NCBI RefSeq assembly: GCF_947503705.1
Contig: NZ_CANNES010000001.1
Span: forward strand, 248,001 to 312,000
Source of the DNA: an uncultured Tateyamaria sp.
Lineage (GTDB): Bacteria > Pseudomonadota > Alphaproteobacteria > Rhodobacterales > Rhodobacteraceae
DNA: 64,000 nt
Reading direction: 5' to 3'
Shown here: positions 1-64,000 of the stretch, in pieces
Layout: the number at the start of each line of letters is the position of its first letter
Numbering within the stretch: the first letter of the stretch is position 1
Made by a program: the position numbers and the translations under genes
Notes under the pieces: generated by a model
Databases searched by the model: none
What the model was told of the DNA's origin: nothing
What the model saw: the letters and a program-made list of their open reading frames with translations, nothing else

Positions 1-30
1 GGTTTCCCTGCGGCGGAAGAGATCATCACC

Positions 31-849
31 ATGGCCAGCGACGCCCAACAGGCAGACCGGCATCTGGAAGGTATGGCTTCGGCCGATGAGTTGAAAAAAC
101 AGATGGTCGAGGTGATTGTTGGCGACCGCACAGTACCGACCAAGTTGCAATTCGCGCTGTCCCAGCGGCTTTATTACGAGGAGTTGCAGCGCGGGAACCT
201 GTTTTGGCCCCGCAACGATCCGCAGATCGTTTGGACCGGCAACAAGGCTGACGACCGCCGTACATTCCGCATCCATTGGGCCGTCTATGACAGCCAGGTG
301 AACCTGCCGGTGATTTATATGATGGAGGTCGAGGATACAGGCCGCACCGCCCTGCCCAAGGACCAACGCCGCTGGCCCGAGGCGCAAGCGCATCTGATGG
401 CACAAGCCCTGGGCGGGCTGAAGCTGGTAACCATCGCCACCGGTTTTGACGAAGATTTTGCCGACTTGCACCCCAAGCGGTTACGCCGGTTCCACGTGGG
501 GCCGATGTATTCCTCGGCCTTTACCAAACAGTCGGGACCCATTTCGCAAGTTCTCGAATCCGCCCGCGCGCCGGAAGGCCAGGATTGGGCGCTGGTGTGG
601 ACCGAAGAAGACCTGCGGTCCGAACGCGTTATGACGGAGCGGTCGGGCTGGTTTTCCTCAGTGGAACGCGAAGTCTTTGCGCTCGATCCCTTTTCGGGCC
701 GGGGGGCCGAAACAGGCACCACCCGGATGGAGCGGAGCATCGTTCTGCCCCAACGCCCCTTTCAAGCGCTTGAAGAAATGAACCCGCCGGGGTTTCGGTC
801 GGTACGCAAATTTGTAGTCAGCCCGGCGGGGCGGGTGCTGAGATATTGA
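31..849 (+). CDS. Conserved hypothetical protein, first gene of an AAA-ATPase operon (5' end uncertain)
   Basis: A soluble protein of 272 residues from this ATG, with no signal peptide or membrane segment. I do not recognise a family. The frame stays open to the left edge of the window, so the true start may lie outside it; a GGAAGAG about 10 nt before the ATG would suit this start. The sequence is mixed alpha/beta with conserved-looking aromatic stretches (residues 49-75) and an Arg-rich C-terminus. It lies 77 bp before the ATPase gene on the same strand, so it probably belongs to the same transcription unit. Function unknown. Confidence 0.75.
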   Translation: MASDAQQADRHLEGMASADELKKQMVEVIVGDRTVPTKLQFALSQRLYYEELQRGNLFWPRNDPQIVWTGNKADDRRTFRIHWAVYDSQVNLPVIYMMEVEDTGRTALPKDQRRWPEAQAHLMAQALGGLKLVTIATGFDEDFADLHPKRLRRFHVGPMYSSAFTKQSGPISQVLESARAPEGQDWALVWTEEDLRSERVMTERSGWFSSVEREVFALDPFSGRGAETGTTRMERSIVLPQRPFQALEEMNPPGFRSVRKFVVSPAGRVLRY

Positions 850-882
850 TGGAACGGGCGCAGGGTATTCGCGCGACTTAAT

Positions 883-918
883 GCCTCCGGCGGGAGTATT
901 TGCCGGAACAATGAAGAG
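883..918 (+). repeat. Short intergenic repeat of GCCTCCGGCGGGAGTATTT type
   Basis: The gap between the first gene and the ATPase gene holds a CCTCCGGCGGGAG hairpin followed by TATTTGCCGG. From memory, this motif recurs after genes in many Rhodobacteraceae genomes. It appears only once here, so its repetitive nature is inferred from knowledge, not seen. It could be a weak terminator or an mRNA-stabilising hairpin. Confidence 0.4.
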
Positions 919-926
919 GACACGTC

Positions 927-2861
927 ATGAGCCAGGTTTCGGACCAAATGGAATTGCGAGAAGCGGAAATCGTGGCGCATTACCCCATGGCGCTGGCCTT
1001 GTTACAAGGTTTTGACCACGCGCCGCGCATTGGTAAAGGGGCAGCAGCCCCGGTTGCGGAGCGGTCCCCCGGTGTTGGCACGCGCCGCCGGTTTCGGTCG
1101 ACCACACCGGGGTTGGTGACCCGGCGCACGACACCGACGGGCGCCGTGCAGCTTATGGCGACCATCGAAGGTTCGGATGGCGATGATGCGTTGATGTCGC
1201 CAGTGCAGGCAACGGTGCTGAACGCGCTGCGCCGAGCGATCTCCATCGCCTTGGCCGTGGCCGAAAACTATGCCGGGGTATCAGGTCTGGGCGATTTGAA
1301 GCGGGCCAATCTGGAAGGGGCCATGCCCCCGGCCCGCAAGACCGAGTTTGCCGAGTTGTTGGCCGCCGAGGCGCTGATCACTCTCTATGTCTTTGGCAAT
1401 GCGACCGCCTATTTGCTGTCAGCACACCAGACTGAAGTGACCGTCGAAGTCGGCGAGGTCGAGGAGGTGCTCACCGACAATGGCCAAACGGCCCTGCATG
1501 GGGCGCTGTGGGAGCTGGATCAGGACATTGCGGCCCATGCCCCCGACGACACCCATCTGGTCGCGACAGTCACCGCCTATGCCGAAGCACTGATGGAAAA
1601 GATCGCCCTGCGCGCCCAGAATGCACCGCGCCTTGCCCCCTTTACAGCGGCCAGTTGGCGCGTTGAGGCAGACGATTTCACCGTCCAAGGATTCTCGCCG
1701 GCGCATAAGGCGAAATCCACCACCCTCACCATGACCTTCAAAAAGCCGCATGAGGTTGTGGGCAACCATATCGCCAAATATCAGGCCATGAAGCTGGCCA
1801 AGATGCTGATGGCATATGACTTTGACCGCCGCCTTAACCCTTTCGCCGAGTTGGGTGGGTTCATCTTTACCTTCATGGGGGATGGCAAGCCGGGTACGGG
1901 CAAGACCACCCTGATCCAGATGATGGCGGGTCTCTTGAACGACTACTGTCAGGTGGCGGGCTATCCCTTCCGTTATCAGAACCTGAGCACCGACAATATC
2001 GACAGCTATCAGGGCAAGTCGGGCCAGAACGCCAAGGCGTTCATCAACAACGTGCTAGACCCCGCCGCCATCGGCTTTGGCACAATCGACGACATTGACC
2101 AGCTTGCGGGCAAGCGTGGGGATCGTCAGTCGAGTGCGGGCCAGTTGGAGATTACCGCCGTGCTGATGGAAAGCTTTGCCGGGGCGAACACGGTCGTGCG
2201 GGGCAATTGCACCTTTGGCATGTTCTCGAATTACCCTGAGAACGTGGACGACGCTCTGCGCCAACGCGCGGGCGCGCGGTTCCTCGTGGACGGGCCACAA
2301 ACCCGCGAGGATTACATCGACATTCTGGCGCTGCTCATGGGTAGGAACCACGACATCCCCATGGGCGCGCACGAGCTTTTCTCGGCCCAAGAGATCAAGA
2401 AGGCCGTTGCTGCGTCCTTTGACTCGCACAGCCGTCCGCATGAGGCCGGGCTGTTGGAGGTCTTTGACCGGGTGCATTCTTCGATTGGAGAATTGGACAC
2501 AATTGCGAAACTCGGCACCTATCTGAAAGGCATTCAGGAGGCGGATGAACGCTTTACCGGTCGTGCGATCAAGAACATCACCGACGCGGTGAAGGTGCGG
2601 GCCATGGACTTTGAACTACCCGATGAGTGGATGGAGAACCCGGAGCTGTTCCTGTTCAAAGGCTACGACGAGAAAAAGGAGATGATTTCAGAACTGCGGG
2701 TGCCGATCACGGTCGACATGGTGGTGCAGGAGATCAACCGCTACGCGGACAGCGAGTTCCGTTATGCGGACAAGTCGGATGAGGTGGCCATCGAGGCAAT
2801 GGTGCGCGACTTTGGCCGACAGGAAGAGGCGAAGAAGCGGTATTTGGGGGGGAAGGGGTGA
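927..2861 (+). CDS. AAA+ family ATPase, 644 aa
   Basis: The N-terminal half (about residues 1-300) has no motif I recognise. A P-loop GKPGTGKTT lies near residues 318-328, a Walker-B-like IDDIDQ near 385-392, and an Arg-rich segment (ALRQRAGAR) near 435-445 could supply sensor/arginine-finger residues. An AGGA precedes the ATG. The stop overlaps the next gene by 4 bp (GTGA). AAA+ proteins of this kind remodel protein complexes using ATP. With several small membrane proteins downstream, a membrane-associated remodelling role is a reasonable inference, but the substrate is unknown. It differs from the MoxR gene at 13067 in size and motif context. Confidence 0.8.
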   Translation: MSQVSDQMELREAEIVAHYPMALALLQGFDHAPRIGKGAAAPVAERSPGVGTRRRFRSTTPGLVTRRTTPTGAVQLMATIEGSDGDDALMSPVQATVLNALRRAISIALAVAENYAGVSGLGDLKRANLEGAMPPARKTEFAELLAAEALITLYVFGNATAYLLSAHQTEVTVEVGEVEEVLTDNGQTALHGALWELDQDIAAHAPDDTHLVATVTAYAEALMEKIALRAQNAPRLAPFTAASWRVEADDFTVQGFSPAHKAKSTTLTMTFKKPHEVVGNHIAKYQAMKLAKMLMAYDFDRRLNPFAELGGFIFTFMGDGKPGTGKTTLIQMMAGLLNDYCQVAGYPFRYQNLSTDNIDSYQGKSGQNAKAFINNVLDPAAIGFGTIDDIDQLAGKRGDRQSSAGQLEITAVLMESFAGANTVVRGNCTFGMFSNYPENVDDALRQRAGARFLVDGPQTREDYIDILALLMGRNHDIPMGAHELFSAQEIKKAVAASFDSHSRPHEAGLLEVFDRVHSSIGELDTIAKLGTYLKGIQEADERFTGRAIKNITDAVKVRAMDFELPDEWMENPELFLFKGYDEKKEMISELRVPITVDMVVQEINRYADSEFRYADKSDEVAIEAMVRDFGRQEEAKKRYLGGKG

Positions 2862-3751
2862 GTAACCTCAAGAAAATTCCGCCAAACTATCCGCAAGGCC
2901 CTTTTGCTTGGGGAGTTATTGGAACCGTCATATTCGCCTTTTTGACAATAGCCTTTTTGCAAGCAGGCAGCGTTGGGCCAGACAGTTTGTCCAATTGGCA
3001 AGCACTGAGCATGGGCGATCCCAATAACGTTGGAGATACACTGGCAGGTTTAGCTGGATCCTTGGCTCTTTTTTGGATCATAATTACTGCATGGCAGCAA
3101 AGCATTGAGTTGCGCGAGCAACGGGAAATTATTGCTGATCAGCGAGATATTATTCGCGAGCAAAAGCAAGAAACAGCATTGCAAAGAGTTGCCACACAGG
3201 AAATGGCACAAGCAATGAAATTACAGTCTGACGTACTTAAAGACGAACGTCGTTTTAGGGATGAATCTAGAGCCGCTGCCCTATTTGAACAATACCTTGA
3301 GACGTTGCAAATTGACTTTGCAAGCGTCGCTCGAGACCAATGGAAAGTAAATGTAAAAGAAAAGAAATACAACAGCCGTTTCAACTTTCATAGTACCTCA
3401 AGTGACGAGCGAAGCTTCGAGTTAATTGACGCCACTGAGCACTGGCAAATTATCAGCTATTCAAAAAAAGTCCCTTTTGACGAAAGGCTAAGACGAACGG
3501 CGACGCAAACACGGGATGTTTCACAAAAAATCGAGGCCTTAGCTAGTGAGCAAGTTATTGAGCAACCAAAGCGAGATAGGTTTGAGCAACTAAAATCCAG
3601 AGTGGACCAAGTTATTACTCTTCGCAGCCGCTTATCCGACGATCAGGCTTTACGTTTGGATGGCTTAGGTTTCCACCAACTGAGCATCGAGCTTGGTCGC
3701 GCCTTGGAATTGGACATTTGGTCATTAGAGTCAGAAAACAAGCGTTCATGA
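2858..3751 (+). CDS. Membrane-anchored coiled-coil protein, A/T-rich, possible acquired gene
   Basis: 297 residues from a GTG start inside a GTGA overlap with the ATPase gene. Residues 17-37 and about 62-83 are hydrophobic segments. They are followed by a long charged heptad-rich stretch (about 85-135, many Glu/Gln/Arg) predicted as coiled coil, then a soluble helical tail. Base and codon use is clearly richer in A/T than in either neighbour (many AAA, ATT, TTA codons), suggesting later insertion into the operon. The two-helix-plus-coiled-coil plan recalls some phage-defence membrane proteins, but I see no diagnostic domain. Its stop overlaps the next ATG (ATGA). Confidence 0.7.
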   Translation: MSNLKKIPPNYPQGPFAWGVIGTVIFAFLTIAFLQAGSVGPDSLSNWQALSMGDPNNVGDTLAGLAGSLALFWIIITAWQQSIELREQREIIADQRDIIREQKQETALQRVATQEMAQAMKLQSDVLKDERRFRDESRAAALFEQYLETLQIDFASVARDQWKVNVKEKKYNSRFNFHSTSSDERSFELIDATEHWQIISYSKKVPFDERLRRTATQTRDVSQKIEALASEQVIEQPKRDRFEQLKSRVDQVITLRSRLSDDQALRLDGLGFHQLSIELGRALELDIWSLESENKRS

Positions 3752-4044
3752 CCCTCCTCCTCACCATATCCACCCTCGCCCTTATCCTCGGCACCATCCT
3801 CCCCCTTCGCTGGGGTGTCTTCGGTTTTCTGGCCGCCGCCGCCCTCGTCTTTCTCATCCAATTCGGGATCAACACCGCGAGTGGGTTCAATGGGACGTCC
3901 CTTGAGGAATCCCTTCTTCTCTTTGACAACGCTTGGGGTGCTTACCTCGGCTTTAACCTTCAGATCACCTATCGTGCCTTTGCGTTACCACTGCTGGCGC
4001 TCGCCTCACCGCTGATCTTCCGCCTTGCAAGGGCCAACCGATGA
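3748..4044 (+). CDS. Small membrane protein with three hydrophobic segments
   Basis: 98 residues from the ATG that overlaps the previous stop as ATGA; an upstream TTG at 3718 is less likely. Hydrophobic segments lie at about residues 2-17, 20-37 and 72-90, so it is an inner-membrane protein with little soluble part. No family recognised. It probably acts with the other small membrane proteins of this operon. Confidence 0.65.
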   Translation: MTLLLTISTLALILGTILPLRWGVFGFLAAAALVFLIQFGINTASGFNGTSLEESLLLFDNAWGAYLGFNLQITYRAFALPLLALASPLIFRLARANR

Positions 4045-4054
4045 AGACCGAACG

Positions 4055-4351
4055 ATGCTGACCCAAGTGACCCTTCTCACCCTGCTCGTCTGTGTCGCAG
4101 GCTGGATGCTGCCCAAACTTGTGATGCGGCTCATCCCGATGCCAGCGGGTGCCGTCGCGATCCTGTGCACCATGTTGTTGTTCGGCGCAGCCACCCTCTT
4201 GATGCTGCTCATGGACGCAACTGGCGCGCCGATGCGCTTTGCCGACCCGACCCAAGAGGGGGCGTTCCTGTTCTCGACCGTGGCGCTGGCCATTCCGGGC
4301 TGCATTGTGCTGGCGGCCCGTATTGCCATGCTGAAAGGAACGGGCACATGA
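4055..4351 (+). CDS. Small membrane protein with three hydrophobic segments
   Basis: 98 residues, starting at the ATG eleven bases after the previous gene; a TTG at 4025 in the same frame is an alternative. Segments near residues 3-20, 32-53 and 72-92 are strongly hydrophobic. The stop overlaps the next start in an ATGA, so translation is probably coupled. No known family. Similar in size and topology to the gene before it, but without obvious sequence identity. Confidence 0.65.
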   Translation: MLTQVTLLTLLVCVAGWMLPKLVMRLIPMPAGAVAILCTMLLFGAATLLMLLMDATGAPMRFADPTQEGAFLFSTVALAIPGCIVLAARIAMLKGTGT

Positions 4352-5682
4352 TCCGCCTTATTCAATCCGGCCTGATGTATGGGAACCTGTTCCACGTCGC
4401 CTCGCCTGCGTTGGTGGACCGCTACAATCGCGCGCTGGAACATCTGACCGGCAAACGGACCAGCCTGGCCGATTTTTATGTCGACATTTCCGGCTTTTCC
4501 CCCGAGGTCGGCGATGATCTGGGCGATCCGCTCTACCTCAACCACAACGGTGTGAACCGGCAGTTTATCCTGCTCAGCACTGAACAACGCAAATGCCCGC
4601 TACTAGATGCCAAATTCTCCACCAGCCGCCCGATCCTGCAACGGTTTATTACGGAAAACGAAGCGGCCCTCTTTGCCCTAACCGCGCGTGATGCGGTGGC
4701 CGGGGAATTGGTCAACTCGGTCTATGATATCTCGCATCCCGCCCGCCTCTTCGATCTGCGCGCCATCACGGTTGAGGCGGACACAACGCGCGGCACCGTG
4801 CGCAATGCGGCGGCACTGGCCAACAAGGTCGATACGTTTCTGACCGAAGAGGACGCGTGGTTCGACGATGTGCTGATTGCGCAGATGATCGAATTGGCGG
4901 GCCAAACCGGGGACGTGACGCGCAACCCTGTGACTCTGAAACCCCTCAAGGTGACCAAGGGCAATTTCTGGACGGCGCATTTTGGCGGGCTTTACGTGTT
5001 TCAAACACTGGATCATCCGGCAGTGATCGGCAGCACGGCGGCCCCTCAGGACGTGCCGATCAAGTACAGCTTTGACCTGGGCGACCGGAACCGGATTGCG
5101 AAATTCCTCGAATATAACGACCTGGCAGAACCCATTGTCAAAGCGCGCGGGATCGATGCGGTCGCCATTCTGCGGCAAAAGATGGATTTTATTCTGGTGT
5201 CTGCCGTGACCGAGGCGGGCGTTGATCTGGAGGGCACCACGCGGCGCGACATGCGGATGCTGGCGCGGCGGCACTCGGATGTGCTGCCAGATGAGTTCCA
5301 CGCCCTGGGGCAACTGGTCAACTGGGCCGAGAACGGCGGGGACTGGCCGCGCATTGCGTCCGATCATCCGGCCTATTTCTATACCCTGAGGGCGGCGGAC
5401 ACGCCCGAGGCGGAACTGGTTAACATGTTGCTGAGCGAACTTTCCCCACGTGATGTTCGTCAACTTTTCATCTGCCATAAACAGGCGTTTTATGCGGCCT
5501 ATGCGGGTTGGCCCGAGGCGAAAAAGGAATATGTCGCGCAGTATCTGGAAGCGGAGTACAAGGCCGACAAAGTGGGCGCGCGGGCAGCGTTGTTCGGCCA
5601 TGATGCCCCGATGGAAGCGCCAGAACCGCCTGTACGTGATATGATTGCCCGCGTCGGTCCCTGGGGCGCAGTGAGGAGATAG
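4348..5682 (+). CDS. Conserved cytosolic hypothetical protein (DUF6638-like)
   Basis: 444 residues from the ATG inside the ATGA overlap. The frame is open further upstream, but that part lies inside the preceding gene. No signal peptide or membrane helix. Charged alpha/beta composition with several WxxxFxGxY-like aromatic patches (about residues 210-225). I think this is the uncharacterised roseobacter family annotated DUF6638, but that is from memory and uncertain. The operon position implies a function shared with the AAA+ ATPase and the membrane proteins. Confidence 0.75.
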   Translation: MIRLIQSGLMYGNLFHVASPALVDRYNRALEHLTGKRTSLADFYVDISGFSPEVGDDLGDPLYLNHNGVNRQFILLSTEQRKCPLLDAKFSTSRPILQRFITENEAALFALTARDAVAGELVNSVYDISHPARLFDLRAITVEADTTRGTVRNAAALANKVDTFLTEEDAWFDDVLIAQMIELAGQTGDVTRNPVTLKPLKVTKGNFWTAHFGGLYVFQTLDHPAVIGSTAAPQDVPIKYSFDLGDRNRIAKFLEYNDLAEPIVKARGIDAVAILRQKMDFILVSAVTEAGVDLEGTTRRDMRMLARRHSDVLPDEFHALGQLVNWAENGGDWPRIASDHPAYFYTLRAADTPEAELVNMLLSELSPRDVRQLFICHKQAFYAAYAGWPEAKKEYVAQYLEAEYKADKVGARAALFGHDAPMEAPEPPVRDMIARVGPWGAVRR

Positions 5683-5685
5683 CAA

Positions 5686-5949
5686 ATGGCCCTGATCCGC
5701 GTTCTTTTCATCGCCTTTGTGGTGCTGACGGTTGTCTATGTCAGCCTGTCCTTTTACTCGCGCGCACGGCGCCGCGACAAACTTGAGGCCGAATGGGACG
5801 AAGGGGGCATTGCCACCCCGCGCGATACCTTTGTTCAGGATGGCTTGCGGGCTTATGACGGATCGCTCAGGCGCAAATTGATCCTGGGTGTCTATATTGT
5901 GCCCATGGTGCTTGTGGGCCTGATCATCTACCTTGTGAACTTCGCCTGA
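5686..5949 (+). CDS. Small two-helix membrane protein
   Basis: 87 residues, starting 4 bp after the previous stop. An N-terminal helix (about residues 4-23) and a C-terminal helix (about 66-84) flank a charged loop containing a basic cluster RARRRDK. No family recognised. It sits between the DUF6638-like and DUF1523 genes and is probably co-translated with them. Confidence 0.7.
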   Translation: MALIRVLFIAFVVLTVVYVSLSFYSRARRRDKLEAEWDEGGIATPRDTFVQDGLRAYDGSLRRKLILGVYIVPMVLVGLIIYLVNFA

Positions 5950-5963
5950 GAAAGGGCTGCGCT

Positions 5964-6608
5964 ATGCGTTACATCGGTTGGACATTGTTGATCTCGTTCT
6001 GGGTTATTCTGGGCGCGTTCCTGCACTATACCCTGCCGCAGCGGGATGTGGTTCGCATCGTAAACACCTATGAAGAACGTCAGGAACTTGGCGATTGGAC
6101 CCGCGTGTTCTGGTCCCGCCCGGACGAGCAGACCGATGCGCTGATCAACCGGGATGTGCAGTTCATTCAGGCCCTGCGTGCCAATGGCGACCCAATCGTG
6201 TACCGCAATGAGGACACCGGTTGGAGCTGGCCACCCTATTTCAAGTTCGACACAGCCAACCTCTATACCGAAGCCAACGACGCCATTTCGACCCGGGCCG
6301 CGCCCGAGTGGTATGTGATGACCCATTATGGTTGGCGGAACGAATTCCTCAGCGCCTTTCCCAACGCTATATCGCTGCGCCCGGTGGATGGCCCGGATGC
6401 GTCCAAGGGCATTCCCTGGGTCAATATCATCGTCCTGTCCTTGCTGGCCGTGTTCTTTGCCGCGATCTGGGTCCGGTGGCGCCGCTTTCGGCGCGCCCGT
6501 CTTGATCCCAAGCTTGAAGAGTTGCAGGACAATTGGGAAGCGGCAGGGGATGCCGTGGACAAGCGGCGCGGCCGGTTTCGCAATTGGTTAAACAGCTGGC
6601 GTAGTTAG
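5964..6608 (+). CDS. DUF1523 family membrane protein
   Basis: 214 residues. A helix at residues 5-24 is followed by the family's hallmark start, HYTLPQRDVVRIVNTYEER. A roughly 115-residue extracytoplasmic region rich in aromatics then leads to a second helix near 155-173 (IPWVNIIVLSLLAVFFAAIW) and a basic cytoplasmic tail. DUF1523 is a Rhodobacterales family of unknown function. Last gene of the operon; a small hairpin (ATCCG/CGGAT) at 6620-6635 follows it. Confidence 0.85.
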   Translation: MRYIGWTLLISFWVILGAFLHYTLPQRDVVRIVNTYEERQELGDWTRVFWSRPDEQTDALINRDVQFIQALRANGDPIVYRNEDTGWSWPPYFKFDTANLYTEANDAISTRAAPEWYVMTHYGWRNEFLSAFPNAISLRPVDGPDASKGIPWVNIIVLSLLAVFFAAIWVRWRRFRRARLDPKLEELQDNWEAAGDAVDKRRGRFRNWLNSWRS

Positions 6609-6619
6609 GGCGTGCCAAT

Positions 6620-6635
6620 ATCCGTCTTAGCGGAT
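6620..6635 (+). terminator. Small hairpin after the DUF1523 gene
   Basis: ATCCG and CGGAT pair around TCTTAG, 12 bp after the stop codon. There is no T-run, so this is at most a weak or Rho-assisted end of the operon. The rest of the gap to 6762 holds a looser TTCCGAC/GTCGGAA inverted repeat and nothing else I can support. Confidence 0.3.
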
Positions 6636-6762
6636 GTACGGCAAGGGTCAGTTCCGACTCTGGCCTTCGGCTTTGCTGCGGTTCGGGTCGGAAAATGCGC
6701 AACAATCGGGTCGCTTTGTACGCGCATTCACGCTGTGATGCCTACAAAAGAGGAGACCCGCT

Positions 6763-7230
6763 TTGCCCATATTCACTGCTTTGCCGACCGAGATCGCAGA
6801 TGCCTACCGCTCCGGGGGCCTGGATGCCTTTGGCAATCCGCCGGAACGCAAACTTTCCGATGGTCAGGGAAATCCCTGTCGGCATTGTTTGCGCGACATC
6901 CCCGAGGGCGCCGAGATGCTGATCCTTGCCCACAAACCTTTTGAGGGCACCCATCCTTATGCCGAAGTTGGTCCGATTTTTCTCTGTGCAGACTCCTGTG
7001 AACGGGGCGGAGGGGCCGAACTGCCCCCGATCCTGACCACGTCACCGGATTACCTGATCAAAGGTTATTCAGACGATGACCGGATCGTCTATGGCACCGG
7101 TGCGATAACCCCTACCCCCGAAATCACGGCCCGCTTGGACGCAATATTCGCACATCCTGAAGTGGCCTATATCCACGTCCGATCTGCCCGAAACAACTGC
7201 TATCAGGCGCGAGTGGACCGGGACGACTAG
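6763..7230 (+). CDS. DUF1203 domain protein
   Basis: 155 residues from a TTG start, chosen because GAGGAG lies 8 bp upstream and no in-frame ATG fits. The sequence has the family's conserved CRHC motif near residues 38-41, LILAHKPF near 53-60 and a paired CADSC near 75-79, then the C-terminal VRSARNNCYQ. DUF1203 proteins are small cytosolic proteins of unknown function; the cysteines could bind a metal, but that is not established. It stands alone between two other small genes. Confidence 0.8.
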   Translation: MPIFTALPTEIADAYRSGGLDAFGNPPERKLSDGQGNPCRHCLRDIPEGAEMLILAHKPFEGTHPYAEVGPIFLCADSCERGGGAELPPILTTSPDYLIKGYSDDDRIVYGTGAITPTPEITARLDAIFAHPEVAYIHVRSARNNCYQARVDRDD

Positions 7231-7299
7231 CCCCTTGTCTGCACGCGGGTCATGGCCCATAAACGCGTCTGCAGACATCCCAGCCAAGGACGTGCCGAC

Positions 7300-7473
7300 A
7301 TGAGCATCGACGCCCCAGAAACCAAGACAGTCCACAGCCACCGGGTGGCGTGCGATGGCGGCGAAGGCCCCTTGGGGCACCCTCGTGTCTGGTTGCAAAT
7401 TCCCGAGGATACCGGTTGGGTTGAATGCCCTTATTGCGACTGCAAATATATCTATGAGGATGCCGAGGGCTGA
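7300..7473 (+). CDS. Zinc-finger domain protein (CHCC type, NDUFS6-like)
   Basis: 57 residues. AAGGA lies 10 nt before the ATG; the longer in-frame ORF from 7252 is less likely. A Cys near residue 19, a His near 27 and a closing CPYC make the CHCC zinc-binding set seen in the small subunit related to mitochondrial complex I NDUFS6. Bacterial members are short, as here. In alphaproteobacteria the domain occurs as a free-standing protein, and a role in respiratory complex I assembly is possible but not shown by context. Confidence 0.85.
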
Positions 7474-7633
7474 TCTGGCCGCACGAGAATTCGGTTAGTC
7501 ACACGACCCCCTGCGATCCGCTGTTCCCAAATCAAAAATGTAATGCGCCGATAGGCGCGCCGTTGGATCACGTCTGGCACCCTGCCCCGGCCCATGGCAC
7601 AAAGGCATCGCGGCACGGAGGGAGACCAGCGCA

Positions 7634-10429
7634 ATGACACTTCAGTTTGGCAAAGGCTGCCACCTGCACCTGATCGACGGCTCTGCCTTTATCTTTCGCG
7701 CCTATCACGCCTTGCCCCCCCTCACCCGCAAATCCGACGGGCTGCCCATCGGCGCGGTCAGCGGCTTTTGCAACATGCTCCAGCGCTATGTCGAGGATAA
7801 CAACGGCCCCGACGCGCCCACCCACGTGGCCGTGATCTTTGACAAGGGCAGCCACACCTTTCGCAACGATATGTACGACCAGTACAAGGCCAACCGCGAG
7901 GCCATGCCCGAAGACTTGCGCCCCCAAATCCCGCTGACCCGTCAGGCGACCGAGGCCTTCAACATCGCCTGCAAAGAGAAAGAGGGATTTGAGGCTGATG
8001 ACATCATCGCCACCCTTGCCGTACAGGCCCGCGCCGCGGGCGGTCGCGTGACCATCATCAGTTCCGACAAGGATTTGATGCAATTGGTGGGCGGCGGCGT
8101 TGAAATGCTCGACGCGATGAAAAACCGGCGCATCGACCGCGACGGCGTGCACGAGAAATTCGGCGTCTACCCAGAGCGTGTCGTGGACGTGCAGGCCCTG
8201 GCGGGCGACAGCGTCGACAACGTGCCCGGCGCGCCCGGTATCGGGATCAAGACTGCGGCGCTGCTGATCAACGAATACGGCGATCTGGATGCCTTGCTGG
8301 AGCGCGCGGGTGAGATCAAACAGCCCAAGCGCCGCGAGACTCTGATCAATCACGCCGATCAGATCAGGTTGAGCCGCGATCTTGTCCAACTTGACGAAAA
8401 CACGCCTCTCGACTTTACCCTCGACGACCTCGAAGTCCGCGACCCCATCCCCGAACAGTTGATGCCCTTCCTGGCAGAGATGGAGTTTCGCACCCTCACC
8501 AAACGCATCGCCGACAAGCTGGGCGTCGAGGCTCCCGAGATCAAGGAACCCGCGCCAACCGAGGCTACGGATGCACCCGAGGCCCCGTCGTTCGAGGACG
8601 CCAGTTACGAGCAGGTCAGCGATGCTACCGCCCTGCAAACCTGGATCGACCTGATTTACGAGCGTGGCTATGTCGCGGTGGATACCGAAACCACCAGCCT
8701 GAACGAAATGACCGCCAGACTGGTTGGCATTTCGTTGGCCGTGAACCCCGGCCATGCCTGCTATATTCCCCTGGCCCACACCCAGGGCGGCGACGACCTT
8801 TTTGGCTCTGACGCGCTGGCCGAGGGGCAGATGCCGCTGGAAACCGCGCTGGAGATTCTCACGCCGATGCTTGAGGATGACAGCATCCTCAAGATCGGCC
8901 AGAACATGAAATACGATGCCAAGATCTTTGCCCAAATCGGCATCACCGTGGCCCCCATCGACGACACCATGCTCATGTCCTATGCGATGCATGCGGGCCT
9001 GCACAATCACGGCATGGATACCCTGTCTGAACGCTATCTCGGCCACACCCCCATCCCGATCAAACCGCTGCTCGGGTCCGGCAAATCAGCCAAGACCTTT
9101 GATCAGGTTCCGGTCGAGGATGCGGTGAAATATGCCGCCGAAGATGCCGACATCACCCTGCGGCTTTGGCAGCAGTTCAAACCGCAATTGCATCGTGTGC
9201 AGGTCACCCGCGTTTATGAAACGCTGGAACGCCCGATGGTACCCGTGCTTGCGGGGATGGAGCGGTCGGGCATCAAGGTTGACCGCGATACGCTCAGCCG
9301 CATGTCCAATGCCTTTGCCCAGAAAATGGCGGGGCTGGAGGATGAGATTTACGAGATCGCAGGGCGCAAATTCAACGTGGGCAGCCCCAAGCAATTGGGC
9401 GAGATTCTCTTTGACGAAATGGGGATCGAAGGCGGCAAACGGGGCAAGACCGGGGCCTATGCCACCGGTGCCGACGTTCTCGAAGACCTCGCAACCGAAC
9501 ACGAATTGCCCGGCCGCGTGCTCGACTGGCGGCAACTGTCAAAACTGAAATCGACCTATACCGACGCGCTTCAGGATCATATCAACGCCGACACGGGCCG
9601 CGTGCACACGTCCTATTCCATTGCAGGGGCCTCTACCGGCCGTCTCGCCTCCACTGATCCGAACCTGCAAAACATCCCGATCCGAACCGAAGAAGGGCGG
9701 CGTATCCGCGAGGCCTTCGTCGCGGAAGAAGGCAAGACGCTGGTGGCGCTGGATTACAGCCAGATCGAGTTGCGCATTCTGGCCCATATCGCCAACATCC
9801 CCGAGCTGAAACAAGCCTTTGCCGAAGGCATCGACATCCACGCGCTCACAGCGTCAGAGATGTTCGATGTGCCGCTGGACCAGATGACGCCAGACATTCG
9901 CCGTCAGGCAAAGGCGATCAACTTTGGCGTGATTTACGGGATTTCCGGTTTCGGCTTGGCCCGCAATCTGCGGATTCCGCGCTCTGAGGCCCAAGGCTTC
10001 ATCGACCGCTATTTCGAACGGTTCCCGGGCATCCGCACCTACATGGACGACACCAAGGCCTTCGCCAAAGAACACGGGTTCGTCCAAACCCTTTTTGGTC
10101 GAAAAATCCACACCCCAGAGATCGCATCGAAAGGGCCCCGCGCAGGCTTTGCAGCGCGTGCGGCGATCAACGCACCCATTCAGGGCACCGCTGCGGACGT
10201 GATCCGCCGCGCCATGATCCGCATGCCAGACGCCATCAACGGTCTGCCCGCCACGATGCTGTTGCAGGTCCATGACGAACTACTGTTCGAGGTGGAAACA
10301 GGCGCGGCAGACGATCTGATTGGCGTGGCCAAGGACGTGATGGAAGGGGCCGCTGATCCTGTGGTCAAGTTGGATGTCAAATTGACCGTGGACGCAGGCA
10401 AAGGGCAAAACTGGGCCGAAGCGCACTAA
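7634..10429 (+). CDS. polA: DNA polymerase I
   Basis: 931 residues, normal for the family, after a GGAGGGAG ribosome-binding site. Three domains follow: 5'-nuclease (residues 1-290; acidic DADDIIAT-type motif and helix-hairpin-helix PGAPGIGIKT near 200), 3'-5' proofreading exonuclease (about 330-520) and polymerase (about 540-931). The proofreading site is intact: DTETT near 349, NMKYD and YAAEDAD. The polymerase motifs are DYSQIELRI near 706, RRQAKAINFGVIYG near 755 and VHDELLFEV near 880. It fills repair gaps and replaces primers. Transcribed alone; a hairpin repeat follows the stop. Confidence 0.98.
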   Translation: MTLQFGKGCHLHLIDGSAFIFRAYHALPPLTRKSDGLPIGAVSGFCNMLQRYVEDNNGPDAPTHVAVIFDKGSHTFRNDMYDQYKANREAMPEDLRPQIPLTRQATEAFNIACKEKEGFEADDIIATLAVQARAAGGRVTIISSDKDLMQLVGGGVEMLDAMKNRRIDRDGVHEKFGVYPERVVDVQALAGDSVDNVPGAPGIGIKTAALLINEYGDLDALLERAGEIKQPKRRETLINHADQIRLSRDLVQLDENTPLDFTLDDLEVRDPIPEQLMPFLAEMEFRTLTKRIADKLGVEAPEIKEPAPTEATDAPEAPSFEDASYEQVSDATALQTWIDLIYERGYVAVDTETTSLNEMTARLVGISLAVNPGHACYIPLAHTQGGDDLFGSDALAEGQMPLETALEILTPMLEDDSILKIGQNMKYDAKIFAQIGITVAPIDDTMLMSYAMHAGLHNHGMDTLSERYLGHTPIPIKPLLGSGKSAKTFDQVPVEDAVKYAAEDADITLRLWQQFKPQLHRVQVTRVYETLERPMVPVLAGMERSGIKVDRDTLSRMSNAFAQKMAGLEDEIYEIAGRKFNVGSPKQLGEILFDEMGIEGGKRGKTGAYATGADVLEDLATEHELPGRVLDWRQLSKLKSTYTDALQDHINADTGRVHTSYSIAGASTGRLASTDPNLQNIPIRTEEGRRIREAFVAEEGKTLVALDYSQIELRILAHIANIPELKQAFAEGIDIHALTASEMFDVPLDQMTPDIRRQAKAINFGVIYGISGFGLARNLRIPRSEAQGFIDRYFERFPGIRTYMDDTKAFAKEHGFVQTLFGRKIHTPEIASKGPRAGFAARAAINAPIQGTAADVIRRAMIRMPDAINGLPATMLLQVHDELLFEVETGAADDLIGVAKDVMEGAADPVVKLDVKLTVDAGKGQNWAEAH

Positions 10430-10435
10430 GCTTGG

Positions 10436-10462
10436 CCCGTAAGGCGTACCGAATGGTACGCC
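10436..10462. repeat. CCCGTAAGG hairpin repeat after polA
   Basis: CCCGTAAGGCGTACC runs into a perfect 8-bp stem (GGCGTACC/GGTACGCC) with a GAAT loop, beginning 7 bp after the polA stop. The same CCCGTAAGGCGTACC word recurs at 12391. It lies between two convergent genes and may serve as a terminator, although no T-run follows. Confidence 0.6.
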
Positions 10463-10474
10463 CCGCCCTGTGCC

Positions 10475-10702
10475 CTAGTCAGGCGCGGTCATCATCCCAA
10501 CCAAACGCCGGGCCAATGGGGCCACAAACAGGACAACTGGAAAAGCTACAGCCCAACTGGGCAACCAGGCACCGATCCAATTGCCCAGAAAACCGACCCC
10601 CAAGCCAATAGCCAAAAACGTCGAAATCCCAGAGACGAGGAATGACATCATCCCGCTGAGGACAAAGCCAAACGCAATATGGGCATAGCGGGCAGGGATC
10701 AT
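10475..10702 (-). CDS. DUF2798 family small membrane protein
   Basis: 75 residues with two membrane helices (about 9-35 and 47-65). The ARYAHIAFGFVLSGMMSFLVSG start and the closing WLPSWAVAFPVVLFVAPLARR are the two conserved halves of DUF2798. Function unknown; the protein is in the inner membrane. Convergent with polA. A start at 10702 is preferred over the shifted frame opening at 10715. Confidence 0.85.
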   Translation of the reverse strand: MIPARYAHIAFGFVLSGMMSFLVSGISTFLAIGLGVGFLGNWIGAWLPSWAVAFPVVLFVAPLARRLVGMMTAPD

Positions 10703-10781
10703 TGAAAACCTCCATGGATCGAATGGACAGCTTTATGCTAGGCCTCTAGGCGGCCCATGAAAAGTGCGGCACTGCACAGGG

Positions 10782-11534
10782 TCAGCGCATCCAGTCCAGC
10801 CCGGTTTCTGTGCGACCTTGGGGCGTGTATTCGGCACTGACCCAACCTGAATAGTCTGACGCGTCAATGGCCGCGAACAGACTGACAAAATCGACATCAC
10901 CCGTCCCGGGCGGCGCACGGCCCGGGGCGTCTCCGATCTGGATATGGCGGATTATCGGTTGATAGGTGTTGAACGCGGCCACCGCGTCACCGGTGATTTC
11001 CTGCGCGTGATAGCTGTCATATTGCAGGCCGAGGTTCGGCGCGCCCACCGCTGCTATGATCTCGGCCGCCAGATCATAGCGCGACAGGAAATAGCCCGGC
11101 TGCGCCGTTTGGTTCAACGGTTCAAGGGTCAGGCACAGCCCATCGGGCAAACCCTGACAGGCACGTTTCAAATTGGCGATCAACGTGGCCTTGGCCGCGT
11201 CTCCTTCTGCCACCCCGCTCAGCACATGGATCATCCCTGCACCCAAAGCCTGCGCATAGCGCACGGCCCGGCGCATGTCATAGTCAAACCGCGCCTCCCC
11301 ACCGGGCAAAGCGGCGAAACCACGGGGGCCGCCCGCGTAATTCGGCCCCGGAGCGTTCAACAAGATCATCGTCAGCCCATTGCGCCGCAGCGCCCATTGG
11401 GTTTCGGGCGCGGGCACGTCGTAGGGCATGAGAACTTCAACAGCCTCAAACCCGGCCTCAGCCGCAGCATCAAAGCGGTCAAGATAAGGCAATTCGGCCC
11501 AAAGATGGGTCAGATTGGCAGCAAAGCGTGGCAT
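10782..11534 (-). CDS. hyi: Hydroxypyruvate isomerase-like protein (xylose isomerase-like TIM barrel)
   Basis: 250 residues from an internal ATG (MPRFAANLTHLW), which matches the usual start of the family; the longer frame begins at 11555. Family features are ELPYLDRFDAAAEAGFEAVE, the metal/acid segment TLEPLN near residue 140, LQYDSYHAQ near 172, HIQIGDAPGR near 205 and a SAEYTP end. The enzyme interconverts hydroxypyruvate and tartronate semialdehyde in glyoxylate use. No gcl or glxR lies nearby, so the physiological substrate is not confirmed. Confidence 0.8.
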   Translation of the reverse strand: MPRFAANLTHLWAELPYLDRFDAAAEAGFEAVEVLMPYDVPAPETQWALRRNGLTMILLNAPGPNYAGGPRGFAALPGGEARFDYDMRRAVRYAQALGAGMIHVLSGVAEGDAAKATLIANLKRACQGLPDGLCLTLEPLNQTAQPGYFLSRYDLAAEIIAAVGAPNLGLQYDSYHAQEITGDAVAAFNTYQPIIRHIQIGDAPGRAPPGTGDVDFVSLFAAIDASDYSGWVSAEYTPQGRTETGLDWMR

Positions 11535-11570
11535 GGCATCAAGCCTATCCCGCACCTGCGCCCGACGCCA

Positions 11571-12272
11571 TCAAAAGGTCTCGACCCACGGGCGCAAAGT
11601 CAACTCATTCGACCAGGCAGAGCGGTGTTGATCCACCAATTGCAGGTACGCCGTGGCAATGGCGTCGGGGTCCAGCATCTTGTCAGTCCCGTCATCGGTT
11701 CGTTCCGCCCGTGCCGTGTTCGAAATCCCGCCGTCGATATTCACCCAGGCGACGTGCACACCCTTGGGGTGCAATTCGCGGGCCATGGATTGGGCCAGGC
11801 CTCTTTGCGCGAATTTGCCCATGGCAAAAGGGGCAGATTGGGCGAACCCTTTGACCCCGGCCGAGGCGCCTGTGAACAGGATCGTCCCCTTGCAGCCATC
11901 GCGTGCCTTTTGCGCCAGCATTACACGCGCCGCGGCCCGCCCCATCAAAAACGCGCCAAAGGCTGTAATTTCGACGGCGCGCCGCACTTCTTCGGGATCA
12001 AGGTCGACGATTGACCCTCGGCTGCGCGCCGATGGGTTGTAAATCGCCACGCGGCAGGGCGCCTCAAGACCTTCAAACAAGGCCTCCATCGCGGCAGGGT
12101 CGCTGCCGTCCATTTGAACCGTGCGCGCGCCCGTGTCCTTGGCCAAGTCTTTCAACTTTTCCGTGTCACGAGCGGCAAGCACCAGCTTGAGGCCCCGCGC
12201 GTCGAGCTGGCGCGCAAGGGAGGCCGACAAGCCGCTGCCTGCCCCTATGATGACTGCCGTGCCTGTGCTCAT
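11571..12272 (-). CDS. SDR-fold protein lacking the catalytic tyrosine
   Basis: 233 residues with a Rossmann N-terminus (IIGAGSGLSASLA near residues 8-20, in place of the classical TGxxxGIG). The usual YxxxK appears as FAMGK near residue 150, so the catalytic Tyr is Phe while the Lys is kept. The downstream HVAWVNIDGGI matches a divergent SDR subgroup I know to carry FxxxK, so this is probably not a damaged gene. Cofactor binding is likely and the reaction unknown. Transcribed before the isomerase gene with a 36-bp gap. Confidence 0.8.
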   Translation of the reverse strand: MSTGTAVIIGAGSGLSASLARQLDARGLKLVLAARDTEKLKDLAKDTGARTVQMDGSDPAAMEALFEGLEAPCRVAIYNPSARSRGSIVDLDPEEVRRAVEITAFGAFLMGRAAARVMLAQKARDGCKGTILFTGASAGVKGFAQSAPFAMGKFAQRGLAQSMARELHPKGVHVAWVNIDGGISNTARAERTDDGTDKMLDPDAIATAYLQLVDQHRSAWSNELTLRPWVETF

Positions 12273-12316
12273 GTTCTATTTCTCCCTGCGTCCGAAGCGA
12301 TGGCAGAGAACCCCTC

Positions 12317-12418
12317 CGCCTTACGGCCAGAATGGCGCAGTGATCGCTACAATCCAAAGGTCTGATTGCGCACATTGATTGTGCAGCATCCCCGTAAGGC
12401 GTACCTCTTGGTGCGCCT
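12317..12418. repeat. Inverted CCGTAAGGCG repeat pair with hairpins
   Basis: CGCCTTACGG at 12317-12326 and CCGTAAGGCG at 12392-12401 are 10-bp inverted arms. The right arm continues into a 9-bp stem, 12397-12405 with 12410-12418 (loop TCTT, one G-T pair). A further small hairpin (GCACA/TGTGC, loop TTGAT) sits at 12370-12384. The word CCCGTAAGGCGTACC is shared with the repeat at 10436. The element fills the gap between two reverse-strand genes. Confidence 0.6.
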
Positions 12419-12422
12419 CGCG

Positions 12423-12998
12423 TCAGGGCAATTCTGCCGACGGGATGATCCCAAAAAACATACCGCCCGACCACACGCCGAACCAGTCGTCGTGATGCAC
12501 CCCAAGATCGACCAGCCGGTAAAAGCTTTTGCGGTCGATCAGCGCTTCCAAATCTGCGCGGATCAGGACATAGGGTGACGGCTCTCCTGTCTCTGCGTCC
12601 CGCACCACACGGATCGGATGATCCGGACCCGCGGCGGCGTAATCCCCCACATGCGTTTCGAACCGCAGCACCTGGCTGTTGCCTTCGCCCGTGGCCTCAA
12701 AATCCAGAGCCACGAACGGGGCGTCATCCACGGTGATCCCGACCTTTTCCACCGGAGTCACCAGAAAATATTTTCCGTCTTCCCGTTTGAGAATCGACGA
12801 GAACAATTTCACCAACCCGGGTCGCCCGATCGGCGTGCCCTGATAAAACCACGTCCCGTCCCGGGCGATCCGCATATCCAGGTCACCGCAAAACGGCGGG
12901 TTCCACAGGTGAACCGGCGGCAAACCGCGTGTTTTTGTGGCACTGATCGACGCCACAAGGCTTTCTGCATCCGGTGTCACGGTTTTTTGTCCACTCAT
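12423..12998 (-). CDS. DUF1285 domain protein
   Basis: 191 residues from the MSGQ methionine. An alternative at 13043 adds 15 residues and has an AGGGA just upstream. The family signature GLPPVHLWNPPFCGDLDMRI lies near residue 25, followed by DGTWFYQGTPIGR and EDGKYFLVTPVEK. DUF1285 is a two-domain cytosolic family of unknown function found next to the MoxR/DUF58 operon in many alphaproteobacteria. That arrangement is seen here, divergently oriented. Confidence 0.88.
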   Translation of the reverse strand: MSGQKTVTPDAESLVASISATKTRGLPPVHLWNPPFCGDLDMRIARDGTWFYQGTPIGRPGLVKLFSSILKREDGKYFLVTPVEKVGITVDDAPFVALDFEATGEGNSQVLRFETHVGDYAAAGPDHPIRVVRDAETGEPSPYVLIRADLEALIDRKSFYRLVDLGVHHDDWFGVWSGGMFFGIIPSAELP

Positions 12999-13066
12999 AT
13001 GTTTTGCCATTCCGCGCTGGAGGGATAGGTTAGACTCAAACATATATCCCTGATGGAAGAGATGTC

Positions 13067-14074
13067 ATGACCGACGCAGAAGATCTTGTCACCGAAATCG
13101 AAGCGCTGGAGGCGAAATTGGCCGAGGCCAAGGCCTCGATCACCCGGCGTTTCATCGGTCAGGAACGCGTTGTCGACCTGTCCCTGACCGCGTTGCTCTG
13201 TGGCGGTCATGGCTTGCTGATCGGCCTGCCCGGTCTGGGAAAGACCCGCCTTGTCGAAACCCTCAGCACCGTGATGGGTCTGGATGGCAACCGCATCCAG
13301 TTCACTCCCGACTTGATGCCAGCCGATATCCTCGGCTCCGAAGTGTTGGACACCGCCGAAGACGGCACACGCGCCTTCCGCTTTGTCCCCGGCCCGGTGT
13401 TTTGCCAGCTTTTGATGGCGGACGAGATCAACCGCGCCTCGCCGCGCACCCAATCGGCCCTCTTGCAGGCCATGCAGGAAAAGACTGTCACCGTCGCGGG
13501 CGAGGATCGCCCGCTCGGCACACCGTTCCATGTGCTGGCCACGCAAAACCCCATTGAGCAAGAGGGCACCTACCCCCTGCCGGAGGCGCAGCTTGACCGC
13601 TTTCTGGTGCAGATCGACGTGCTCTATCCCGACCGCACGACCGAGCGGGATATTCTGATCGCCACAACCGGTGTCATGGATGAGGAATCGGTTCAGGTCT
13701 TCACGTCAGTCGAATTGCTGGCCGCGCAAACCCTGTTGCGCCGGATGCCGGTAGGCGACAGCGTTGTCGAGATGATCCTCGATCTGGTCCGCGCCTTCCG
13801 ACCTGCCGAAGCTGACGCCTCGGACAAGGTCCGCGAAACCGTGGCTTGGGGCCCAGGCCCCCGTGCCGCTCAGGCCCTGATGCTGGCCGTGCGCGCGCGC
13901 GCCTTGTTGCAGGGGCGTCTGGCGCCGTCGGCTGAGGATGTGATCGACATGGCCCGCCCTGTTCTCAGCCACCGGATGGCGCTGAACTTTGCGGCTCGCG
14001 CCCGAGGCGACAGTCTGGCCGACCTCATTGACGAAACCGCCTCAGGCCTCAGCCGCCGTGAGGCCGCCGCGTGA
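13067..14074 (+). CDS. MoxR family AAA+ ATPase
   Basis: 335 residues. Walker A is GLPGLGKT near residues 52-59, Walker B is LLMADEIN near 120-127, followed by the MoxR signature RASPRTQSALLQAMQEK and sensor 1 ATQNPIEQEGTYPLPEAQLDRF. The C-terminal lid lies at 220-330. MoxR proteins act as chaperone-like ATPases, usually with von Willebrand A or DUF58 partners, which follow here. GGAAGAG lies upstream of the ATG. The stop overlaps the next start (GTGA), so translation is coupled. Confidence 0.95.
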   Translation: MTDAEDLVTEIEALEAKLAEAKASITRRFIGQERVVDLSLTALLCGGHGLLIGLPGLGKTRLVETLSTVMGLDGNRIQFTPDLMPADILGSEVLDTAEDGTRAFRFVPGPVFCQLLMADEINRASPRTQSALLQAMQEKTVTVAGEDRPLGTPFHVLATQNPIEQEGTYPLPEAQLDRFLVQIDVLYPDRTTERDILIATTGVMDEESVQVFTSVELLAAQTLLRRMPVGDSVVEMILDLVRAFRPAEADASDKVRETVAWGPGPRAAQALMLAVRARALLQGRLAPSAEDVIDMARPVLSHRMALNFAARARGDSLADLIDETASGLSRREAAA

Positions 14075-14952
14075 TCACCCCTACCGCCCTGCGCGAAAAG
14101 GCAGAGACGCAGGCCGCCCGCCTGCCGCCCCTGCTTGCGCGGGCCGAACATTTGGCGGGCGCTGTCCTGTTGGGCGATCATGGCCGCCGTCGAGCGGGCA
14201 TGGGCGACGATTTCTGGCAATACCGCCCCGCTCAGATGGGCGATAGCCTGCGCATGATCGACCACCGGCGTAGCGCCATGGGCGACGTGCAATTTGTGCG
14301 CGAACGCGAGTGGCAGATTGCGCAATCGGTCATGCTTTGGGTCGATCAGGGGGCCTCGATGCGCTTTGCATCGACACCCGATCTGCCAACCAAAGCAGAG
14401 CGTGCGCGCGTGTTGTCGCTGGCCGTTTCGATCCTGCTGGTGCGCGGAGGCGAACGCGTGGGCCTGACCGGGACCCGCCTGCCGCCCCGTCGGGGCAACG
14501 CCCAGATCCTTCGCCTTGCCGAGATGTTTTCCGAGGACGCAGAAGAGGATTATAGCCCCCCTGAACACCGCGCGATGATCCCCCATGCGCGGGCCGTGTT
14601 CATCTCAGACTTCATGGGCGATATTGAAGGTGTTCGCACCGCCTTGACCAAAGCGGCGGATCGCGGCGTGCGCGGCGTGCTGTGCCACGTTCTTGATCCC
14701 GCCGAAGAGGCGTTTCCGTTCCGGGGGCGCACCATCTTCCAAAGCGTGGGCGGTACGATTGAGCATGAAACGCTCAAAGCCTCCGAACTCAAAGACCGCT
14801 ATCTGGATCGCCTTGCCGCCCGCAAGGCCGAGCTGCAACAGCTATGCGCCATCGCGGGGTGGCAATACGGCCTGCACCACACCGGATCATCCGCGCAATC
14901 GGGTCTTTTGTGGCTTTGGCATGCCCTTGATGGTGGGAGGGCCGGCGCATGA
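14071..14952 (+). CDS. DUF58 domain protein
   Basis: 293 residues from a GTG in a GTGA overlap. It contains the DUF58 core, with DDFWQYRPAQMGDSLRMIDHRRS near residues 46-70 and VMLWVDQGASMRF near 86-98, the start of a von Willebrand A-like fold. DUF58 proteins pair with MoxR ATPases and may be handed substrates by them. The C-terminus ends in a helical SGLLWLW segment. The next gene starts inside its stop (ATGA). Confidence 0.92.
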   Translation: MITPTALREKAETQAARLPPLLARAEHLAGAVLLGDHGRRRAGMGDDFWQYRPAQMGDSLRMIDHRRSAMGDVQFVREREWQIAQSVMLWVDQGASMRFASTPDLPTKAERARVLSLAVSILLVRGGERVGLTGTRLPPRRGNAQILRLAEMFSEDAEEDYSPPEHRAMIPHARAVFISDFMGDIEGVRTALTKAADRGVRGVLCHVLDPAEEAFPFRGRTIFQSVGGTIEHETLKASELKDRYLDRLAARKAELQQLCAIAGWQYGLHHTGSSAQSGLLWLWHALDGGRAGA

Positions 14953-17714
14953 CCGTCTTTGGCCCCATCGGCTTTGCCGCCCCCTGGCTCTTGCTCGCGC
15001 TGATCGCGCTGCCCATCCTGTGGCTGATCCTGCGCGCAATTCCGCCCGCACCGATCCGCCAACGTTTTCCCGGCGTCGCGCTTTTGCTGGGCCTGCAGGA
15101 TGACGAGGCCGTTTCTGACCGCACCCCCTGGTGGCTGTTGTTGCTGCGTCTGTTGGCGGTGGCTGCGATGATCATCGGCCTGTCGGGCCCTGTGCTGAAC
15201 CCCGGCGATCAGGCGGAAGCAGGCGATGGACCACTGGTGATCGTGCTCGACGGCAGCTGGGCTGGCGCCGGTCAATGGCCCCGCCAGATCGAGGCGGTCG
15301 AGGCCGAATTGCGCCGCGCCGGTGCGGCAGGCCGCGAGGTTGCGATGCTGCAACTGTCGATGCCAGAGGCGGCGGTATTTCAGGCGGCCAACACCTTGAT
15401 ACCGCGTCTGCCGGGTATCCTGCCCATGCCCTGGCAGCCCGGTGACACTAATACGGTCCTTGATCGGCTACCCGAGGGCGGGTTCGAAACGGTGTGGTTC
15501 GGCGACGGGTTGGCCTATCCTGATCAAACCACCCTCTTGGAGGGATTAGAAGCGCGCGGCCCCGTCCGCGTGGTGCAATCCGGAGTTGATATCGTGGCCT
15601 TGGCGCCCGCCGCTTATGTGGATGGCGTGGTCGAATTGACTGCAAGGCGCGCCATGGAAGGTCCGGAACGCAGCGTCACGATCCTGGCGCAGGGCCGCGA
15701 TCCTGCAGGCAATGCGGCGGTCCTTGCCACTGCCAACGCCGTATTTGAAGCCGGTGAAACCGAAGCCCGAACCGCCCTTTCGCTTCCGTCGGAGCTGCGC
15801 GCGCGCGTCACCCGGTTCGAGGTTCAGCGCGCCCGTTCTGCCGGCGCCGTGACCCTGATTGATGACAGCCTGCGCCGCCGCGAGGTTGCGCTGATTGCGG
15901 GCCGTGCCGGACGCGAAGGCCTCGAACTTCTATCCCCCCTGCATTATCTGGAACGCGCGTTGGAACCGACGGCCGACCTGCTGAACGGGTCGCTGAGCGA
16001 TATCCTACCCGCCAATCCCGACGTGATTGTGCTGGCCGATGTGGCCACTCTGGCCGACGGTGAGGCCGAGGCGATTGCCGACTGGGTGGAAAATGGCGGC
16101 TTGCTCTTGCGCTTTGCGGGGCCGCGCGTGGCCGCCAGCGATATCAGCCGCAGCACCGAAGACCCGCTGATGCCTGTGCGTCTCCGTTCTGGCGGGCGCA
16201 GCGTGGGGGGCGCAATGAGCTGGGGTTCGCCCAAGACACTGGCCCCGTTCCGGGAAAACTCGCCCTTCTTCGGCCTCGGCCTCCCCTCAGATGTGACCGT
16301 CACTGCGCAAGTCATGGCGCAACCCGATCCGACCCTGGCCGAACGTGTGATTGCCGAGTTGAGCGACGGCACCCCCCTCGTCACCCGCAAGCGCAGCGGT
16401 CAGGGACAGATCGTGCTGTTCCACGTGACCGCAAATGCGGAATGGTCATCGCTGCCCCTGTCGGGTCTGTTTGTCGAAATGCTGGAACGGCTGGCCATAT
16501 CATCAACCGCCGCCAGCCCCGCCGCTGGGGATCTCGAAGGCACCATCTGGACCCCGCAAATCGTCATGGACGGATTTGGAACGCTGCGCGACGCAGGCGC
16601 GATGCCCGGCGTGCCTGGCCCGCAATTGGTGAATGATCCGGCTGGCCCCTCCTTACTGCCCGGTGTCTATGTCTCGGGTGACCGCAGCCTGGCCCGGAAT
16701 GTGCTGACGGCTGACGATGTTTTGACGCCCGCCGAATGGCCCCCGCGCATCCCCGTGTCGGGCCTGACGATTGCGCCGCAACAGCCTCTCGGTGGGTTGC
16801 TCCTCGCCATGGCCATCGGCCTTCTGGTCCTCGATGTGATCGCGTCGCTGGCCCTGTCGGGCCGTTTGACCAGCGGCTTGCGGGGCAGCCGAACCGCTGC
16901 AATCGGCATCGCGCTGCTCTTGTCCATGCCCACGCCGCAGGCCGAGGCGCAGCAAAACGTTGATGCGGCCCTCGCCGCCGCAAGCGAGGTCGCGTTGGCT
17001 TATGTGATCACCGGCAACAAAAATGTCGACGAGATTGCCGAGGCCGGTTTGCGCGGCCTGTCCGATACGCTGTTTTTCCGCACCTCGGTTGAGCCTTCTA
17101 CGCCCATCGGCGTGAACCTTGAAACGGATGAATTGGCATTCTTTCCCTTGCTCTATTGGCCGATCACACCCGATCAACCGCGCCCGTCACAGGATGCCTA
17201 TGCCAAGCTCAACGATTACCTCCGGTCCGGCGGGTTGATCCTTTTTGATACCCGCGACGCGGACGTCGCCAGCTTTGGCGCGGCCAGCGCGAACGGACGC
17301 AAATTGCGGGACCTGGCCGCAGCCCTTGATATTCCTGCACTCGAACCTGTGCCCCGCGATCACGTCCTGACGCGCACCTTCTACCTTCTGCAAGACTTTC
17401 CGGGTCGCCATGTTCAAGGCGATATCTGGGTCGAGGCGGCCCCACCCGGGGCCGAGCAGGTCGAGGGCATGCCTTTCCGCAACCTCAATGACGGCGTGAC
17501 GCCTGTGGTCATAGGTGGCAACGACTGGGCATCGGCCTGGGCCGTCACGGCGACGGGTCAAAGCATGTTGCCCGTGGGACGGGGCCTCGGCGGTGAGCGG
17601 CAACGCGAACTGGCCTATCGCTTTGGCGTGAACCTGGTGATGCATGTGCTCACCGGCAATTACAAAAGTGATCAGGTCCACGTGCCTGCTTTGCTGGATC
17701 GGCTGGGCCAATGA
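14949..17714 (+). CDS. BatA/DUF4159 fusion membrane protein
   Basis: 921 residues. The N-terminal 80 residues contain the BatA (aerotolerance regulator) membrane pair: helices near 8-30 and 56-78, with the WWLLLLRLLAVAAMI motif. A long extracytoplasmic region follows, then a hydrophobic stretch near 620-645 and 655-665. A C-terminal DUF4159 domain (about 690-910) contains ELAFFPLLYWPI, GGLILFDTRD and NLVMHVLTGNYKSDQ. In the same operon as MoxR and DUF58, it is probably the membrane scaffold of the system. Its biological output is not known in this group. Confidence 0.9.
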   Translation: MTVFGPIGFAAPWLLLALIALPILWLILRAIPPAPIRQRFPGVALLLGLQDDEAVSDRTPWWLLLLRLLAVAAMIIGLSGPVLNPGDQAEAGDGPLVIVLDGSWAGAGQWPRQIEAVEAELRRAGAAGREVAMLQLSMPEAAVFQAANTLIPRLPGILPMPWQPGDTNTVLDRLPEGGFETVWFGDGLAYPDQTTLLEGLEARGPVRVVQSGVDIVALAPAAYVDGVVELTARRAMEGPERSVTILAQGRDPAGNAAVLATANAVFEAGETEARTALSLPSELRARVTRFEVQRARSAGAVTLIDDSLRRREVALIAGRAGREGLELLSPLHYLERALEPTADLLNGSLSDILPANPDVIVLADVATLADGEAEAIADWVENGGLLLRFAGPRVAASDISRSTEDPLMPVRLRSGGRSVGGAMSWGSPKTLAPFRENSPFFGLGLPSDVTVTAQVMAQPDPTLAERVIAELSDGTPLVTRKRSGQGQIVLFHVTANAEWSSLPLSGLFVEMLERLAISSTAASPAAGDLEGTIWTPQIVMDGFGTLRDAGAMPGVPGPQLVNDPAGPSLLPGVYVSGDRSLARNVLTADDVLTPAEWPPRIPVSGLTIAPQQPLGGLLLAMAIGLLVLDVIASLALSGRLTSGLRGSRTAAIGIALLLSMPTPQAEAQQNVDAALAAASEVALAYVITGNKNVDEIAEAGLRGLSDTLFFRTSVEPSTPIGVNLETDELAFFPLLYWPITPDQPRPSQDAYAKLNDYLRSGGLILFDTRDADVASFGAASANGRKLRDLAAALDIPALEPVPRDHVLTRTFYLLQDFPGRHVQGDIWVEAAPPGAEQVEGMPFRNLNDGVTPVVIGGNDWASAWAVTATGQSMLPVGRGLGGERQRELAYRFGVNLVMHVLTGNYKSDQVHVPALLDRLGQ

Positions 17715-19753
17715 CCGGAACTGTCCTCTTTGATCCACTGCTGCCCTGGCCCGTGCTGATCGCGCTTGCGGTCCTTGTAACGGGTGGCGTGCTGTTGGCG
17801 CTGATGCGCGGCCTGAACGGATGGGCCCTGCGCGGCATGGCCGGTTTGGTTATTCTGGCGGCCCTTACCGGGCCTGCCTTCCAACAGGAAGAGCGAGCAC
17901 CCCTCACCGATATCGTGATCCTGGCCAAAGACGAAAGCGCGAGCCAGCGGCTTGCGGACCGCCCCGTACAGACCGACGCTGCAGTGACCGCTCTGACGGC
18001 GGCCCTATCGGCCCGCGAGGGCACTGAAATCCGTCAGGTCACCGTACCCGATGGCAAAGAAGATGCAGGCACCCGCCTGATGACAGCCCTTTCTGATGCC
18101 TTGGCCGAAGAACCCCGGGCGCGGGTCGCAGGCCTTATTGCGCTGACCGATGGGCAAGTGCATGACGCCGACCTGCCGCTGGACCTGCCCGCCCCGTTGC
18201 ATGTTCTGCTGACGGGTCGCGAGACCGACTGGGACCGACGCCTTTTGGTTCAAAACGCCCCGGCCTTTGCCATTATCGGCGAGCCTGTGACCCTGACCTT
18301 GCGGATCGAGGACAGCGGTGCGGCCCCTACCGAGAGCGGCCTCGCCCCGCTGGACATATCCGTCGATGGGGCCACGCCACAACGCTTTAACGTGCGCATC
18401 GGCGAGGATGTGACCCTGCCCATCACCCTGCCCCATGGTGGGCGCAACGTAATCCAGTTCACCGTGCCCGAGGCGGACGGCGAGTTGACCGACCGCAACA
18501 ACACCGCCCTCATTCAGATCAACGGCATCCGTGATCGGTTGCGGGTTCTGCTTGTCTCGGGCGAGCCGCATGCGGGCGGGCGCACCTGGCGTAACCTCCT
18601 GAAATCAGACAGCTCTGTTGATCTGGTCCACTTCACCATTCTACGTCCTCCGGAAAAGCAAGACGGCGTGCCCGTGGGCGAGTTGAGCCTGATCGCCTTT
18701 CCAACGCGTGAACTGTTCCTGGAAAAGATTGATGATTTCGACCTGATTATCTTTGATCGCTACAAACGGCGAGGCATTCTTCCGGCGCTCTACCTGGACA
18801 ATGTGGCCCGATATGTCCGCGAGGGCGGCGCGGTTTTGATCGCCGCAGGTCCCGACTTTGCCGGGGCCGACAGCCTTTATCGCTCGCCTCTCGGCTCTGT
18901 CATTCCGGCCCAACCTTCAGCCCGCGTTCTAGAAGAAGCATACCTCCCTGTCGTGTCAGATATTGGCCAGCGTCACCCGGTGACCACCGGCTTGCCTGCT
19001 GCCGGGGATTGGGGTCGCTGGCTGCGCCAGATTGATGTCGATGCCAGCTCTGGCGCGGTGGTGATGGAAGGCGTCGATGAGCGCCCTCTGCTGATCCTCG
19101 ACCGGGTCGAGGAAGGACGTGTGGCGCTCTTGGCCTCGGACCATGCGTGGCTTTGGAACCGTGGCTACGAAGGTGGCGGGCCGCAGCTCGAACTGCTGCG
19201 CCGTTTGGCCCATTGGATGATGAAAGAACCCGAGTTGGAGGAGGAGACGCTGACCGCCACCGCCACCGGACAAAGCATGCGGATCGTGCGCCGAACCTTG
19301 TTTGACGAGGTGCCGCCGCTGACCATCACCGGGCCTGACGGCGCGGTCACCACGCTGGATCTGGAAGAGGCGGGGCCGGGCCAGTTTGCAACCCTCTTTG
19401 ACGGTCCCGAGATTGGGCTGTACCGGCTTGAGAACGGCGATCAGAACTCAGTTATTGGTCTTGGTCCCGCCGCACCGCGCGAATTCGAGGCGACCATTGC
19501 CACCGCCGCCATCATAGGAGATCGGGTTGCCGCCACGCGCGGCGGCATCCTGCGCCTGGAAGACGGCACGCCGCGCATCCGCATGGTCCGCGAGGGACGG
19601 CCCGCGGCGGGACGCGGTTGGATCGGCCTGACGCCACGCGGCGCGTACGAAACGCAAGACCTGCGCCAGACAGCCCTGTTGCCGCCGTGGCTGGTCCTGC
19701 TTTTGGCAGCCAGCTTCATCACGGCCGCCTGGTTGCGCGAGGGGCGGCGCTAA
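17711..19753 (+). CDS. Large membrane protein of the MoxR operon
   Basis: 680 residues in an ATGA overlap with the DUF4159 gene. Two N-terminal helices (about 10-32 and 37-56) and one C-terminal helix (about 655-673) anchor a large periplasmic part. The middle contains FDLIIFDRYKRRGILP and YVREGGAVLIAAGPDF near residues 340-385, which resemble the class I glutamine amidotransferase-like fold seen in such operons, without a visible nucleophilic Cys. Last gene of the operon. It ends by overlapping the reverse-strand pbpC stop by 4 bp. Confidence 0.85.
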   Translation: MTGTVLFDPLLPWPVLIALAVLVTGGVLLALMRGLNGWALRGMAGLVILAALTGPAFQQEERAPLTDIVILAKDESASQRLADRPVQTDAAVTALTAALSAREGTEIRQVTVPDGKEDAGTRLMTALSDALAEEPRARVAGLIALTDGQVHDADLPLDLPAPLHVLLTGRETDWDRRLLVQNAPAFAIIGEPVTLTLRIEDSGAAPTESGLAPLDISVDGATPQRFNVRIGEDVTLPITLPHGGRNVIQFTVPEADGELTDRNNTALIQINGIRDRLRVLLVSGEPHAGGRTWRNLLKSDSSVDLVHFTILRPPEKQDGVPVGELSLIAFPTRELFLEKIDDFDLIIFDRYKRRGILPALYLDNVARYVREGGAVLIAAGPDFAGADSLYRSPLGSVIPAQPSARVLEEAYLPVVSDIGQRHPVTTGLPAAGDWGRWLRQIDVDASSGAVVMEGVDERPLLILDRVEEGRVALLASDHAWLWNRGYEGGGPQLELLRRLAHWMMKEPELEEETLTATATGQSMRIVRRTLFDEVPPLTITGPDGAVTTLDLEEAGPGQFATLFDGPEIGLYRLENGDQNSVIGLGPAAPREFEATIATAAIIGDRVAATRGGILRLEDGTPRIRMVREGRPAAGRGWIGLTPRGAYETQDLRQTALLPPWLVLLLAASFITAAWLREGRR

Positions 19754-21744
19754 GGCCGCGCCTCGACCTCCGCATGGGCGGATTTGCCCGCTGCATCGAC
19801 TACCGCGATCCGCGCAAAGCCAGGGCCAAGCTGCCCGATTTCCACCAACCGGTCTCGCAACCCGGTGGCCACAGGTGAACCATTCAGCAAGACAGTCAGA
19901 GGCAGCGTCCCCCCTTCGACTTTCAGGTATGTTTCGGCCTGCCCCAAAACGGCACCATCAGGTGGGAAGACCAGGCGCGGGGCCGCCTGATCACCGCTCC
20001 GCGCCCCAAACCGGCGCAAGTTCGGGGGCAGATCGGCGGTGGTCATGATCAGCGTATCCGGAGGCGGCGGGGGCGGCGGCGCATAGGTCGGCTTCAGCCG
20101 GCCAAAGGCTTCGAAAAGGATAGGGGCCGCGTGATCACCCCCAAATGCGCCGGGCACGGGCGTGCCATCCGGGCGCCCCATCCAGACCCCAATAACGTGC
20201 TGCCCATCATAGCCAAGTGCCCAGGCGTCCCGGTGACCATAGGACGTGCCGGTCTTGTAGGCGAGGCCCGCGCGCGCATCAGCGGGCGGCGCGATTCCCC
20301 TCAGGATATCGCCCACATGCCAAGCAGCGCGCGGCACAATGATCTGACCCCCGGGCGAGATATCCATGGGCACATCGGTCAGGGTTAGCTCGTTGCCCAG
20401 TTGCGCCAATCCGGCGTAGATCATCATCATGTCTTCAAGGCTGAGGCCAACACCGCCGAGCGCGACGGCAAGTCCCGGCGCTGCACCCGGCAAAACAGGC
20501 TTTGCCCCGAACCGGCGCAGCGTGGCCATCAACCGCTCAGGCCCCAGCGCGTCGGTCAGCGCAACGGGTGGGATGTTCAGAGACAGGGTCAACGCTTCGC
20601 GGGCGGTCACATCACCGCGAAAATACCCATCGAAATTCTGCGGCGCATAACGGCCAAACCTGGTGGGTTGGTCCGTGAAAATCGTTTCGGGATGGGCCAG
20701 GCCGCGATCAAAGGCCAGCGCATAAATCACCGGTTTCAGCGTCGAACCGGGCGACCGTTTGGCCCATGTCATGTCGACAAAGCCAAGCGCGCCCGCCGCA
20801 TCGGTATAATGGGGCGCACCAACCCGCGCGATAATCTCACCGTTTTGGTGATCGGCCACCATTACGGCCACAGACACCCCTTCGGGTTGTGCTGCTGCGT
20901 GGGTCCGCACCAGCGCCTCGATCTGAGCCTGAAGGTCCGCATCCAAGGTCGTGTCAAACCGTGCCGCCAGCGGATCATCTACCCGGCGCGTGTCGGCCAG
21001 ATGCGGGGCAAGGCGGGGCAAAGGACGCATCGCATGCGGCACCGGGGCCGTAACAGTGTCGAGGCCAATCCGCGCAAGCACCCTGTCGCGTGCGGCGCGC
21101 GCCGCCTTTGGGTGCCGGTCTGGCCTGCGCGCCTCTGGCGCTTGGGGCAAAGCCACCAGCAAGGCCGCCTCGGCAGGCGACAAGCGCCCGGGTTCTTTGC
21201 CGAACCAGACGAAAGACGCGCTGCGCACCCCTTCGATCCGACCACCATAGGGGGCGTGCTGAAGATACAGGTGCAGGATGTCATCCTTGCTCAGCCGCCG
21301 TTCCAGCGCCCATGCCACCCGCATTTGCCGTATTTTGCCGCGCACCGACCCGGTGCCGGAATTTTCAAGCAACCGCGCGGCTTGCATCGTGAGGGTAGAC
21401 CCACCCGACACCACCCGCCCAGACCAAAGTGCCTGACCCACCGCGCGACCCATTGCACGCAGATCGACACCATTATGCGTCCGGAATCGCTTGTCTTCAT
21501 AAGCGATCAGCATATTCGTCAGGGTTGGGTCCACTCCGCCCTGCGGTACAGCCAGCCGGATACGCCCATCCTCGACCCCAAAGACCCGCATGACGGTGCC
21601 ATTGCGGTCGCGCATCTCGGCAGACGTCTCGGTCAGGGTTGGGGGCAACTGGGTCCGCTCGACCCAACCATCCCACGCATCCCGCGCCAGCCCAACCGCC
21701 ACGAGGCACGCCGCCAAGGCAAAAAGGGCGCGGTGGCCGTTCAT
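19750..21744 (-). CDS. pbpC: Penicillin-binding protein 1C
   Basis: 664 residues. One N-terminal anchor (residues 5-22) is followed by a GT51 transglycosylase (about 45-220, with YEDKRFRTHNGVD and GGSTLTMQAARLL). The transpeptidase has SPGSTLKP near residue 335 (active Ser followed by TLK), SLN near 395 and KTGTSYGHRD near 505. A C-terminal BiPBP_C domain covers about 575-660. It polymerises and cross-links peptidoglycan at the membrane face. The start overlaps the stop of the alpha-2-macroglobulin gene by 4 bp, the classic pbpC partner. Confidence 0.96.
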   Translation of the reverse strand: MNGHRALFALAACLVAVGLARDAWDGWVERTQLPPTLTETSAEMRDRNGTVMRVFGVEDGRIRLAVPQGGVDPTLTNMLIAYEDKRFRTHNGVDLRAMGRAVGQALWSGRVVSGGSTLTMQAARLLENSGTGSVRGKIRQMRVAWALERRLSKDDILHLYLQHAPYGGRIEGVRSASFVWFGKEPGRLSPAEAALLVALPQAPEARRPDRHPKAARAARDRVLARIGLDTVTAPVPHAMRPLPRLAPHLADTRRVDDPLAARFDTTLDADLQAQIEALVRTHAAAQPEGVSVAVMVADHQNGEIIARVGAPHYTDAAGALGFVDMTWAKRSPGSTLKPVIYALAFDRGLAHPETIFTDQPTRFGRYAPQNFDGYFRGDVTAREALTLSLNIPPVALTDALGPERLMATLRRFGAKPVLPGAAPGLAVALGGVGLSLEDMMMIYAGLAQLGNELTLTDVPMDISPGGQIIVPRAAWHVGDILRGIAPPADARAGLAYKTGTSYGHRDAWALGYDGQHVIGVWMGRPDGTPVPGAFGGDHAAPILFEAFGRLKPTYAPPPPPPPDTLIMTTADLPPNLRRFGARSGDQAAPRLVFPPDGAVLGQAETYLKVEGGTLPLTVLLNGSPVATGLRDRLVEIGQLGPGFARIAVVDAAGKSAHAEVEARP

Positions 21745-24700
21745 TCAGCGACCTGCACCCGGCCCGTTGCGGTGATGGCCCGGTATTCCGGGCGATACAT
21801 GTCCTCAACCAGGGCGGCGGGATGGTGGAAGTTGCCCGGGCTAACGGCCCGCGCGATGTAAGCCAGCGACACCGGTTGGCTGCCCCGGTGATCCACCGCG
21901 GCAACGAACCGGTCTGCCCGGAACTCCGCATGCTCTGCACGGGTCAGCTCCAGCCAGTCCAACGCTCGCACGTCACCCGAACGCAGCAGGTTGGGGTTGT
22001 CGATCTCGATCCCTGCAGGCAAAGGGTCATCCACGATCAGTCGGGCGCCCAAATCCTCGAACGGGGTCACGTTCAACACGATCACGCGCCGTTCGCCAAC
22101 GGCCCAAGGGCCATCGGCCACGTTGCCCTCAAGGTCATAGGTAGTGCGCCGAATGCCATAGCCATAACCGCCCGCCTCGGGCGCGACCTGCGGCACGCCG
22201 TAGGTGGTCAAAGTCACGTCCTGAACGACGCCGGACACGTTTCGGATGACCGACACCGCATCCGCCACAGCCCGTGTCTGGACGACCGGGCCACTGACCG
22301 AAACATCATCCACTGACAGCACCGCTGGGCCGCTGCCTGTGCGCAGCGCTTGCGCTGCCATCAGAACCTGCGCCGCTTCCTGCGTGGAATACCGCCCGCT
22401 GTGATCCATGATGGAGCGCGCAAGCGCGCCCCGATCCACCCGCGTGCTGCCTGCCTCGACCGCGAGGTGCAAAAGGCCCGCCGCATCGCGCAGATCGGTG
22501 CCAAAGTCGTCGCGCCAGCCGCTGGTGTCGATGTCCGTGGCACCCGCAAGATCCTCGGCCAGACCAAACATCCGGTCTGCTCGACTTTGTTCGCCATAGC
22601 TGGCCAGGGCGGCCCCCAACTGCGCCCGCGCAAGCGGCGTGGTGAAGGCCCGAGCTTTGGCATCCGCGTAGTAGCGCAGATCGCCCATGGCTGCGGCCCC
22701 CTCACGCGCCAGAACAAGCAGGGCGTAGGCTATATCCTCGCCCCCTTCGTCAAAGTCGGGCGCGTAATTCACCCGGTTGCGCAAGTTATCCAAAGCCATG
22801 CGCATGGCAGTCTCGGGGACGGCATAGCCCTTGGCCTGTGCCCGGCTGAGGAAGTCGGTCACATAGGCATCCAACCAGAACTCCCCGCTTTGCGCGCGCC
22901 AGAGGCCAAAGGCCCCATTGCTCGCCTGACGCATCAGGACCCGAGCAATAGCGTCCTCAACCCGGTTGTCGATGTTCGAAATTCCCGCAGCCCCCGCCAC
23001 TTGCGGGACATAGAGTAAGGGCAACGCGGCAGAGGTCACTTGTTCCGTGCACCCATAGGGATAGCGATCAAGCTGCCGCAAAAGCGCTGGCATATCAAAC
23101 CGCGCCAAAGGCCCCGCCGACAGCGTCGCGCGCGCTGTTGCAGGGCGCAGATCGGTAAAGACATTGTCGTCAAAGGTAAAAAACTCGCCCGCGCCCAACG
23201 TGAACCGTCGCGTTGTCGCCACCACAGGGTCATTTGCGCGCACGCCCAGCATCAGCGTCTTGGTCAGTTTATCGCCATCCGGCAAGGTCAGCGCCACATT
23301 GATCTGGTAATCGCCTGTTTGGTCTGCGCCCAAGGTGACGGGAACCCGAACCGTGGCCCCGTTGGCCAAGGCGATCTGTGTCGGTACTTGCCCAAAGGCT
23401 AGGCCCGCCCCCGTGACGCTTAGTTGCATCGCACCCTCAGGCCCATCCGCATGAACAAAATCGAGCATCAGTCGGCTCTCATCTCCGGGCGCGAGGAACC
23501 GTGGCAAGGCAGCCGAGATCACCACCGAATCTCGCGCCAACATGTCCCGGGTCGCTTGGCCGACACCTGTCTCGGACCAGGCCACAGCCATCAAACGGAT
23601 GGTCCCGTTGAAATCAGGGCGCTGGATCGAAATGTTGGCCCGCCCGTCCGCATCGAGGGCAACCGGCCCATCAAAACTGACCATCACTGCCTCTGTTGGC
23701 GGTGGTCCTTGGCGCTGCATGCTGCTGCCCGCGTCGCCGCCCGAGCGAACCTGCCCGAGTGCCCCGTTATTTCCATCAATCAACCGGCCATACATGTCAC
23801 GCAACGCGACGCCCAGCCGCCGTTGTCCGAAATAGTGACTTTGCGGATCTGGTGCTTCAAATCCTGTGAGGTTGAGAATACCTAGGTCCACAGCCGCCAA
23901 GCTGACATAGCCGGGCGCACCGTTCAGGCCATCCACTTGCACCGTGACCAGCGTTTCACCCGCCTGACCACTGACGGCCTCGGGGGCGGCCAGGCTGACC
24001 TGCAACGCTTTGGCACCTGGATCAACGGCAGCATGAGCCAGACCCAGCACGCGCGCAGGACCAAAGGCCTCCGCGTGACCGCTTCGCAGGATTGATGCGG
24101 TGACATATGCACCGGTCCCCCAGTCGCCGGTCACCTCCAGCGGGATAAGGTTTTCGCCTGCGCGCACTGGAATAGCCTGCCTTGCAATCAAACCGTCCGA
24201 CAAGACCGAAACCAGCGCCACGCCATCAAAGGGCGGCACGACGCGCAGTTGTACGGTGTCGCCCACATCATAGCTGTTTGCATCCAGCGACAGGGCAAGC
24301 TGGTCAGGCGTGCTCGCGCTGTCGGTGCCGCCGTACCAACCGGCCGAAAAATCAACAGAACTGGACGCGTAATCGCCTTCCAACCGCTCGACCACCAGCT
24401 CATAGTCACCCCATTCCGTAGGCGTGGCAAAAGCAGTCGGTACCTCTGACAGCATCAGAGACCCTTGACCTACGCGTATACGCCGGGTGATCGGCTCCCA
24501 ATTCCAGCTGCCATAAAGCTGATACCACTGATAACGCGTCTCGATCCGGTTTACCGTCCATCGCACAGGCACAGGCGCTGCGGCACCGACAGCAATCAAT
24601 TCGAAATTGGCTTCACCCCCCTCGGGCAGAACATCGTCGAACGTGGGGCGGATGCCGATCACCGGGCCGTCCGGGGCAATGGCCCGCGTCAGGCTCCGTT

Positions 24701-27128
24701 CGACCGGGCGGTTTGAGCCGTCCGACACTCGCACTGTCATCGCCGCCTCAAGCAGGACGCCCTCAGCCTCGACCTCTGGCCAAACCATCGGCACAGCAGC
24801 AAGACCCGCCACATCCGTGACTTTAGAAGCGAAACTGGCACGGCGTGGTGCGAAATTCGCGTCGTGACGGCCGAAGCGGTAGCGGGGCCAGCCGTCCAAA
24901 CCGGTGCGACGACGCAAGGTCAAATCGCCTTCAACCGGCAGATCGGCACCGGGCGCTCCAAAGAGATAGCGGGCCTCGACGCTCAGCAACTCACGCGCCC
25001 CAAAACGCAAGTCGCCGTCAGCCAAGGCCAGGTTGACGTCAATCCGCTCGGGGATGAAGTCCTCGACGAGGACGGTTTGCGTGGCAAGGGGCGGTGCGTC
25101 CAGGTCGCTTTTGAGGTCAATCCGCCAGGTGCCACGGGGCACGCCATCGGCCAAAGGCAGGCTTAGTACATGCCCGCCTGCGCGGTCATTTGTGCTGACC
25201 ATGCGGCTGTACTCAACGCCGTCCGGGCGGCTGAGGATAGCGGTGATTGGCAGGCCGGGGATCGCGGCAACCGTTCCGCTACGGGCCAAGGCGGTCACGT
25301 GAATCGTGGCCCCGGGCCGGTACGCGCCTCGATCGGTGGTCATAAAGACATCAACGGGCGGCGCAGGACGGCGCCCCTCAACCCCTCGATCTGACAGGTC
25401 AAAAGCCGGATCGATCAACGGCAAAAAGACGAAGTCTTCCCCCGTCTCCACCTGCAACAGGGCGGGGGCCGCCGCACCGCCACCCCGCGTCAAACCCGCA
25501 GGAAAGGTCGCGAAACCCTCGGCATCTGTCCGGGCCGTGCCCAGAACCGCATTGGCGCGCGAAATCAGGCGAACGGTGGCATCGCTCACAGCCCCCGCAT
25601 CCTCAAGGCTGCGCACGGCCGCGGTCAGCCCGTCATTGCCTTGCCAACTGGTGACCCCAAGGTCAGAGAGCACAAACCACTGGCTGGCCGATGCAACTTC
25701 ATACGGATCCACGCCCGGGGCACGTGCGGTCAGCACATAGATACCGGGCGTCTGCTCCTCAAGCACTTCGCCCAAGGGCAGGCGGGTTGTCATCTCGGCA
25801 TTCAGGTCGTTTTGCACATCGCCCGTACCACGCCAAATCTCTTGCGCCACTTCGGCGTTAAAGGTCTGAAGTTGCCAGGCCGACAGGGGTTTGCCGAAAT
25901 ACCCGTCTCGCAATGACCGTACGAGGTTTCGGTCACTGACGCGGCTCAGGATCAGCTCGACAGTGTTCAGGTTCACCGTTTCAATCGGGACGGCGGCGGA
26001 ACTGCTGCGCGGCAGAACATAGCTGCGCCCCGGAAAGCGAACCAGTGGCGCGCGGTCACGCACATAGATGTTCAGGGACGTATCGCGGGCCAGGCTTTCG
26101 CCACTGGCGGCAGGCAGGCCCGAGCGGAAGGTCACCCGGTACCGTTCGCCGTGGCGGACGCCGTCTACACACAACACACGGTCATTGGCCTCGACAACCA
26201 GCCCGTCGGAATCACTGCGCACATAAGGGTCATAGTCGACACCTGCCTGCGCCAGCGGTTCCGAAAACGTGGCGCAAATTCGAGGGGAGGCACTGTTGTT
26301 GTCGACACTGTGCTCGACTATCCGAAACCCGTACTTACCGATGGCATCGTCCAGCGCGCGGGCCACGTCGTCGCGGGGTTGGATGGATTGCGCCAGGCGC
26401 AACACACCCAACATATCGCGGCCCCGGCGGTTTGCCTCCAACGCCTCTGCCAACCCTTGCAGGGCTGAGACCTGCGCACCGGGTATTGCGGCCCGAACAT
26501 AGGCGTTCAGGGCGGCAGGCACCGCCTCGGATCGGGCGGCACGGCGTTGGGACGACGGGACAGAATCAGGCAAGCGCAACGAAACATAGGCATACCGCGC
26601 CCAAAGGTCGGAGGCATCCGACCAGGTCACGGCACCCCCCATCAACCGCAGCGCAGAGGCACGGCGACCCGCTTGCCACTCGCTACGCGAGGCATCGACC
26701 AACGCTTTCAGCGTTTGGCCATTGACCGGAAACCGCCCACCCATTCCGCGTGCCAGAGTGCGCGCGGCTTCGAAATCCGCCTCTGTCAGATCAAGGGCGG
26801 CCGCACGGGCGGCTGCCGCCGCGCGCAGGGTTGGATCACTGGGGACCCGGATGGCCGAAACGGCCCCCACATAGGGCTGGCGTTCGGTCACGTCGGATTT
26901 GGGGAAACACGCGTTGGAGCGGTTGTTGAAAGTAAAGGCGACACACTGATCATCAGCACTGCACGCACGTTCACAGGCCCCGTAATTGGTGTCGAACAGG
27001 GCCGTTCGGTCAGACCCGTAGAAATCCACATCCTGACTCAGCACATAGCGGTGCGGCGGAATCACATCCTGTGCCGCAAGCGGAAGCGACCAAAGCATTG
27101 CACAGAAAAACAGGAAAAAACGGCGCAT
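21741..27128 (-). CDS. Periplasmic alpha-2-macroglobulin with N-terminal PAN/Apple domain
   Basis: 1795 residues. The ATG at 27128 follows AGGAG at 8 nt and opens a signal peptide (MRRFFLFFCAMLWSLPLAAQ) with no lipobox, so export is probably to the periplasm, not as a lipoprotein. A Cys-rich PAN/Apple module covers about residues 38-85, followed by the A2M repeats. The thioester motif CTEQ lies near residue 1360 in YPYGCTEQ, so it can trap proteases covalently. Bacterial A2M guards the periplasm and is genetically linked to PbpC, as here. The frame upstream of 27128 is open but lacks coding character. Confidence 0.95.
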   Translation of the reverse strand: MRRFFLFFCAMLWSLPLAAQDVIPPHRYVLSQDVDFYGSDRTALFDTNYGACERACSADDQCVAFTFNNRSNACFPKSDVTERQPYVGAVSAIRVPSDPTLRAAAAARAAALDLTEADFEAARTLARGMGGRFPVNGQTLKALVDASRSEWQAGRRASALRLMGGAVTWSDASDLWARYAYVSLRLPDSVPSSQRRAARSEAVPAALNAYVRAAIPGAQVSALQGLAEALEANRRGRDMLGVLRLAQSIQPRDDVARALDDAIGKYGFRIVEHSVDNNSASPRICATFSEPLAQAGVDYDPYVRSDSDGLVVEANDRVLCVDGVRHGERYRVTFRSGLPAASGESLARDTSLNIYVRDRAPLVRFPGRSYVLPRSSSAAVPIETVNLNTVELILSRVSDRNLVRSLRDGYFGKPLSAWQLQTFNAEVAQEIWRGTGDVQNDLNAEMTTRLPLGEVLEEQTPGIYVLTARAPGVDPYEVASASQWFVLSDLGVTSWQGNDGLTAAVRSLEDAGAVSDATVRLISRANAVLGTARTDAEGFATFPAGLTRGGGAAAPALLQVETGEDFVFLPLIDPAFDLSDRGVEGRRPAPPVDVFMTTDRGAYRPGATIHVTALARSGTVAAIPGLPITAILSRPDGVEYSRMVSTNDRAGGHVLSLPLADGVPRGTWRIDLKSDLDAPPLATQTVLVEDFIPERIDVNLALADGDLRFGARELLSVEARYLFGAPGADLPVEGDLTLRRRTGLDGWPRYRFGRHDANFAPRRASFASKVTDVAGLAAVPMVWPEVEAEGVLLEAAMTVRVSDGSNRPVERSLTRAIAPDGPVIGIRPTFDDVLPEGGEANFELIAVGAAAPVPVRWTVNRIETRYQWYQLYGSWNWEPITRRIRVGQGSLMLSEVPTAFATPTEWGDYELVVERLEGDYASSSVDFSAGWYGGTDSASTPDQLALSLDANSYDVGDTVQLRVVPPFDGVALVSVLSDGLIARQAIPVRAGENLIPLEVTGDWGTGAYVTASILRSGHAEAFGPARVLGLAHAAVDPGAKALQVSLAAPEAVSGQAGETLVTVQVDGLNGAPGYVSLAAVDLGILNLTGFEAPDPQSHYFGQRRLGVALRDMYGRLIDGNNGALGQVRSGGDAGSSMQRQGPPPTEAVMVSFDGPVALDADGRANISIQRPDFNGTIRLMAVAWSETGVGQATRDMLARDSVVISAALPRFLAPGDESRLMLDFVHADGPEGAMQLSVTGAGLAFGQVPTQIALANGATVRVPVTLGADQTGDYQINVALTLPDGDKLTKTLMLGVRANDPVVATTRRFTLGAGEFFTFDDNVFTDLRPATARATLSAGPLARFDMPALLRQLDRYPYGCTEQVTSAALPLLYVPQVAGAAGISNIDNRVEDAIARVLMRQASNGAFGLWRAQSGEFWLDAYVTDFLSRAQAKGYAVPETAMRMALDNLRNRVNYAPDFDEGGEDIAYALLVLAREGAAAMGDLRYYADAKARAFTTPLARAQLGAALASYGEQSRADRMFGLAEDLAGATDIDTSGWRDDFGTDLRDAAGLLHLAVEAGSTRVDRGALARSIMDHSGRYSTQEAAQVLMAAQALRTGSGPAVLSVDDVSVSGPVVQTRAVADAVSVIRNVSGVVQDVTLTTYGVPQVAPEAGGYGYGIRRTTYDLEGNVADGPWAVGERRVIVLNVTPFEDLGARLIVDDPLPAGIEIDNPNLLRSGDVRALDWLELTRAEHAEFRADRFVAAVDHRGSQPVSLAYIARAVSPGNFHHPAALVEDMYRPEYRAITATGRVQVAE

Positions 27129-27276
27129 CACGGGACTCCTAAAACCATTGGGTCTTGCCCTTGCAGCCTGCCACGCGGGCGCGTCCACACGCAACGGATA
27201 AGACTGCGCTCGGGTTAAGCGGATGTTCACCAAGGCTGTGACATATCGTTTAAAACGAAGATTGGCGGAGCAGGTC

Positions 27277-29457
27277 ATGAGCCTAGCAAACAAGCTGGCC
27301 GAGGAACGGCGGGGCAGGCTGGCAGCGGAACGGCTGTTGGAACTGAAGCAGGCGGAGCTGTCGGCGGCCAACCGCAAACTGGGCAAACATGCCGCCGCTT
27401 TGCAGGGCGAAATCGTCGAAACACGGGCCGAGGTAGCAACGGTCAAAACCGAAAATGCGCGGGTCAAAACCGAGCTGGGTCAAGCCAACCAAAAGGTCGA
27501 GATAGCCGAGCGGCGTTTGTGGCACTCCGTTCAAACAATCACTGACGGCTTTGCCTTCTTTGATTCCGAAAACCACCTTGTTGCCGCCAACGCGAGCTAT
27601 CTGGCGATCTTTGACAAGCTGGACGTGATCCAGCCGGGCGTCCATTATATCACCATTCTTCAGGTCCTCACGGATGAGGGGATCGTCAATACCGGCAGCC
27701 TTGCCGCTGCCGATTGGCGCGAGATGATGGCCGACCGCTGGATGCAGCCAGAGCCGGAGCCGATCACCATCCGCCTTTGGAATGACCAGTATATCAAGCT
27801 TGTGGATAGACGCGGCGCGGGCGGCGATATCGTGTCGCTTGGCCTGAATATCACCACCTCGGTCATCTATGAAAAAGAACTCAAGGCGGCCCGAGCCGAG
27901 GCTGAAGCAGCCAGCCGCGCCAAATCCACATTCCTCGCGAACATGAGCCACGAGATCAGGACGCCGATGAACGGGGTCGTCGGCATGGCGGACCTCTTGG
28001 GCGAAACCGGCCTCAGCGATGAACAGCAGCTTTATGTCGACACGATCAAGAACTCGGGCGAGGCTCTGCTCGTCATCATCAACGACGTCCTCGACTATTC
28101 CAAGATCGAGGCAAAGAAACTTCAACTGCACCCCGAACCCTTTGACCTGGAGCGGAGCATTCATGAGGTCATCATGCTGCTTCAGCCCTCGGCACGCGAC
28201 AAGGGCCTGACGATCCTGCTGGATTACGACCTGTTCCTGCCAACCGCCTATATCGGCGATCCGGGCCGGTTCCGCCAGGTGATGACAAACCTGATGGGCA
28301 ATGCCGTCAAGTTCACCGCCCAGGGCCACGTCCTGATCCGGGTGACAGGCGTGTCTGACCCCGACAACGGCAAGGCCGACGTCACCGTCGTGATCGAAGA
28401 CACCGGGATCGGCATCCCCGAAGACAAGACTGACCACATCTTTGGCGAGTTCAATCAGGTCGAAAACGAGCGCAATCGCCAGTTCGATGGCACCGGTCTG
28501 GGCCTCGCGATTTCACAACGTCTGGTCTCGCTCATGGAGGGAGAGATCTGGGTGACCAGCGAGGAAGGCATGGGCTCGTGCTTTGGCTTCCGCATCCCCC
28601 TTGAAATGACGGATGCCAAATTGCCTGAACAACCGCCCGTGCCCGACGGGCTGCGCCGTGTGCTGGTGGTTGACGATGTCGCAGCCAATCGCACCATTCT
28701 GCAACGGCAGTTGGAACAAATGGGCCTGGGTGTCGTCTGTTGTGCCAGCGGACCCGAAGCGTTGCAGCATCTCACCGATATCGACCTAATCCTGACAGAC
28801 CACAACATGCCCGACATGGATGGGTTGGAGTTTGCTGACGCCGTGCGCGCCACCGGCAATGAAACCCCGATCCTGTTGCTCAGCTCCAATCCCAGCGTCG
28901 CGGCCGGCGATCCCGGCGCGCAGCATCTTCATGCAATTGTTCAAAAACCGGTTCCCCGGGCTGACCTGTTTGCCCGATTGCAAAGCGTGGGGCCCCTGAT
29001 CCAACAAACCGCGCCATCAGCAGAGAAAGCCGCACGGCGCAAAATGCGGGTCCTTGCTGCCGAGGACAACAAGACCAACCAACTTGTCTTTACCAAGATG
29101 GTGAAAGGCGCTGATATTGATCTGAAATTTGCCAACAACGGCATCGAAGCCGTCGAGCAGTTTTCCAGCTTTGTGCCCGACCTGATCTTTATGGACATCT
29201 CGATGCCCAAGATGGACGGCAAAGAGGCCACAACCAAGATCCGCGAGATTGAACAGGAAACCGGGGGGCACGTGCCCATCGTGGCGCTGACAGCGCATGC
29301 CCTGAATGGTGACGACAAGGGCATTCTGGCGGCGGGCATCGACCACTATCTGACCAAACCGCTGCGCAAACCCGAGATTCACGGCAAGATCAGTGACGCC
29401 TGTCCAAAAGACGCCTTGCCACCCTTTCCGCCGCCCGCTCTGGACGAGGCAGGTTAG
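27277..29457 (+). CDS. Hybrid histidine kinase: coiled coil-PAS-HisKA-HATPase-REC-REC
   Basis: 726 residues from the ATG with GGAG 6 nt upstream; a longer reading starts at 27223. No membrane helix, so it is cytosolic. A long N-terminal coiled coil (about 1-85) precedes a PAS domain (about 88-200). The phosphoacceptor His lies in NMSHEIRTPMNG (about residue 225). ATP-binding boxes include DTGIGIPED and GTGLGLAIS. Two receiver domains follow, with phosphoacceptor Asp at about 508 (TDHNMPDMDG) and 640 (MDISMPKMDG); both keep the downstream Lys. No response-regulator or output gene lies nearby, so it signals to an unlinked partner. Confidence 0.93.
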   Translation: MSLANKLAEERRGRLAAERLLELKQAELSAANRKLGKHAAALQGEIVETRAEVATVKTENARVKTELGQANQKVEIAERRLWHSVQTITDGFAFFDSENHLVAANASYLAIFDKLDVIQPGVHYITILQVLTDEGIVNTGSLAAADWREMMADRWMQPEPEPITIRLWNDQYIKLVDRRGAGGDIVSLGLNITTSVIYEKELKAARAEAEAASRAKSTFLANMSHEIRTPMNGVVGMADLLGETGLSDEQQLYVDTIKNSGEALLVIINDVLDYSKIEAKKLQLHPEPFDLERSIHEVIMLLQPSARDKGLTILLDYDLFLPTAYIGDPGRFRQVMTNLMGNAVKFTAQGHVLIRVTGVSDPDNGKADVTVVIEDTGIGIPEDKTDHIFGEFNQVENERNRQFDGTGLGLAISQRLVSLMEGEIWVTSEEGMGSCFGFRIPLEMTDAKLPEQPPVPDGLRRVLVVDDVAANRTILQRQLEQMGLGVVCCASGPEALQHLTDIDLILTDHNMPDMDGLEFADAVRATGNETPILLLSSNPSVAAGDPGAQHLHAIVQKPVPRADLFARLQSVGPLIQQTAPSAEKAARRKMRVLAAEDNKTNQLVFTKMVKGADIDLKFANNGIEAVEQFSSFVPDLIFMDISMPKMDGKEATTKIREIEQETGGHVPIVALTAHALNGDDKGILAAGIDHYLTKPLRKPEIHGKISDACPKDALPPFPPPALDEAG

Positions 29458-29475
29458 CCATTTGGCTCGCTTGGC

Positions 29476-30249
29476 TCAGCCTGCCGGATAGGGCCGGACA
29501 AAGACCAGGCGATCGTCGTCCGATTGAGAAGGCTGAAACACATAGCCATCTGCGTCAAACGCCTTGAGGCCATCCATATCCCGCACCTGGTTTTGGATCA
29601 TGTGGCGCGCCATGGCCCCCCTTGCCCGCTTGGCAAAAAAGCTCACGATCTTGGGGCCCTGCCCTTTGTCCTCCATGAACACCGGCGTCACCACCCGCGG
29701 TTTCAACGCCTTTGGTGCCACAGCCCCGAAATACTCCTGACTGGCACAGTTCACCAGCACATCGCTGTTCACCGCCTCGGCTTGCGCGTTCAGCGCCTTG
29801 GACAGATCATCGCGCCAATAGTCATAAAGCGATGCACCGCGCCGCGTTTTCAAACGGCTGCCCATCTCAAGGCGGTAGGGCTGGATTCCATCCAGCGGGC
29901 GCAACAGCCCGTAAAGGCCCGACAAAATCCGCAAATGGTCCTGAGCATAAGCTACATCCGCCTCTGACAGACTGGCCGCTTCCAACCCCTGATAGGTGTC
30001 CCCCGCAAAGGCCAGCATCGCAGGCCGCGTTGTGTCCACATCGGGCGCATCGGCAAAGGCCTGAAACCGGTCACGGTTCAACCGGGCCAGATCATCGCTC
30101 AGGCTCATAAGGGATTTCAGATTTCCCAGTGTCAGGTTTCGCGCCGTTTTCACCAGTCGCACCGCGTCGTCCTGCATCGCGGGTTCCGTCATTTCAACGT
30201 CACGCGCCGCCCAATCCAGCCGTTTGGCCGGAGAAATCACAACCAGCAT
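29476..30249 (-). CDS. yaaA: Peroxide stress protein YaaA (DUF328)
   Basis: 257 residues, the family's usual size. It opens MLVVISPAKRLDW and contains FAGDTYQGL near 82, LRILSGLYGLLRPLD near 108, LVNCASQEYF near 165 and the C-terminal FAKRARGAMARHMI. YaaA limits free iron and DNA damage during hydrogen peroxide stress and binds DNA. It follows recQ by 30 bp on the same strand, so the two may be co-transcribed. Convergent with the hybrid kinase. Confidence 0.95.
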   Translation of the reverse strand: MLVVISPAKRLDWAARDVEMTEPAMQDDAVRLVKTARNLTLGNLKSLMSLSDDLARLNRDRFQAFADAPDVDTTRPAMLAFAGDTYQGLEAASLSEADVAYAQDHLRILSGLYGLLRPLDGIQPYRLEMGSRLKTRRGASLYDYWRDDLSKALNAQAEAVNSDVLVNCASQEYFGAVAPKALKPRVVTPVFMEDKGQGPKIVSFFAKRARGAMARHMIQNQVRDMDGLKAFDADGYVFQPSQSDDDRLVFVRPYPAG

Positions 30250-30279
30250 CTTGCCACCCTTTTCCTCGTTGAGGCTGAT

Positions 30280-32319
30280 CTAGCCCGCATCCCGCAGCAC
30301 GTCCAGAAAAGCAGGCCCAAATCGTTCCGCCTTGCGGTCGCCCAGCAGCCGTTCGAGGGCCGCGTCATCATCCGGGCGCATCTGCGCCACTTTAGCCAAT
30401 TGCGAGGCCGAACAGCTCAGCGGTTTGTCAGTGCCGTCGTGCCCGCGCGCCAGATCGGCCTGCACCTCAAGCAATCGGTCATAGACTGTGCCGGCCGCTC
30501 GGCCCGCCAACTTACGCCGCAACGGGTGCAGGGCGGCCGCCTCGCCGTTGATCACCTCGAGGAACGCGTCGCCAAAACTATGAAGTTTCTTGGCACCGAC
30601 CCCACCGATCTGCGCCATTTGATCAAGGTTCATTGGCCGCTTTTCCGCCATATCGATCAGAGTCCGATCCGGGAAAATCACATAGGCGGGCACTTTGGCC
30701 GCCTCTGCCAGCCCACGCCGCTTGGCCTTGAGCGCGGACAAGAGCGGCGCGTCTTCCTCCGACACCATCGCCTTGACCGCCGGGCGGCGGACGGCGGACT
30801 TGATCGTGTCGCGGCGCAGGTTGATCTTGGCCTCGTCCCGAAGGATCGGCAGGGCTGCATCCGTCATCCGCAGGGCACCATGCCTGTCGGCATCAGGGCG
30901 CACAAGATCGTGGCCCATCATTTGCCGAAACACCGCTTGCCATTGGCGCCGGGTGTATTCCGTGCCAACACCAAATGTAGGCAGGCTGGTATGCCCGCGT
31001 TGGCGCACCTTGTCAGTCTCATTGCCCAGCAGAATGTCGATCAGGTGGCCCGCCCCAAACCATTCATCGGTACGCAGCATCGCCGACAGCGCCTTGCGCA
31101 CCGCCGTCGTCCCGTCAAACACATCCGCAGGCGTCTGGCACAGATCGCAGTGGTCACAGGTCACTTCCGTTTCGCCAAAATAGCCTAGCAGCGTCTTGCG
31201 CCGACATTCCAAAGCTTCCGCCAGACCCAAAAGTGCATTCAACCGCGCGTGGTCCGCCATCCGTCGTTCGGACGGGGCAAGCCCTTCGTCAATCTGACTG
31301 CGGCGCAGCTTGATGTCCTCGGGCCCGAAAAGCGTCAGCGTTTCGGCTGGTGCGCCGTCGCGACCGGCGCGGCCAATCTCCTGATAATAGGCCTCGATGG
31401 ATTTGGGCAGATCGGCATGGGCGACCCAACGAATATCCGGCTTGTCGATCCCCATGCCAAAGGCAACGGTGGCCACAACGATCAGGCCATCTTCCTGCTG
31501 GAACCGCCGTTCCGCAATACGCCGGTCATCGGCGTCCATGCCCCCATGATAATGAATGGCCGCGTGCCCCGCCTCGCGCAGACCCTGGGCCAGCGTCTCG
31601 GTCTTGGCCCGTGTGCCGCAATAAACGATCCCGGATTGTCCCTTGCGTGCGGCGGCAAAGCTAAGGATCTGCGCGCGGGGCCCGTTTTTGGCGGCAAAGG
31701 CCAGATGGATATTTGGCCGGTCAAAACCCCGCAGGAAGGCGCGCGGGGGAACGCCATCGAACAGCTTTTGAACAATCTCGGCCTGGGTTTCGGCATCCGC
31801 AGTCGCGGTAAAGGCGGCCAAGGGCACATCCAGGGCGCGTCGCAACTCACCGATCCGCAGATAATCGGGCCGGAAATCATGGCCCCATTGGCTGACGCAA
31901 TGTGCCTCGTCCACCGCGATCATGCTGACACCGATGCGGCGCAGCATCCCCATGGACGATCCGGCCGCCAATCGTTCCGGCGCGATATAGAGCAGCTTCA
32001 ACTCGCCACGTTCCAACGCGTCCCAGACCGCATCGGTTTCCTCGGGCGTGTTGCCGGATGTCAGCGCGCCCGCCGACACACCCGCCGCCTGCAAGGCCCG
32101 CACCTGGTCGCGCATCAGCGCTATCAGCGGCGAGATCACAACAGTGACCCCTTCGCGCATCAGCGCAGGCAATTGAAAACACAGGGATTTGCCGCCACCT
32201 GTCGGCATGATGGCCAGGGTGTTCTCGCCCGCCGTCACCGCCTGAACGATCGGCTCCTGGCCCGGACGAAAATCGTCAAACCCGAATACGTCCTTCAACA
32301 GCGTGGCAGCGCTGGCCAT
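30280..32319 (-). CDS. recQ: ATP-dependent DNA helicase RecQ
   Basis: 679 residues. The helicase core has MPTGGGKS (Walker A, about residue 40), VDEAHCVSQWGHDFRPDY (DEAH box and aromatic loop, about 135-152) and GRAGRDG (motif VI, about 310-316). The RecQ C-terminal zinc module uses Cys residues in ECRRKTLLGYFGE and CDHCDLC (about 370-395). A winged helix follows, then an HRDC domain (about 520-600) and an extra C-terminal helical region. It unwinds 3'-tailed DNA in recombination repair and fork restart. Confidence 0.97.
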   Translation of the reverse strand: MASAATLLKDVFGFDDFRPGQEPIVQAVTAGENTLAIMPTGGGKSLCFQLPALMREGVTVVISPLIALMRDQVRALQAAGVSAGALTSGNTPEETDAVWDALERGELKLLYIAPERLAAGSSMGMLRRIGVSMIAVDEAHCVSQWGHDFRPDYLRIGELRRALDVPLAAFTATADAETQAEIVQKLFDGVPPRAFLRGFDRPNIHLAFAAKNGPRAQILSFAAARKGQSGIVYCGTRAKTETLAQGLREAGHAAIHYHGGMDADDRRIAERRFQQEDGLIVVATVAFGMGIDKPDIRWVAHADLPKSIEAYYQEIGRAGRDGAPAETLTLFGPEDIKLRRSQIDEGLAPSERRMADHARLNALLGLAEALECRRKTLLGYFGETEVTCDHCDLCQTPADVFDGTTAVRKALSAMLRTDEWFGAGHLIDILLGNETDKVRQRGHTSLPTFGVGTEYTRRQWQAVFRQMMGHDLVRPDADRHGALRMTDAALPILRDEAKINLRRDTIKSAVRRPAVKAMVSEEDAPLLSALKAKRRGLAEAAKVPAYVIFPDRTLIDMAEKRPMNLDQMAQIGGVGAKKLHSFGDAFLEVINGEAAALHPLRRKLAGRAAGTVYDRLLEVQADLARGHDGTDKPLSCSASQLAKVAQMRPDDDAALERLLGDRKAERFGPAFLDVLRDAG

Positions 32320-32399
32320 GTCATGAAACCCTGTAAAATTTTATGTGTCTGCTCGTTGAATACAGATTCACATTTTAACAGGGCGTGAACAAGTCCCGA

Positions 32400-32687
32400 T
32401 CAGGCGAAACCAAAGATCACAGGCAGGATATAGGCGCGCAGCGAAATCACGATCAGCAGCGCCACCAGCGGGGCCAGATCAAGGGGCCGCGTGTCAGGCA
32501 GAATGCGGCGAATGGGCTCGTAAATCGGCTCAAGCAGCCGGTTCAGACCGGCCCATATCTGCGCCACGATCGGCTGGTGCAGGTTCAAGACCTGAAAGTT
32601 GATCAGCCAGCTCATGATGATGTGCACGATCATCACGAAATAGACAACGCCAAGGATCAGTTGCAGAGGTCCGTAAATGGCCAGCAT
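32400..32687 (-). CDS. YggT family membrane protein
   Basis: 95 residues with two hydrophobic segments (about 5-27 and 65-88), around the signature WLINFQVLN and LLEPIYEPIRRILPDTRPLDLAPL. A single YggT repeat, the common short form. It is an inner-membrane family without a settled role, sometimes linked to osmotic shock or cell-division loci. An 80-bp gap separates it from recQ. Divergent from the thioesterase gene. Confidence 0.88.
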   Translation of the reverse strand: MLAIYGPLQLILGVVYFVMIVHIIMSWLINFQVLNLHQPIVAQIWAGLNRLLEPIYEPIRRILPDTRPLDLAPLVALLIVISLRAYILPVIFGFA

Positions 32688-32812
32688 GGGCAGGCTCCTT
32701 CATGTGTTGCCCCAACAGGTAGGCCGTGGGGGCCTGTGGCGCAAGGTCACTTTGTCCCAGGTCTTGACCTGTCGCTGCAGCGCCGCATTTAGAGTGCATC
32801 AGGAGTAATCGC

Positions 32813-33379
32813 ATGTTTCCCTTTGTTCGCCTCATCAAAGATATGCTTGTCGCCAGCCGCCAAGCGCCGATCCACCCCACCGACATACATGTGTCGCACC
32901 ACATGGTGTGGCCTTGGGATCTGGACGCTTTTGCCGAGCTGAACAATGGTCGCACGCTGACGCTGTATGATCTGGGCCGTCTGGGCATGGGTGCGCGCAG
33001 TGGCCTGATCGGCACTCTCCGAACCAAGAAATGGAGCCTGACAATGGCAGGGTCGTCCGTGCGGTATCGTCGGCGTCTACATGCGTTTCAGCGGTTCGAA
33101 ATGCGCAGCAGAACGATCTGTTGGGACGACAAGTTCTTTTATATCGAACAGTCGATGTGGAAGCCTGACGGCACTTGCACCAGCCATGTTCTCTACCGTG
33201 CGGCGGTCACCAGCAAAAACGGGATTGTCCCCCCGAGAGAGGTTGGCGAGGCCATGGGCCTTGATACAACTTCGCCTCTTGCACCCGACTGGGTCGCAGC
33301 CTGGATCGAGGCCGAAGCCATGCGCCCCTGGCCCCCAATGCAGAACGTTGCCAAGACCCACCTGCGCGAAGTCGCCTGA
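32813..33379 (+). CDS. Thioesterase-like hotdog-fold protein
   Basis: 188 residues. The segment DLDAFAELNNGRTLTLYDLGR near residues 39-60 is the typical hotdog helix of the 4HBT/Them6-like group, with the catalytic-region Asp and Asn. SVRYRRRLHAFQRFEMRSR gives the following beta strands and FYIEQSMW the central strand. Probably hydrolyses acyl-CoA or a related thioester; substrate unknown. An array of four hairpins begins a few bases after its stop. Confidence 0.8.
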   Translation: MFPFVRLIKDMLVASRQAPIHPTDIHVSHHMVWPWDLDAFAELNNGRTLTLYDLGRLGMGARSGLIGTLRTKKWSLTMAGSSVRYRRRLHAFQRFEMRSRTICWDDKFFYIEQSMWKPDGTCTSHVLYRAAVTSKNGIVPPREVGEAMGLDTTSPLAPDWVAAWIEAEAMRPWPPMQNVAKTHLREVA

Positions 33380-33383
33380 CGGA

Positions 33384-33482
33384 CCGGAGACTGGCGCGGT
33401 CTCCGGCTGTTTTCCGACGCGGAAAACGGAACCCCACAGGAAATCGCACCGATTTCCAGCCGGTCTTTGCGTCAAAGACCGG
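33384..33482. repeat. Four-hairpin array with five-base GRYGC loops (copy 1)
   Basis: Four perfect or near-perfect stems follow each other: 33384-33406 (9 bp, loop GGCGC), 33407-33429 (9 bp including one G-T, loop GACGC), 33439-33457 (7 bp, loop GCACC) and 33460-33482 (9 bp, loop GCGTC). The stems are unrelated. The first two loops read GRCGC on this strand and the last two read GRYGC on the other strand, so the array is two hairpins facing two inverted ones. CGGCTG joins hairpins 1-2, and its complement CAGCCG joins 3-4. It lies between the thioesterase and MFS genes. Confidence 0.85.
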
Positions 33483-33562
33483 ACTGACACATGCCAACCT
33501 TGTCTTGCCACTTGCCCGTCAGCCTGATTTGGTCCGCGTCAACAAAAGACGGGGATCGGGTC

Positions 33563-34960
33563 ATGACAGATATCAGCCTCAAGAAACGCATTCGCGGCTG
33601 GATGGCCTTTGATTGGGCGACGCAGCCGTTTTACACGCTGGGTCTGACCTTTGTCTTTGGGCCGTATTTCGCCGCCGTCTCTCTTGAGTATTTCCAAGGC
33701 CAGATGGACGATGTGGAGGCTGCCAAAGCGTCCAGCCAAGCCCTTTGGTTTTGGGGGCAAACGATTGCGGGCCTGTTCATCGCCTTCACCGCACCGCTGA
33801 TCGGAGCCTATGCCGACAGTACGGGGCGCAGGATGCCATGGATTTGGGGATTTAGCGTCGTTTACGTCCTAATGACCTGGGCGCTTTGGTACACTTTTCC
33901 CGACGCCTCGACGCTCTTTCTGATCCTGATTGCCTTCAACGTGGGCCTGATTGCGGCCGAATTTATCCTGATTTTTGTCAACGCGATCCTGCCGTCGCTG
34001 GGGGACAAGGACGAGGTTGGCAAAATCTCCGGCAATGGCGCGGCCTTGGGCTATTGGGGCGGCGTAGTCTCTCTGTTTCTGATGCTGCTGCTCTTTGCGG
34101 AAAACGACACAGGGAAAACCCTCATTGGCCTCGATCCCCTCTTTGGTCTTGATGCCAGCGCACGCGAGGGGACCCGATCGGTAGGCCCCTTTATCGCGAT
34201 CTGGTTCATGATCTTCATGATCCCCTTCTTTGCTTGGGTGCGCGAGCCGCGTCAGGCCAATCGCACGGGCGGCGTTTCCAACGCGATGCGCGATCTGAAA
34301 CAGTCGCTGAGCGGGGCGTTGAAACGCAAATCCCTGCTGAATTTCCTGATTTCGTCGATGTTTTACCGCGATGCATTGAACGCGCTTTATTCGGCGGGGG
34401 GTGTCTATGCGACGCTGGTTCTGGGATGGAGCATCATCCAGATCGGCGTCTTTGGCATCGTCGGCGCCATCACCGCCGCCATTGCCACGCAGATCGGCGG
34501 CATGTTCGACAAACGTCTCGGGCCGCGCCCGGTGATCCAATTCTGTTGCTACATCCTGATCGTCGTATGCATGATCATCGTGGGCATGAACCGCGAAAGC
34601 TTTTTTGGTCTGGTCGCCGTGGCTGAAGGGTCCAGCCTGCCTGACATCGTGTTCTATGTCTGCGGGGCGGCGATTGGTGGTGCGGGCGGCGCACTTTATG
34701 CCGCATCCCGCTCGATGATGGTGCGCCACACCCACCCCGAACGCCCGACCGAAGCCTTTGGCCTTTTCGCATTGTCGGGGAAGGCCACCGCATTTCTGGC
34801 TCCGTTTCTGATCGGGCTGTTTTCTACCCTGACAGGCAACGCCCAGATGGGTTACATTCCGGTCATCTTGCTGTTCGTTCTTGGCCTGTACCTTTTGCGC
34901 CATGTTAACCCCGAGGGAGACCACGCCAAATGGTCAAAATCCGAAGTACCTGCGCCATAG
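33563..34960 (+). CDS. MFS transporter, UMF1/Atg22 family
   Basis: 465 residues from the ATG opening MTDISLKKRIRGW; an upstream frame from 33491 lies partly in the hairpin region. The conserved start WMAFDWATQPFYTLGLTFVFGPYF is typical of the UMF1 (vacuole effluxer Atg22-like) family. About 12 membrane helices, with the loop motif GAYADSTGRRMPW near residue 95. Substrate unknown; some members move amino acids. The last 31 bp overlap the MepA gene, so the two are likely co-transcribed. Confidence 0.88.
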   Translation: MTDISLKKRIRGWMAFDWATQPFYTLGLTFVFGPYFAAVSLEYFQGQMDDVEAAKASSQALWFWGQTIAGLFIAFTAPLIGAYADSTGRRMPWIWGFSVVYVLMTWALWYTFPDASTLFLILIAFNVGLIAAEFILIFVNAILPSLGDKDEVGKISGNGAALGYWGGVVSLFLMLLLFAENDTGKTLIGLDPLFGLDASAREGTRSVGPFIAIWFMIFMIPFFAWVREPRQANRTGGVSNAMRDLKQSLSGALKRKSLLNFLISSMFYRDALNALYSAGGVYATLVLGWSIIQIGVFGIVGAITAAIATQIGGMFDKRLGPRPVIQFCCYILIVVCMIIVGMNRESFFGLVAVAEGSSLPDIVFYVCGAAIGGAGGALYAASRSMMVRHTHPERPTEAFGLFALSGKATAFLAPFLIGLFSTLTGNAQMGYIPVILLFVLGLYLLRHVNPEGDHAKWSKSEVPAP

Positions 34961-35811
34961 TCTTTGCCCTGATCCTCAGCCTTGGGGGTGTCAGCGAGGC
35001 CCAACAACTGGCCAAGCAACAGTTCGGGGCCAAAAGCAATGCGTCCGCCCAGAGGCCCGCCCCCTTCGGCAGCTACGCCAAGGGCTGCATTGCGGGGGCC
35101 GAGCAATTGCCGGAAACCGGCCCCACCTGGCAGGCCATGCGCCTGTCGCGCAATCGCAATTGGGGCCATCCCAACACTTTGGATTTCATCAAGGACCTGT
35201 CGGGCTTTGCCGCGAAACAGCCCGGTTGGAAGGGCCTGTATATCGGGGACATCAGCCAGCCGCGTGGCGGGCCGATGCTGTCGGGGCACCGCAGTCACCA
35301 ATTGGGTCTGGATATCGACATTTGGATGCTGCCCGCCTCCCGCCTGAACCTCAGCCAGAACACGCGCGAAAACATCTCTTCCATCTCCTTGCGCCGCGCG
35401 GGCGGTGCCTTTGTGAATGACAATTGGAGCCGCGCGCACCACCGCATCATCAAAGAGGCGGCCAAGGACAAACGCACCGCGCGCATTTTCGTGTTTCCCG
35501 GCGCCAAGGTGCAAATGTGCAAGGATGCCAAGGGAAACCGCAAATGGCTGCGCAAGGTGCGGCCCTGGTATGGGCATCACTACCATTTCCATGTGCGGCT
35601 GGCCTGTCCCCGCGGGGACAGTGGCTGTGTGAACCAAGCGCCGCCGCCACCGGGGGATGGGTGCGATGATGCACAGCAGTGGGTCAACGACATCCTCAAT
35701 CCGCCCCCACCGAAACCGCGTGATCCCAACGCGCCCGCGCCAAAACCGCGCCGCGAATTGCGAATGTCGGATTTACCACAGCAATGCGCTGGCGTCTTAG
35801 CCTCGCGCTGA
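34930..35811 (+). CDS. mepA: Penicillin-insensitive murein endopeptidase
   Basis: 293 residues with a signal peptide (about 1-24, ending VSEAQQ). The zinc ligands and catalytic region of peptidase family M74 are visible: GHRSHQLGLDIDIW near residues 117-130 and WYGHHYHFHVRLAC near 214-227. Paired Cys residues suggest disulfides in the periplasm. It cleaves the D-Ala-meso-DAP cross-link of peptidoglycan. A Pro-rich C-terminal tail follows the domain. Overlaps both flanking genes, suggesting one transcript. Confidence 0.95.
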   Translation: MVKIRSTCAIVFALILSLGGVSEAQQLAKQQFGAKSNASAQRPAPFGSYAKGCIAGAEQLPETGPTWQAMRLSRNRNWGHPNTLDFIKDLSGFAAKQPGWKGLYIGDISQPRGGPMLSGHRSHQLGLDIDIWMLPASRLNLSQNTRENISSISLRRAGGAFVNDNWSRAHHRIIKEAAKDKRTARIFVFPGAKVQMCKDAKGNRKWLRKVRPWYGHHYHFHVRLACPRGDSGCVNQAPPPPGDGCDDAQQWVNDILNPPPPKPRDPNAPAPKPRRELRMSDLPQQCAGVLASR

Positions 35812-36620
35812 TCCTCTCCGGGACGGCAGGGGTCGCCGAACCGCTTACATTTGTGCGGTCGGTCGTTCTTGGCTCTGACCTGCCTGAATTTGGTGGGCTT
35901 TCCGCTATCGAGATGCCGCTGTCGGGGAGCGAGGCCTTGATGCTTTCGGATCGCGGGGCCGCCTTTGCGCTGTCGATTGACAGAGCGGCGGGCACCTATG
36001 CCATCACGTCGGTCCCCCAACCCCGCCCTCATCGCGACAGCGAAGGATTGGCATGGGACGGCACGGCAATGTTTTTTAGCTACGAGGGGCCCGGCGCGGT
36101 GGTGCGCGCCGATGGCAAGCGACTGGCGGTACACCCGGATTTCTCAACGCATCGACCCAACGGCTCACTCGAAGCTTTGGCAGCCGCCCCGGACGGGACC
36201 CTTTACACCTTGCCGGAACGATCGGGCGATCCGAACATTCCCTTTCCGATCTATCGCTACACAGGCGGCACGTGGGAAAAGTGGGCGGCGCTGCCGCGCC
36301 TGGGGCCGTTCCTGCCAGCGGGGGCGGATATTGGCCCCGACGGGATGCTCTATATACTCGAAAGGGCTTTCAGCCCCCTGGGGTTTCGCAGCCGCATCCG
36401 GCGCCTTGACCCAAAAGCCCCAGAGGTCGAAACGGAAACCGTGTTGAAGACCCGCGCGGGCCTGCATGACAACCTTGAGGGACTGGCGCTTTGGCGCTCG
36501 GACAGCGGGGCCACCTGCCTGAGCATGGTATCGGATAACAACTTCCTGTCCGTTCAACGCACCGAATTGGTGGAATACGCCCTCACGGAAACCCTTGCAG
36601 GCGGTGCCACCTGCGACTAA
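35784..36620 (+). CDS. Exported esterase-like phytase-family protein
   Basis: 278 residues with a signal peptide (about 1-18, cleavage after VAE). The sequence is a beta-propeller type with LPEFGGLSAIEM, HRDSEGLAWDG, PNGSLEALAAAPDGTLYTLPE and HDNLEGLALW, the repeated acidic EGLAW/EGLAL motifs of the phytase-like esterase domain (PF13449). Periplasmic; substrate unknown. It overlaps mepA by 28 bp. A short hairpin (ATCCCC/GGGGAT) follows at 36630-36645. Confidence 0.85.
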   Translation: MRWRLSLALILSGTAGVAEPLTFVRSVVLGSDLPEFGGLSAIEMPLSGSEALMLSDRGAAFALSIDRAAGTYAITSVPQPRPHRDSEGLAWDGTAMFFSYEGPGAVVRADGKRLAVHPDFSTHRPNGSLEALAAAPDGTLYTLPERSGDPNIPFPIYRYTGGTWEKWAALPRLGPFLPAGADIGPDGMLYILERAFSPLGFRSRIRRLDPKAPEVETETVLKTRAGLHDNLEGLALWRSDSGATCLSMVSDNNFLSVQRTELVEYALTETLAGGATCD

Positions 36621-36629
36621 GACGCGCAA

Positions 36630-36645
36630 ATCCCCGCTCGGGGAT
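36630..36645 (+). terminator. Hairpin after the phytase-like gene
   Basis: ATCCCC and GGGGAT pair around GCTC, ten bases past the stop codon and 37 bp before the next start. No T-run follows, so it may trim or attenuate rather than end transcription. I checked this leader for a preQ1-type fold and did not find one. Confidence 0.35.
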
Positions 36646-36681
36646 CAAGTCGCCGCAACCTTGCTAAAACGGGCATCAGAT

Positions 36682-37302
36682 ATGACACGCGCACACCTTC
36701 CCGGCATTATTGCCATGGCCCTCATCGTGGTCGCCTCAAACATCCTCGTTCAATTCCTGTTCGGAAACTGGCTGACCTGGGGGGCATTCACATACCCGCT
36801 GGCCTTCCTCGTGACGGACATCATGAACCGCGTCTATGGCGCGGGACCGGCACGGACGGTCGTGTTCGTGGGCTTTATCGTCGGGCTTTTCTGCTCGCTG
36901 GTCGGCACGCAGATCATGGGCGAGTTCGGCCCGCTGGTCACCTTCCGCATCGCCATCGGCTCGGGCCTGGCCTTCCTGACTGCGCAGCTCTTGGACGTTG
37001 GCATTTTCTCTGCCTTGCGCAAAGGGGCCTGGTGGAAAGCGCCGCTGGTCTCGACCATCATCGGCAGTTCGGTCGATACGGCCCTGTTCTTTACCATCGC
37101 CTTCTCTGGCGCACTGACCTTTATCGAGCCGTCCAACGACGTGTCCTGGGCGGGCGAGATGCTGCCAGTCCTTGGAGTTGGTCCCGTGGCCCCGCTTTGG
37201 GTGTCGCTGGCGATTGCCGATTGGGCGGTGAAACTGACCCTCGCGCTTATTGCATTGGCGCCGTTCCGCTGGGTGACAACAAAAGTTTCAGAGCCTGCCT
37301 AA
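36682..37302 (+). CDS. Queuosine precursor transporter (YhhQ/VUT family)
   Basis: 206 residues from the ATG opening MTRAHLPGI; a TTG at 36595 would overlap the upstream gene. Six hydrophobic segments are visible. The family signature is AFTYPLAFLVTDIMNRVYG near residues 33-52, with SSVDTALFFTIAF near 130-142 and a C-terminal WVSLAIADWAVKLTLALIALAPFRW. YhhQ-type proteins import preQ0/preQ1 for tRNA queuosine modification. Alone on its strand; the segment after it holds a small RNA-like locus. Confidence 0.93.
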   Translation: MTRAHLPGIIAMALIVVASNILVQFLFGNWLTWGAFTYPLAFLVTDIMNRVYGAGPARTVVFVGFIVGLFCSLVGTQIMGEFGPLVTFRIAIGSGLAFLTAQLLDVGIFSALRKGAWWKAPLVSTIIGSSVDTALFFTIAFSGALTFIEPSNDVSWAGEMLPVLGVGPVAPLWVSLAIADWAVKLTLALIALAPFRWVTTKVSEPA

Positions 37303-37307
37303 ATTCG

Positions 37308-37313
37308 TTGACT
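37308..37313 (+). promoter_or_regulatory. Possible -35 element (TTGACT) of the small RNA locus
   Basis: TTGACT lies 44 bp before the extended ribosome-binding site and 5 bp after the transporter stop. No good -10 sits at the usual spacing (TATGCG is too close at 11 bp), so this is a weak call. The locus may instead be read from the transporter promoter. Confidence 0.25.
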
Positions 37314-37356
37314 TTTGGCGTGGCTATGCGACGCTGAAGGTGAGTTCAACAAATGT

Positions 37357-37372
37357 AAAGGAGGTGATCCAG
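37357..37372 (+). promoter_or_regulatory. Extended Shine-Dalgarno, 16 nt complementary to the 16S rRNA 3' end
   Basis: AAAGGAGGTGATCCAG is the exact complement of the standard bacterial 16S rRNA 3' end (CTGGATCACCTCCTTT). The last G is already the first base of the GTG start. Ordinary sites in this window match 4-7 bases. AGGAGGT (37359-37365) can alternatively pair perfectly with ACCTCCT at 37483-37489, which would hide the site. Confidence 0.75.
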
Positions 37373-37489
37373 TGTCAAGAAAGGTATTGGAGCGAGGTGT
37401 CGGAACAACTTGGGAGGTCGCCTGCTAGGGCAGCCCCGCGCGGTGCAGACCGCCAAGTTGGTCGGTTGACCTAACCGACACAACCTCCT
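37359..37489 (+). ncRNA. Candidate structured regulatory RNA enclosing a micro-ORF
   Basis: Nested helices are visible: 37359-37365 with 37483-37489 (7 bp), 37397-37403 with 37475-37481 (7 bp) and 37406-37413 with 37453-37460 (8 bp). Small inner hairpins also form, such as CTGC/GCAG at 37422-37433. The hairpin GTCGGTT/AACCGAC at 37461-37479 uses bases of the second helix, so two folds compete. The closing helix covers the ribosome-binding site. An intrinsic terminator follows 14 bases later. I cannot match it to a known RNA family. Pairing was found by eye, not by a folding program. Confidence 0.55.
37372..37428 (+). CDS. Putative 18-residue microprotein or leader peptide
   Basis: GTG start directly after the extended ribosome-binding site; the product reads MSRKVLERGVGTTWEVAC. 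Basic N-terminal part, one Trp and a C-terminal Cys. The TAG stop lies in the loop of an inner hairpin. No downstream gene on this strand before the terminator, so it is not an obvious attenuator leader for a neighbour. The ORF may be translated for its product, or its translation may control the fold of the RNA. Too short for any family assignment. Confidence 0.5.
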   Translation: MSRKVLERGVGTTWEVAC

Positions 37490-37503
37490 GAAACCATTCG
37501 ATT

Positions 37504-37533
37504 GGGCCGCACTCCAGGGTGCGGCCCTTTTTT
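37504..37533 (+). terminator. Intrinsic terminator
   Basis: A perfect 9-bp stem, GGGCCGCAC with GTGCGGCCC, loop TCCAGG, is followed directly by six T. This is the clearest Rho-independent terminator in the window. It ends the small-RNA locus, and any read-through from the transporter gene, before the convergent STAS gene. Confidence 0.92.
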
Positions 37534-37553
37534 GTCGAATATGGCATCAAAGA

Positions 37554-37949
37554 TCAGGCCGCAGCGGCATGCGCCTGCAACGAACGCCACGCCACATCCT
37601 CGGTGCCAAAGGTTTCGGCCTGCACTGGCAGGATTTTGTCCATGAACGCGATCATCTTGTTGGCACGGTCCGGTGCGCCGACAACCACATAACGGTTCAC
37701 GTTGCTGATGGCCTTGAACCGGCTTTTGAGAACATCCCAGTCCCAGCCTGCGCCCAGTTCAGCGCCGTCGAAGTGGTCAAAGATCATCAGCATGTCGATT
37801 TTTTCCGAGTGCGCGTCGAAGGCCGCATTCATATATTTTGCCATGTCTTCCATGGCATCATCGCTGATCTCGCCGCTGATGCGAAACGCGTAAAGATCGG
37901 GGCGGTTGGTTGCAATCTGGGTGATGCCTTTTGTGTTCAACACTGTCAT
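37554..37949 (-). CDS. STAS/SpoIIAA-like domain protein
   Basis: 131 residues, cytosolic. The layout NLYAFRISGEIS..DMAKYMNAAF, MLMIFDHFDGAELGAGWD and NRYVVVGAPDRANKMI is that of the SpoIIAA-like STAS/SEC14-type fold (PF11964), with alternating strands and helices. These proteins have no known enzyme activity; some bind lipids or nucleotides. It stands alone and is convergent with the small RNA locus. Confidence 0.82.
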   Translation of the reverse strand: MTVLNTKGITQIATNRPDLYAFRISGEISDDAMEDMAKYMNAAFDAHSEKIDMLMIFDHFDGAELGAGWDWDVLKSRFKAISNVNRYVVVGAPDRANKMIAFMDKILPVQAETFGTEDVAWRSLQAHAAAA

Positions 37950-38018
37950 TCTCCGTTATCATTGCGGTATGCATCGGGAACGCCCGACGCTTTGCTAAGT
38001 TCCATGGGACGCAAGGAT

Positions 38019-38441
38019 ATGCTGCGCATCAATGACGAGATCATCTTGCAGGATTGGGAACTGAGCGAGCAGTTCGTCCGTTCGTCCGGCCCAGGTGGGC
38101 AAAACGTGAACAAGGTGTCCTCTGCCGTGGAACTGCGGTTTGAGGCGGCGCGTTCGCCGTCTTTGGCCGGTCCGGTCAAGACGCGGTTGAAACGATTGGC
38201 GGGCCGCCGTTGGACCCTGGAAGGGGCGCTGATCATCCAATGTGACGAGACCCGAAGCCAGGCCCGCAACCGCGATATCGCTCGTGACCGCCTGGCCGAC
38301 TTGATTCGCAAGGCCCTTGTCGCCCCCAAACGCCGTATCGCGACCCGCCCGACGCTGGGGTCCAAGAAACGACGGTTGAAGGCCAAGAAAGTGCGCGGCG
38401 AAGTCAAGTCGATGCGCGGCCGCGTCGATCCGGAGGATTAG
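38019..38441 (+). CDS. arfB: Alternative ribosome-rescue peptidyl-tRNA hydrolase ArfB
   Basis: 140 residues from MLRIND, matching E. coli ArfB length; an ATG at 38004 is also possible. The catalytic SGPGGQNVNKVSSAVELRF near residues 21-39 contains the GGQ loop of class I release factors. The basic C-terminal tail (KKRRLKAKKVRGEVK) enters the empty mRNA channel of stalled ribosomes. It frees nascent chains from non-stop complexes. Divergent from the STAS gene. Confidence 0.95.
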   Translation: MLRINDEIILQDWELSEQFVRSSGPGGQNVNKVSSAVELRFEAARSPSLAGPVKTRLKRLAGRRWTLEGALIIQCDETRSQARNRDIARDRLADLIRKALVAPKRRIATRPTLGSKKRRLKAKKVRGEVKSMRGRVDPED

Positions 38442-38471
38442 GCCAGGACGAGTGCTGGTTGAGGGCATCTC

Positions 38472-38522
38472 CACCTTACGGGGATGATTACGGATGACAG
38501 TGGCCCCAAAGCCCGTAAGGTG
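38472..38522. repeat. Inverted CCCGTAAGGTG repeat pair
   Basis: CACCTTACGGG at 38472-38482 and CCCGTAAGGTG at 38512-38522 are perfect 11-bp arms 29 bp apart. The core CCGTAAGG is the same word as in the elements at 10436 and 12317. It lies between arfB and the DMT gene and overlaps an upstream in-frame extension of the latter, which argues for the later start. Confidence 0.7.
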
Positions 38523-38564
38523 CACCTGTCGTCCACCATTGCCCCCTTTTTCAGACAGATCATC

Positions 38565-39461
38565 ATGCGCCCCAACGACCGCACCGGTCTTGCCATTATC
38601 CTGAGCCTCGTGGCGCTGACCCTGTTTGATGCGATGGGGTTGGTGATCAAGCATTTGTCGAGCACCTATTCCGCCGCCGAGCTGTCCGCGTGGCGGAACC
38701 TGTTTGGCCTTATCCCGTCGATAATTGCGCTCGCCGCAGCCCGCAGTTGGCACGCCAAGGGACGCATTTGGCAGATCCGCCAATGGCGGCTGGCCCTCAT
38801 GCGTGGCGTGATCGTGACCTTTGCCCAGCTCTTTTTCTATATGTCCCTGGGCCGGATGGAGTTTGCGACCGCGTCCACCATTACCTATGCCAATGCGCTT
38901 TTCATGACCGCCCTTGCCGTGCCTTTGTTGGGCGAGCACGTCGGGTGGGTCCGGTGGAGCGCGGTGATGGTCGGCTTTGCCGGGGTGGTTTTTGTAATGC
39001 AGCCCGGGGCTGACACGTTTTCATATGACGCCCTTCTGCCCTTGGGCGCCGCGGCCTGTTATGCCTTGGTCGGCGTGACAGCCCGGATGATCGACGACGA
39101 TGTGCCCAGCGCTTTGGTCAGCCTGTATTCGTCGGTCGCCGCGGCTTGTGGCAGTTTGATCCTGGCCTTGTCCCTCGGGGGATTTACGCCGGTCCAAAGC
39201 GGGACGGACATGGCATGGATCATCGCCATGGGCGGATTTGGCGGCACGGCTGTCCTGTTTCTGGTTGTCAGCTACCGGATGACCGAGCAAAGCAACCTCG
39301 CCCCCTTCAGCTATTTCGGCATCCCGCTGGCCTTTTTGCTGGGTTGGCTGTTCTTTGGCGAAACGCCTTGGGGCGCGCTTTTCCCAGGCGCATTCCTGAT
39401 CGCCGCGGGCGGACTTTTGATCATCTGGCGAGAGCGTCGCCGCACACGCGATACATACTAG
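38565..39461 (+). CDS. DMT superfamily transporter (EamA type)
   Basis: 298 residues with ten hydrophobic segments and two EamA repeats. The repeat signature SAWRNLFGLIPSI lies near residues 38-50 and ASTITYANALFMTALAVPLLGE near 103-124; the second repeat ends PLAFLLGWLFFGETPWG near 258-272. Start placed at MRPNDRTG because the frame upstream crosses the inverted repeat. Probably a metabolite exporter; substrate unknown. Ends by a 4-bp overlap with the convergent ImmA/IrrE gene. Confidence 0.9.
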   Translation: MRPNDRTGLAIILSLVALTLFDAMGLVIKHLSSTYSAAELSAWRNLFGLIPSIIALAAARSWHAKGRIWQIRQWRLALMRGVIVTFAQLFFYMSLGRMEFATASTITYANALFMTALAVPLLGEHVGWVRWSAVMVGFAGVVFVMQPGADTFSYDALLPLGAAACYALVGVTARMIDDDVPSALVSLYSSVAAACGSLILALSLGGFTPVQSGTDMAWIIAMGGFGGTAVLFLVVSYRMTEQSNLAPFSYFGIPLAFLLGWLFFGETPWGALFPGAFLIAAGGLLIIWRERRRTRDTY

Positions 39462-40231
39462 CTAGCCCTAAAATCACCGCCTGTATCATCACAGCCGCAC
39501 TGTGCTGCCGTTAGTGACGCCAGCAATGCAGCCAAAGGTTCATCCTTGGACCTGGCATCTTCTTGAAGCCGTTTACGGATGTATGACGTCTGCCGTCTGA
39601 CTACCTTTTCTGGCACGCAGCGGCGTTTCGAAATTGTCGCAACTGTTTCACCCCGTGTCATCCGGCAGAAAAGTTCTGGGGTCGGCAAAAGAATAAAGCC
39701 CGCAAGGAAGTTAGCGCTCATCTCAGACTCGAGGATATCCTCAAATTCAGTAATGAACGGATCACCAACGCACCAAGCCTTTGATACAGAACGGTTTTTG
39801 TCGAGTCTGACTTCCACACGCTCTACTATATAATTTTCCAAATCGCCACGAATGCGCGGCAAGACTTGTTCATCATCGAACTCAGGCGGCATGCAGTCTT
39901 TGTCCAGAACCCAATGACTTAATTCATGAGCGATGGTCCAGCGCAACTCGCGTTCCCCCAAAGATTCGTTCACAACGATTTCCCAACCGGATGGGGTAGT
40001 CCGTTTGGATGGGTATAAAAACCCTGCGAGGTTGCCCGGCAATGCAACTTTGACAACCGGCAAACCCAGAGACTCAGCAAGTTCAACTAATGAGTTGTTG
40101 GCCGACTTTTGAAACTCTAGAATTTTGGCTTCAAATTTTTTGTGTTTGCGAACCTGCGAAGTGATACGCTTGGCTCGCGCTTTTTGAGTGGTTCGCGCAT
40201 TTAGTTTTACGATGTTGCTATGCGCTGTCAT
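39458..40231 (-). CDS. ImmA/IrrE family metallopeptidase
   Basis: 257 residues. A Lys/Arg-rich N-terminus (about 1-35) precedes the zinc peptidase domain. HELSHW near residues 99-104 is the HExxH motif, and ESEMSANFLAGFILLP near 163-178 is the second conserved block, with the third metal ligand Glu. Such enzymes cleave repressors or act in stress and mobile-element modules. It is clearly more A/T-rich than its surroundings. It overlaps its upstream partner by 14 bp. No XRE-type regulator, the usual partner, is adjacent. Confidence 0.87.
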   Translation of the reverse strand: MTAHSNIVKLNARTTQKARAKRITSQVRKHKKFEAKILEFQKSANNSLVELAESLGLPVVKVALPGNLAGFLYPSKRTTPSGWEIVVNESLGERELRWTIAHELSHWVLDKDCMPPEFDDEQVLPRIRGDLENYIVERVEVRLDKNRSVSKAWCVGDPFITEFEDILESEMSANFLAGFILLPTPELFCRMTRGETVATISKRRCVPEKVVRRQTSYIRKRLQEDARSKDEPLAALLASLTAAQCGCDDTGGDFRAS

Positions 40232-40586
40232 CGGGCAAACTCTTGTTGATGGAACGCGTTCTGCGGACTAAATCGATTTCTTGCTTTGTTATACCAACAT
40301 CGTAGTCATCCAACTTCGTGCGATAAAAATCCTTCAGTTGGCGCCATTCCTGAACGTCTTGTGCACTGGGTTCTTGCCGCATTCGCTCTTTTAAACGCTG
40401 CTCTAAACGTTTTTGAAACGCTTCTTCTTCTCGTTTTTCTTTGCGTAGCGCCCTGTCTTTCCTAAGCTTTTGGATACGCTCCATCAAACCGAGGGAGTGA
40501 TAGAAGAATGCAACAATCGCGGCGACAGCAACAAACCATGGCCAGTAAAACCCTAAGGCAGACAAAATGCTTTCGAGATATTCCAT
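40218..40586 (-). CDS. Small membrane coiled-coil protein, partner of the ImmA/IrrE gene
   Basis: 122 residues. One membrane helix (about 8-28, rich in Trp/Val/Ala) is followed by a highly charged stretch (about 35-75, Lys/Arg/Glu with heptads) that is probably coiled coil, and a soluble tail. A/T-rich like the peptidase gene it overlaps; the two clearly form one unit. No family recognised. It could be the membrane effector or the target of the peptidase; both are guesses from context. Confidence 0.65.
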   Translation of the reverse strand: MEYLESILSALGFYWPWFVAVAAIVAFFYHSLGLMERIQKLRKDRALRKEKREEEAFQKRLEQRLKERMRQEPSAQDVQEWRQLKDFYRTKLDDYDVGITKQEIDLVRRTRSINKSLPDDSA

Positions 40587-40604
40587 CGGGCCATCCGCTC
40601 AAAC

Positions 40605-40654
40605 AAGTACTACATCATGTTGTCAATTATCGACAAAGTACTACAAATGGTGAA
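40605..40654 (-). promoter_or_regulatory. Promoter with operator-like repeats for the ImmA/IrrE operon
   Basis: On the minus strand, TTCACC (40654-40649), 17 bp and GATAAT (40631-40626) make a good sigma-70 promoter with a start near 40619. Two exact copies of AAGTACTACA (40605-40614 and 40636-40645, 31 bp apart, each with palindromic AGTACT) flank the -10. TTGTC/GACAA inverted arms (40620-40636) lie between them. The layout suggests repressor binding by an unlinked regulator. Confidence 0.55.
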
Positions 40655-40754
40655 TAATTCAAGAAAATGTTCTCAAATCTGCCGAATTTTGGGATTTTGT
40701 CGAAAGTTACGGCACCACACACTCTTGCAAACCAAACTAGATTGGCTTCTTACA

Positions 40755-40796
40755 AAGCTATCCGGATAGTGATTTACGGGCGAAACCGGATAGCTT
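40755..40796. repeat. 11-bp inverted repeat in the A/T-rich gap
   Basis: AAGCTATCCGG at 40755-40765 and CCGGATAGCTT at 40786-40796 are perfect arms around a 20-base loop. It lies in the gap 40587-40885, between the islet operon and the end of the lipoprotein gene read toward it. It could end the lipoprotein transcript (no T-run) or mark the islet boundary. Apart from this and the promoter region, the gap holds nothing else I can support. Confidence 0.55.
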
Positions 40797-40885
40797 GGTA
40801 TCCGAAACGCACTTGCAATTGCTCGGGCGAAAATTGATTTCGACTAGCGGATGCCGCCTCACTGAGGGAAAGAAACGACGCGGAC

Positions 40886-41611
40886 CTAAAGCAGGGTAAT
40901 TCCCGAGCGAGCGGAGTAGACATCGGCCTGTAACAGCTGCGCAGCCTGCAAATGACCGTCGAGGCCCTTCTGCCCTTGATCTATAGCTTTTTGGATATGG
41001 GCATGGCTAGTTTCGATCTGCTGTTGGCTCATCGTGAGCACCTCGGCAATGTCGGCACGACTTTGGCGAATGCTGTTAATCCCATCATCGTAGGCGGCCT
41101 GGTTGATCTCGCCCTTTTCATGTGCCGCTTGTAGCTGTGCCAGTTCCGCATCTTGTTGTGCAAGCACCTGCGGCAGGCTCAAATTCATCCGGTCCATGTG
41201 ATCCTGGGTCGTGCGCAGACTGCGCATCAACATATCCGGCGTTGCGGCGTCCAAGCGGCGAGTAACGTCACGTTGACCGGCCTTGTTTCCAGCCGCAGCA
41301 CCAACCAGCCCTCCAGCGGCGGCCCCGATCAGGCACCGCTCCGCACCATTTGCCGTCAATACGCCCAAACCACAGCCGATCACGGCGCCGGCAGCTGCCC
41401 CACGCAGTGTCGACTTGCGCCGCAGGTCCTGCGCCATCTGCTTCAACGTGTCGGCCTGTTCTGTCAGATAAGCTGCGTCCTGCGCCCGGTTCTGAAACAC
41501 CAGGGGCGACGTATCCAGCCGCGTCGCCGCGTCAGGGCGCTGCGGAAACTCGGCGCAGCCTGCGAGCGCGGCAATGGTGATAAGGGACAAGGCGGGGGTC
41601 AGTCGGGGCAT
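40886..41611 (-). CDS. Lipoprotein with glycine-zipper segment
   Basis: 241 residues. The signal peptide ends in the lipobox LAGC (Cys near residue 19). A Gly/Ala-rich stretch (about 70-105: GAAAGAVIGCGLGVL and GAAAGGLVGAAAG) is a glycine zipper that may insert in membrane. It is followed by helical, Gln-rich heptads (about 135-225). Outer-membrane or periplasmic; function unknown. Confidence 0.82.
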   Translation of the reverse strand: MPRLTPALSLITIAALAGCAEFPQRPDAATRLDTSPLVFQNRAQDAAYLTEQADTLKQMAQDLRRKSTLRGAAAGAVIGCGLGVLTANGAERCLIGAAAGGLVGAAAGNKAGQRDVTRRLDAATPDMLMRSLRTTQDHMDRMNLSLPQVLAQQDAELAQLQAAHEKGEINQAAYDDGINSIRQSRADIAEVLTMSQQQIETSHAHIQKAIDQGQKGLDGHLQAAQLLQADVYSARSGITLL

Positions 41612-41731
41612 TTGAGGTGTCCAGTCTTTGGATCAGCGTTAGGTCACGGCACCCCGCTAAAGCCAAATTGTGGCATCATTTTGGACAAAGCCCGGATTTA
41701 CCTTAAATTGTTTCCATGCAGACGTGAGGCG

Positions 41732-43024
41732 CTACACCACAACCTCAATGGCCTCCTGGCTGCCCACGCCAAAGACACGCTTGTAGCGGTCGATCTCTGC
41801 TGCCGGTCCCATTGCCTTGTTGGGATTGTCCGACAATTTGACCGTAGGCTGGCCATTGGCACTGACCGCCTTGCAGACGAGCGAGAAGGGGGCCAGGGCG
41901 TCGCCTTGCGTCAACCCTTTGAAGTCGTTGGTCAGCATCGTGCCCCAGCCAAAGCTGACCCGAACCCGCCCTTGAAACTGCTGGTGCAGTTCTTCGATCT
42001 TGCCCGCATCCAGCCCATCCGAAAAGATCACCAGCTTGTCGCGCGGATCCTCGCCCCGTTCGGTCCACCAGCGGATGGCCGTTTCCGCCCCGGTGGCGGG
42101 GTCACCGCTGTCGACGCGGATGCCTGTCCACCCAGCCAGCCAATCGGGCGCACGGTCCAGGAACCCTTTGGTCCCGAAGGTATCAGGCAGGATGATCCGC
42201 AGATTGCCGTCATGTTCCTCTTGCCAATCGCTGAGCACGTCGTACGGGGCCCGCGCCAGATCGGCGTCGTTTTCGGCCAGGGCGGAGTACACCATAGGCA
42301 GTTCGTGCGCATTGGTGCCGATCGCCTCAACCTCGCGGTTTTTCGCGATCAGACAGTTTGAGGTGCCCACGAATTTGTCGCCCAGCCCCTCACCCATCGC
42401 CTGCACTGCCCAATCCTGCCAAAGGAAAGAATGCCGCCGCCGCGTGCCGAAATCCGCGACCCGCAGTCCGTCCAGTTCGCGCAACCGCTCAATCTTTTCC
42501 CAAAGCTTGGTCATGGCGCGGGCATAAAGGACCTGCAATTCGAACCGGCCCATGCGGTTCAGAACCGCTCGCCCGCGCAGTTCCATCAATACGGCAAGGG
42601 CCGGGATTTCCCACAGCATCACTTCGGGCCAGGACCCTTCGAACGTCAGTTCGTACTGATCCTCCCGCCGCTCCAGGTGGTAGGCGGGCAGGCGCAGGGT
42701 TTCGAACCAATCCATGAATTCGGGGGTGAACATCTGCCGTTTGCCGTAGAACGTGTTGCCCCGCATCCACGTGCTTTCCCCCCGACTGAGCGAGAGGGAG
42801 CGGATGTGGTCCAATTGTTCGCGCAGCTCGCCTTCGTCAATCAGCTTGGCGAGCGGCACATGGGTGGAGCGGTTGATGAGGCTGAAGGTGACTTGGGTAT
42901 CGGGCTTGTTTCGGAACACCGATTGGCACATCAGAAGTTTGTAGAAATCCGTGTCGATGAGGGACCGGACAATGGGGTCGATCTTCCATTTGTGGTTCCA
43001 GACGCGGGTGGCGATGTCGACCAT
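41732..43024 (-). CDS. pncB: Nicotinate phosphoribosyltransferase
   Basis: 430 residues from MVDIATRVWNHKW. Family features are LIDTDFYKLLMCQSVF near residues 22-37, the phospho-His region RRRHSFLWQDWAVQAM near 205-220, GTSNCLIA near 230 and the phosphoribosyl-binding GIRVDSGDPATGAE near 290-304, then FSDGLDA and FGWGTMLTND. It makes nicotinate mononucleotide from nicotinate and PRPP in the NAD salvage pathway. Lies 190 bp downstream of pncA on the same strand. Confidence 0.97.
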   Translation of the reverse strand: MVDIATRVWNHKWKIDPIVRSLIDTDFYKLLMCQSVFRNKPDTQVTFSLINRSTHVPLAKLIDEGELREQLDHIRSLSLSRGESTWMRGNTFYGKRQMFTPEFMDWFETLRLPAYHLERREDQYELTFEGSWPEVMLWEIPALAVLMELRGRAVLNRMGRFELQVLYARAMTKLWEKIERLRELDGLRVADFGTRRRHSFLWQDWAVQAMGEGLGDKFVGTSNCLIAKNREVEAIGTNAHELPMVYSALAENDADLARAPYDVLSDWQEEHDGNLRIILPDTFGTKGFLDRAPDWLAGWTGIRVDSGDPATGAETAIRWWTERGEDPRDKLVIFSDGLDAGKIEELHQQFQGRVRVSFGWGTMLTNDFKGLTQGDALAPFSLVCKAVSANGQPTVKLSDNPNKAMGPAAEIDRYKRVFGVGSQEAIEVVV

Positions 43025-43088
43025 GGGGTAGTTCCTTGCTTGGCTGATCACCTTGTGCCAGAGGTTTGCGCCTGGCCGCAAGGCGGGG

Positions 43089-43218
43089 CGAAGACCGGCG
43101 CGGTCTTCGGCTGCAATCCGGCGCGGATTGCGGTCGCGCCCGTTGGCCTTTGTAGCGCTAGGATTTGCCAGCCTTCAGACGCCGCGTCGGCGTCTTGCAG
43201 TGATCCGCGTCGGATTAC
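43089..43218. repeat. Four-hairpin array with five-base GRYGC loops (copy 2), between pncA and pncB
   Basis: Four stems with five-base loops: 43089-43109 (8 bp, loop GGCGC), 43113-43131 (7 bp plus two weaker pairs, loop GGCGC), 43177-43195 (7 bp, loop GCGTC) and 43200-43218 (7 bp with one G-T, loop GCGTC). As in copy 1, the first two loops read GRCGC on this strand and the last two on the other, and CGGCTG joins hairpins 1-2. The last hairpin includes the pncA stop codon. Stem sequences are not shared with copy 1. Confidence 0.85.
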
Positions 43219-43814
43219 GTGGCCAGTGTGACGCCTGCGGCCCGCATCCCATCTTGGGCTGCTGCAAGCGACCCGTTCAAGTCAATGGCCCGACACAGAT
43301 CCATTTGCACCGTTATATTGAACCCCAATTTGGCAGCATCCACCGCCGAGAAGTTCACGCAAAAATCCGTCGCCAGCCCCACCATCAGCAGGTCCGAAAT
43401 ACCTCGTGTCCTCAGATAGCCCTCCAGCCCGGTGGGCGTGCTGTGGTCATTCTCGAAAAACGCGGAATAGCTGTCGATGTCCGGCCGGAAGCCTTTGCGC
43501 ACGATCATCTCTGCCCGGTCACTGTGCAGTTCGTTGTGGAACTGGGCCCCGATGGACCCCTGAATGCAATGATCCGGCCAAAGAACCTGTGGGCCATAGG
43601 CCATGTCCAACACCTCGTAGGCATCGCGTCCCGCGTGCGACGAGGCAAAAGACGAGTGCCCCGCTGGGTGCCAGTCTTGCGTCAACACCACAGCGTCTGC
43701 ATCGTTCATCAACGCATTGATCCCAGCGACGATCCGGTCGCCTTCGGGGACGGCCAACGCCCCCCCGGGGCAAAAGTCGTTTTGCACGTCGATCACGATC
43801 AGGGCATAGGTCAT
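43215..43814 (-). CDS. pncA: Nicotinamidase
   Basis: 199 residues. Catalytic triad: Asp9 (IVIDVQNDF), Lys in MIVRKGF near residue 106 and Cys in GLATDFCV near residue 150. Metal ligands are in TQDWHPAGHSSF near 45-56. It converts nicotinamide to nicotinate, the substrate of PncB, encoded next. The hairpin array between the two genes may tune relative expression or stabilise the mRNA. Confidence 0.96.
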   Translation of the reverse strand: MTYALIVIDVQNDFCPGGALAVPEGDRIVAGINALMNDADAVVLTQDWHPAGHSSFASSHAGRDAYEVLDMAYGPQVLWPDHCIQGSIGAQFHNELHSDRAEMIVRKGFRPDIDSYSAFFENDHSTPTGLEGYLRTRGISDLLMVGLATDFCVNFSAVDAAKLGFNITVQMDLCRAIDLNGSLAAAQDGMRAAGVTLAT

Positions 43815-43897
43815 TGGCAGCTTTCGTCTAGGGTGTCGCCTAAGTCTATTCCCAATTCACTCATGACGAAAAGCAGATAACCCATCTGGGCCGGGCG

Positions 43898-44164
43898 CTA
43901 CATGCCCAGAACGCAAAAGGGGCACACTGCAATCAGGCCTCCAACCATCACGGCACCACCCACCGCTTCTCCTGCGCTGACGGTGCCATCCTCGTTCATG
44001 TCAAACGCCTTGGTCTTGGCGGGTTCTTCTCTTGTGACTGCGGGTGAAAATCGCTCTGTTGGCGGCGGCGGCAACATGCCATCTCTGCTGTTGGGAGGCG
44101 CAGAACAGGCAGCCAAGGACAGGCTGGCAGCAGCTACAACTGCGATGGCTTTTACATCTATCAT
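43898..44164 (-). CDS. Small lipoprotein with an EF-hand-like loop
   Basis: 88 residues. Signal peptide with lipobox LAAC (Cys near residue 20), then a Pro-rich stretch. DMNEDGTVSAGE near residues 55-66 fits a 12-residue EF-hand calcium loop. The tail is hydrophobic and ends CPFCVLGM, with a CxxC pair. Function unknown. Divergent from trhO across a 182-bp gap that holds no other feature I can support. Confidence 0.65.
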   Translation of the reverse strand: MIDVKAIAVVAAASLSLAACSAPPNSRDGMLPPPPTERFSPAVTREEPAKTKAFDMNEDGTVSAGEAVGGAVMVGGLIAVCPFCVLGM

Positions 44165-44346
44165 TTTAATATTGCTTTCAAAATATGCATCCGACGGTAG
44201 CCGAAAAGGCGCCGTGACGCATAGTATGGAATACCGGACCCGAACCGCAGCTTCATGGCGGGCCGGGTACCTGACACGTGCTCAGGCGTCACACCGGCGT
44301 GGCGAAAGACTTGCAGGACGCAGCGCGCAGGCGTATCTGAGCGCGC

Positions 44347-45270
44347 ATGTTCACCATCGCTGCGCTTTATCACTTTACCCGGTTTGACGACCCCGCCGCC
44401 TTGAAGGCGCCATTGGCCAAAGTTGCGTGTGGCAACGGCGTGACCGGCACATTGCTTTTGGCTCCGGAGGGGATCAACGGCACGATCGCGGGCAGTCGCG
44501 CGGGCATCGATGCCGTTCTGGATCATATCCGCGCCCTGCCCGGCTGTGCAGAACTGGAGTGGAAAGAGAGCCATAGCCCAACGCCCCCTTTTGGAAAAAT
44601 GAAAGTCCGTCTCAAGCGGGAAATTGTCACCATGGGCCAGCCTGACGTCGATCCGGCGGCCCGCACCGGTCACTATGTCGAAGCCTCTGACTGGAACGAC
44701 CTGATTGGGCGTGATGATGTCGCCGTCATCGACACCCGCAACGATTACGAGGTGGCCATTGGCACCTTTGACGGGGCAATTGATCCAAAAACTGCCAGCT
44801 TTGGCGCCTTTCCCGCCTGGTGGGAGGAGAACAAGCACCGCTTTCATAACAAGAAGGTGGCCATGTTCTGTACGGGTGGCATCCGCTGTGAAAAATCTAC
44901 CAACTACCTGCTCGGCCAGGGGGTCGAGGATGTCTTTCACCTCAAGGGTGGCATCCTGAAATACCTCGAAGAGGTGCCTGCATCTGACAGCACATGGCAG
45001 GGTGAGTGCTTTGTCTTTGATGGCCGCGTCAGCGTCGGTCACGGTTTGGAGGTTGGGCCGCACCTGCTGTGCTATGCCTGCCGCCGTCCGATCTTGCCTG
45101 CGGATCAGAACCATCCTGGCTATGAGGCAGGTGTCAGCTGCCATCATTGCGTTGATGAGACCACGTATGAGGACAAGGCCCGCTTTCGCGAACGTCAAAA
45201 GCAGATGGTGCTTGCGCAGGCCCGCGGCACCGACCATCTGACAGGCAAGATGGTGCCGGGTAAAACCTAG
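44347..45270 (+). CDS. trhO: tRNA uridine(34) hydroxylase TrhO (rhodanese family)
   Basis: 307 residues. An N-terminal acylphosphatase-like part with GVTGTLLLAPEGINGTIAG near 29-47 precedes a rhodanese domain whose active Cys is in MFCTGGIRCEKST near residues 176-188. C-terminal zinc-type Cys pairs are CYACRRP and CHHC near 242-265. TrhO makes 5-hydroxyuridine at the wobble position of tRNA using oxygen. The ATG lacks a clear ribosome-binding site. Confidence 0.95.
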   Translation: MFTIAALYHFTRFDDPAALKAPLAKVACGNGVTGTLLLAPEGINGTIAGSRAGIDAVLDHIRALPGCAELEWKESHSPTPPFGKMKVRLKREIVTMGQPDVDPAARTGHYVEASDWNDLIGRDDVAVIDTRNDYEVAIGTFDGAIDPKTASFGAFPAWWEENKHRFHNKKVAMFCTGGIRCEKSTNYLLGQGVEDVFHLKGGILKYLEEVPASDSTWQGECFVFDGRVSVGHGLEVGPHLLCYACRRPILPADQNHPGYEAGVSCHHCVDETTYEDKARFRERQKQMVLAQARGTDHLTGKMVPGKT

Positions 45271-45272
45271 GT

Positions 45273-45290
45273 GCATCCCCCGTAAGATGC
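45273..45290. repeat. CCCCGTAA hairpin between convergent genes
   Basis: GCATC and GATGC pair around CCCCGTAA directly after the trhO stop. The loop carries the CCCGTAAG core of the elements at 10436, 12317 and 38472, but the stem differs. Probably the least conserved member of that family; it could serve as a two-sided terminator. Confidence 0.4.
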
Positions 45291-45300
45291 GGCGAAAGCG

Positions 45301-46515
45301 CTAGGCTGGCTGCAACACACCACGCGTGCGGCTGCGGCCCAAAAGCCACAGCATGATCGCGATGTTCAGCCCGTTCCACAGGATCCCGTTCCAGAACGCC
45401 ATCTGATAGCTGCCCGTCACGTCATAAATCCAGCCCGACATCCAGCCCCCCAGCGCCATGCCCATGATTGTCGCCATCAACACAAACCCAACCCGGGCGC
45501 CCGCCTCGCGCGCTGGCATGTATTCCCGGACGATCACGGCATAGCTGGGTACGATCCCGCCTTGGCTAAGTCCAAACACAAGGCTCACGACATAAAGCGA
45601 GATCAACGCGTCAGAGGGCAGGTAAAGCACAAGCGCAATGCATTGCAGCACCGAGCCGATCAGCAGCGTCATGACACCGCCCAGCCGGTCCGCCAATGCG
45701 CCCGATACGATCCGCGACGCAACACCACCCAAAAGCATCAGCGACAGCATTTCGGCACCGACCGCCGGGCCATAGCCCAGATCGACGCAATAGCTGACGA
45801 TATGGACCTGCGGCATCGACATCGCCACACAACAGCCCACGCCGGCCAACCCAAGCAACCAGGCCAACATGCGAGGTGAAAGCCCGACAGACTGCGCCCT
45901 GAGGCCCGAGGCAGCTTCGGCTGTTGCATAAGCTTCTTCAGGCACCGAGCGGCGCAAGGCAAAGGCAAGCGGAATGACCACACACAACGTGGCGACTGCC
46001 AGTATGACATAGACCATCCGCCAGCCTTCTTCAGCCAGATAGCCCGCCAGAATGATCGGCCAGAACGCGCCCGAGATATAGTTTCCGCTGGCCACCAAAG
46101 CGACGGCGATCCCCCGCCGCTTGATGAACCAGTGCGAGATGTCCGCGATCAGCGGGCCGAATCCCACCGCCGTGAAGAACCCCACCACCAGCTGTGCCAA
46201 TGATAACATGAGGATTGAAGTACTGAGGATGGCCAGGCCATATCCCGCCGCGATGCCCAGCCCGCAGGCCACCAGAACCCGCGTGACGCCCCAGCGATCC
46301 ACCGCACGGCCAATCGCGAAGTTCCCTACGGCAAAGCCGATCATGGTCAGGGTATAGGGCAGGCTCGCCTCGGCCCGGCCCGTGCCGAACTCTGCCTCAA
46401 CGGAGGGCATTACCACGATGATGGCCCACATGCCGACATTGGCCACGGTGGCAATTGCCAAGGTCAGGGCCAGCCGCCCCCAGGCATAAGGGCTATCAAG
46501 GACGCTTTTACTCAT
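45301..46515 (-). CDS. MFS transporter (monocarboxylate-type)
   Basis: 404 residues with 12 hydrophobic segments. The loop 2-3 motif GRAVDRWGVTRVL near residues 63-75 and the related GALADRLGGVM near 262-272 are standard MFS signatures. The closing RAGARVGFVLMATIMGMALGGWMSGWIYD resembles oxalate/formate or monocarboxylate carriers. Substrate unknown. Divergent from motB. Confidence 0.88.
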   Translation of the reverse strand: MSKSVLDSPYAWGRLALTLAIATVANVGMWAIIVVMPSVEAEFGTGRAEASLPYTLTMIGFAVGNFAIGRAVDRWGVTRVLVACGLGIAAGYGLAILSTSILMLSLAQLVVGFFTAVGFGPLIADISHWFIKRRGIAVALVASGNYISGAFWPIILAGYLAEEGWRMVYVILAVATLCVVIPLAFALRRSVPEEAYATAEAASGLRAQSVGLSPRMLAWLLGLAGVGCCVAMSMPQVHIVSYCVDLGYGPAVGAEMLSLMLLGGVASRIVSGALADRLGGVMTLLIGSVLQCIALVLYLPSDALISLYVVSLVFGLSQGGIVPSYAVIVREYMPAREAGARVGFVLMATIMGMALGGWMSGWIYDVTGSYQMAFWNGILWNGLNIAIMLWLLGRSRTRGVLQPA

Positions 46516-46581
46516 ATGCTATCTGCGCGTGGCGCGATCCGCTGCGCAAGGGGCCAGATGAAGTTCTGACAATTTGATCTG

Positions 46582-46596
46582 TTAAGCACCGGGTAA
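46582..46596 (+). promoter_or_regulatory. CtrA-like box upstream of motB
   Basis: TTAA-GCACCGG-GTAA matches the CtrA consensus TTAA-N7-TTAA at seven of eight bases, 47 bp before the motB start. Similar boxes precede flgE and lie between fliF and fliL. CtrA controls motility in roseobacters, which supports the call. Confidence 0.5.
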
Positions 46597-46642
46597 GGCG
46601 CCGTGGAATAAGAATGATCTTGGGTGAAAATGAGGTGTGGGA

Positions 46643-47482
46643 ATGAGCGCGCAAGCAAATGCGCGGCCTATCATCATCAAGCGCAAGAAAGTCATTGCTG
46701 GCGGGGGCCATCATGGCGGTGCGTGGAAGGTGGCCTATGCGGACTTCGTGACCGCTATGATGGCTTTCTTCATGTTGATGTGGCTGCTGAATGCAACGAC
46801 CGAAAAGCAACGCAAGGGAATTGCGGATTACTTTTCGCCGACGATTCCGATCAATCGGATTTCAGGTGGCGGGGATGGCAGCTTTGGCGGCGACAGTATC
46901 TTTTCTGAAATGACCTTGCCGCAGAACGGCACAGGTGCGACCGCCGCGCGGCCCACCGAAGGGCGGCAGGCCCGGGGCGAAAGCGGGATGAGTGTGGACG
47001 GCAAAGGACAGACGCAGGCCGAAGAAGCCTTTAGATCCCTTGAGGCCAAGTTGCTGGGCAAAGGCGGCGAATCCAAGGTGATGGAGAATGAGCTGCAACA
47101 CATAAACACCCGTCTGACCGACGAGGGGCTGGTGATCGAGATCTTTGCGCTGGAGGGCACGCCGCTGTTTGAAGGCACAAGCGATCAACCAACACCCTTG
47201 CTGCGCAGCCTTGCCCTGATGATCAGCGACACCGCACAAACCGTGGAAAACGGTATCGCAATCGGTGGTCATGTTCCGGCAGAACCGATTGTGCGGGCCG
47301 AGAACCTGACCTGGCAAACCTCTGCGAACCAGGCCACCGCTATGCGCAAGCTGATCGAAGCGGCCGGGATCGCACCGGCGCAGATCAAAAGGGTCACCGG
47401 CCATGCCGACCGCGAACCCATCACGCGCAATCCCATGGCGCTGCGCAACAACCGATTGGAGATTGTCTTGCTGCGCGAATGA
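46643..47482 (+). CDS. motB: Flagellar stator protein MotB
   Basis: 279 residues from the ATG after GAGG. One membrane helix (about 30-50) contains YADFVTAMMAFFMLMWLL, with the proton-carrying Asp near residue 34. A long linker leads to a C-terminal OmpA-type peptidoglycan-binding domain (about 155-279: LVIEIFALEGTPLFEGTS, ending LRNNRLEIVLL). It pairs with MotA, whose gene lies 10 kb away at the other end of the cluster, an unusual split. Confidence 0.95.
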   Translation: MSAQANARPIIIKRKKVIAGGGHHGGAWKVAYADFVTAMMAFFMLMWLLNATTEKQRKGIADYFSPTIPINRISGGGDGSFGGDSIFSEMTLPQNGTGATAARPTEGRQARGESGMSVDGKGQTQAEEAFRSLEAKLLGKGGESKVMENELQHINTRLTDEGLVIEIFALEGTPLFEGTSDQPTPLLRSLALMISDTAQTVENGIAIGGHVPAEPIVRAENLTWQTSANQATAMRKLIEAAGIAPAQIKRVTGHADREPITRNPMALRNNRLEIVLLRE

Positions 47483-47504
47483 GGAATAGATCGGATTTTA
47501 TCTG

Positions 47505-47519
47505 TTAGTCTGACATTAA
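47505..47519 (+). promoter_or_regulatory. CtrA-like box upstream of flgE
   Basis: TTAG-TCTGACA-TTAA matches the CtrA consensus at seven of eight bases, 56 bp before the flgE start, in the 92-bp gap after motB. It would let flgE-flgK-flgL-flgI start from their own promoter. Confidence 0.5.
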
Positions 47520-47574
47520 TCAGCTGCGCCTAACTGTTGGCCCAATTGGGTCGATACAGCAGAAAGGCGTGTCT

Positions 47575-48885
47575 ATGACGATCTCATCTTCGCTTAACGC
47601 AGGTGTGGCAGGGCTTCAGGCCAATGCAACACGACTGGCAACCATTTCAGACAATATCGCGAACTCTTCGACGTTCGGATACAAACGGGTCAACACGGAT
47701 TTCCATTCGCTGGTGATTTCGTCCTCTGGCGGGACATATTCGGCAGGTGGGGTCCGGGCGACAACCTCACGCCTGATCGACCAAAGCGGGTCGCTGGTGT
47801 CGACATCCAACCCGACAGACCTGGCCGTGCGGGGTCGCGGCATGCTGCCAGTGGCCAAGGCAAGCGAGGTCGAGGTCGGGAACGGCGAAAACCAGATGTT
47901 TCTGACGACAACGGGGTCTTTCCGCACTGATGCGGAAGGGTATTTGCGCTCTGACGCGGGGCTTATCCTGCTGGGCTGGCCCGCCTTGCCAGACGGGACC
48001 GTCCCGACATTTCCCCGCGACACGTCGGACGGGCTTGAGCCAGTTCAGATCAACGTGAACCAGTTTTCAGGTGAGCCGACCACACAAATTTCGCTGGGCG
48101 TGAACCTGCCCGCGACGGAAACGGACGCAGGTGCCTTGGGTGATGCGCAAAACCTGGCTGTGGAATATTTCGACAACCTCGGCACATCCGAAAGCGTGAA
48201 TATCAGTTTTGCACCGACCGTTCCGGGCACAGGGTCGTCAAATGAATGGACGATGACGATGACGGATTCCGCGCTCGATGGAGCCGTGATCGGTGAATAT
48301 ACCCTCACCTTCGACGACAGCCGGACATCTGGCGGCACGCTGATTGCTGTGGCGGATGCCGCGGGCAATCCCGGTGGCACCTATGACCCGGCCACGGGCA
48401 ACATCGTGGTGAATGTCGAAGGCGGCCCACTTGAGGTGAACATCGGGCAACTGGGCGAAAGCGACGGGATCACGCAGCTGTCAGACAGCTTTGCGCCGGT
48501 TTCGATCTCCAAGGATGGATCGCCCGTCGGCAACATGACCAGTGTCGAGGTTGATGCAAACGGCTTTGTGACTGCGTTCTTTGACACCGGCATCAACCGC
48601 ACGATCTACCAGATCCCTCTGGTCGATTTGCCCAATCCCAATGGGATGGTTGCCCTGGACCAACAAACCTATCTGCCATCCCCTGAAAGCGGCAGCTATT
48701 TCCTCTGGAACGCCGGGGATGGACCGACGGGCGACGTGGTCTCTTATGCCCGCGAGGAATCTGCAGTCGACGTCGCCGGTGAACTCACGGCCATGATCCA
48801 GACCCAACGGGCCTATTCGTCCAATGCCAAGGTCATTCAGACCGTGGACGAGATGCTTCAGGAAACCACCAACATCAAACGTTAA
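47575..48885 (+). CDS. flgE: Flagellar hook protein FlgE
   Basis: 436 residues from MTISSSLNAG; a GTG two codons upstream is less likely. The N-terminal rod-hook motif SDNIANSSTFGYKR (about 26-39) and the C-terminal helix ELTAMIQTQRAYSSNAKVIQTVDEM are conserved in axial proteins. FlgE polymerises to form the hook. The central domain is Asp/Gly-rich, as in extracellular flagellar subunits. First gene of a run with flgK, flgL and flgI. Confidence 0.96.
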   Translation: MTISSSLNAGVAGLQANATRLATISDNIANSSTFGYKRVNTDFHSLVISSSGGTYSAGGVRATTSRLIDQSGSLVSTSNPTDLAVRGRGMLPVAKASEVEVGNGENQMFLTTTGSFRTDAEGYLRSDAGLILLGWPALPDGTVPTFPRDTSDGLEPVQINVNQFSGEPTTQISLGVNLPATETDAGALGDAQNLAVEYFDNLGTSESVNISFAPTVPGTGSSNEWTMTMTDSALDGAVIGEYTLTFDDSRTSGGTLIAVADAAGNPGGTYDPATGNIVVNVEGGPLEVNIGQLGESDGITQLSDSFAPVSISKDGSPVGNMTSVEVDANGFVTAFFDTGINRTIYQIPLVDLPNPNGMVALDQQTYLPSPESGSYFLWNAGDGPTGDVVSYAREESAVDVAGELTAMIQTQRAYSSNAKVIQTVDEMLQETTNIKR

Positions 48886-48932
48886 CGGCTAAGGCCGATA
48901 TGCGGCCGGAGCACTGAACAAAGGGCCCTGAC

Positions 48933-50387
48933 ATGACCATTACATCTGCTTTGAACACGGCCATGTCGGGGCTGCGTGCTGCGGGTCGCGCATCCGAAGT
49001 CGTCTCTTCGAACATCTCCAACGCCATGACACCGGGCTACGCAAGGCGTACCCTGTCGGTCAGTTCAGCGTCAGTCGGATTTTCCGGGGGTGTTCAGGTG
49101 AACGGCATCCAAAGGCATGTCGACAGCCAAGTTTTGTCCGACCGCCGACTGGCAGGGGCAGAGTTCGGATATCGCAGTGAAACCAGCAGCTTTTTAACAA
49201 ACATCGAAAATCTCATTGGCACCCCGGACCAAGCCGGTTCGTTGTCCGCCCGCCTTTCCGACTTTGAAAACAGCCTGATCACCGCCAGCAGCCGCCCTGA
49301 CGCCAATGAACGGCTTGAGGCTGCCGCCTGGGCCGCCCGCGATCTGGCCGGTGCAATCAATACGGTGTCTGATGGCGTACAGGATGCGCGAACCCAGGCG
49401 GACCGCAACATCGGCACGCAGGTGGATCGCCTGAATGAAGCTTTGAAATCGGTCGAACGTTTGAACCGACAAATCACCGCCGGTTCCAGTCAAAACAGCG
49501 ATACATCCTCTTTGATGGATCAACGCCAAACACTGATTGACGAGATCAGCGAAATGGTCCCGATCCGAACGGTGCCGCGTGCAAATGACACCGTCGCGCT
49601 CTATTCGACCGGCGGCGCTATTCTGCTGGATGGGCGCGCCGCAGAAATCGGGTTTGAACCTGCCAACATCGTGACCCCCTACATGTCGGTGGGTGATGGA
49701 ACTTTGTCCGGTCTCACCGTGAATGGCTTTGCCATCAATACAACCTCGCAATCCGGCAACCTGCGCGGCGGCACGCTTGGTGCGCAATTCGAGATCCGGG
49801 ATGAGCTTGCTCCTGAGGCGCAAGAACAAATGGACGCGCTGGCTCGTGACCTGATCGAACGATTTGAAGACAGCACGGTAGATCCGACACTGTTGCCCGG
49901 GCAGGCGGGCCTCTTTACCGACGCCAACGCCCCATTTGACCCGCTGGGAGAACAAGGTTTGGCCAGCCGCCTGACGGTGAATAGCCTCGTCGACCCAACT
50001 GCGGGAGGCGAGGCGTGGCGTATGCGCGACGGTCTTGGGGCCACGGCACAGGGTGACGTCGGGAACGCGCAACTGCTGAACGCACTCACCGATGCCCTCA
50101 ACACCACGCGCCTGCCAAATTCCGGCAGCTTCGGCGGCGCCGCGTTTTCCGCAATCGACCTGACGGCAGCGCTTACGTCACAAATAGGCGCGGACCGCCT
50201 GCGCGAGGACCAACAGCTCAGCTTTGCGTCTGCTCAATTCTATGAGTTTACCCAGCTGGAGTTGGCGGATGGCGTGGATACGGATGTCGAACTGCAACGG
50301 CTTATGGCGGTGGAGCAAGCCTATGCGGCAAACGCGCGTGTGATCGAAACTGTCGATGAAATGATCGACACATTGATGAGGATCTGA
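48933..50387 (+). CDS. flgK: Hook-filament junction protein FlgK
   Basis: 484 residues. The N-terminal helix SALNTAMSGLRAAGRASEVVSSNISN and C-terminal helix VELQRLMAVEQAYAANARVIETVDEMIDTL are the paired coiled-coil ends of hook-associated protein 1. The middle has VDRLNEALKSVERLNRQI and DQRQTLIDEIS, typical of FlgK. It caps the hook for filament assembly with FlgL, which starts 2 bp after its stop. Confidence 0.95.
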   Translation: MTITSALNTAMSGLRAAGRASEVVSSNISNAMTPGYARRTLSVSSASVGFSGGVQVNGIQRHVDSQVLSDRRLAGAEFGYRSETSSFLTNIENLIGTPDQAGSLSARLSDFENSLITASSRPDANERLEAAAWAARDLAGAINTVSDGVQDARTQADRNIGTQVDRLNEALKSVERLNRQITAGSSQNSDTSSLMDQRQTLIDEISEMVPIRTVPRANDTVALYSTGGAILLDGRAAEIGFEPANIVTPYMSVGDGTLSGLTVNGFAINTTSQSGNLRGGTLGAQFEIRDELAPEAQEQMDALARDLIERFEDSTVDPTLLPGQAGLFTDANAPFDPLGEQGLASRLTVNSLVDPTAGGEAWRMRDGLGATAQGDVGNAQLLNALTDALNTTRLPNSGSFGGAAFSAIDLTAALTSQIGADRLREDQQLSFASAQFYEFTQLELADGVDTDVELQRLMAVEQAYAANARVIETVDEMIDTLMRI

Positions 50388-50389
50388 GC

Positions 50390-51397
50390 ATGAGCGGCCT
50401 GTCTCTGGGGGATCTCGCCCAGTCTTTTATGTTGCAGCGGCGTGGCGCTGACCTCAAAGCGGAAATGAGCCGCCTGAACGCCGAACTGACTTCTGGTCAA
50501 GTCAGCGACGTCAAGGCGGTTCTCGCAGGAAATGTCAGTTACCTGACCGACATTGAAAACGATCTGAACACGTTGGGCGGCTTCAAAATAGCGACAGCCG
50601 AGGCCGCGCAATTCGCGGACGCCACCCAGATTTCGTTGGAACGTATTTACGACACGACCAGTTCGCTGAGCACGGCAATCCTGACTGCGTCCGCCAGCGC
50701 CGTTGGCCCTGTGTTGGAACAAATTTCGGTCGACGCGGAGAACGATCTGGACGCGATTGTAAGCGCCCTGAATACGAGCAGCGGCGGTCGCTCACTCTTT
50801 GCCGGAACGGCGACAAACAGTGCCGCCATGTCGAATGCGGATACAATTTTGAGCGCGTTGCGCAGCGCAACAGCGGGTGCGCAAAGCCCCGATGCGCTCA
50901 TCGATGCCGCTGATACATGGTTCGACGACCCCGCCGGGTTTTCAGCCACGATGTACCAAGGCTCTGACCAGACGCTTGCGCCGCTTCGCGTGTCTGACAC
51001 GGATACCGTCACCATGGACACAACAGCAGACGCCGAAGAATTTCGCGCGTTGATCCGAAGTGTCGCCTTGACCGCCATCGCTTCCGATCCGAGCTTTGGA
51101 TTTAGCGGTGACAGCATCCGAGAAGTGTTTTCTGAAACGGGCAAAAGGCTGTTCGAGAATCAGGCTGACTTGACGGCCCTGCAGGCCAACGTCGGATCGG
51201 CGCAGGAACGGATCGAGACAATCGCCACCCGAAACGCCACCGAGGAGACGACGCTGGCCTTTGCCAAAGGCGCGCTGTTGCAGGCTGATCCTTATGAGAC
51301 AGCCACCAAACTGGAGGAAGTCCAATTCCAACTTCAAAGCCTCTATACCGTCACGGCACGTATGTCCGATCTCTCTTTGGTGAATTTTATCCGATGA
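50390..51397 (+). CDS. flgL: Hook-filament junction protein FlgL
   Basis: 335 residues. N-terminal helix with LGDLAQSFMLQRRGADLKAEMSRLNAELTSG and the flagellin-like C-terminal helix QADPYETATKLEEVQFQLQSLYTVTARM. The sequence is a diverged FlgL; the position directly after flgK supports the call. Forms the second ring between hook and filament. Its stop overlaps flgI (ATGA). Confidence 0.92.
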   Translation: MSGLSLGDLAQSFMLQRRGADLKAEMSRLNAELTSGQVSDVKAVLAGNVSYLTDIENDLNTLGGFKIATAEAAQFADATQISLERIYDTTSSLSTAILTASASAVGPVLEQISVDAENDLDAIVSALNTSSGGRSLFAGTATNSAAMSNADTILSALRSATAGAQSPDALIDAADTWFDDPAGFSATMYQGSDQTLAPLRVSDTDTVTMDTTADAEEFRALIRSVALTAIASDPSFGFSGDSIREVFSETGKRLFENQADLTALQANVGSAQERIETIATRNATEETTLAFAKGALLQADPYETATKLEEVQFQLQSLYTVTARMSDLSLVNFIR

Positions 51398-52494
51398 GAC
51401 TTATCATCAGTGCAATTGTCTTACTGCTGCTTGCACAGGTCAGCGTTGCCGGCCCGGTTCGGATCAAGGACCTGGTGGAATTCGACGGCGTGCGGGGCAA
51501 CGATCTGGTCGGCTACGGGTTGGTTGTTGGGCTGGACGGTTCTGGCGATGGTCTCCGAAACGCACCTTTTACAGAAGAAATCATGACCAACGTTCTCGAA
51601 CGGCTGGGCGTGAATGTCACCGGCGAACAGTTCAGGCCCAAGAATGTCGCGGCCGTCTTTGTGACGGCCAGCCTTCCGCCTTTCTCGCGTAGCGGTTCAC
51701 AAATCGATGTCACGGTGTCTGCCATTGGCGACGCCAAAAGCCTTCTGGGCGGCACGCTCATCATGACGCCTTTGAATGCTGCCGATGGTCAGATCTATGC
51801 CGTTGCCCAGGGCACAATTATCGCCGGAGGCGCCGTGGCTGAAGGGGACGGCGCACGCGTGACGCAAGGCGTTCCAACCTCTGGGGTGATCCCTTCCGGG
51901 GCGCGGGTGGAACGTGAGATTGATTTTGAGCTCAGCAGCCTGTCCGACATGCGGCTGGCATTACGGGACGCGGATTTCACCACCGCATTGCGCATCGAGG
52001 ATGCCATTAATTCTGACTTCGGCCGACGGGTCGCGACCATGCTTGATTCTGGCACCGTCACGCTGAACGTCGAACGCACCGGCATGCGCTCGGTCGCGCA
52101 CGCCTTGGGCAGGATAGAGAACATTTCTGTCGAGCCTGAACGCAAAGCGCGCGTCGTGGTGGATCAGCGTTCGGGCACGATCGTTATGGGCGAAGATGTT
52201 CGTATTTCTCGTGTGGCCGTGTCGCAAGGCAATCTCACCTTGCGGATCCAGGAACAGCCCCTAGCCGTTCAGCCCAATCCGTTTGCACAAGGTCAGACTG
52301 TCGTTGTGCCGCGTACAACGGTCGATATCCAGGATGAGGAAGGGACGGGCCTCGCGGAAGTGCCTGATGGGGCGTCGCTCTCCGAAGTGATTGCGGGCCT
52401 GAACGCATTGGGTGTTGCCCCGCGAGATATGATCGACATTCTCAAAAGCATCAAAGCTGCAGGGGCGCTGCATGCAGAATTTGTGGTGCGATGA
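51394..52494 (+). CDS. flgI: Flagellar P-ring protein FlgI
   Basis: 366 residues, standard size, with a signal peptide (about 1-19, ending SVAG). The conserved opening RIKDLVEFDGVRGNDLVGYGLVVGLDGSGD, TPLNAADGQIYAVAQG near 128-143 and the C-terminal SLSEVIAGLNALGVAPRDMIDILKSIKAAGALHAE are FlgI signatures. It forms the periplasmic bushing around the rod. Last gene of the rightward block. Confidence 0.97.
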   Translation: MRLIISAIVLLLLAQVSVAGPVRIKDLVEFDGVRGNDLVGYGLVVGLDGSGDGLRNAPFTEEIMTNVLERLGVNVTGEQFRPKNVAAVFVTASLPPFSRSGSQIDVTVSAIGDAKSLLGGTLIMTPLNAADGQIYAVAQGTIIAGGAVAEGDGARVTQGVPTSGVIPSGARVEREIDFELSSLSDMRLALRDADFTTALRIEDAINSDFGRRVATMLDSGTVTLNVERTGMRSVAHALGRIENISVEPERKARVVVDQRSGTIVMGEDVRISRVAVSQGNLTLRIQEQPLAVQPNPFAQGQTVVVPRTTVDIQDEEGTGLAEVPDGASLSEVIAGLNALGVAPRDMIDILKSIKAAGALHAEFVVR

Positions 52495-52641
52495 CATCTG
52501 TCGACAAATCCAGACCTTTGTCCATGCATCTCTGTTTGCGTGGGCACCACGTTCCCCAAGCTACGGCTGTCGGTCATGCCTTTGAACCTGTTTAGACAAC
52601 GCGCCATCTATCCTGTTGTGCGTGTCGCAACTCTCTGATGC

Positions 52642-52670
52642 AGCGGCTGAAAAGCATCTTTTTCACCGCT
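52642..52670. terminator. Hairpin between convergent flgI and fliP
   Basis: AGCGG...CCGCT closes a stem that continues as GAAAA/TTTTT (one G-T, two mismatches) around GCATC. It lies in the 223-bp gap between the two blocks. It could end transcription from either side, but no clean T-run follows outside the stem. The gap shows no gene I can support. Confidence 0.4.
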
Positions 52671-52717
52671 CGTCCAATCATTCGCCCACAGAGACAAACG
52701 CCGTGGCGCGATTATAC

Positions 52718-53473
52718 TCAGAAATAGCTGCGAACCAAGCTGCCCGCGATCAAACTCCAACCGTCGGCAATAACGAAGAATGCCAGTTTGAAGGGCAGTG
52801 ACACGATCGCTGGTGGCACCATCATCATCCCCATACTCATCAGCACTGCGGCCGCGACGAGGTCGATGATCAGGAATGGTAAAAAGACCAGAAAACCAAT
52901 CTGAAACGCGCGCGATATCTCTGACAGCAAAAAACTGGGTACCAAAACGGACAAAGGCGCGTCGGGTGACAGCACACTACCTTGAGTGTCTGGCCTTAGA
53001 TCGGCCATGGCAGCAAATGTATCAGCATCCAACCGCGCGGCCATAAAGTCTCTGAACGGTGCCAGCGTCCGCGCAAAAGAGGTTTCGGCGTCGATCTCTT
53101 CGTTGAACAAAGGTTGCAGACCCTGTGTCCAAGCCTGAGTGAATACCGGCTCCATGACGAAATAGGTGAGGAACAGTGCAAGACTGACAATCAACATATT
53201 GGGCGGAGACTGTTGCAACCCGATCGCCTGGCGCAGAATCGACAGGACGGTCACGATGAAGGGGAAACAGGTGACCATGATCGCCAGGCCCGGTGCCAGG
53301 CTCAGCACTGTGATCAGGGCAATAAGTTGGAACGTTCTTGCGCTCAATGATCCGTCATCACCAAACGATATGGCAATATCTTGTGCCAAGGCCCCCATTG
53401 GAAGGGTGACCAGCCAGACCACGACCAACCATCGAAATAATCTAGGCACTGGAACCTGTGTCCAGTATCTCAA
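52718..53473 (-). CDS. fliP: Flagellar export gate protein FliP
   Basis: 251 residues. A signal peptide-like N-terminal helix (about 14-30) is followed by four membrane helices. Conserved blocks are TVLSLAPGLAIMVTCFPFIVTVLSILRQAIGLQQSPPNMLI near 52-92, VPSFLLSEISRAFQIGFLVFLPFLIIDLVAAAVLMSMGMMMVPP near 177-220 and the closing PFKLAFFVIADGW. It builds the core export pore with FliQ and FliR, not encoded here. The start overlaps fliN by 32 bp. Confidence 0.96.
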   Translation of the reverse strand: MRYWTQVPVPRLFRWLVVVWLVTLPMGALAQDIAISFGDDGSLSARTFQLIALITVLSLAPGLAIMVTCFPFIVTVLSILRQAIGLQQSPPNMLIVSLALFLTYFVMEPVFTQAWTQGLQPLFNEEIDAETSFARTLAPFRDFMAARLDADTFAAMADLRPDTQGSVLSPDAPLSVLVPSFLLSEISRAFQIGFLVFLPFLIIDLVAAAVLMSMGMMMVPPAIVSLPFKLAFFVIADGWSLIAGSLVRSYF

Positions 53474-53735
53474 TCAAACGGACGACAAGTTGACCGTCCT
53501 CGGTGCCTTCTGCTTCTTCGAGGATGCCGCGCGCGATCAATTTATCACCGACAAACAGATCGACCGGGTCATCAACTCTCTTGTCCAGGGTCAGCACCGC
53601 ATTCTCACCCAACATCACAAGGTCGCGCACCAGCGGTCGCGCACGGCCCACAGATACGGTGATTTCTATCGGAACAGCAGTGAACGGATTGTGCGTGTCA
53701 GAAGCAAGCGTTTGAGTGTCGGGCAGGTCAGCCAT
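53442..53735 (-). CDS. fliN: Flagellar motor switch protein FliN
   Basis: 97 residues from the ATG after AAGGAGG (6 nt), which sets the start; an ORF from 53762 would add nine residues. The SPOA domain fills most of the protein: VPIEITVSVGRARPLVRDLVML, LDKRVDDPVDLFVGDKLIARG and LVVRLIEIL. It forms the lower C-ring and binds phospho-CheY in related motors. Overlaps fliH at its 5' end and fliP at its 3' end. Confidence 0.93.
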   Translation of the reverse strand: MADLPDTQTLASDTHNPFTAVPIEITVSVGRARPLVRDLVMLGENAVLTLDKRVDDPVDLFVGDKLIARGILEEAEGTEDGQLVVRLIEILDTGSSA

Positions 53736-54330
53736 GAGGCGCCTCCTTGTTTTCAATGGCAAAGAAATCGGAGATCGAAATACCTATTCCGTCTACAACG
53801 CGATGTAAGTCCATTTCCCGCTCATCAGTCCCAAGTCGCAATATTGCCTGTGTCGGAGCCAGAAGCGGATCAGCCATCAGCGCAAACGGCCTGTCCAGAT
53901 CTTCCGCCAGCAACGCGTGCACGGCCTCTTTGTTCTCAGGGGAAACGACGATCTCAATGCTTCGCTCAAGCGCATCTTTGCAGATCATCAACACCTGTTC
54001 CCGGATATGAGCGCCAAGGCTTTCCTGCGCGATTTGCGGCAAAATAGTTGCAACCACCTCTTCCATGATCGATTGGACGACATCCGTCAGAGACTTGCGC
54101 ACTTCGTGATATTCGAAAGACGCATCTTGCAGGTTGGCGGCGAGAGCGGCTGAGACATGGCCGCCTGTACTCGTCTGCGCTTTTACCGCATCCTCCCAAC
54201 CGGCTTGGTATCCGTTCTCGAAGGCCTGCAGTTTTTGATCCTCGACTTCTTCGATCCCCAGGGCTGTCACAGTCTTTGGCTTTTTGGGCACATCCCCAAA
54301 GTCTTCAAACAGATGCGTTGCAGTCATCAT
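53728..54330 (-). CDS. fliH: FliH-like flagellar export ATPase regulator
   Basis: 200 residues. An N-terminal charged segment is followed by a GYQAGWEDAV helix (about 40-50), a long amphipathic helix region and a C-terminal domain (VSPENKEAVHALLAED, DREMDLHRVVDGIG-like). Sequence similarity across FliH is low, so position between fliF and fliN carries much of the call. It holds FliI at the export gate. ATGA overlap with fliF, 8-bp overlap with fliN. Confidence 0.78.
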   Translation of the reverse strand: MMTATHLFEDFGDVPKKPKTVTALGIEEVEDQKLQAFENGYQAGWEDAVKAQTSTGGHVSAALAANLQDASFEYHEVRKSLTDVVQSIMEEVVATILPQIAQESLGAHIREQVLMICKDALERSIEIVVSPENKEAVHALLAEDLDRPFALMADPLLAPTQAILRLGTDEREMDLHRVVDGIGISISDFFAIENKEAPHG

Positions 54331-55979
54331 GCGCGCTCCTCGTTTTCTTCAAGCCAGCTTCGCAGAATTTCGACAGTTTCCTCTTGCCGGTCGCCAATCA
54401 TGGAACGCAATCGGTCAACCGGATCCGCAGAAACACGATCGCCCATAGAATCCGCGCTCGCAAAGCTCAGGGCCGGCAAATCAGGAAGGTCCGAATTGAT
54501 CTGGATGTCTTCGAACTCCGGCAGATCGTCACCTAAATCGCTATCGATCGTCGGCAAAGATTCGGCCTCGGGCGGGGCAACGGGCGGCAAGGCAGCGGGC
54601 ATCGGTTCGATGGTTTGGTTTTGTGACAGCAACGGGCGTACAACAAACAATCCCAGCACAAGCGCAACAACCGCCAGAACGATCATTTGGATCGCGGACA
54701 TCATATCAATTTCAAACTGGTTAAGCAGCGATGTAGACGCTTCCGTCCCCATGGGCACAACAGACTGTAATCCCATGGATTTGATCGTGATTATATCGCC
54801 ACGCTCTTCGTCAAAGCCGACGGCAGAGGCAACCAGTTCGCGCAATGCACCAATCTCAGCCTCCGCGCGTGGCACAAAAGTCTCTGTTCCGTCTGCGGCT
54901 CTCTCGACAGTCTCGTTCACCAAAACCGCGACCGTCACCCGCTTGATCGCTCCTGCCGCACGCACAATGGCGCGTTCCGTTTCCGAAACCTCATAATTGA
55001 TACGTTCGCGCGTCTCGCTGTTCTGAGAAGAGGCTGTATCGCCTTCCGCCCCGTCCCCGTCCGGCAGGTTTGATGCGACAGTCACGTCCCCCCCGCCTGC
55101 CTCATTCGAATTGCTCGTGCGTTCTTCGGTATCGGTACTGATCGCCACACGACTTTCAGGATCAAAGCGGCGTTCTCTGATTTCTTCGGTCTCAGTCACC
55201 GTATCAACACTGACCTCAACCACGGAATTGCCGTGCCCGACCCGCGCCGCAAGCAAACGTTCGACCCGTTCGCGCAGCATTTGAGCCTTGTCGTCGGCTC
55301 CGGTTGCTGGTGCGACCTCATCTGTGGATCCGATCAACGTGCCATTTGCGTCAATCACGGCGACATCATCCGCCGACAAACCAGCTACCGCAGATGCAAC
55401 CAAGAAACGGATGGCCTTTGCCTGCGACGCAGTCAGTCCGGCACCATTTGGCGTGACGGATACAGAGGCGGTCGGCGTCACGCTACGCTGAAATGGGTTC
55501 GACCCGGTCGATGCAATATGAACCCGCGCCATCGAGACGTGCGAACTTGAAACAATTGTCCGCGCCAGCTCGCCTTCCTTTGCGCGCCAATAGGCGGCGT
55601 CGAACATCTGAGATGTAGTGCCGAACCCAGACAGCGTGTCCAAAAGCTCGTATCCTCGACTGCTATTTGCGGGCAGCCCCTCACTGGCCAGTGTCATCCG
55701 CAGCTGATCGCGGTTCGACGATTCCACGAAAATGGATCCTCCGCGTACTTCAAACGGAACACCGCGTTGTTCTAGCGAACGGACGACATCACCCGCAGCA
55801 CCATTTTCAAGCCCTGCATAAAGCAAAGTCATCGAAGGTGCGCTCGCGATGCGTGACATCGCAAGAACAGCCAGAAACATAACAACGGTTGCCACCACGA
55901 CCGTGATCTGCCGCCGGATATCCAAGCTCATCCAGACATTTAGTAATTGCTGCACAATTGCCTCCGTCTCACCGCGCAT
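54327..55979 (-). CDS. fliF: Flagellar MS-ring protein FliF
   Basis: 550 residues from the ATG at 55979, near the usual 550-560; a TTG at 56003 is less likely. Helices near residues 22-42 and 430-450 anchor a large periplasmic ring domain. YAGLENGAAGDVVRSLEQRGVPFEV, LRMTLASEGLP, and SVTPTASVSVTPNGAGLTASQAKAI are typical. The C-terminal cytoplasmic tail (LPEFEDIQINS, ending EILRSWLEENE) docks FliG. It begins the leftward fliF-fliH-fliN-fliP operon. Confidence 0.96.
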   Translation of the reverse strand: MRGETEAIVQQLLNVWMSLDIRRQITVVVATVVMFLAVLAMSRIASAPSMTLLYAGLENGAAGDVVRSLEQRGVPFEVRGGSIFVESSNRDQLRMTLASEGLPANSSRGYELLDTLSGFGTTSQMFDAAYWRAKEGELARTIVSSSHVSMARVHIASTGSNPFQRSVTPTASVSVTPNGAGLTASQAKAIRFLVASAVAGLSADDVAVIDANGTLIGSTDEVAPATGADDKAQMLRERVERLLAARVGHGNSVVEVSVDTVTETEEIRERRFDPESRVAISTDTEERTSNSNEAGGGDVTVASNLPDGDGAEGDTASSQNSETRERINYEVSETERAIVRAAGAIKRVTVAVLVNETVERAADGTETFVPRAEAEIGALRELVASAVGFDEERGDIITIKSMGLQSVVPMGTEASTSLLNQFEIDMMSAIQMIVLAVVALVLGLFVVRPLLSQNQTIEPMPAALPPVAPPEAESLPTIDSDLGDDLPEFEDIQINSDLPDLPALSFASADSMGDRVSADPVDRLRSMIGDRQEETVEILRSWLEENEERA

Positions 55980-56016
55980 TCTGCCCGGTCGTGGCAACAG
56001 CAATGACGGATGAGCC

Positions 56017-56031
56017 TTAACAATCGGTTAG
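56017..56031. promoter_or_regulatory. CtrA-like box in the divergent fliF/fliL region
   Basis: TTAA-CAATCGG-TTAG matches TTAA-N7-TTAA at seven of eight bases and lies between the divergent starts (55979 and 56078). One site could serve both operons. The best-placed of the three boxes in this cluster. Confidence 0.55.
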
Positions 56032-56077
56032 TTGATCTGTGCCAAAACAGCTTTTGACACCAATGAACGGGTTTTAG

Positions 56078-56566
56078 ATGTCGGATGCTGTGGCGGATCC
56101 CGCCGAAATAGCCAAAAAACCATCCAAGTTGCCTTTATTACTTGGAATTGTAGCGGCTTTGTTGGGCGCCGGTGGAGGATTCTACGCCGCTTATTCCGGT
56201 CTCATTTTGCAACCCGAATCATATGTTGAGGCTGCCGATGCGAAAGTGGAACCGGGTGCGTTGCCAGATGTGGCCTTCGTTCCGGTCGAGCCTATGGTCG
56301 TGTCGCTCAGCCCGGCATCAGATAACAGACACTTGAGGTTTCGCGCCCAGTTGGAAGTGCCCTCGCAGCATGCGCCAGACCTTGAATTGCTGATGCCGCG
56401 CGTCGTGGATGTCTTGAATGGGTACCTCAGGGCGCTTGAGATTCGCGATATCGAAAGTGCGGCCGCACTGACCCGATTACGCGCTCAAATGTTGCGCCGC
56501 GTTCAAATCGTGGCCGGGCCCGGACGGGTCAATGACCTGCTCATTATGGAATTCGTCCTCAACTAA
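56078..56566 (+). CDS. fliL: Flagellar basal body protein FliL
   Basis: 162 residues. A Lys-rich cytoplasmic start, one helix (about 19-43, LLLGIVAALLGAGGGFYAAYSG) and a periplasmic domain with FVPVEPMVVSLSP near 68-80, RFRAQLEVP near 88-96 and LLIMEFVLN at the end. This is the common FliL layout. It surrounds and stabilises stator units. First gene of the rightward operon with motE and motA. Confidence 0.9.
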   Translation: MSDAVADPAEIAKKPSKLPLLLGIVAALLGAGGGFYAAYSGLILQPESYVEAADAKVEPGALPDVAFVPVEPMVVSLSPASDNRHLRFRAQLEVPSQHAPDLELLMPRVVDVLNGYLRALEIRDIESAAALTRLRAQMLRRVQIVAGPGRVNDLLIMEFVLN

Positions 56567-56575
56567 AGGTGAGAT

Positions 56576-56953
56576 ATGGAACTGATTGCTGATATTCTTC
56601 TAGCGGCCGGGGCCATAGGTGCCGGTTTTTACTGCTTTATTCTGGGACGCAGGCTCAAGAAATTCAACAGTCTGGAGCAGGGCGTGGGTGGTGCTGTCGC
56701 TGTTTTGTCGGCCCAGGTTGAAGACTTGCGGAAAACGCTGACCGCCGCCCAGCAAACCGCTGCTGCATCTGCTGAAACGCTCAGCGACATGACTTATCGC
56801 GCCGAAGAAATGGCCAAGCGGCTTGAGCTGCAGATGGCATCCATGCACGACATTCCCGAGGTTGCAACGCCCAAGCCGCAAGCGCAGCCAACCGCCGAAC
56901 CACAATACCCGTCAGAGCCGATGTTTACACGCCGTGCGGCGGGGGGACGCTAA
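56576..56953 (+). CDS. Small membrane coiled-coil protein of the flagellar operon
   Basis: 125 residues. One N-terminal helix (about 3-23) is followed by a coiled-coil region (about 30-90, EDLRKTLTAAQQTAAASAETL) and a Pro-rich tail. No known domain. It lies between fliL and motE; the TAATG junction with motE implies coupled translation. A motor accessory role is likely from position only. Confidence 0.7.
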   Translation: MELIADILLAAGAIGAGFYCFILGRRLKKFNSLEQGVGGAVAVLSAQVEDLRKTLTAAQQTAAASAETLSDMTYRAEEMAKRLELQMASMHDIPEVATPKPQAQPTAEPQYPSEPMFTRRAAGGR

Positions 56954-57552
56954 TGCCCCGTAAATCGAAAACTGTCGTTGTTCGAGGTTCCGTCCTTTTG
57001 ATCGCAAGTTTGTTCGTGGTCTCCGCGATGCTTCGGATACTGACGAGTGCGGAAAGCGCCTTGGCCGAAATAGGGACGGCGGACGGATTTGCTTTGCCAG
57101 TGGCTGCAGAACCCGCAAAACCAAACGTTTCTGACCGCAGCCGCACAGAAATGGCATCGCTATTGGAAGCTTTGAGGGCACGCGAAGCATCGGTTGTTGA
57201 ACGCGAAACCGACCTCGACATTCGTGCCAAAGCATTGGACGTCGCACAGATCGAGATTGAGCGTCGTCTGGATGCATTGGAGGCCGCCGAAAACCGCCTC
57301 GAATCAACGCTCGCAGTTGCGCAATCCGCCTCTGAAAACGACCTGGCGCGCCTTACGACTGTATATGAGAACATGAAACCCAAGGATGCAGCGGCCCTTT
57401 TCGAAGCCATGGAACCGGAGTTTGCAGCTGGATTTATCGCACGCATGCGCCCGGATGCAGCGGCCAAAGTGATGTCTGGCCTCAATCCTCAAGCGGCCTA
57501 TTCGATCTCTGTCATTATGGCGGGCCGCAATGCAAATGCGCCAAAAAGCTGA
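56953..57552 (+). CDS. motE: MotE-like motility protein
   Basis: 199 residues. An N-terminal helix (about 11-31) anchors the protein. A coiled coil (about 70-130, EALRAREASVVERETDLDIRA) follows, then the conserved end YENMKPKDAAALFEAMEPEFAAGFIARMRPDAAAKVMSGL, which is the MgtE-N-like domain of MotE. In Sinorhizobium MotE is a chaperone in the motor periplasm. Precedes motA by 71 bp. Confidence 0.85.
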   Translation: MPRKSKTVVVRGSVLLIASLFVVSAMLRILTSAESALAEIGTADGFALPVAAEPAKPNVSDRSRTEMASLLEALRAREASVVERETDLDIRAKALDVAQIEIERRLDALEAAENRLESTLAVAQSASENDLARLTTVYENMKPKDAAALFEAMEPEFAAGFIARMRPDAAAKVMSGLNPQAAYSISVIMAGRNANAPKS

Positions 57553-57623
57553 AGGAGTGAGAGGCTTTGTTAACCGCATTCTGAAAAGATGCGCGCAACG
57601 CAACGCAGTCAAAGAGGCTTCTC

Positions 57624-58493
57624 ATGGTCGGCATTATCGGGATCATTACCATCTTTGTCATGGTATTTGGCGGCTATCTTGCCGCCGGCGGCAAAATGGG
57701 CATCATCCTCAAGTCTTTGCCATTCGAGATGACGATGATCATCGGCGCAGCGGTAGGCGCCTTTCTCATCAGCAACTCCATCGCCGAAGTGAAGCACACA
57801 ATCAAAGATCTTGGCAAAGTCTTTAAGGGACCAAAGTGGCAAAACGAAGACTACAAGGATTTGCTCTGCCTGTTGTTCGAATTGATCCGGCTCGCCCGAC
57901 AGAACCCGGTGGCAATCGAGGAACACATAGAAGACCCTGAAAACTCAAATATCTTCGGACGCTACCCAAAAATTATTGCCGACAAAGAAGCGACGGCTTT
58001 GATCTGCGATACGATGCGATCGGCATCAATGAATTATGACGATCCCCACCAGGTCGAAGAAGTGCTTGAAAAGCGCATTGACGCCAACATGCACCACGCA
58101 ATGCATTCAAGCCATGCCTTGCAGACGGTGGCGGATGGCCTGCCAGCTTTGGGCATTGTTGCCGCAGTCTTGGGCGTGATCAAAACGATGGCTTCAATCG
58201 ATCAACCACCTGAAATTCTTGGGAAATTGATTGGCGGCGCTCTTGTGGGGACTTTCTTGGGCGTGTTTCTCGCCTATGGGCTTGTCGGCCCGTTCGCGGC
58301 CAAGGTGAAAGCGGTTGTTGAAGAAGACGGCCATTTCTATCAATTGATCCGCGAAGTTCTGGTCGCAAACTTGCACAACCATGCGACCAACATCTGCATC
58401 GAAGTCGGGCGTCAAAATACACCTTCACATTTCCGGCCAAGCTTCTCCGAGTTGGAGGATGCGTTGAAATCCGCGAAGCAACACGCCGCATGA
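57624..58493 (+). CDS. motA: Flagellar stator protein MotA
   Basis: 289 residues, typical. Helices near 4-20, 30-48, 170-190 and 200-222. Conserved LLCLLFELIRLARQNP near 77-92, HALQTVADGLPALGIVAAVLGVIKTM near 158-183 and LIGGALVGTFLGVFLAYGLVGPFA near 194-217. AGAGG precedes the ATG by 6 nt. Proton channel with MotB, whose gene lies at the opposite end of the cluster. Its stop overlaps the next start (ATGA). Confidence 0.97.
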   Translation: MVGIIGIITIFVMVFGGYLAAGGKMGIILKSLPFEMTMIIGAAVGAFLISNSIAEVKHTIKDLGKVFKGPKWQNEDYKDLLCLLFELIRLARQNPVAIEEHIEDPENSNIFGRYPKIIADKEATALICDTMRSASMNYDDPHQVEEVLEKRIDANMHHAMHSSHALQTVADGLPALGIVAAVLGVIKTMASIDQPPEILGKLIGGALVGTFLGVFLAYGLVGPFAAKVKAVVEEDGHFYQLIREVLVANLHNHATNICIEVGRQNTPSHFRPSFSELEDALKSAKQHAA

Positions 58494-60781
58494 TTTTGAA
58501 ATACGGTTTGATCATGGGCGCATTCCTCAGCGTGCTGGCAGTCCAGAGTGCAGCGGCCCCGATCGGCGTGAGATCAGGCGCCCACGAAGGCTTTTCCCGT
58601 TTGGTACTGGATGTGCCGCCAGGTACGGATTGGGCTGTGGAAAACAAAGACGGACTCGCACGCGTAACCGTGGCTGGACATGCTGATGGCTTTGACATCA
58701 GTAATGTTTTCGATCGCATTGATCGCAGCCGCGTCGCTGATGTCACGGCCTCCACAAGCTCTATCGATATCCAATTTGCATGCGAGTGTAGGGTGACAGC
58801 CTTCGAGCAAGGGGCACGGATGATTGTTCTGGACGTATCTGAAGCATCGGCGGCCGTACAAAAGGACGAGCAAATCGAAACTCCGTCAGACCCCTCCCGG
58901 CCTTTGTCGGGGATTGCGGAAGCGAATCCAATCGCCCTTCCGCGAGACGCCCGCACGCAACGAACGGGCGTCGCCTATGCCGCGAACAGTAATATCGCAA
59001 ACGCGGCCCGCCAACTTGATCAAACGGCTTTGGCGGACAACGGGCGTCTTCAACAGGCCCGCGCACAAATCACATCCGAGTTCAGCATTGCGGCGTCTCG
59101 CGGGCTATTGTCTCCGAAAACGCGAACGATCGACTTACCGCTGACCCAGGGCAGGCCCCAAATCGATACGCGCATATTTGACTCCTCCGCTCAACAGGTG
59201 ATGCCAGCCGACACGGTCACGCCGATGGAGGGGAGCAATTTGCGCATAACCAGCAGCGCTGACATCGCAATAAATGAACGAGGGTCTTCTGTTGCGACAA
59301 GCCTCGGTATCAGTTGCGCCGACCCAAAGACGATGAATGTCAATGATTGGGGATCAGACCAGCCATTTTCATCCCAGATTTCCGGCTATCGAAATCTGTT
59401 GTTTTCTGAATTTGACAGGTTGAACACTGACGCCGCAGTCAAGTTGGCGAGGGCTTATTTGTACTTCGGTTTTGGCGCAGAGGCGCGGCAAATCCTGTCG
59501 ATGGACGCACAACTGGCGCGCGACAACCCCGCGCTCATCGAAATCGCCGAGATCATGGAATACGGCTCTGCGAACAATGCCCGGTACCTTCCGAATTTTA
59601 CCGAATGCGACACGGCCGTGGCGCTTTGGGCAATCCTGGCCGAGCCGTCGATCGACACGGCAAAACAGATCAACATCAAAGCGGCCTTGCGCACCGTCAC
59701 CGCATTGCCGATGCACCTCCGTCGCTTCATTGCCCCCGAGTTGAGCCGCCGTTTGCTTGACTACGGCGATCCTGATGCGGCAGCGGCGGCCTTGCGCAGC
59801 GTGGAACGCACAGCAGAGCCGATGTCACCCAATGCAAACCTGGCGCGCGCGAATCTGGACCTGGCACAAGGCAAGGTGGCAGAAGGACAGGAGCGACTGG
59901 CAAAGGTCGTCTCTTCTAACGTTGAACAGTCGGCTGCCGCTCTGATCCAGTTCATCGACTCGCATTTGGACGCAGATGCGGAGATCGACCAAAGCGTGGC
60001 AACGCTTGTCGAAGGCTATGCACTTCAAATGCGAGACGAGCCGATCGGAGCGGAATTGCGCCGCGCACATGTTCTGGCCCTGGGGAAATCCGGTCAATTT
60101 GACGCCGCATTCGATGCGTTGGACCGAGTGCGGGAGCGCGATGCCGCGTCCATGGACCTCACTTTGAAATCGTCGATCCTGACATTACTGACTCAAAATG
60201 GAGAGGACATTGAATTTCTCGACCATGTGTTTGAACAGATGACGTATTCGCTTGGGTCGGTCAAACCCAGGGCCAAAGTTAAAATCGCGCGCCGCCTCGT
60301 TGATCTGGGATTTGCCCGCGAGGCCGAAACCGTCCTGGGCGCGCGGGAAGACATTCCAAACACAGCTGCAATCAAAATCCTCAGAGGGCAAATTGCCCTT
60401 GAGCTTGGACGCCCATTTGAAGCCGAAGCCTTGGCTTACGGCATCGACACGCCCGAGGCAGACATGCTGCGCGCGCGCGCGAAAAGGCAGGCGGGTGCGT
60501 ACGAAGCCGCCCATACAATTCTAGAAGACCTGGGAGAGCAGGATGCCAGCGCGCATTCCGCGTGGTTGGCAAATTCTTGGACCGCTCTGGTGCGCGAGGA
60601 CGCGCCAGTCTTTGGTCAGATCGCGCGTGTGGCGCAAACGGAACTGTCGGAGAATACTGAGCTGCAAGGCATGCTGTCTCGTACAAGCGAAGCCATTTCC
60701 GAAAGTGCGGCCGCCCGTGCCACGATAAGAGACCTGCTGCGCACGACCACTAGTACCGCGGGGCAAAGCCCGGCAAACTGA
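58490..60781 (+). CDS. Large exported protein with AMIN-like and TPR-like regions, coupled to motA
   Basis: 763 residues. A signal peptide (about 1-23, ending SAAAP) shows it is exported. Residues 25-120 resemble an AMIN domain (RSGAHEGFSRLVLDV opening, strand-rich), a fold that binds peptidoglycan. A low-complexity linker (about 125-270) leads to a helical region (about 290-740) with repeats like KLARAYLYFGFGAEARQIL, consistent with TPRs. ATGA overlap with motA gives coupled translation. No family name known to me. A role in placing or stabilising stators at the wall is inferred. Confidence 0.8.
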   Translation: MILKYGLIMGAFLSVLAVQSAAAPIGVRSGAHEGFSRLVLDVPPGTDWAVENKDGLARVTVAGHADGFDISNVFDRIDRSRVADVTASTSSIDIQFACECRVTAFEQGARMIVLDVSEASAAVQKDEQIETPSDPSRPLSGIAEANPIALPRDARTQRTGVAYAANSNIANAARQLDQTALADNGRLQQARAQITSEFSIAASRGLLSPKTRTIDLPLTQGRPQIDTRIFDSSAQQVMPADTVTPMEGSNLRITSSADIAINERGSSVATSLGISCADPKTMNVNDWGSDQPFSSQISGYRNLLFSEFDRLNTDAAVKLARAYLYFGFGAEARQILSMDAQLARDNPALIEIAEIMEYGSANNARYLPNFTECDTAVALWAILAEPSIDTAKQINIKAALRTVTALPMHLRRFIAPELSRRLLDYGDPDAAAAALRSVERTAEPMSPNANLARANLDLAQGKVAEGQERLAKVVSSNVEQSAAALIQFIDSHLDADAEIDQSVATLVEGYALQMRDEPIGAELRRAHVLALGKSGQFDAAFDALDRVRERDAASMDLTLKSSILTLLTQNGEDIEFLDHVFEQMTYSLGSVKPRAKVKIARRLVDLGFAREAETVLGAREDIPNTAAIKILRGQIALELGRPFEAEALAYGIDTPEADMLRARAKRQAGAYEAAHTILEDLGEQDASAHSAWLANSWTALVREDAPVFGQIARVAQTELSENTELQGMLSRTSEAISESAAARATIRDLLRTTTSTAGQSPAN

Positions 60782-60826
60782 GCGCCACGCATCAGCCAAG
60801 AACGGCAAGAAAACGCCGATCACTTG

Positions 60827-61012
60827 CTACGTCTCTCCAGCGAAGGGGCGCTTTCTAGCGGATTTCTCGTCATTGCTGTTCCGCAGCCGCGATACCGCAA
60901 CTTGCAATGCAAAAGCGGCCAACCCGTGCACCCGTTCCTCGCGGGTCAACGGCGTTGAAATCGCGGGCATTTTGCGCCGCGGTATACGTTTGATATCGTG
61001 ATCGCGAGCCAT
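60827..61012 (-). CDS. Possible small protein (doubtful)
   Basis: 61 residues, very basic, with LTREERVHGLAAFALQVAVSRLRNS in the middle, which reads like real protein. No ribosome-binding site precedes the ATG. It occupies most of the 282-bp gap 60782-61063 between the flagellar operon and the hydratase gene. It may be a real small gene or chance; nothing else is visible in the gap. Confidence 0.35.
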   Translation of the reverse strand: MARDHDIKRIPRRKMPAISTPLTREERVHGLAAFALQVAVSRLRNSNDEKSARKRPFAGET

Positions 61013-61063
61013 AGCAATCGGACGCTAGCACGATTCCAATTTCAACGACAGGCTGCATAATCG

Positions 61064-61681
61064 TCACTGCATGTTTGCGCACATCGCTTTGATTTTCTGA
61101 GCATGAACAGGATCTGCGGCCGCGACATCGGCGCACAGCGCCAGCGCGCGGACCATGACGTCTTCGTCCTCGACGATTTCATCAATCAGCCCGTAAGCCA
61201 AAGCAGTTTGCGCCCCAAGCTTTTGCCCCGCCGCGAAAACCATCTTGGTCCGCGCAGGGCCGATCAGCGCCGCCATGCGAAGTGGGTCGCTGGGTTGCGG
61301 CAAATACCCCAGCTTCATGACCGGATAGAAAAACGAGGCGCGTGGCACGGCAATGCGAATGTCGCACGCCAGCGCCATGCCAGTCGCACCACCGGCCAAC
61401 GTCCCGTTCAGCGCAGCGACTGTCAACCCGGGCAAGGCGGCAATGGCACCCGACAAACGCTCCCAATCCGGCGATGTGGCCAAGCCGGCCTTGGCCGCGT
61501 CCAAATCCGCCCCTGCACTGAACACTTTCCCAACACCGGTCAAAATCACAGCCCGCGCGGATGCGGCCCTTTCGGCCACGTCCGCCAAATCGGATAACAT
61601 TTGCGCGGTCAACGCATTCGCCTTGCTCGGGCGGTTGAGCGTGATGGTCCAGATCGGGCCCGCGTCATCCACCTCGATCAT
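61064..61681 (-). CDS. Enoyl-CoA hydratase/isomerase family protein lacking the usual glutamates
   Basis: 205 residues, about 50 shorter than standard crotonases. The CoA-binding FSAGADL near residues 54-60 and oxyanion-hole LNGTLAGGATGMALACD near 91-107 are present. The catalytic Glu of the usual PExxLG is Val in YPVMKLG, and the second Glu position has Lys. The hydratase reaction is therefore doubtful; thioester isomerase, hydrolase or binding roles are open. Starts inside the SDR stop (4-bp overlap), so the two act together. Confidence 0.85.
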   Translation of the reverse strand: MIEVDDAGPIWTITLNRPSKANALTAQMLSDLADVAERAASARAVILTGVGKVFSAGADLDAAKAGLATSPDWERLSGAIAALPGLTVAALNGTLAGGATGMALACDIRIAVPRASFFYPVMKLGYLPQPSDPLRMAALIGPARTKMVFAAGQKLGAQTALAYGLIDEIVEDEDVMVRALALCADVAAADPVHAQKIKAMCANMQ

Positions 61682-62430
61682 TTCAAGCCCACCCGGTCAC
61701 GAATATCCTGATCGCGCAACGAAATCTCCTGGCCAATCCAAGGATCGGCTTCGGGTGAGCACATCCACAACAGCGCGCGGGCAGGCCACTCGGCAGGAAT
61801 GTGGTCAGACCAATCCAACTGGCTGACCGGATTGATGCCACTCGCCTTAATTTCACGCTGCATTTGGGTGGCCACGGTTCCCGGGCTCAAGCCCATGGCA
61901 CGGATACCATCGCCAGCATTTTCCTTGTCGACACACCGGGTCAGCATCGCCGCAGCGGCCTTGGATGCGCAATAGTGCGACCACGCCTCGACCGGGCCAT
62001 GGGCCGCGCCAGAACTGATCGTCAGGATTGTCCCGCCACCTGCGGCCTGCATCACCGGCAAAGCCGCCCGCATTCCGTAGAACACGCCCTTGAGGTTGAT
62101 ATCGATGACGTGCCCCCATGCGTCCGGGTCAGCGGTCGCAAGATGTGAAATCGGCTCAACGACCCCAGCATTGCCGATCAAGACGTCCAGCCCGCCAAAA
62201 TGCTCTGCCGTTTTTTCCACGGCCCCGGCGACGTCCTCATACCGGCTGACGTCACAGGGCAAGGCGATGGCCTGAGTCCCGATCTCTGCAGCCAACTCTA
62301 TGATCGCGTCCGCCCCCCGCGCAACCAGCGCCACATTCGCCCCGGCGGTCGCAAAAACGCGTGCCGTATCGGCGCCGATCCCACGGCTTGCTCCGGTGAT
62401 CAGAACAGTTTTCCCAGTCATATCGTGCAT
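61678..62430 (-). CDS. SDR family NAD(P)-dependent oxidoreductase
   Basis: 250 residues from the ATG after GGGGGCAG; other in-frame ATGs are at 62445 and 62421. Cofactor motif TGASRGIG near residues 10-17, NAG near 87, SSGAAHG near 137 and catalytic YCASK near 151-155 are complete, unlike the SDR at 11571. Classical SDR of unknown substrate. Translated with the hydratase-like gene; a shared acyl or keto-acid step is possible. Confidence 0.92.
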   Translation of the reverse strand: MHDMTGKTVLITGASRGIGADTARVFATAGANVALVARGADAIIELAAEIGTQAIALPCDVSRYEDVAGAVEKTAEHFGGLDVLIGNAGVVEPISHLATADPDAWGHVIDINLKGVFYGMRAALPVMQAAGGGTILTISSGAAHGPVEAWSHYCASKAAAAMLTRCVDKENAGDGIRAMGLSPGTVATQMQREIKASGINPVSQLDWSDHIPAEWPARALLWMCSPEADPWIGQEISLRDQDIRDRVGLK

Positions 62431-62573
62431 CTGCACTGCCCCCATTTGTCTCTAAATTGGTTGTCAGTCTGATCTTGTGGTACGCGGGCAGGCTTCATAG
62501 GTCCAGCCTACGACCTTGACGGCCCGTGCGCCCTGCCGGACCATGTGCCGATATTCGACAAAAGGATTCTCTG

Positions 62574-64000
62574 ATGCCCCGTTTCACATTCACGGCCCCC
62601 TGCGCCGCGCTGGCTTTGTGCATGCCCGCCTCTGCCGCCCTTGCCGACGTCAGCGCCGCCGAAGTCTGGTCAGACTGGAAAGCGATGATGACCAGCGGCG
62701 GTTACACGCTAAGCGCCGTCGAAGCTGCAAGTTCAAACGGGGTTTCGGTTTCGGATATGTCCCTGACAATGGACCTGAGCGACGCAAACGGCCAAGGTGC
62801 TCTCACCGTGGTCTTTCCGGCAATCCGCTTTGTCGAAAATGCGGACGGCAGCGTCACAATCGAACTACCAACCGATACGACAATTGACGTAGCTATGGCG
62901 CCCAACAGCGGCGAGGCGGTGTCCTTTGCCATCGACGCCAAAGTGACCGATCCGGTGATGACGGCCAGCGGCGATCCGGACGACCTGACCTACAATTATA
63001 CCACTGCGGCCACTGATCTGGTGATGCGCGATCTGAGTGTCGATGGGGTGGGTCTTGGCCCCGACATCGCCAGCGCGTCGGTCACACTGCAAGACACGTT
63101 CTATGTGCTGACGTCCAAAACCGAAGACCTGAAGACTCTGACACAAACCGCCAAAATCGGTGCCGTTACCTACAGCTTTGATTTCGCTGATCCAGCCAGC
63201 AGCGACAGCATGGACCTGAACGGGACAATCCGCGACGTGGCCTTTGATGGCGGCGTTGATCTGCCCCCAAACATGGATCCGACGGATGTGAATGCACTCC
63301 TGAATGCCGGTTTCAACTTCGGCGGCACCTTCACCACGCAAGGCGGCAGCTATGACGTCACCTTCAACAGCCGCACAGACGGCAGCGGCACGATCAACGC
63401 CACATCCGAAGGGGCCGAGATCACGACGGCCCTGTCGCCTGCCGGGCTCAGCTATGCGCTGTCGCAGCGCGGCGTGAACGCCAACATGTTGTTCACCGCC
63501 TTCCCCATACCTGTCTCATTTGCCGCGGCGGAAGTGGCCACAAATGTGCAGATGCCGGTGCAGAAATCCAATGACGCACAAGGTTTTGCGATGGGTGTAG
63601 CGATGCAGGGTTTGACCGTCTCGGACACGCTTTGGGGTATTTTTGATCCCGCAGGCCAATTGCCCCGCAGCCCCGCCAACCTGCTTTTGGATCTGACGGG
63701 CACGGGCAAGGTGCTGTTTGATTACCTTGACCCGGCCCAGGCCGAAGTGATGGCACAGGCGGGCACCGCGCCCGGCACTTTGGATACACTGGCTCTGAAC
63801 ACGCTTGAGCTTGAGGCCGGCGGCGCCCGTCTGACCGGTGCGGGTGCCTTTACCTTTGATAATGATGATCTGGTGACGTTCGGTGGCTTCCCACGCCCCC
63901 AGGGCGCTGTTGATCTGATGCTGACAGGGGGCAACACCTTGCTCGATACGCTGGTCAACATGGGCTTTGTCCCCGCCGAGCAGGCCATGGGCGCGCGGAT
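62574..64000 (+). CDS. DUF2125 domain protein, runs off the window
   Basis: At least 475 residues; no stop before the right edge. AAGGA lies 8 nt before the ATG. Signal peptide about 1-24 (ending AALADV). The rest is strand-rich, with regularly spaced Asp/Gly/Thr segments and no transmembrane helix visible, as in DUF2125, a periplasmic family common in Rhodobacterales. Function unknown. Divergent from the SDR gene. Confidence 0.82.
   Translation, partial: MPRFTFTAPCAALALCMPASAALADVSAAEVWSDWKAMMTSGGYTLSAVEAASSNGVSVSDMSLTMDLSDANGQGALTVVFPAIRFVENADGSVTIELPTDTTIDVAMAPNSGEAVSFAIDAKVTDPVMTASGDPDDLTYNYTTAATDLVMRDLSVDGVGLGPDIASASVTLQDTFYVLTSKTEDLKTLTQTAKIGAVTYSFDFADPASSDSMDLNGTIRDVAFDGGVDLPPNMDPTDVNALLNAGFNFGGTFTTQGGSYDVTFNSRTDGSGTINATSEGAEITTALSPAGLSYALSQRGVNANMLFTAFPIPVSFAAAEVATNVQMPVQKSNDAQGFAMGVAMQGLTVSDTLWGIFDPAGQLPRSPANLLLDLTGTGKVLFDYLDPAQAEVMAQAGTAPGTLDTLALNTLELEAGGARLTGAGAFTFDNDDLVTFGGFPRPQGAVDLMLTGGNTLLDTLVNMGFVPAEQAMGAR

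Follow-up and report, generated by a model that had tools for sequence, protein, structure and literature searches.

A putative regulatory mini-mRNA with an extended Shine-Dalgarno element and an 18-codon reading frame in Alphaproteobacteria

Results

An RNA locus upstream of arfB

The window, that is, the whole stretch of 64,000 nucleotides that was analysed, carries downstream of a Vut_1 transporter gene (yhhQ/queuosine type) a dense series of RNA elements, followed by a SpoIIAA-like gene and an arfB-type gene (Table 1). All the elements named in an earlier note on this DNA, namely the Shine-Dalgarno (SD) element, the ORF, three helices, a hairpin and a terminator, were found again at the same coordinates. 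A further hairpin, which buries the start codon, had been overlooked there.

The promoter boxes of Table 1 were read from the letters and, if used, would place the transcription start near position 37342. TTGAC-like and ACNNT-like boxes with the same spacing were seen by eye upstream of many of the printed loci of the family, although a sigma-70 consensus scan of the window found no promoter. We consider it likely that the RNA has its own promoter. The 3' end is formed by a terminator, as in the Rfam family RF01867 discussed below. A similar locus was found in all 20 genomes of the genus, the organism's own included.

Table 1. Features of the RNA locus and its downstream neighbours (window coordinates)
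Feature	Position	Strand	Remarks
Likely promoter, TTGACT and -10-like GACGCT	37308-37313 and 37330-37335	+	Read from the letters
Shine-Dalgarno (SD) element, AAAGGAGGTGATCCAG	37357-37372	+	Complementary to the 16S 3' tail
Start-codon hairpin, UCCAGUGUC / GGUAUUGGA	37368-37391 (37368-37376 with 37383-37391)	+	In the MFE fold
18-codon ORF, GTG start, TAG stop (37426-37428), peptide MSRKVLERGVGTTWEVAC	37372-37428	+	
Helix A, 5' strand GTGTCGG	37397-37403	+	Codons 9-11; partner CCGACAC at 37475-37481
Helix B, 5' strand CAACTTGG	37406-37413	+	Codons 12-14; partner CCAAGTTG at 37453-37460
Stop-codon hairpin region	37416-37451	+	In the MFE fold; arms flanking the stop covary
Helix B, 3' strand CCAAGTTG	37453-37460	+	In the MFE fold; covaries
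Local hairpin, competitor of helix A	37461-37479	+	In the MFE fold
ACCTCCT, SD partner (pairs with AGGAGGT, 37359-37365)	37483-37489	+	MFE fold, covariation and pairing probability
Intrinsic terminator	37504-37533	+	Stem 37504-37527 plus T run
SpoIIAA-like gene	37554-37949	-	Between the RNA and arfB
arfB-type gene, RF-1 domain, GGQ motif	38019-38441	+	Minus-strand gene 37554-37949 between it and the RNA

The SD element matches the 16S rRNA tail

The stretch complementary to the 3' end of 16S rRNA is 16 nt long in the window and 15-17 nt in most relatives; by 16S numbering, the SD element thereby covers almost all of the free tail beyond helix 45. This 3' end (CTGGATCACCTCCTTTCTAAGG / ...GGCTGGATCACCTCCTTTCTAAGG) was read in two of the nine genomes searched, those with a 16S match, one belonging to the family of the window and one to the class. 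Since no 16S match was found in the organism's own assembly, the 16-nt match claimed earlier is borne out on the 16S of two relatives and extends to this organism by inference. The SD 16-mer is single-copy in the organism's genome, where the window locus is also the best match to the 15-mer GAAAGGAGGTGATCC, with one mismatch, the next among the matches listed having two. For comparison, Schrader et al. (PMC4117421) report an SD site before only 24.6% of Caulobacter coding sequences.

We rejected an origin of the element as a reverse-complement fragment of a 16S gene: the match stops at 16 nt, and the motif with its start codon recurs at unrelated places.

Positions -16 to -2 of the element are near-invariant in the 123 loci of the family set and in 142 class loci, while outside the family (142 class loci) both position -1 and the initial base of the start codon are variable. 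In the interior (-15 to -2), 58 changes retain pairing with 16S as G-U and 7 break it; the 58 are not independent, 37 of them being A to G at -5, a position where the locus-picking script left A or G unpenalised and so slightly favoured the wobble change. At the edge (-16), 19 changes break the pairing.

Because the loci were found through the SD motif, its conservation is partly an effect of discovery, and the search was therefore repeated with a query beginning downstream of the start codon. This SD-free query matched 65 of the 149 family genomes at E up to 0.01, some of the matches being weak and lying elsewhere in the genome. The best 30 of the 65 were fetched, the window's own locus among them, and all 30 carry AGGAGGTG together with an 18-codon ORF. 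In L087, a divergent locus of the family, the GATCC part is missing and the start codon is TTG, yet the 18 codons are retained.

Opening the SD site is predicted to cost about 11 kcal/mol against a 16S duplex of about -32 kcal/mol (medians of the family-type rows), the corresponding values for the window locus being 11.9 and -28.6 kcal/mol. The median probability that the SD is unpaired is 0.01 in the family vs 0.16-0.35, depending on the group, outside it.

Start, frame and stop of the ORF are selected

For the ORF we used 123 unique loci, made up of 108 from the family of the window, 14 named loci chosen by ORF type, and L056 from another family. Exactly 18 codons were found in 99 of the 108 family loci. 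Across all 108, codon 19 is TGA (43), TAG (42), TAA (14) or another codon (9), never TGG. The codon table holds 115 rows, with L056, L233, L250, L251, L260, L262, L292 and L293 left out (four of these eight also have 18 codons). In 109 of its rows codon 19 is a stop (TAG 48, TGA 48, TAA 13), the other six holding no TGG either, where independence of the two positions would predict about 21 TGG. Fisher's test for the missing TGG gives p = 2.9e-19, a value that is overstated because it treats the rows as independent. On a tree built from 109 rows the type of stop changes at least 30 times. The length from start to stop is fixed, while between the stop and the 3' anchor there are 37 to 67 nt, with all residues modulo 3 represented (102 rows).

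The encoded residues follow another pattern. In codons 16-18, positions 1 and 2 are as variable as position 3, and codons 13-15 vary in amino acid (115 rows in both cases). Conservation is higher in codons 2-12, many of which coincide with predicted paired bases; at codon 2 the third base is free and Ser is retained in 112 of the 115 rows. Stop codons thus interchange without passing to TGG while codons 13-18 vary, from which we infer that the start, the frame and the stop of the ORF are under selection and that the peptide mostly is not. A conserved functional peptide, as in a dual-function sRNA, was looked for and not found, codons 16-18 being unconstrained and codons 13-15 variable. The 18-codon ORF of the earlier note is therefore real in the sense of a selected start and stop (99 of 108 family loci), and the microprotein that it had offered as one option is weakened by the variation of codons 13-18.

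Loci of the Sphingomonadales type encode a different peptide, MSHGSA..., with 18 codons in 33 of 38 unique rows, or in 33 of 35 once L057, L060 and L174, the three longer genes, are set aside; these three were also left out of the pairing test on this set. In the Bradyrhizobium type the ORF has 14 codons (7 of 7), and in the other clade types 18-36.

Some single observations may be recorded here. In codons 3-12 of the window locus (37378-37407), the conserved AGA, GTA/ATA, TTG, AGA and ACA look, by impression, rare for genomes of this kind, and slow decoding could matter. A Bradyrhizobium-type locus on a viral contig (L315) has lost the stop of its 14-codon ORF, the frame being two codons longer. 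One genome (G031, contig 1) holds two exact copies of the motif, at 805113 (+) and 2922049 (-), with ORFs beginning MSHCHALN... and MSHGSAKG....

A predicted fold that hides the ribosome-binding site

The predicted fold of the window RNA is more stable than all 200 of 200 shuffles (z -4.5 over 202 nt, z -4.2 over 151 nt). The MFE fold holds the SD:CCUCC pairing, the start hairpin, helix B, the stop hairpin and the local hairpin; helix A, which is an alternative to the local hairpin, is absent from it.

Covariation was tested without an alignment on 102 of the 115 rows, the 13 rows without a 3' anchor being left out, and the z values are only guides because the shuffles ignore relatedness. Helix B, represented by 81 distinct helices, scored 17.70 against 12.57 for shuffled pairs (sd 0.28, z about 18). 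The signal is modest for SD:CCUCC (z 4.0) and for the local hairpin (z 4.5) and weak for helix A (z 2.0), the negative control giving z 0.7. The stop hairpin scored 15.03 vs 12.57 shuffled (sd 0.24, 115 rows). For the start hairpin no covariation was found in the 102 rows (z -4.7), because one of its arms is invariant. In the partition function, SD:CCUCC, the start hairpin and helix B reach median pairing values of 0.96, 0.95 and 0.88 over the same 102 rows, against 0.09 for helix A and 0.13 for its competitor. An alignment of 70 of the 94 listed loci (A1), whose 3' part is misregistered by a base, served for viewing only.

Among the pairings named in the earlier note, covariation is thus strong for helix B and modest for SD:CCUCC. 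Of the two nested helices of that note, helix B covaries and belongs to the MFE fold, and helix A is weak and lies outside it. The switchable ribosome-binding site that it proposed stands as far as the site is predicted to be hidden; helix A and the local hairpin share a strand and covary weakly and modestly, so a switch is possible.

Outside the family, the pre-terminator segment pairs with codons 2-7 (P1; covariation 14.89 vs 12.20, sd 0.20), with compensating pairs such as CATTGTC/GACAATG, CATGGTT/GACCATG and ATGAGATT/AATCTCAT. This test covered the 142 of 156 loci that have a terminator and includes L060, which is also part of the SD position table. A generic search for start-region pairing in the other clades gave no excess (SHGS 17.14 vs 17.22; SHC 18.67 vs 18.75).

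Distant kinship with RF01867 across the class

An Rfam scan of the window returned no family at its gathering score. At a relaxed threshold, RF01867 (the CC2171 sRNA of Caulobacter) matched 37347-37527 with 35.9 bits (E 2.6e-6, 281 bases; gathering score 75), and the alignment is best in the SD/start block. The two RNAs share a 5' block, CAACAA..GAAAGGAGGUGAUCCAGUGUC, with the 16S-complementary SD and RUGUC, and they agree in having a similar size, a terminator and no class-wide neighbour. They differ in their closing pairs and their ORF, the score of the window lies below the gathering score, and the Rfam type of the family is sRNA gene. Moreover, the closing helix of RF01867, between codons 3-5 and the pre-terminator segment, was not found in the window, where the MFE fold has SD:CCUCC and helix B. 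We treat the window locus as a distant relative of RF01867 within one superfamily and do not claim formal membership. The statement of the earlier note that no described system has this layout does not hold, since RF01867 shares the 5' block, if at a weak score; the comparison with Rfam that it proposed yielded a relative, below the gathering score.

RF01867 was detected in 61 of 289 class genomes, in only nine of them above the cut-off, and Caulobacter vibrioides was positive among 14 control genomes. A second weak match in the organism's own genome (contig 8, 28.3 bits) lacks the motif and was taken as chance.

The motif AAAGGAGGTGATC-NN-RTGTC consists of the complement of the 16S tail followed by the start region. 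Searched as the pattern AAAGGAGGTGATCNNRTGTC with at most one mismatch, it was present in 94 of the 385 genomes sampled from the class, almost always as a single copy, with no control match among the rows. In a sample of 299 genomes of the phylum it was present in 51 of 86 genomes of the class, family included, and in 8 of 213 outside the class, all 8 with a mismatch and against two control matches there. The family genomes carry it in 117 of 149 cases at up to two mismatches (control matches in two). It was also found in 51 of the 61 class genomes positive for RF01867. Exact copies, among the matches listed, come from Sphingomonas, Novosphingobium, Bradyrhizobium, Methylobacterium, Mesorhizobium, Brevundimonas, Defluviimonas and a Dinoroseobacter bin; judging from such named matches, the sampled class would be Alphaproteobacteria and the family one within Rhodobacterales. 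At three loci (L057, L060 and L174, the last from a genome named Azospirillum) the motif goes with an ORF 40 or more codons long, which suggests a different protein gene; they are included in the 94 of 385 and in the motif counts of named genomes. Viral contigs gave six matches, three of the Bradyrhizobium type, two of the SHC type and one with a different ORF, and the first five are taken as host DNA.

As far as the papers that name it show, RF01867 is a known yet uncharacterised family: PMC11701678 names it as an RNA family and adds one covarying pair, and PMC5596092 has in a table a 215-nt sequencing product of Mesorhizobium huakuii, MH_s33, which is assigned to RF01867.

A probable link to arfB within the family

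An ArfB-type gene lies at all 20 loci of the genus; two overlapping sets of other family loci, together 51 distinct ones, have it in 23 of 30 and in 26 of 29 cases. It is downstream and on the same strand as the RNA in the genus set and in the 30-locus set, where orientation was checked. Among the 88 rows whose sequence includes arfB, the gap between terminator and gene is at most 128 nt in 72 and at most 77 nt in 60, with a median of 50 nt, all of these being lower bounds because the arfB starts were guessed. Gaps of this size often offer hardly any space for a promoter, and transcription therefore probably reaches arfB through the terminator in most family loci, with the RNA as its leader. 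A candidate antiterminator, in which the segment after the stop pairs with the 5' arm of the terminator, was unsupported (13.14 observed vs 13.63 shuffled).

The adjacency itself is weak evidence, since Vut_1 keeps its place no less consistently (20 of 20 in the genus, 29 of 30 and 28 of 29 in the two family sets) and the position of arfB may simply reflect gene order. The 60 class loci fetched from outside the family, which represent 50 distinct sequences and span about 3 kb apiece, contain no arfB; read-through into arfB is therefore not the general function of the RNA. In the window the opposite-strand gene cuts the link between the RNA and arfB, so that the RNA would act alone there. This SpoIIAA-like gene was found by tblastn at 7 of the 20 genus loci and at none in the other four groups examined, and with this patchy occurrence it may be a recent insertion. 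The earlier description of the transcript as free-standing accordingly suits the window and those class loci that lie outside the family; at most family loci, by contrast, arfB comes next on the same strand.

A conserved neighbour throughout the class, as a possible target, was sought and not found: the nearest flanking ORFs cluster almost only in close relatives, and both orientations occur downstream.

Two observations on the surroundings stand apart. In one locus of the Hyphomonadaceae (L149), ArfB (2519-2932, +) adjoins the RNA (2323-2343, -) in divergent orientation. Sphingomonadales-type loci (e.g., L046, L095, L135 and L186) have a GANTC site, often GANTCACA, about -50 to -85 from the SD; within 130 nt upstream, GANTC occurs in 34 of 41 loci and the GANTCACA form in 20 of 41, as raw counts, with three of the 41 loci probably being another gene. 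GANTC is the methylation site of CcrM, and cell-cycle control of the RNA is therefore possible.

Discussion

Our comparisons establish a selected start and stop, an SD element matched to the 16S tail, and covarying helices that translation would be predicted to open. The RNA itself is likely a separate structured transcript whose ribosome-binding site is hidden in the predicted fold. The explanation that we favour, and that we believe about as much as we doubt it, is that the locus is a regulatory mini-mRNA that would act by engaging ribosomes and not through its peptide, and that in the family it probably serves as a leader of arfB.

In such a mechanism, a 30S subunit would capture the RNA in competition with its internal SD:CCUCC pairing. 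The ribosome would then translate the 18 codons, opening the helices on its way, and terminate at a fixed point of the fold. The shape, the lifetime or the read-through of the RNA would in turn report how easily ribosomes start and finish. Our guess is that in most of the family the output would be read-through into arfB, with the translated RNA as leader, and that in the window and elsewhere in the class the RNA would work alone, as a decoy, via its stability or in trans. We count against this explanation that Schrader et al. (PMC4117421) report the ncRNA regions of Caulobacter to be untranslated by ribosome profiling, although by the same account two ncRNAs predicted earlier are translated. 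The less buried SD outside the family and the lack of excess in the generic start-region pairing test there also weigh against it.

Several other explanations have to be weighed against the mini-mRNA. The RNA might be a decoy or store that holds 30S subunits, its short ORF serving only to clear the RNA. The near-invariance of positions -16 to -2, next to a variable position -1 and first start base outside the family, would fit this idea, as would the SD changes that mostly keep G-U pairing with 16S (58 vs 7, rows not independent) and the strong predicted 16S duplex (about -32 kcal/mol in the median, -28.6 in the window locus). Placement of a start codon in the P site requires a certain spacing from the SD; here a fully formed duplex would end one base before the start codon, and the spacing would therefore be too small to reach the P site. 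On the other hand, the selection on a stop at codon 19 implies that ribosomes do translate the ORF, and we regard the decoy as unlikely. A different role would fall to the CCUCC segment if it were the seed of an sRNA for the SD sites of mRNAs, kept shut by the RNA's own SD and opened by ribosome binding. CCUCC/UCUCC segments are indeed the commonest partners of the SD in the 102 family-type rows, with the high median pairing given above; however, in the printed class-type loci no such segment was seen by eye at that place, and the pre-terminator segment pairs with codons 2-7 instead. We hold the seed function to be very unlikely.

The ORF bears on the remaining two alternatives from opposite sides. 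A gene for a functional microprotein of 14-26 residues would explain the selected start, frame and stop and the Ser kept at codon 2 in 112 of 115 rows with a free third base, but it is hard to reconcile with codons 16-18 that are equally variable at all three positions, with the changing amino acids of codons 13-15, with peptides that differ among the clade types and with several conserved codons that fall on paired bases; we consider it highly improbable. The least credible of these explanations is an RNA that escapes translation and owes the conservation of its motifs to structure alone: the helices do covary, yet the exchange of TAG, TGA and TAA without TGG and the fixed length from start to stop beside freely varying spacers would be left unexplained.

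Known systems resemble it in part. SgrS, Spot 42 and rnTrpL are dual-function sRNAs or small mRNAs and likewise are small separate transcripts with a short ORF and a strong structure, but what the window RNA keeps is the start and the stop, mostly not the peptide. The trp and tna leaders are ribosome-mediated transcription attenuators; like them, most family loci combine a short leader ORF and competing helices with a terminator ahead of a gene. The likeness ends where the one antiterminator candidate examined is unsupported and no stalling codons were identified, and neither the window nor the class loci analysed from outside the family would allow read-through into arfB. The CuckooCC/CcsR sRNAs of Rhodobacter, finally, carry a CCUCC segment and so share this feature of an alphaproteobacterial sRNA, but the window RNA has a single ACCUCCU, predicted to lie in a long-range stem, and no CCUCCUCCC in the locus.

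A bolder and rather doubtful extension would be a class-wide "test mRNA", an RNA that exists for ribosome engagement, pairs with almost all of the free 16S tail, has a content-free ORF translated up to a fixed stop and so reads or tests the 30S pool, wired in cis to ArfB in Rhodobacterales.

With these findings, a Caulobacter sRNA filed in Rfam gains relatives over much of Alphaproteobacteria and an extreme ribosome-binding site, and selection appears to act on where translation stops and mostly not on its product. If translation is confirmed, the locus would represent an RNA gene that is maintained for being translated as such, with a connection to ribosome rescue in one family.
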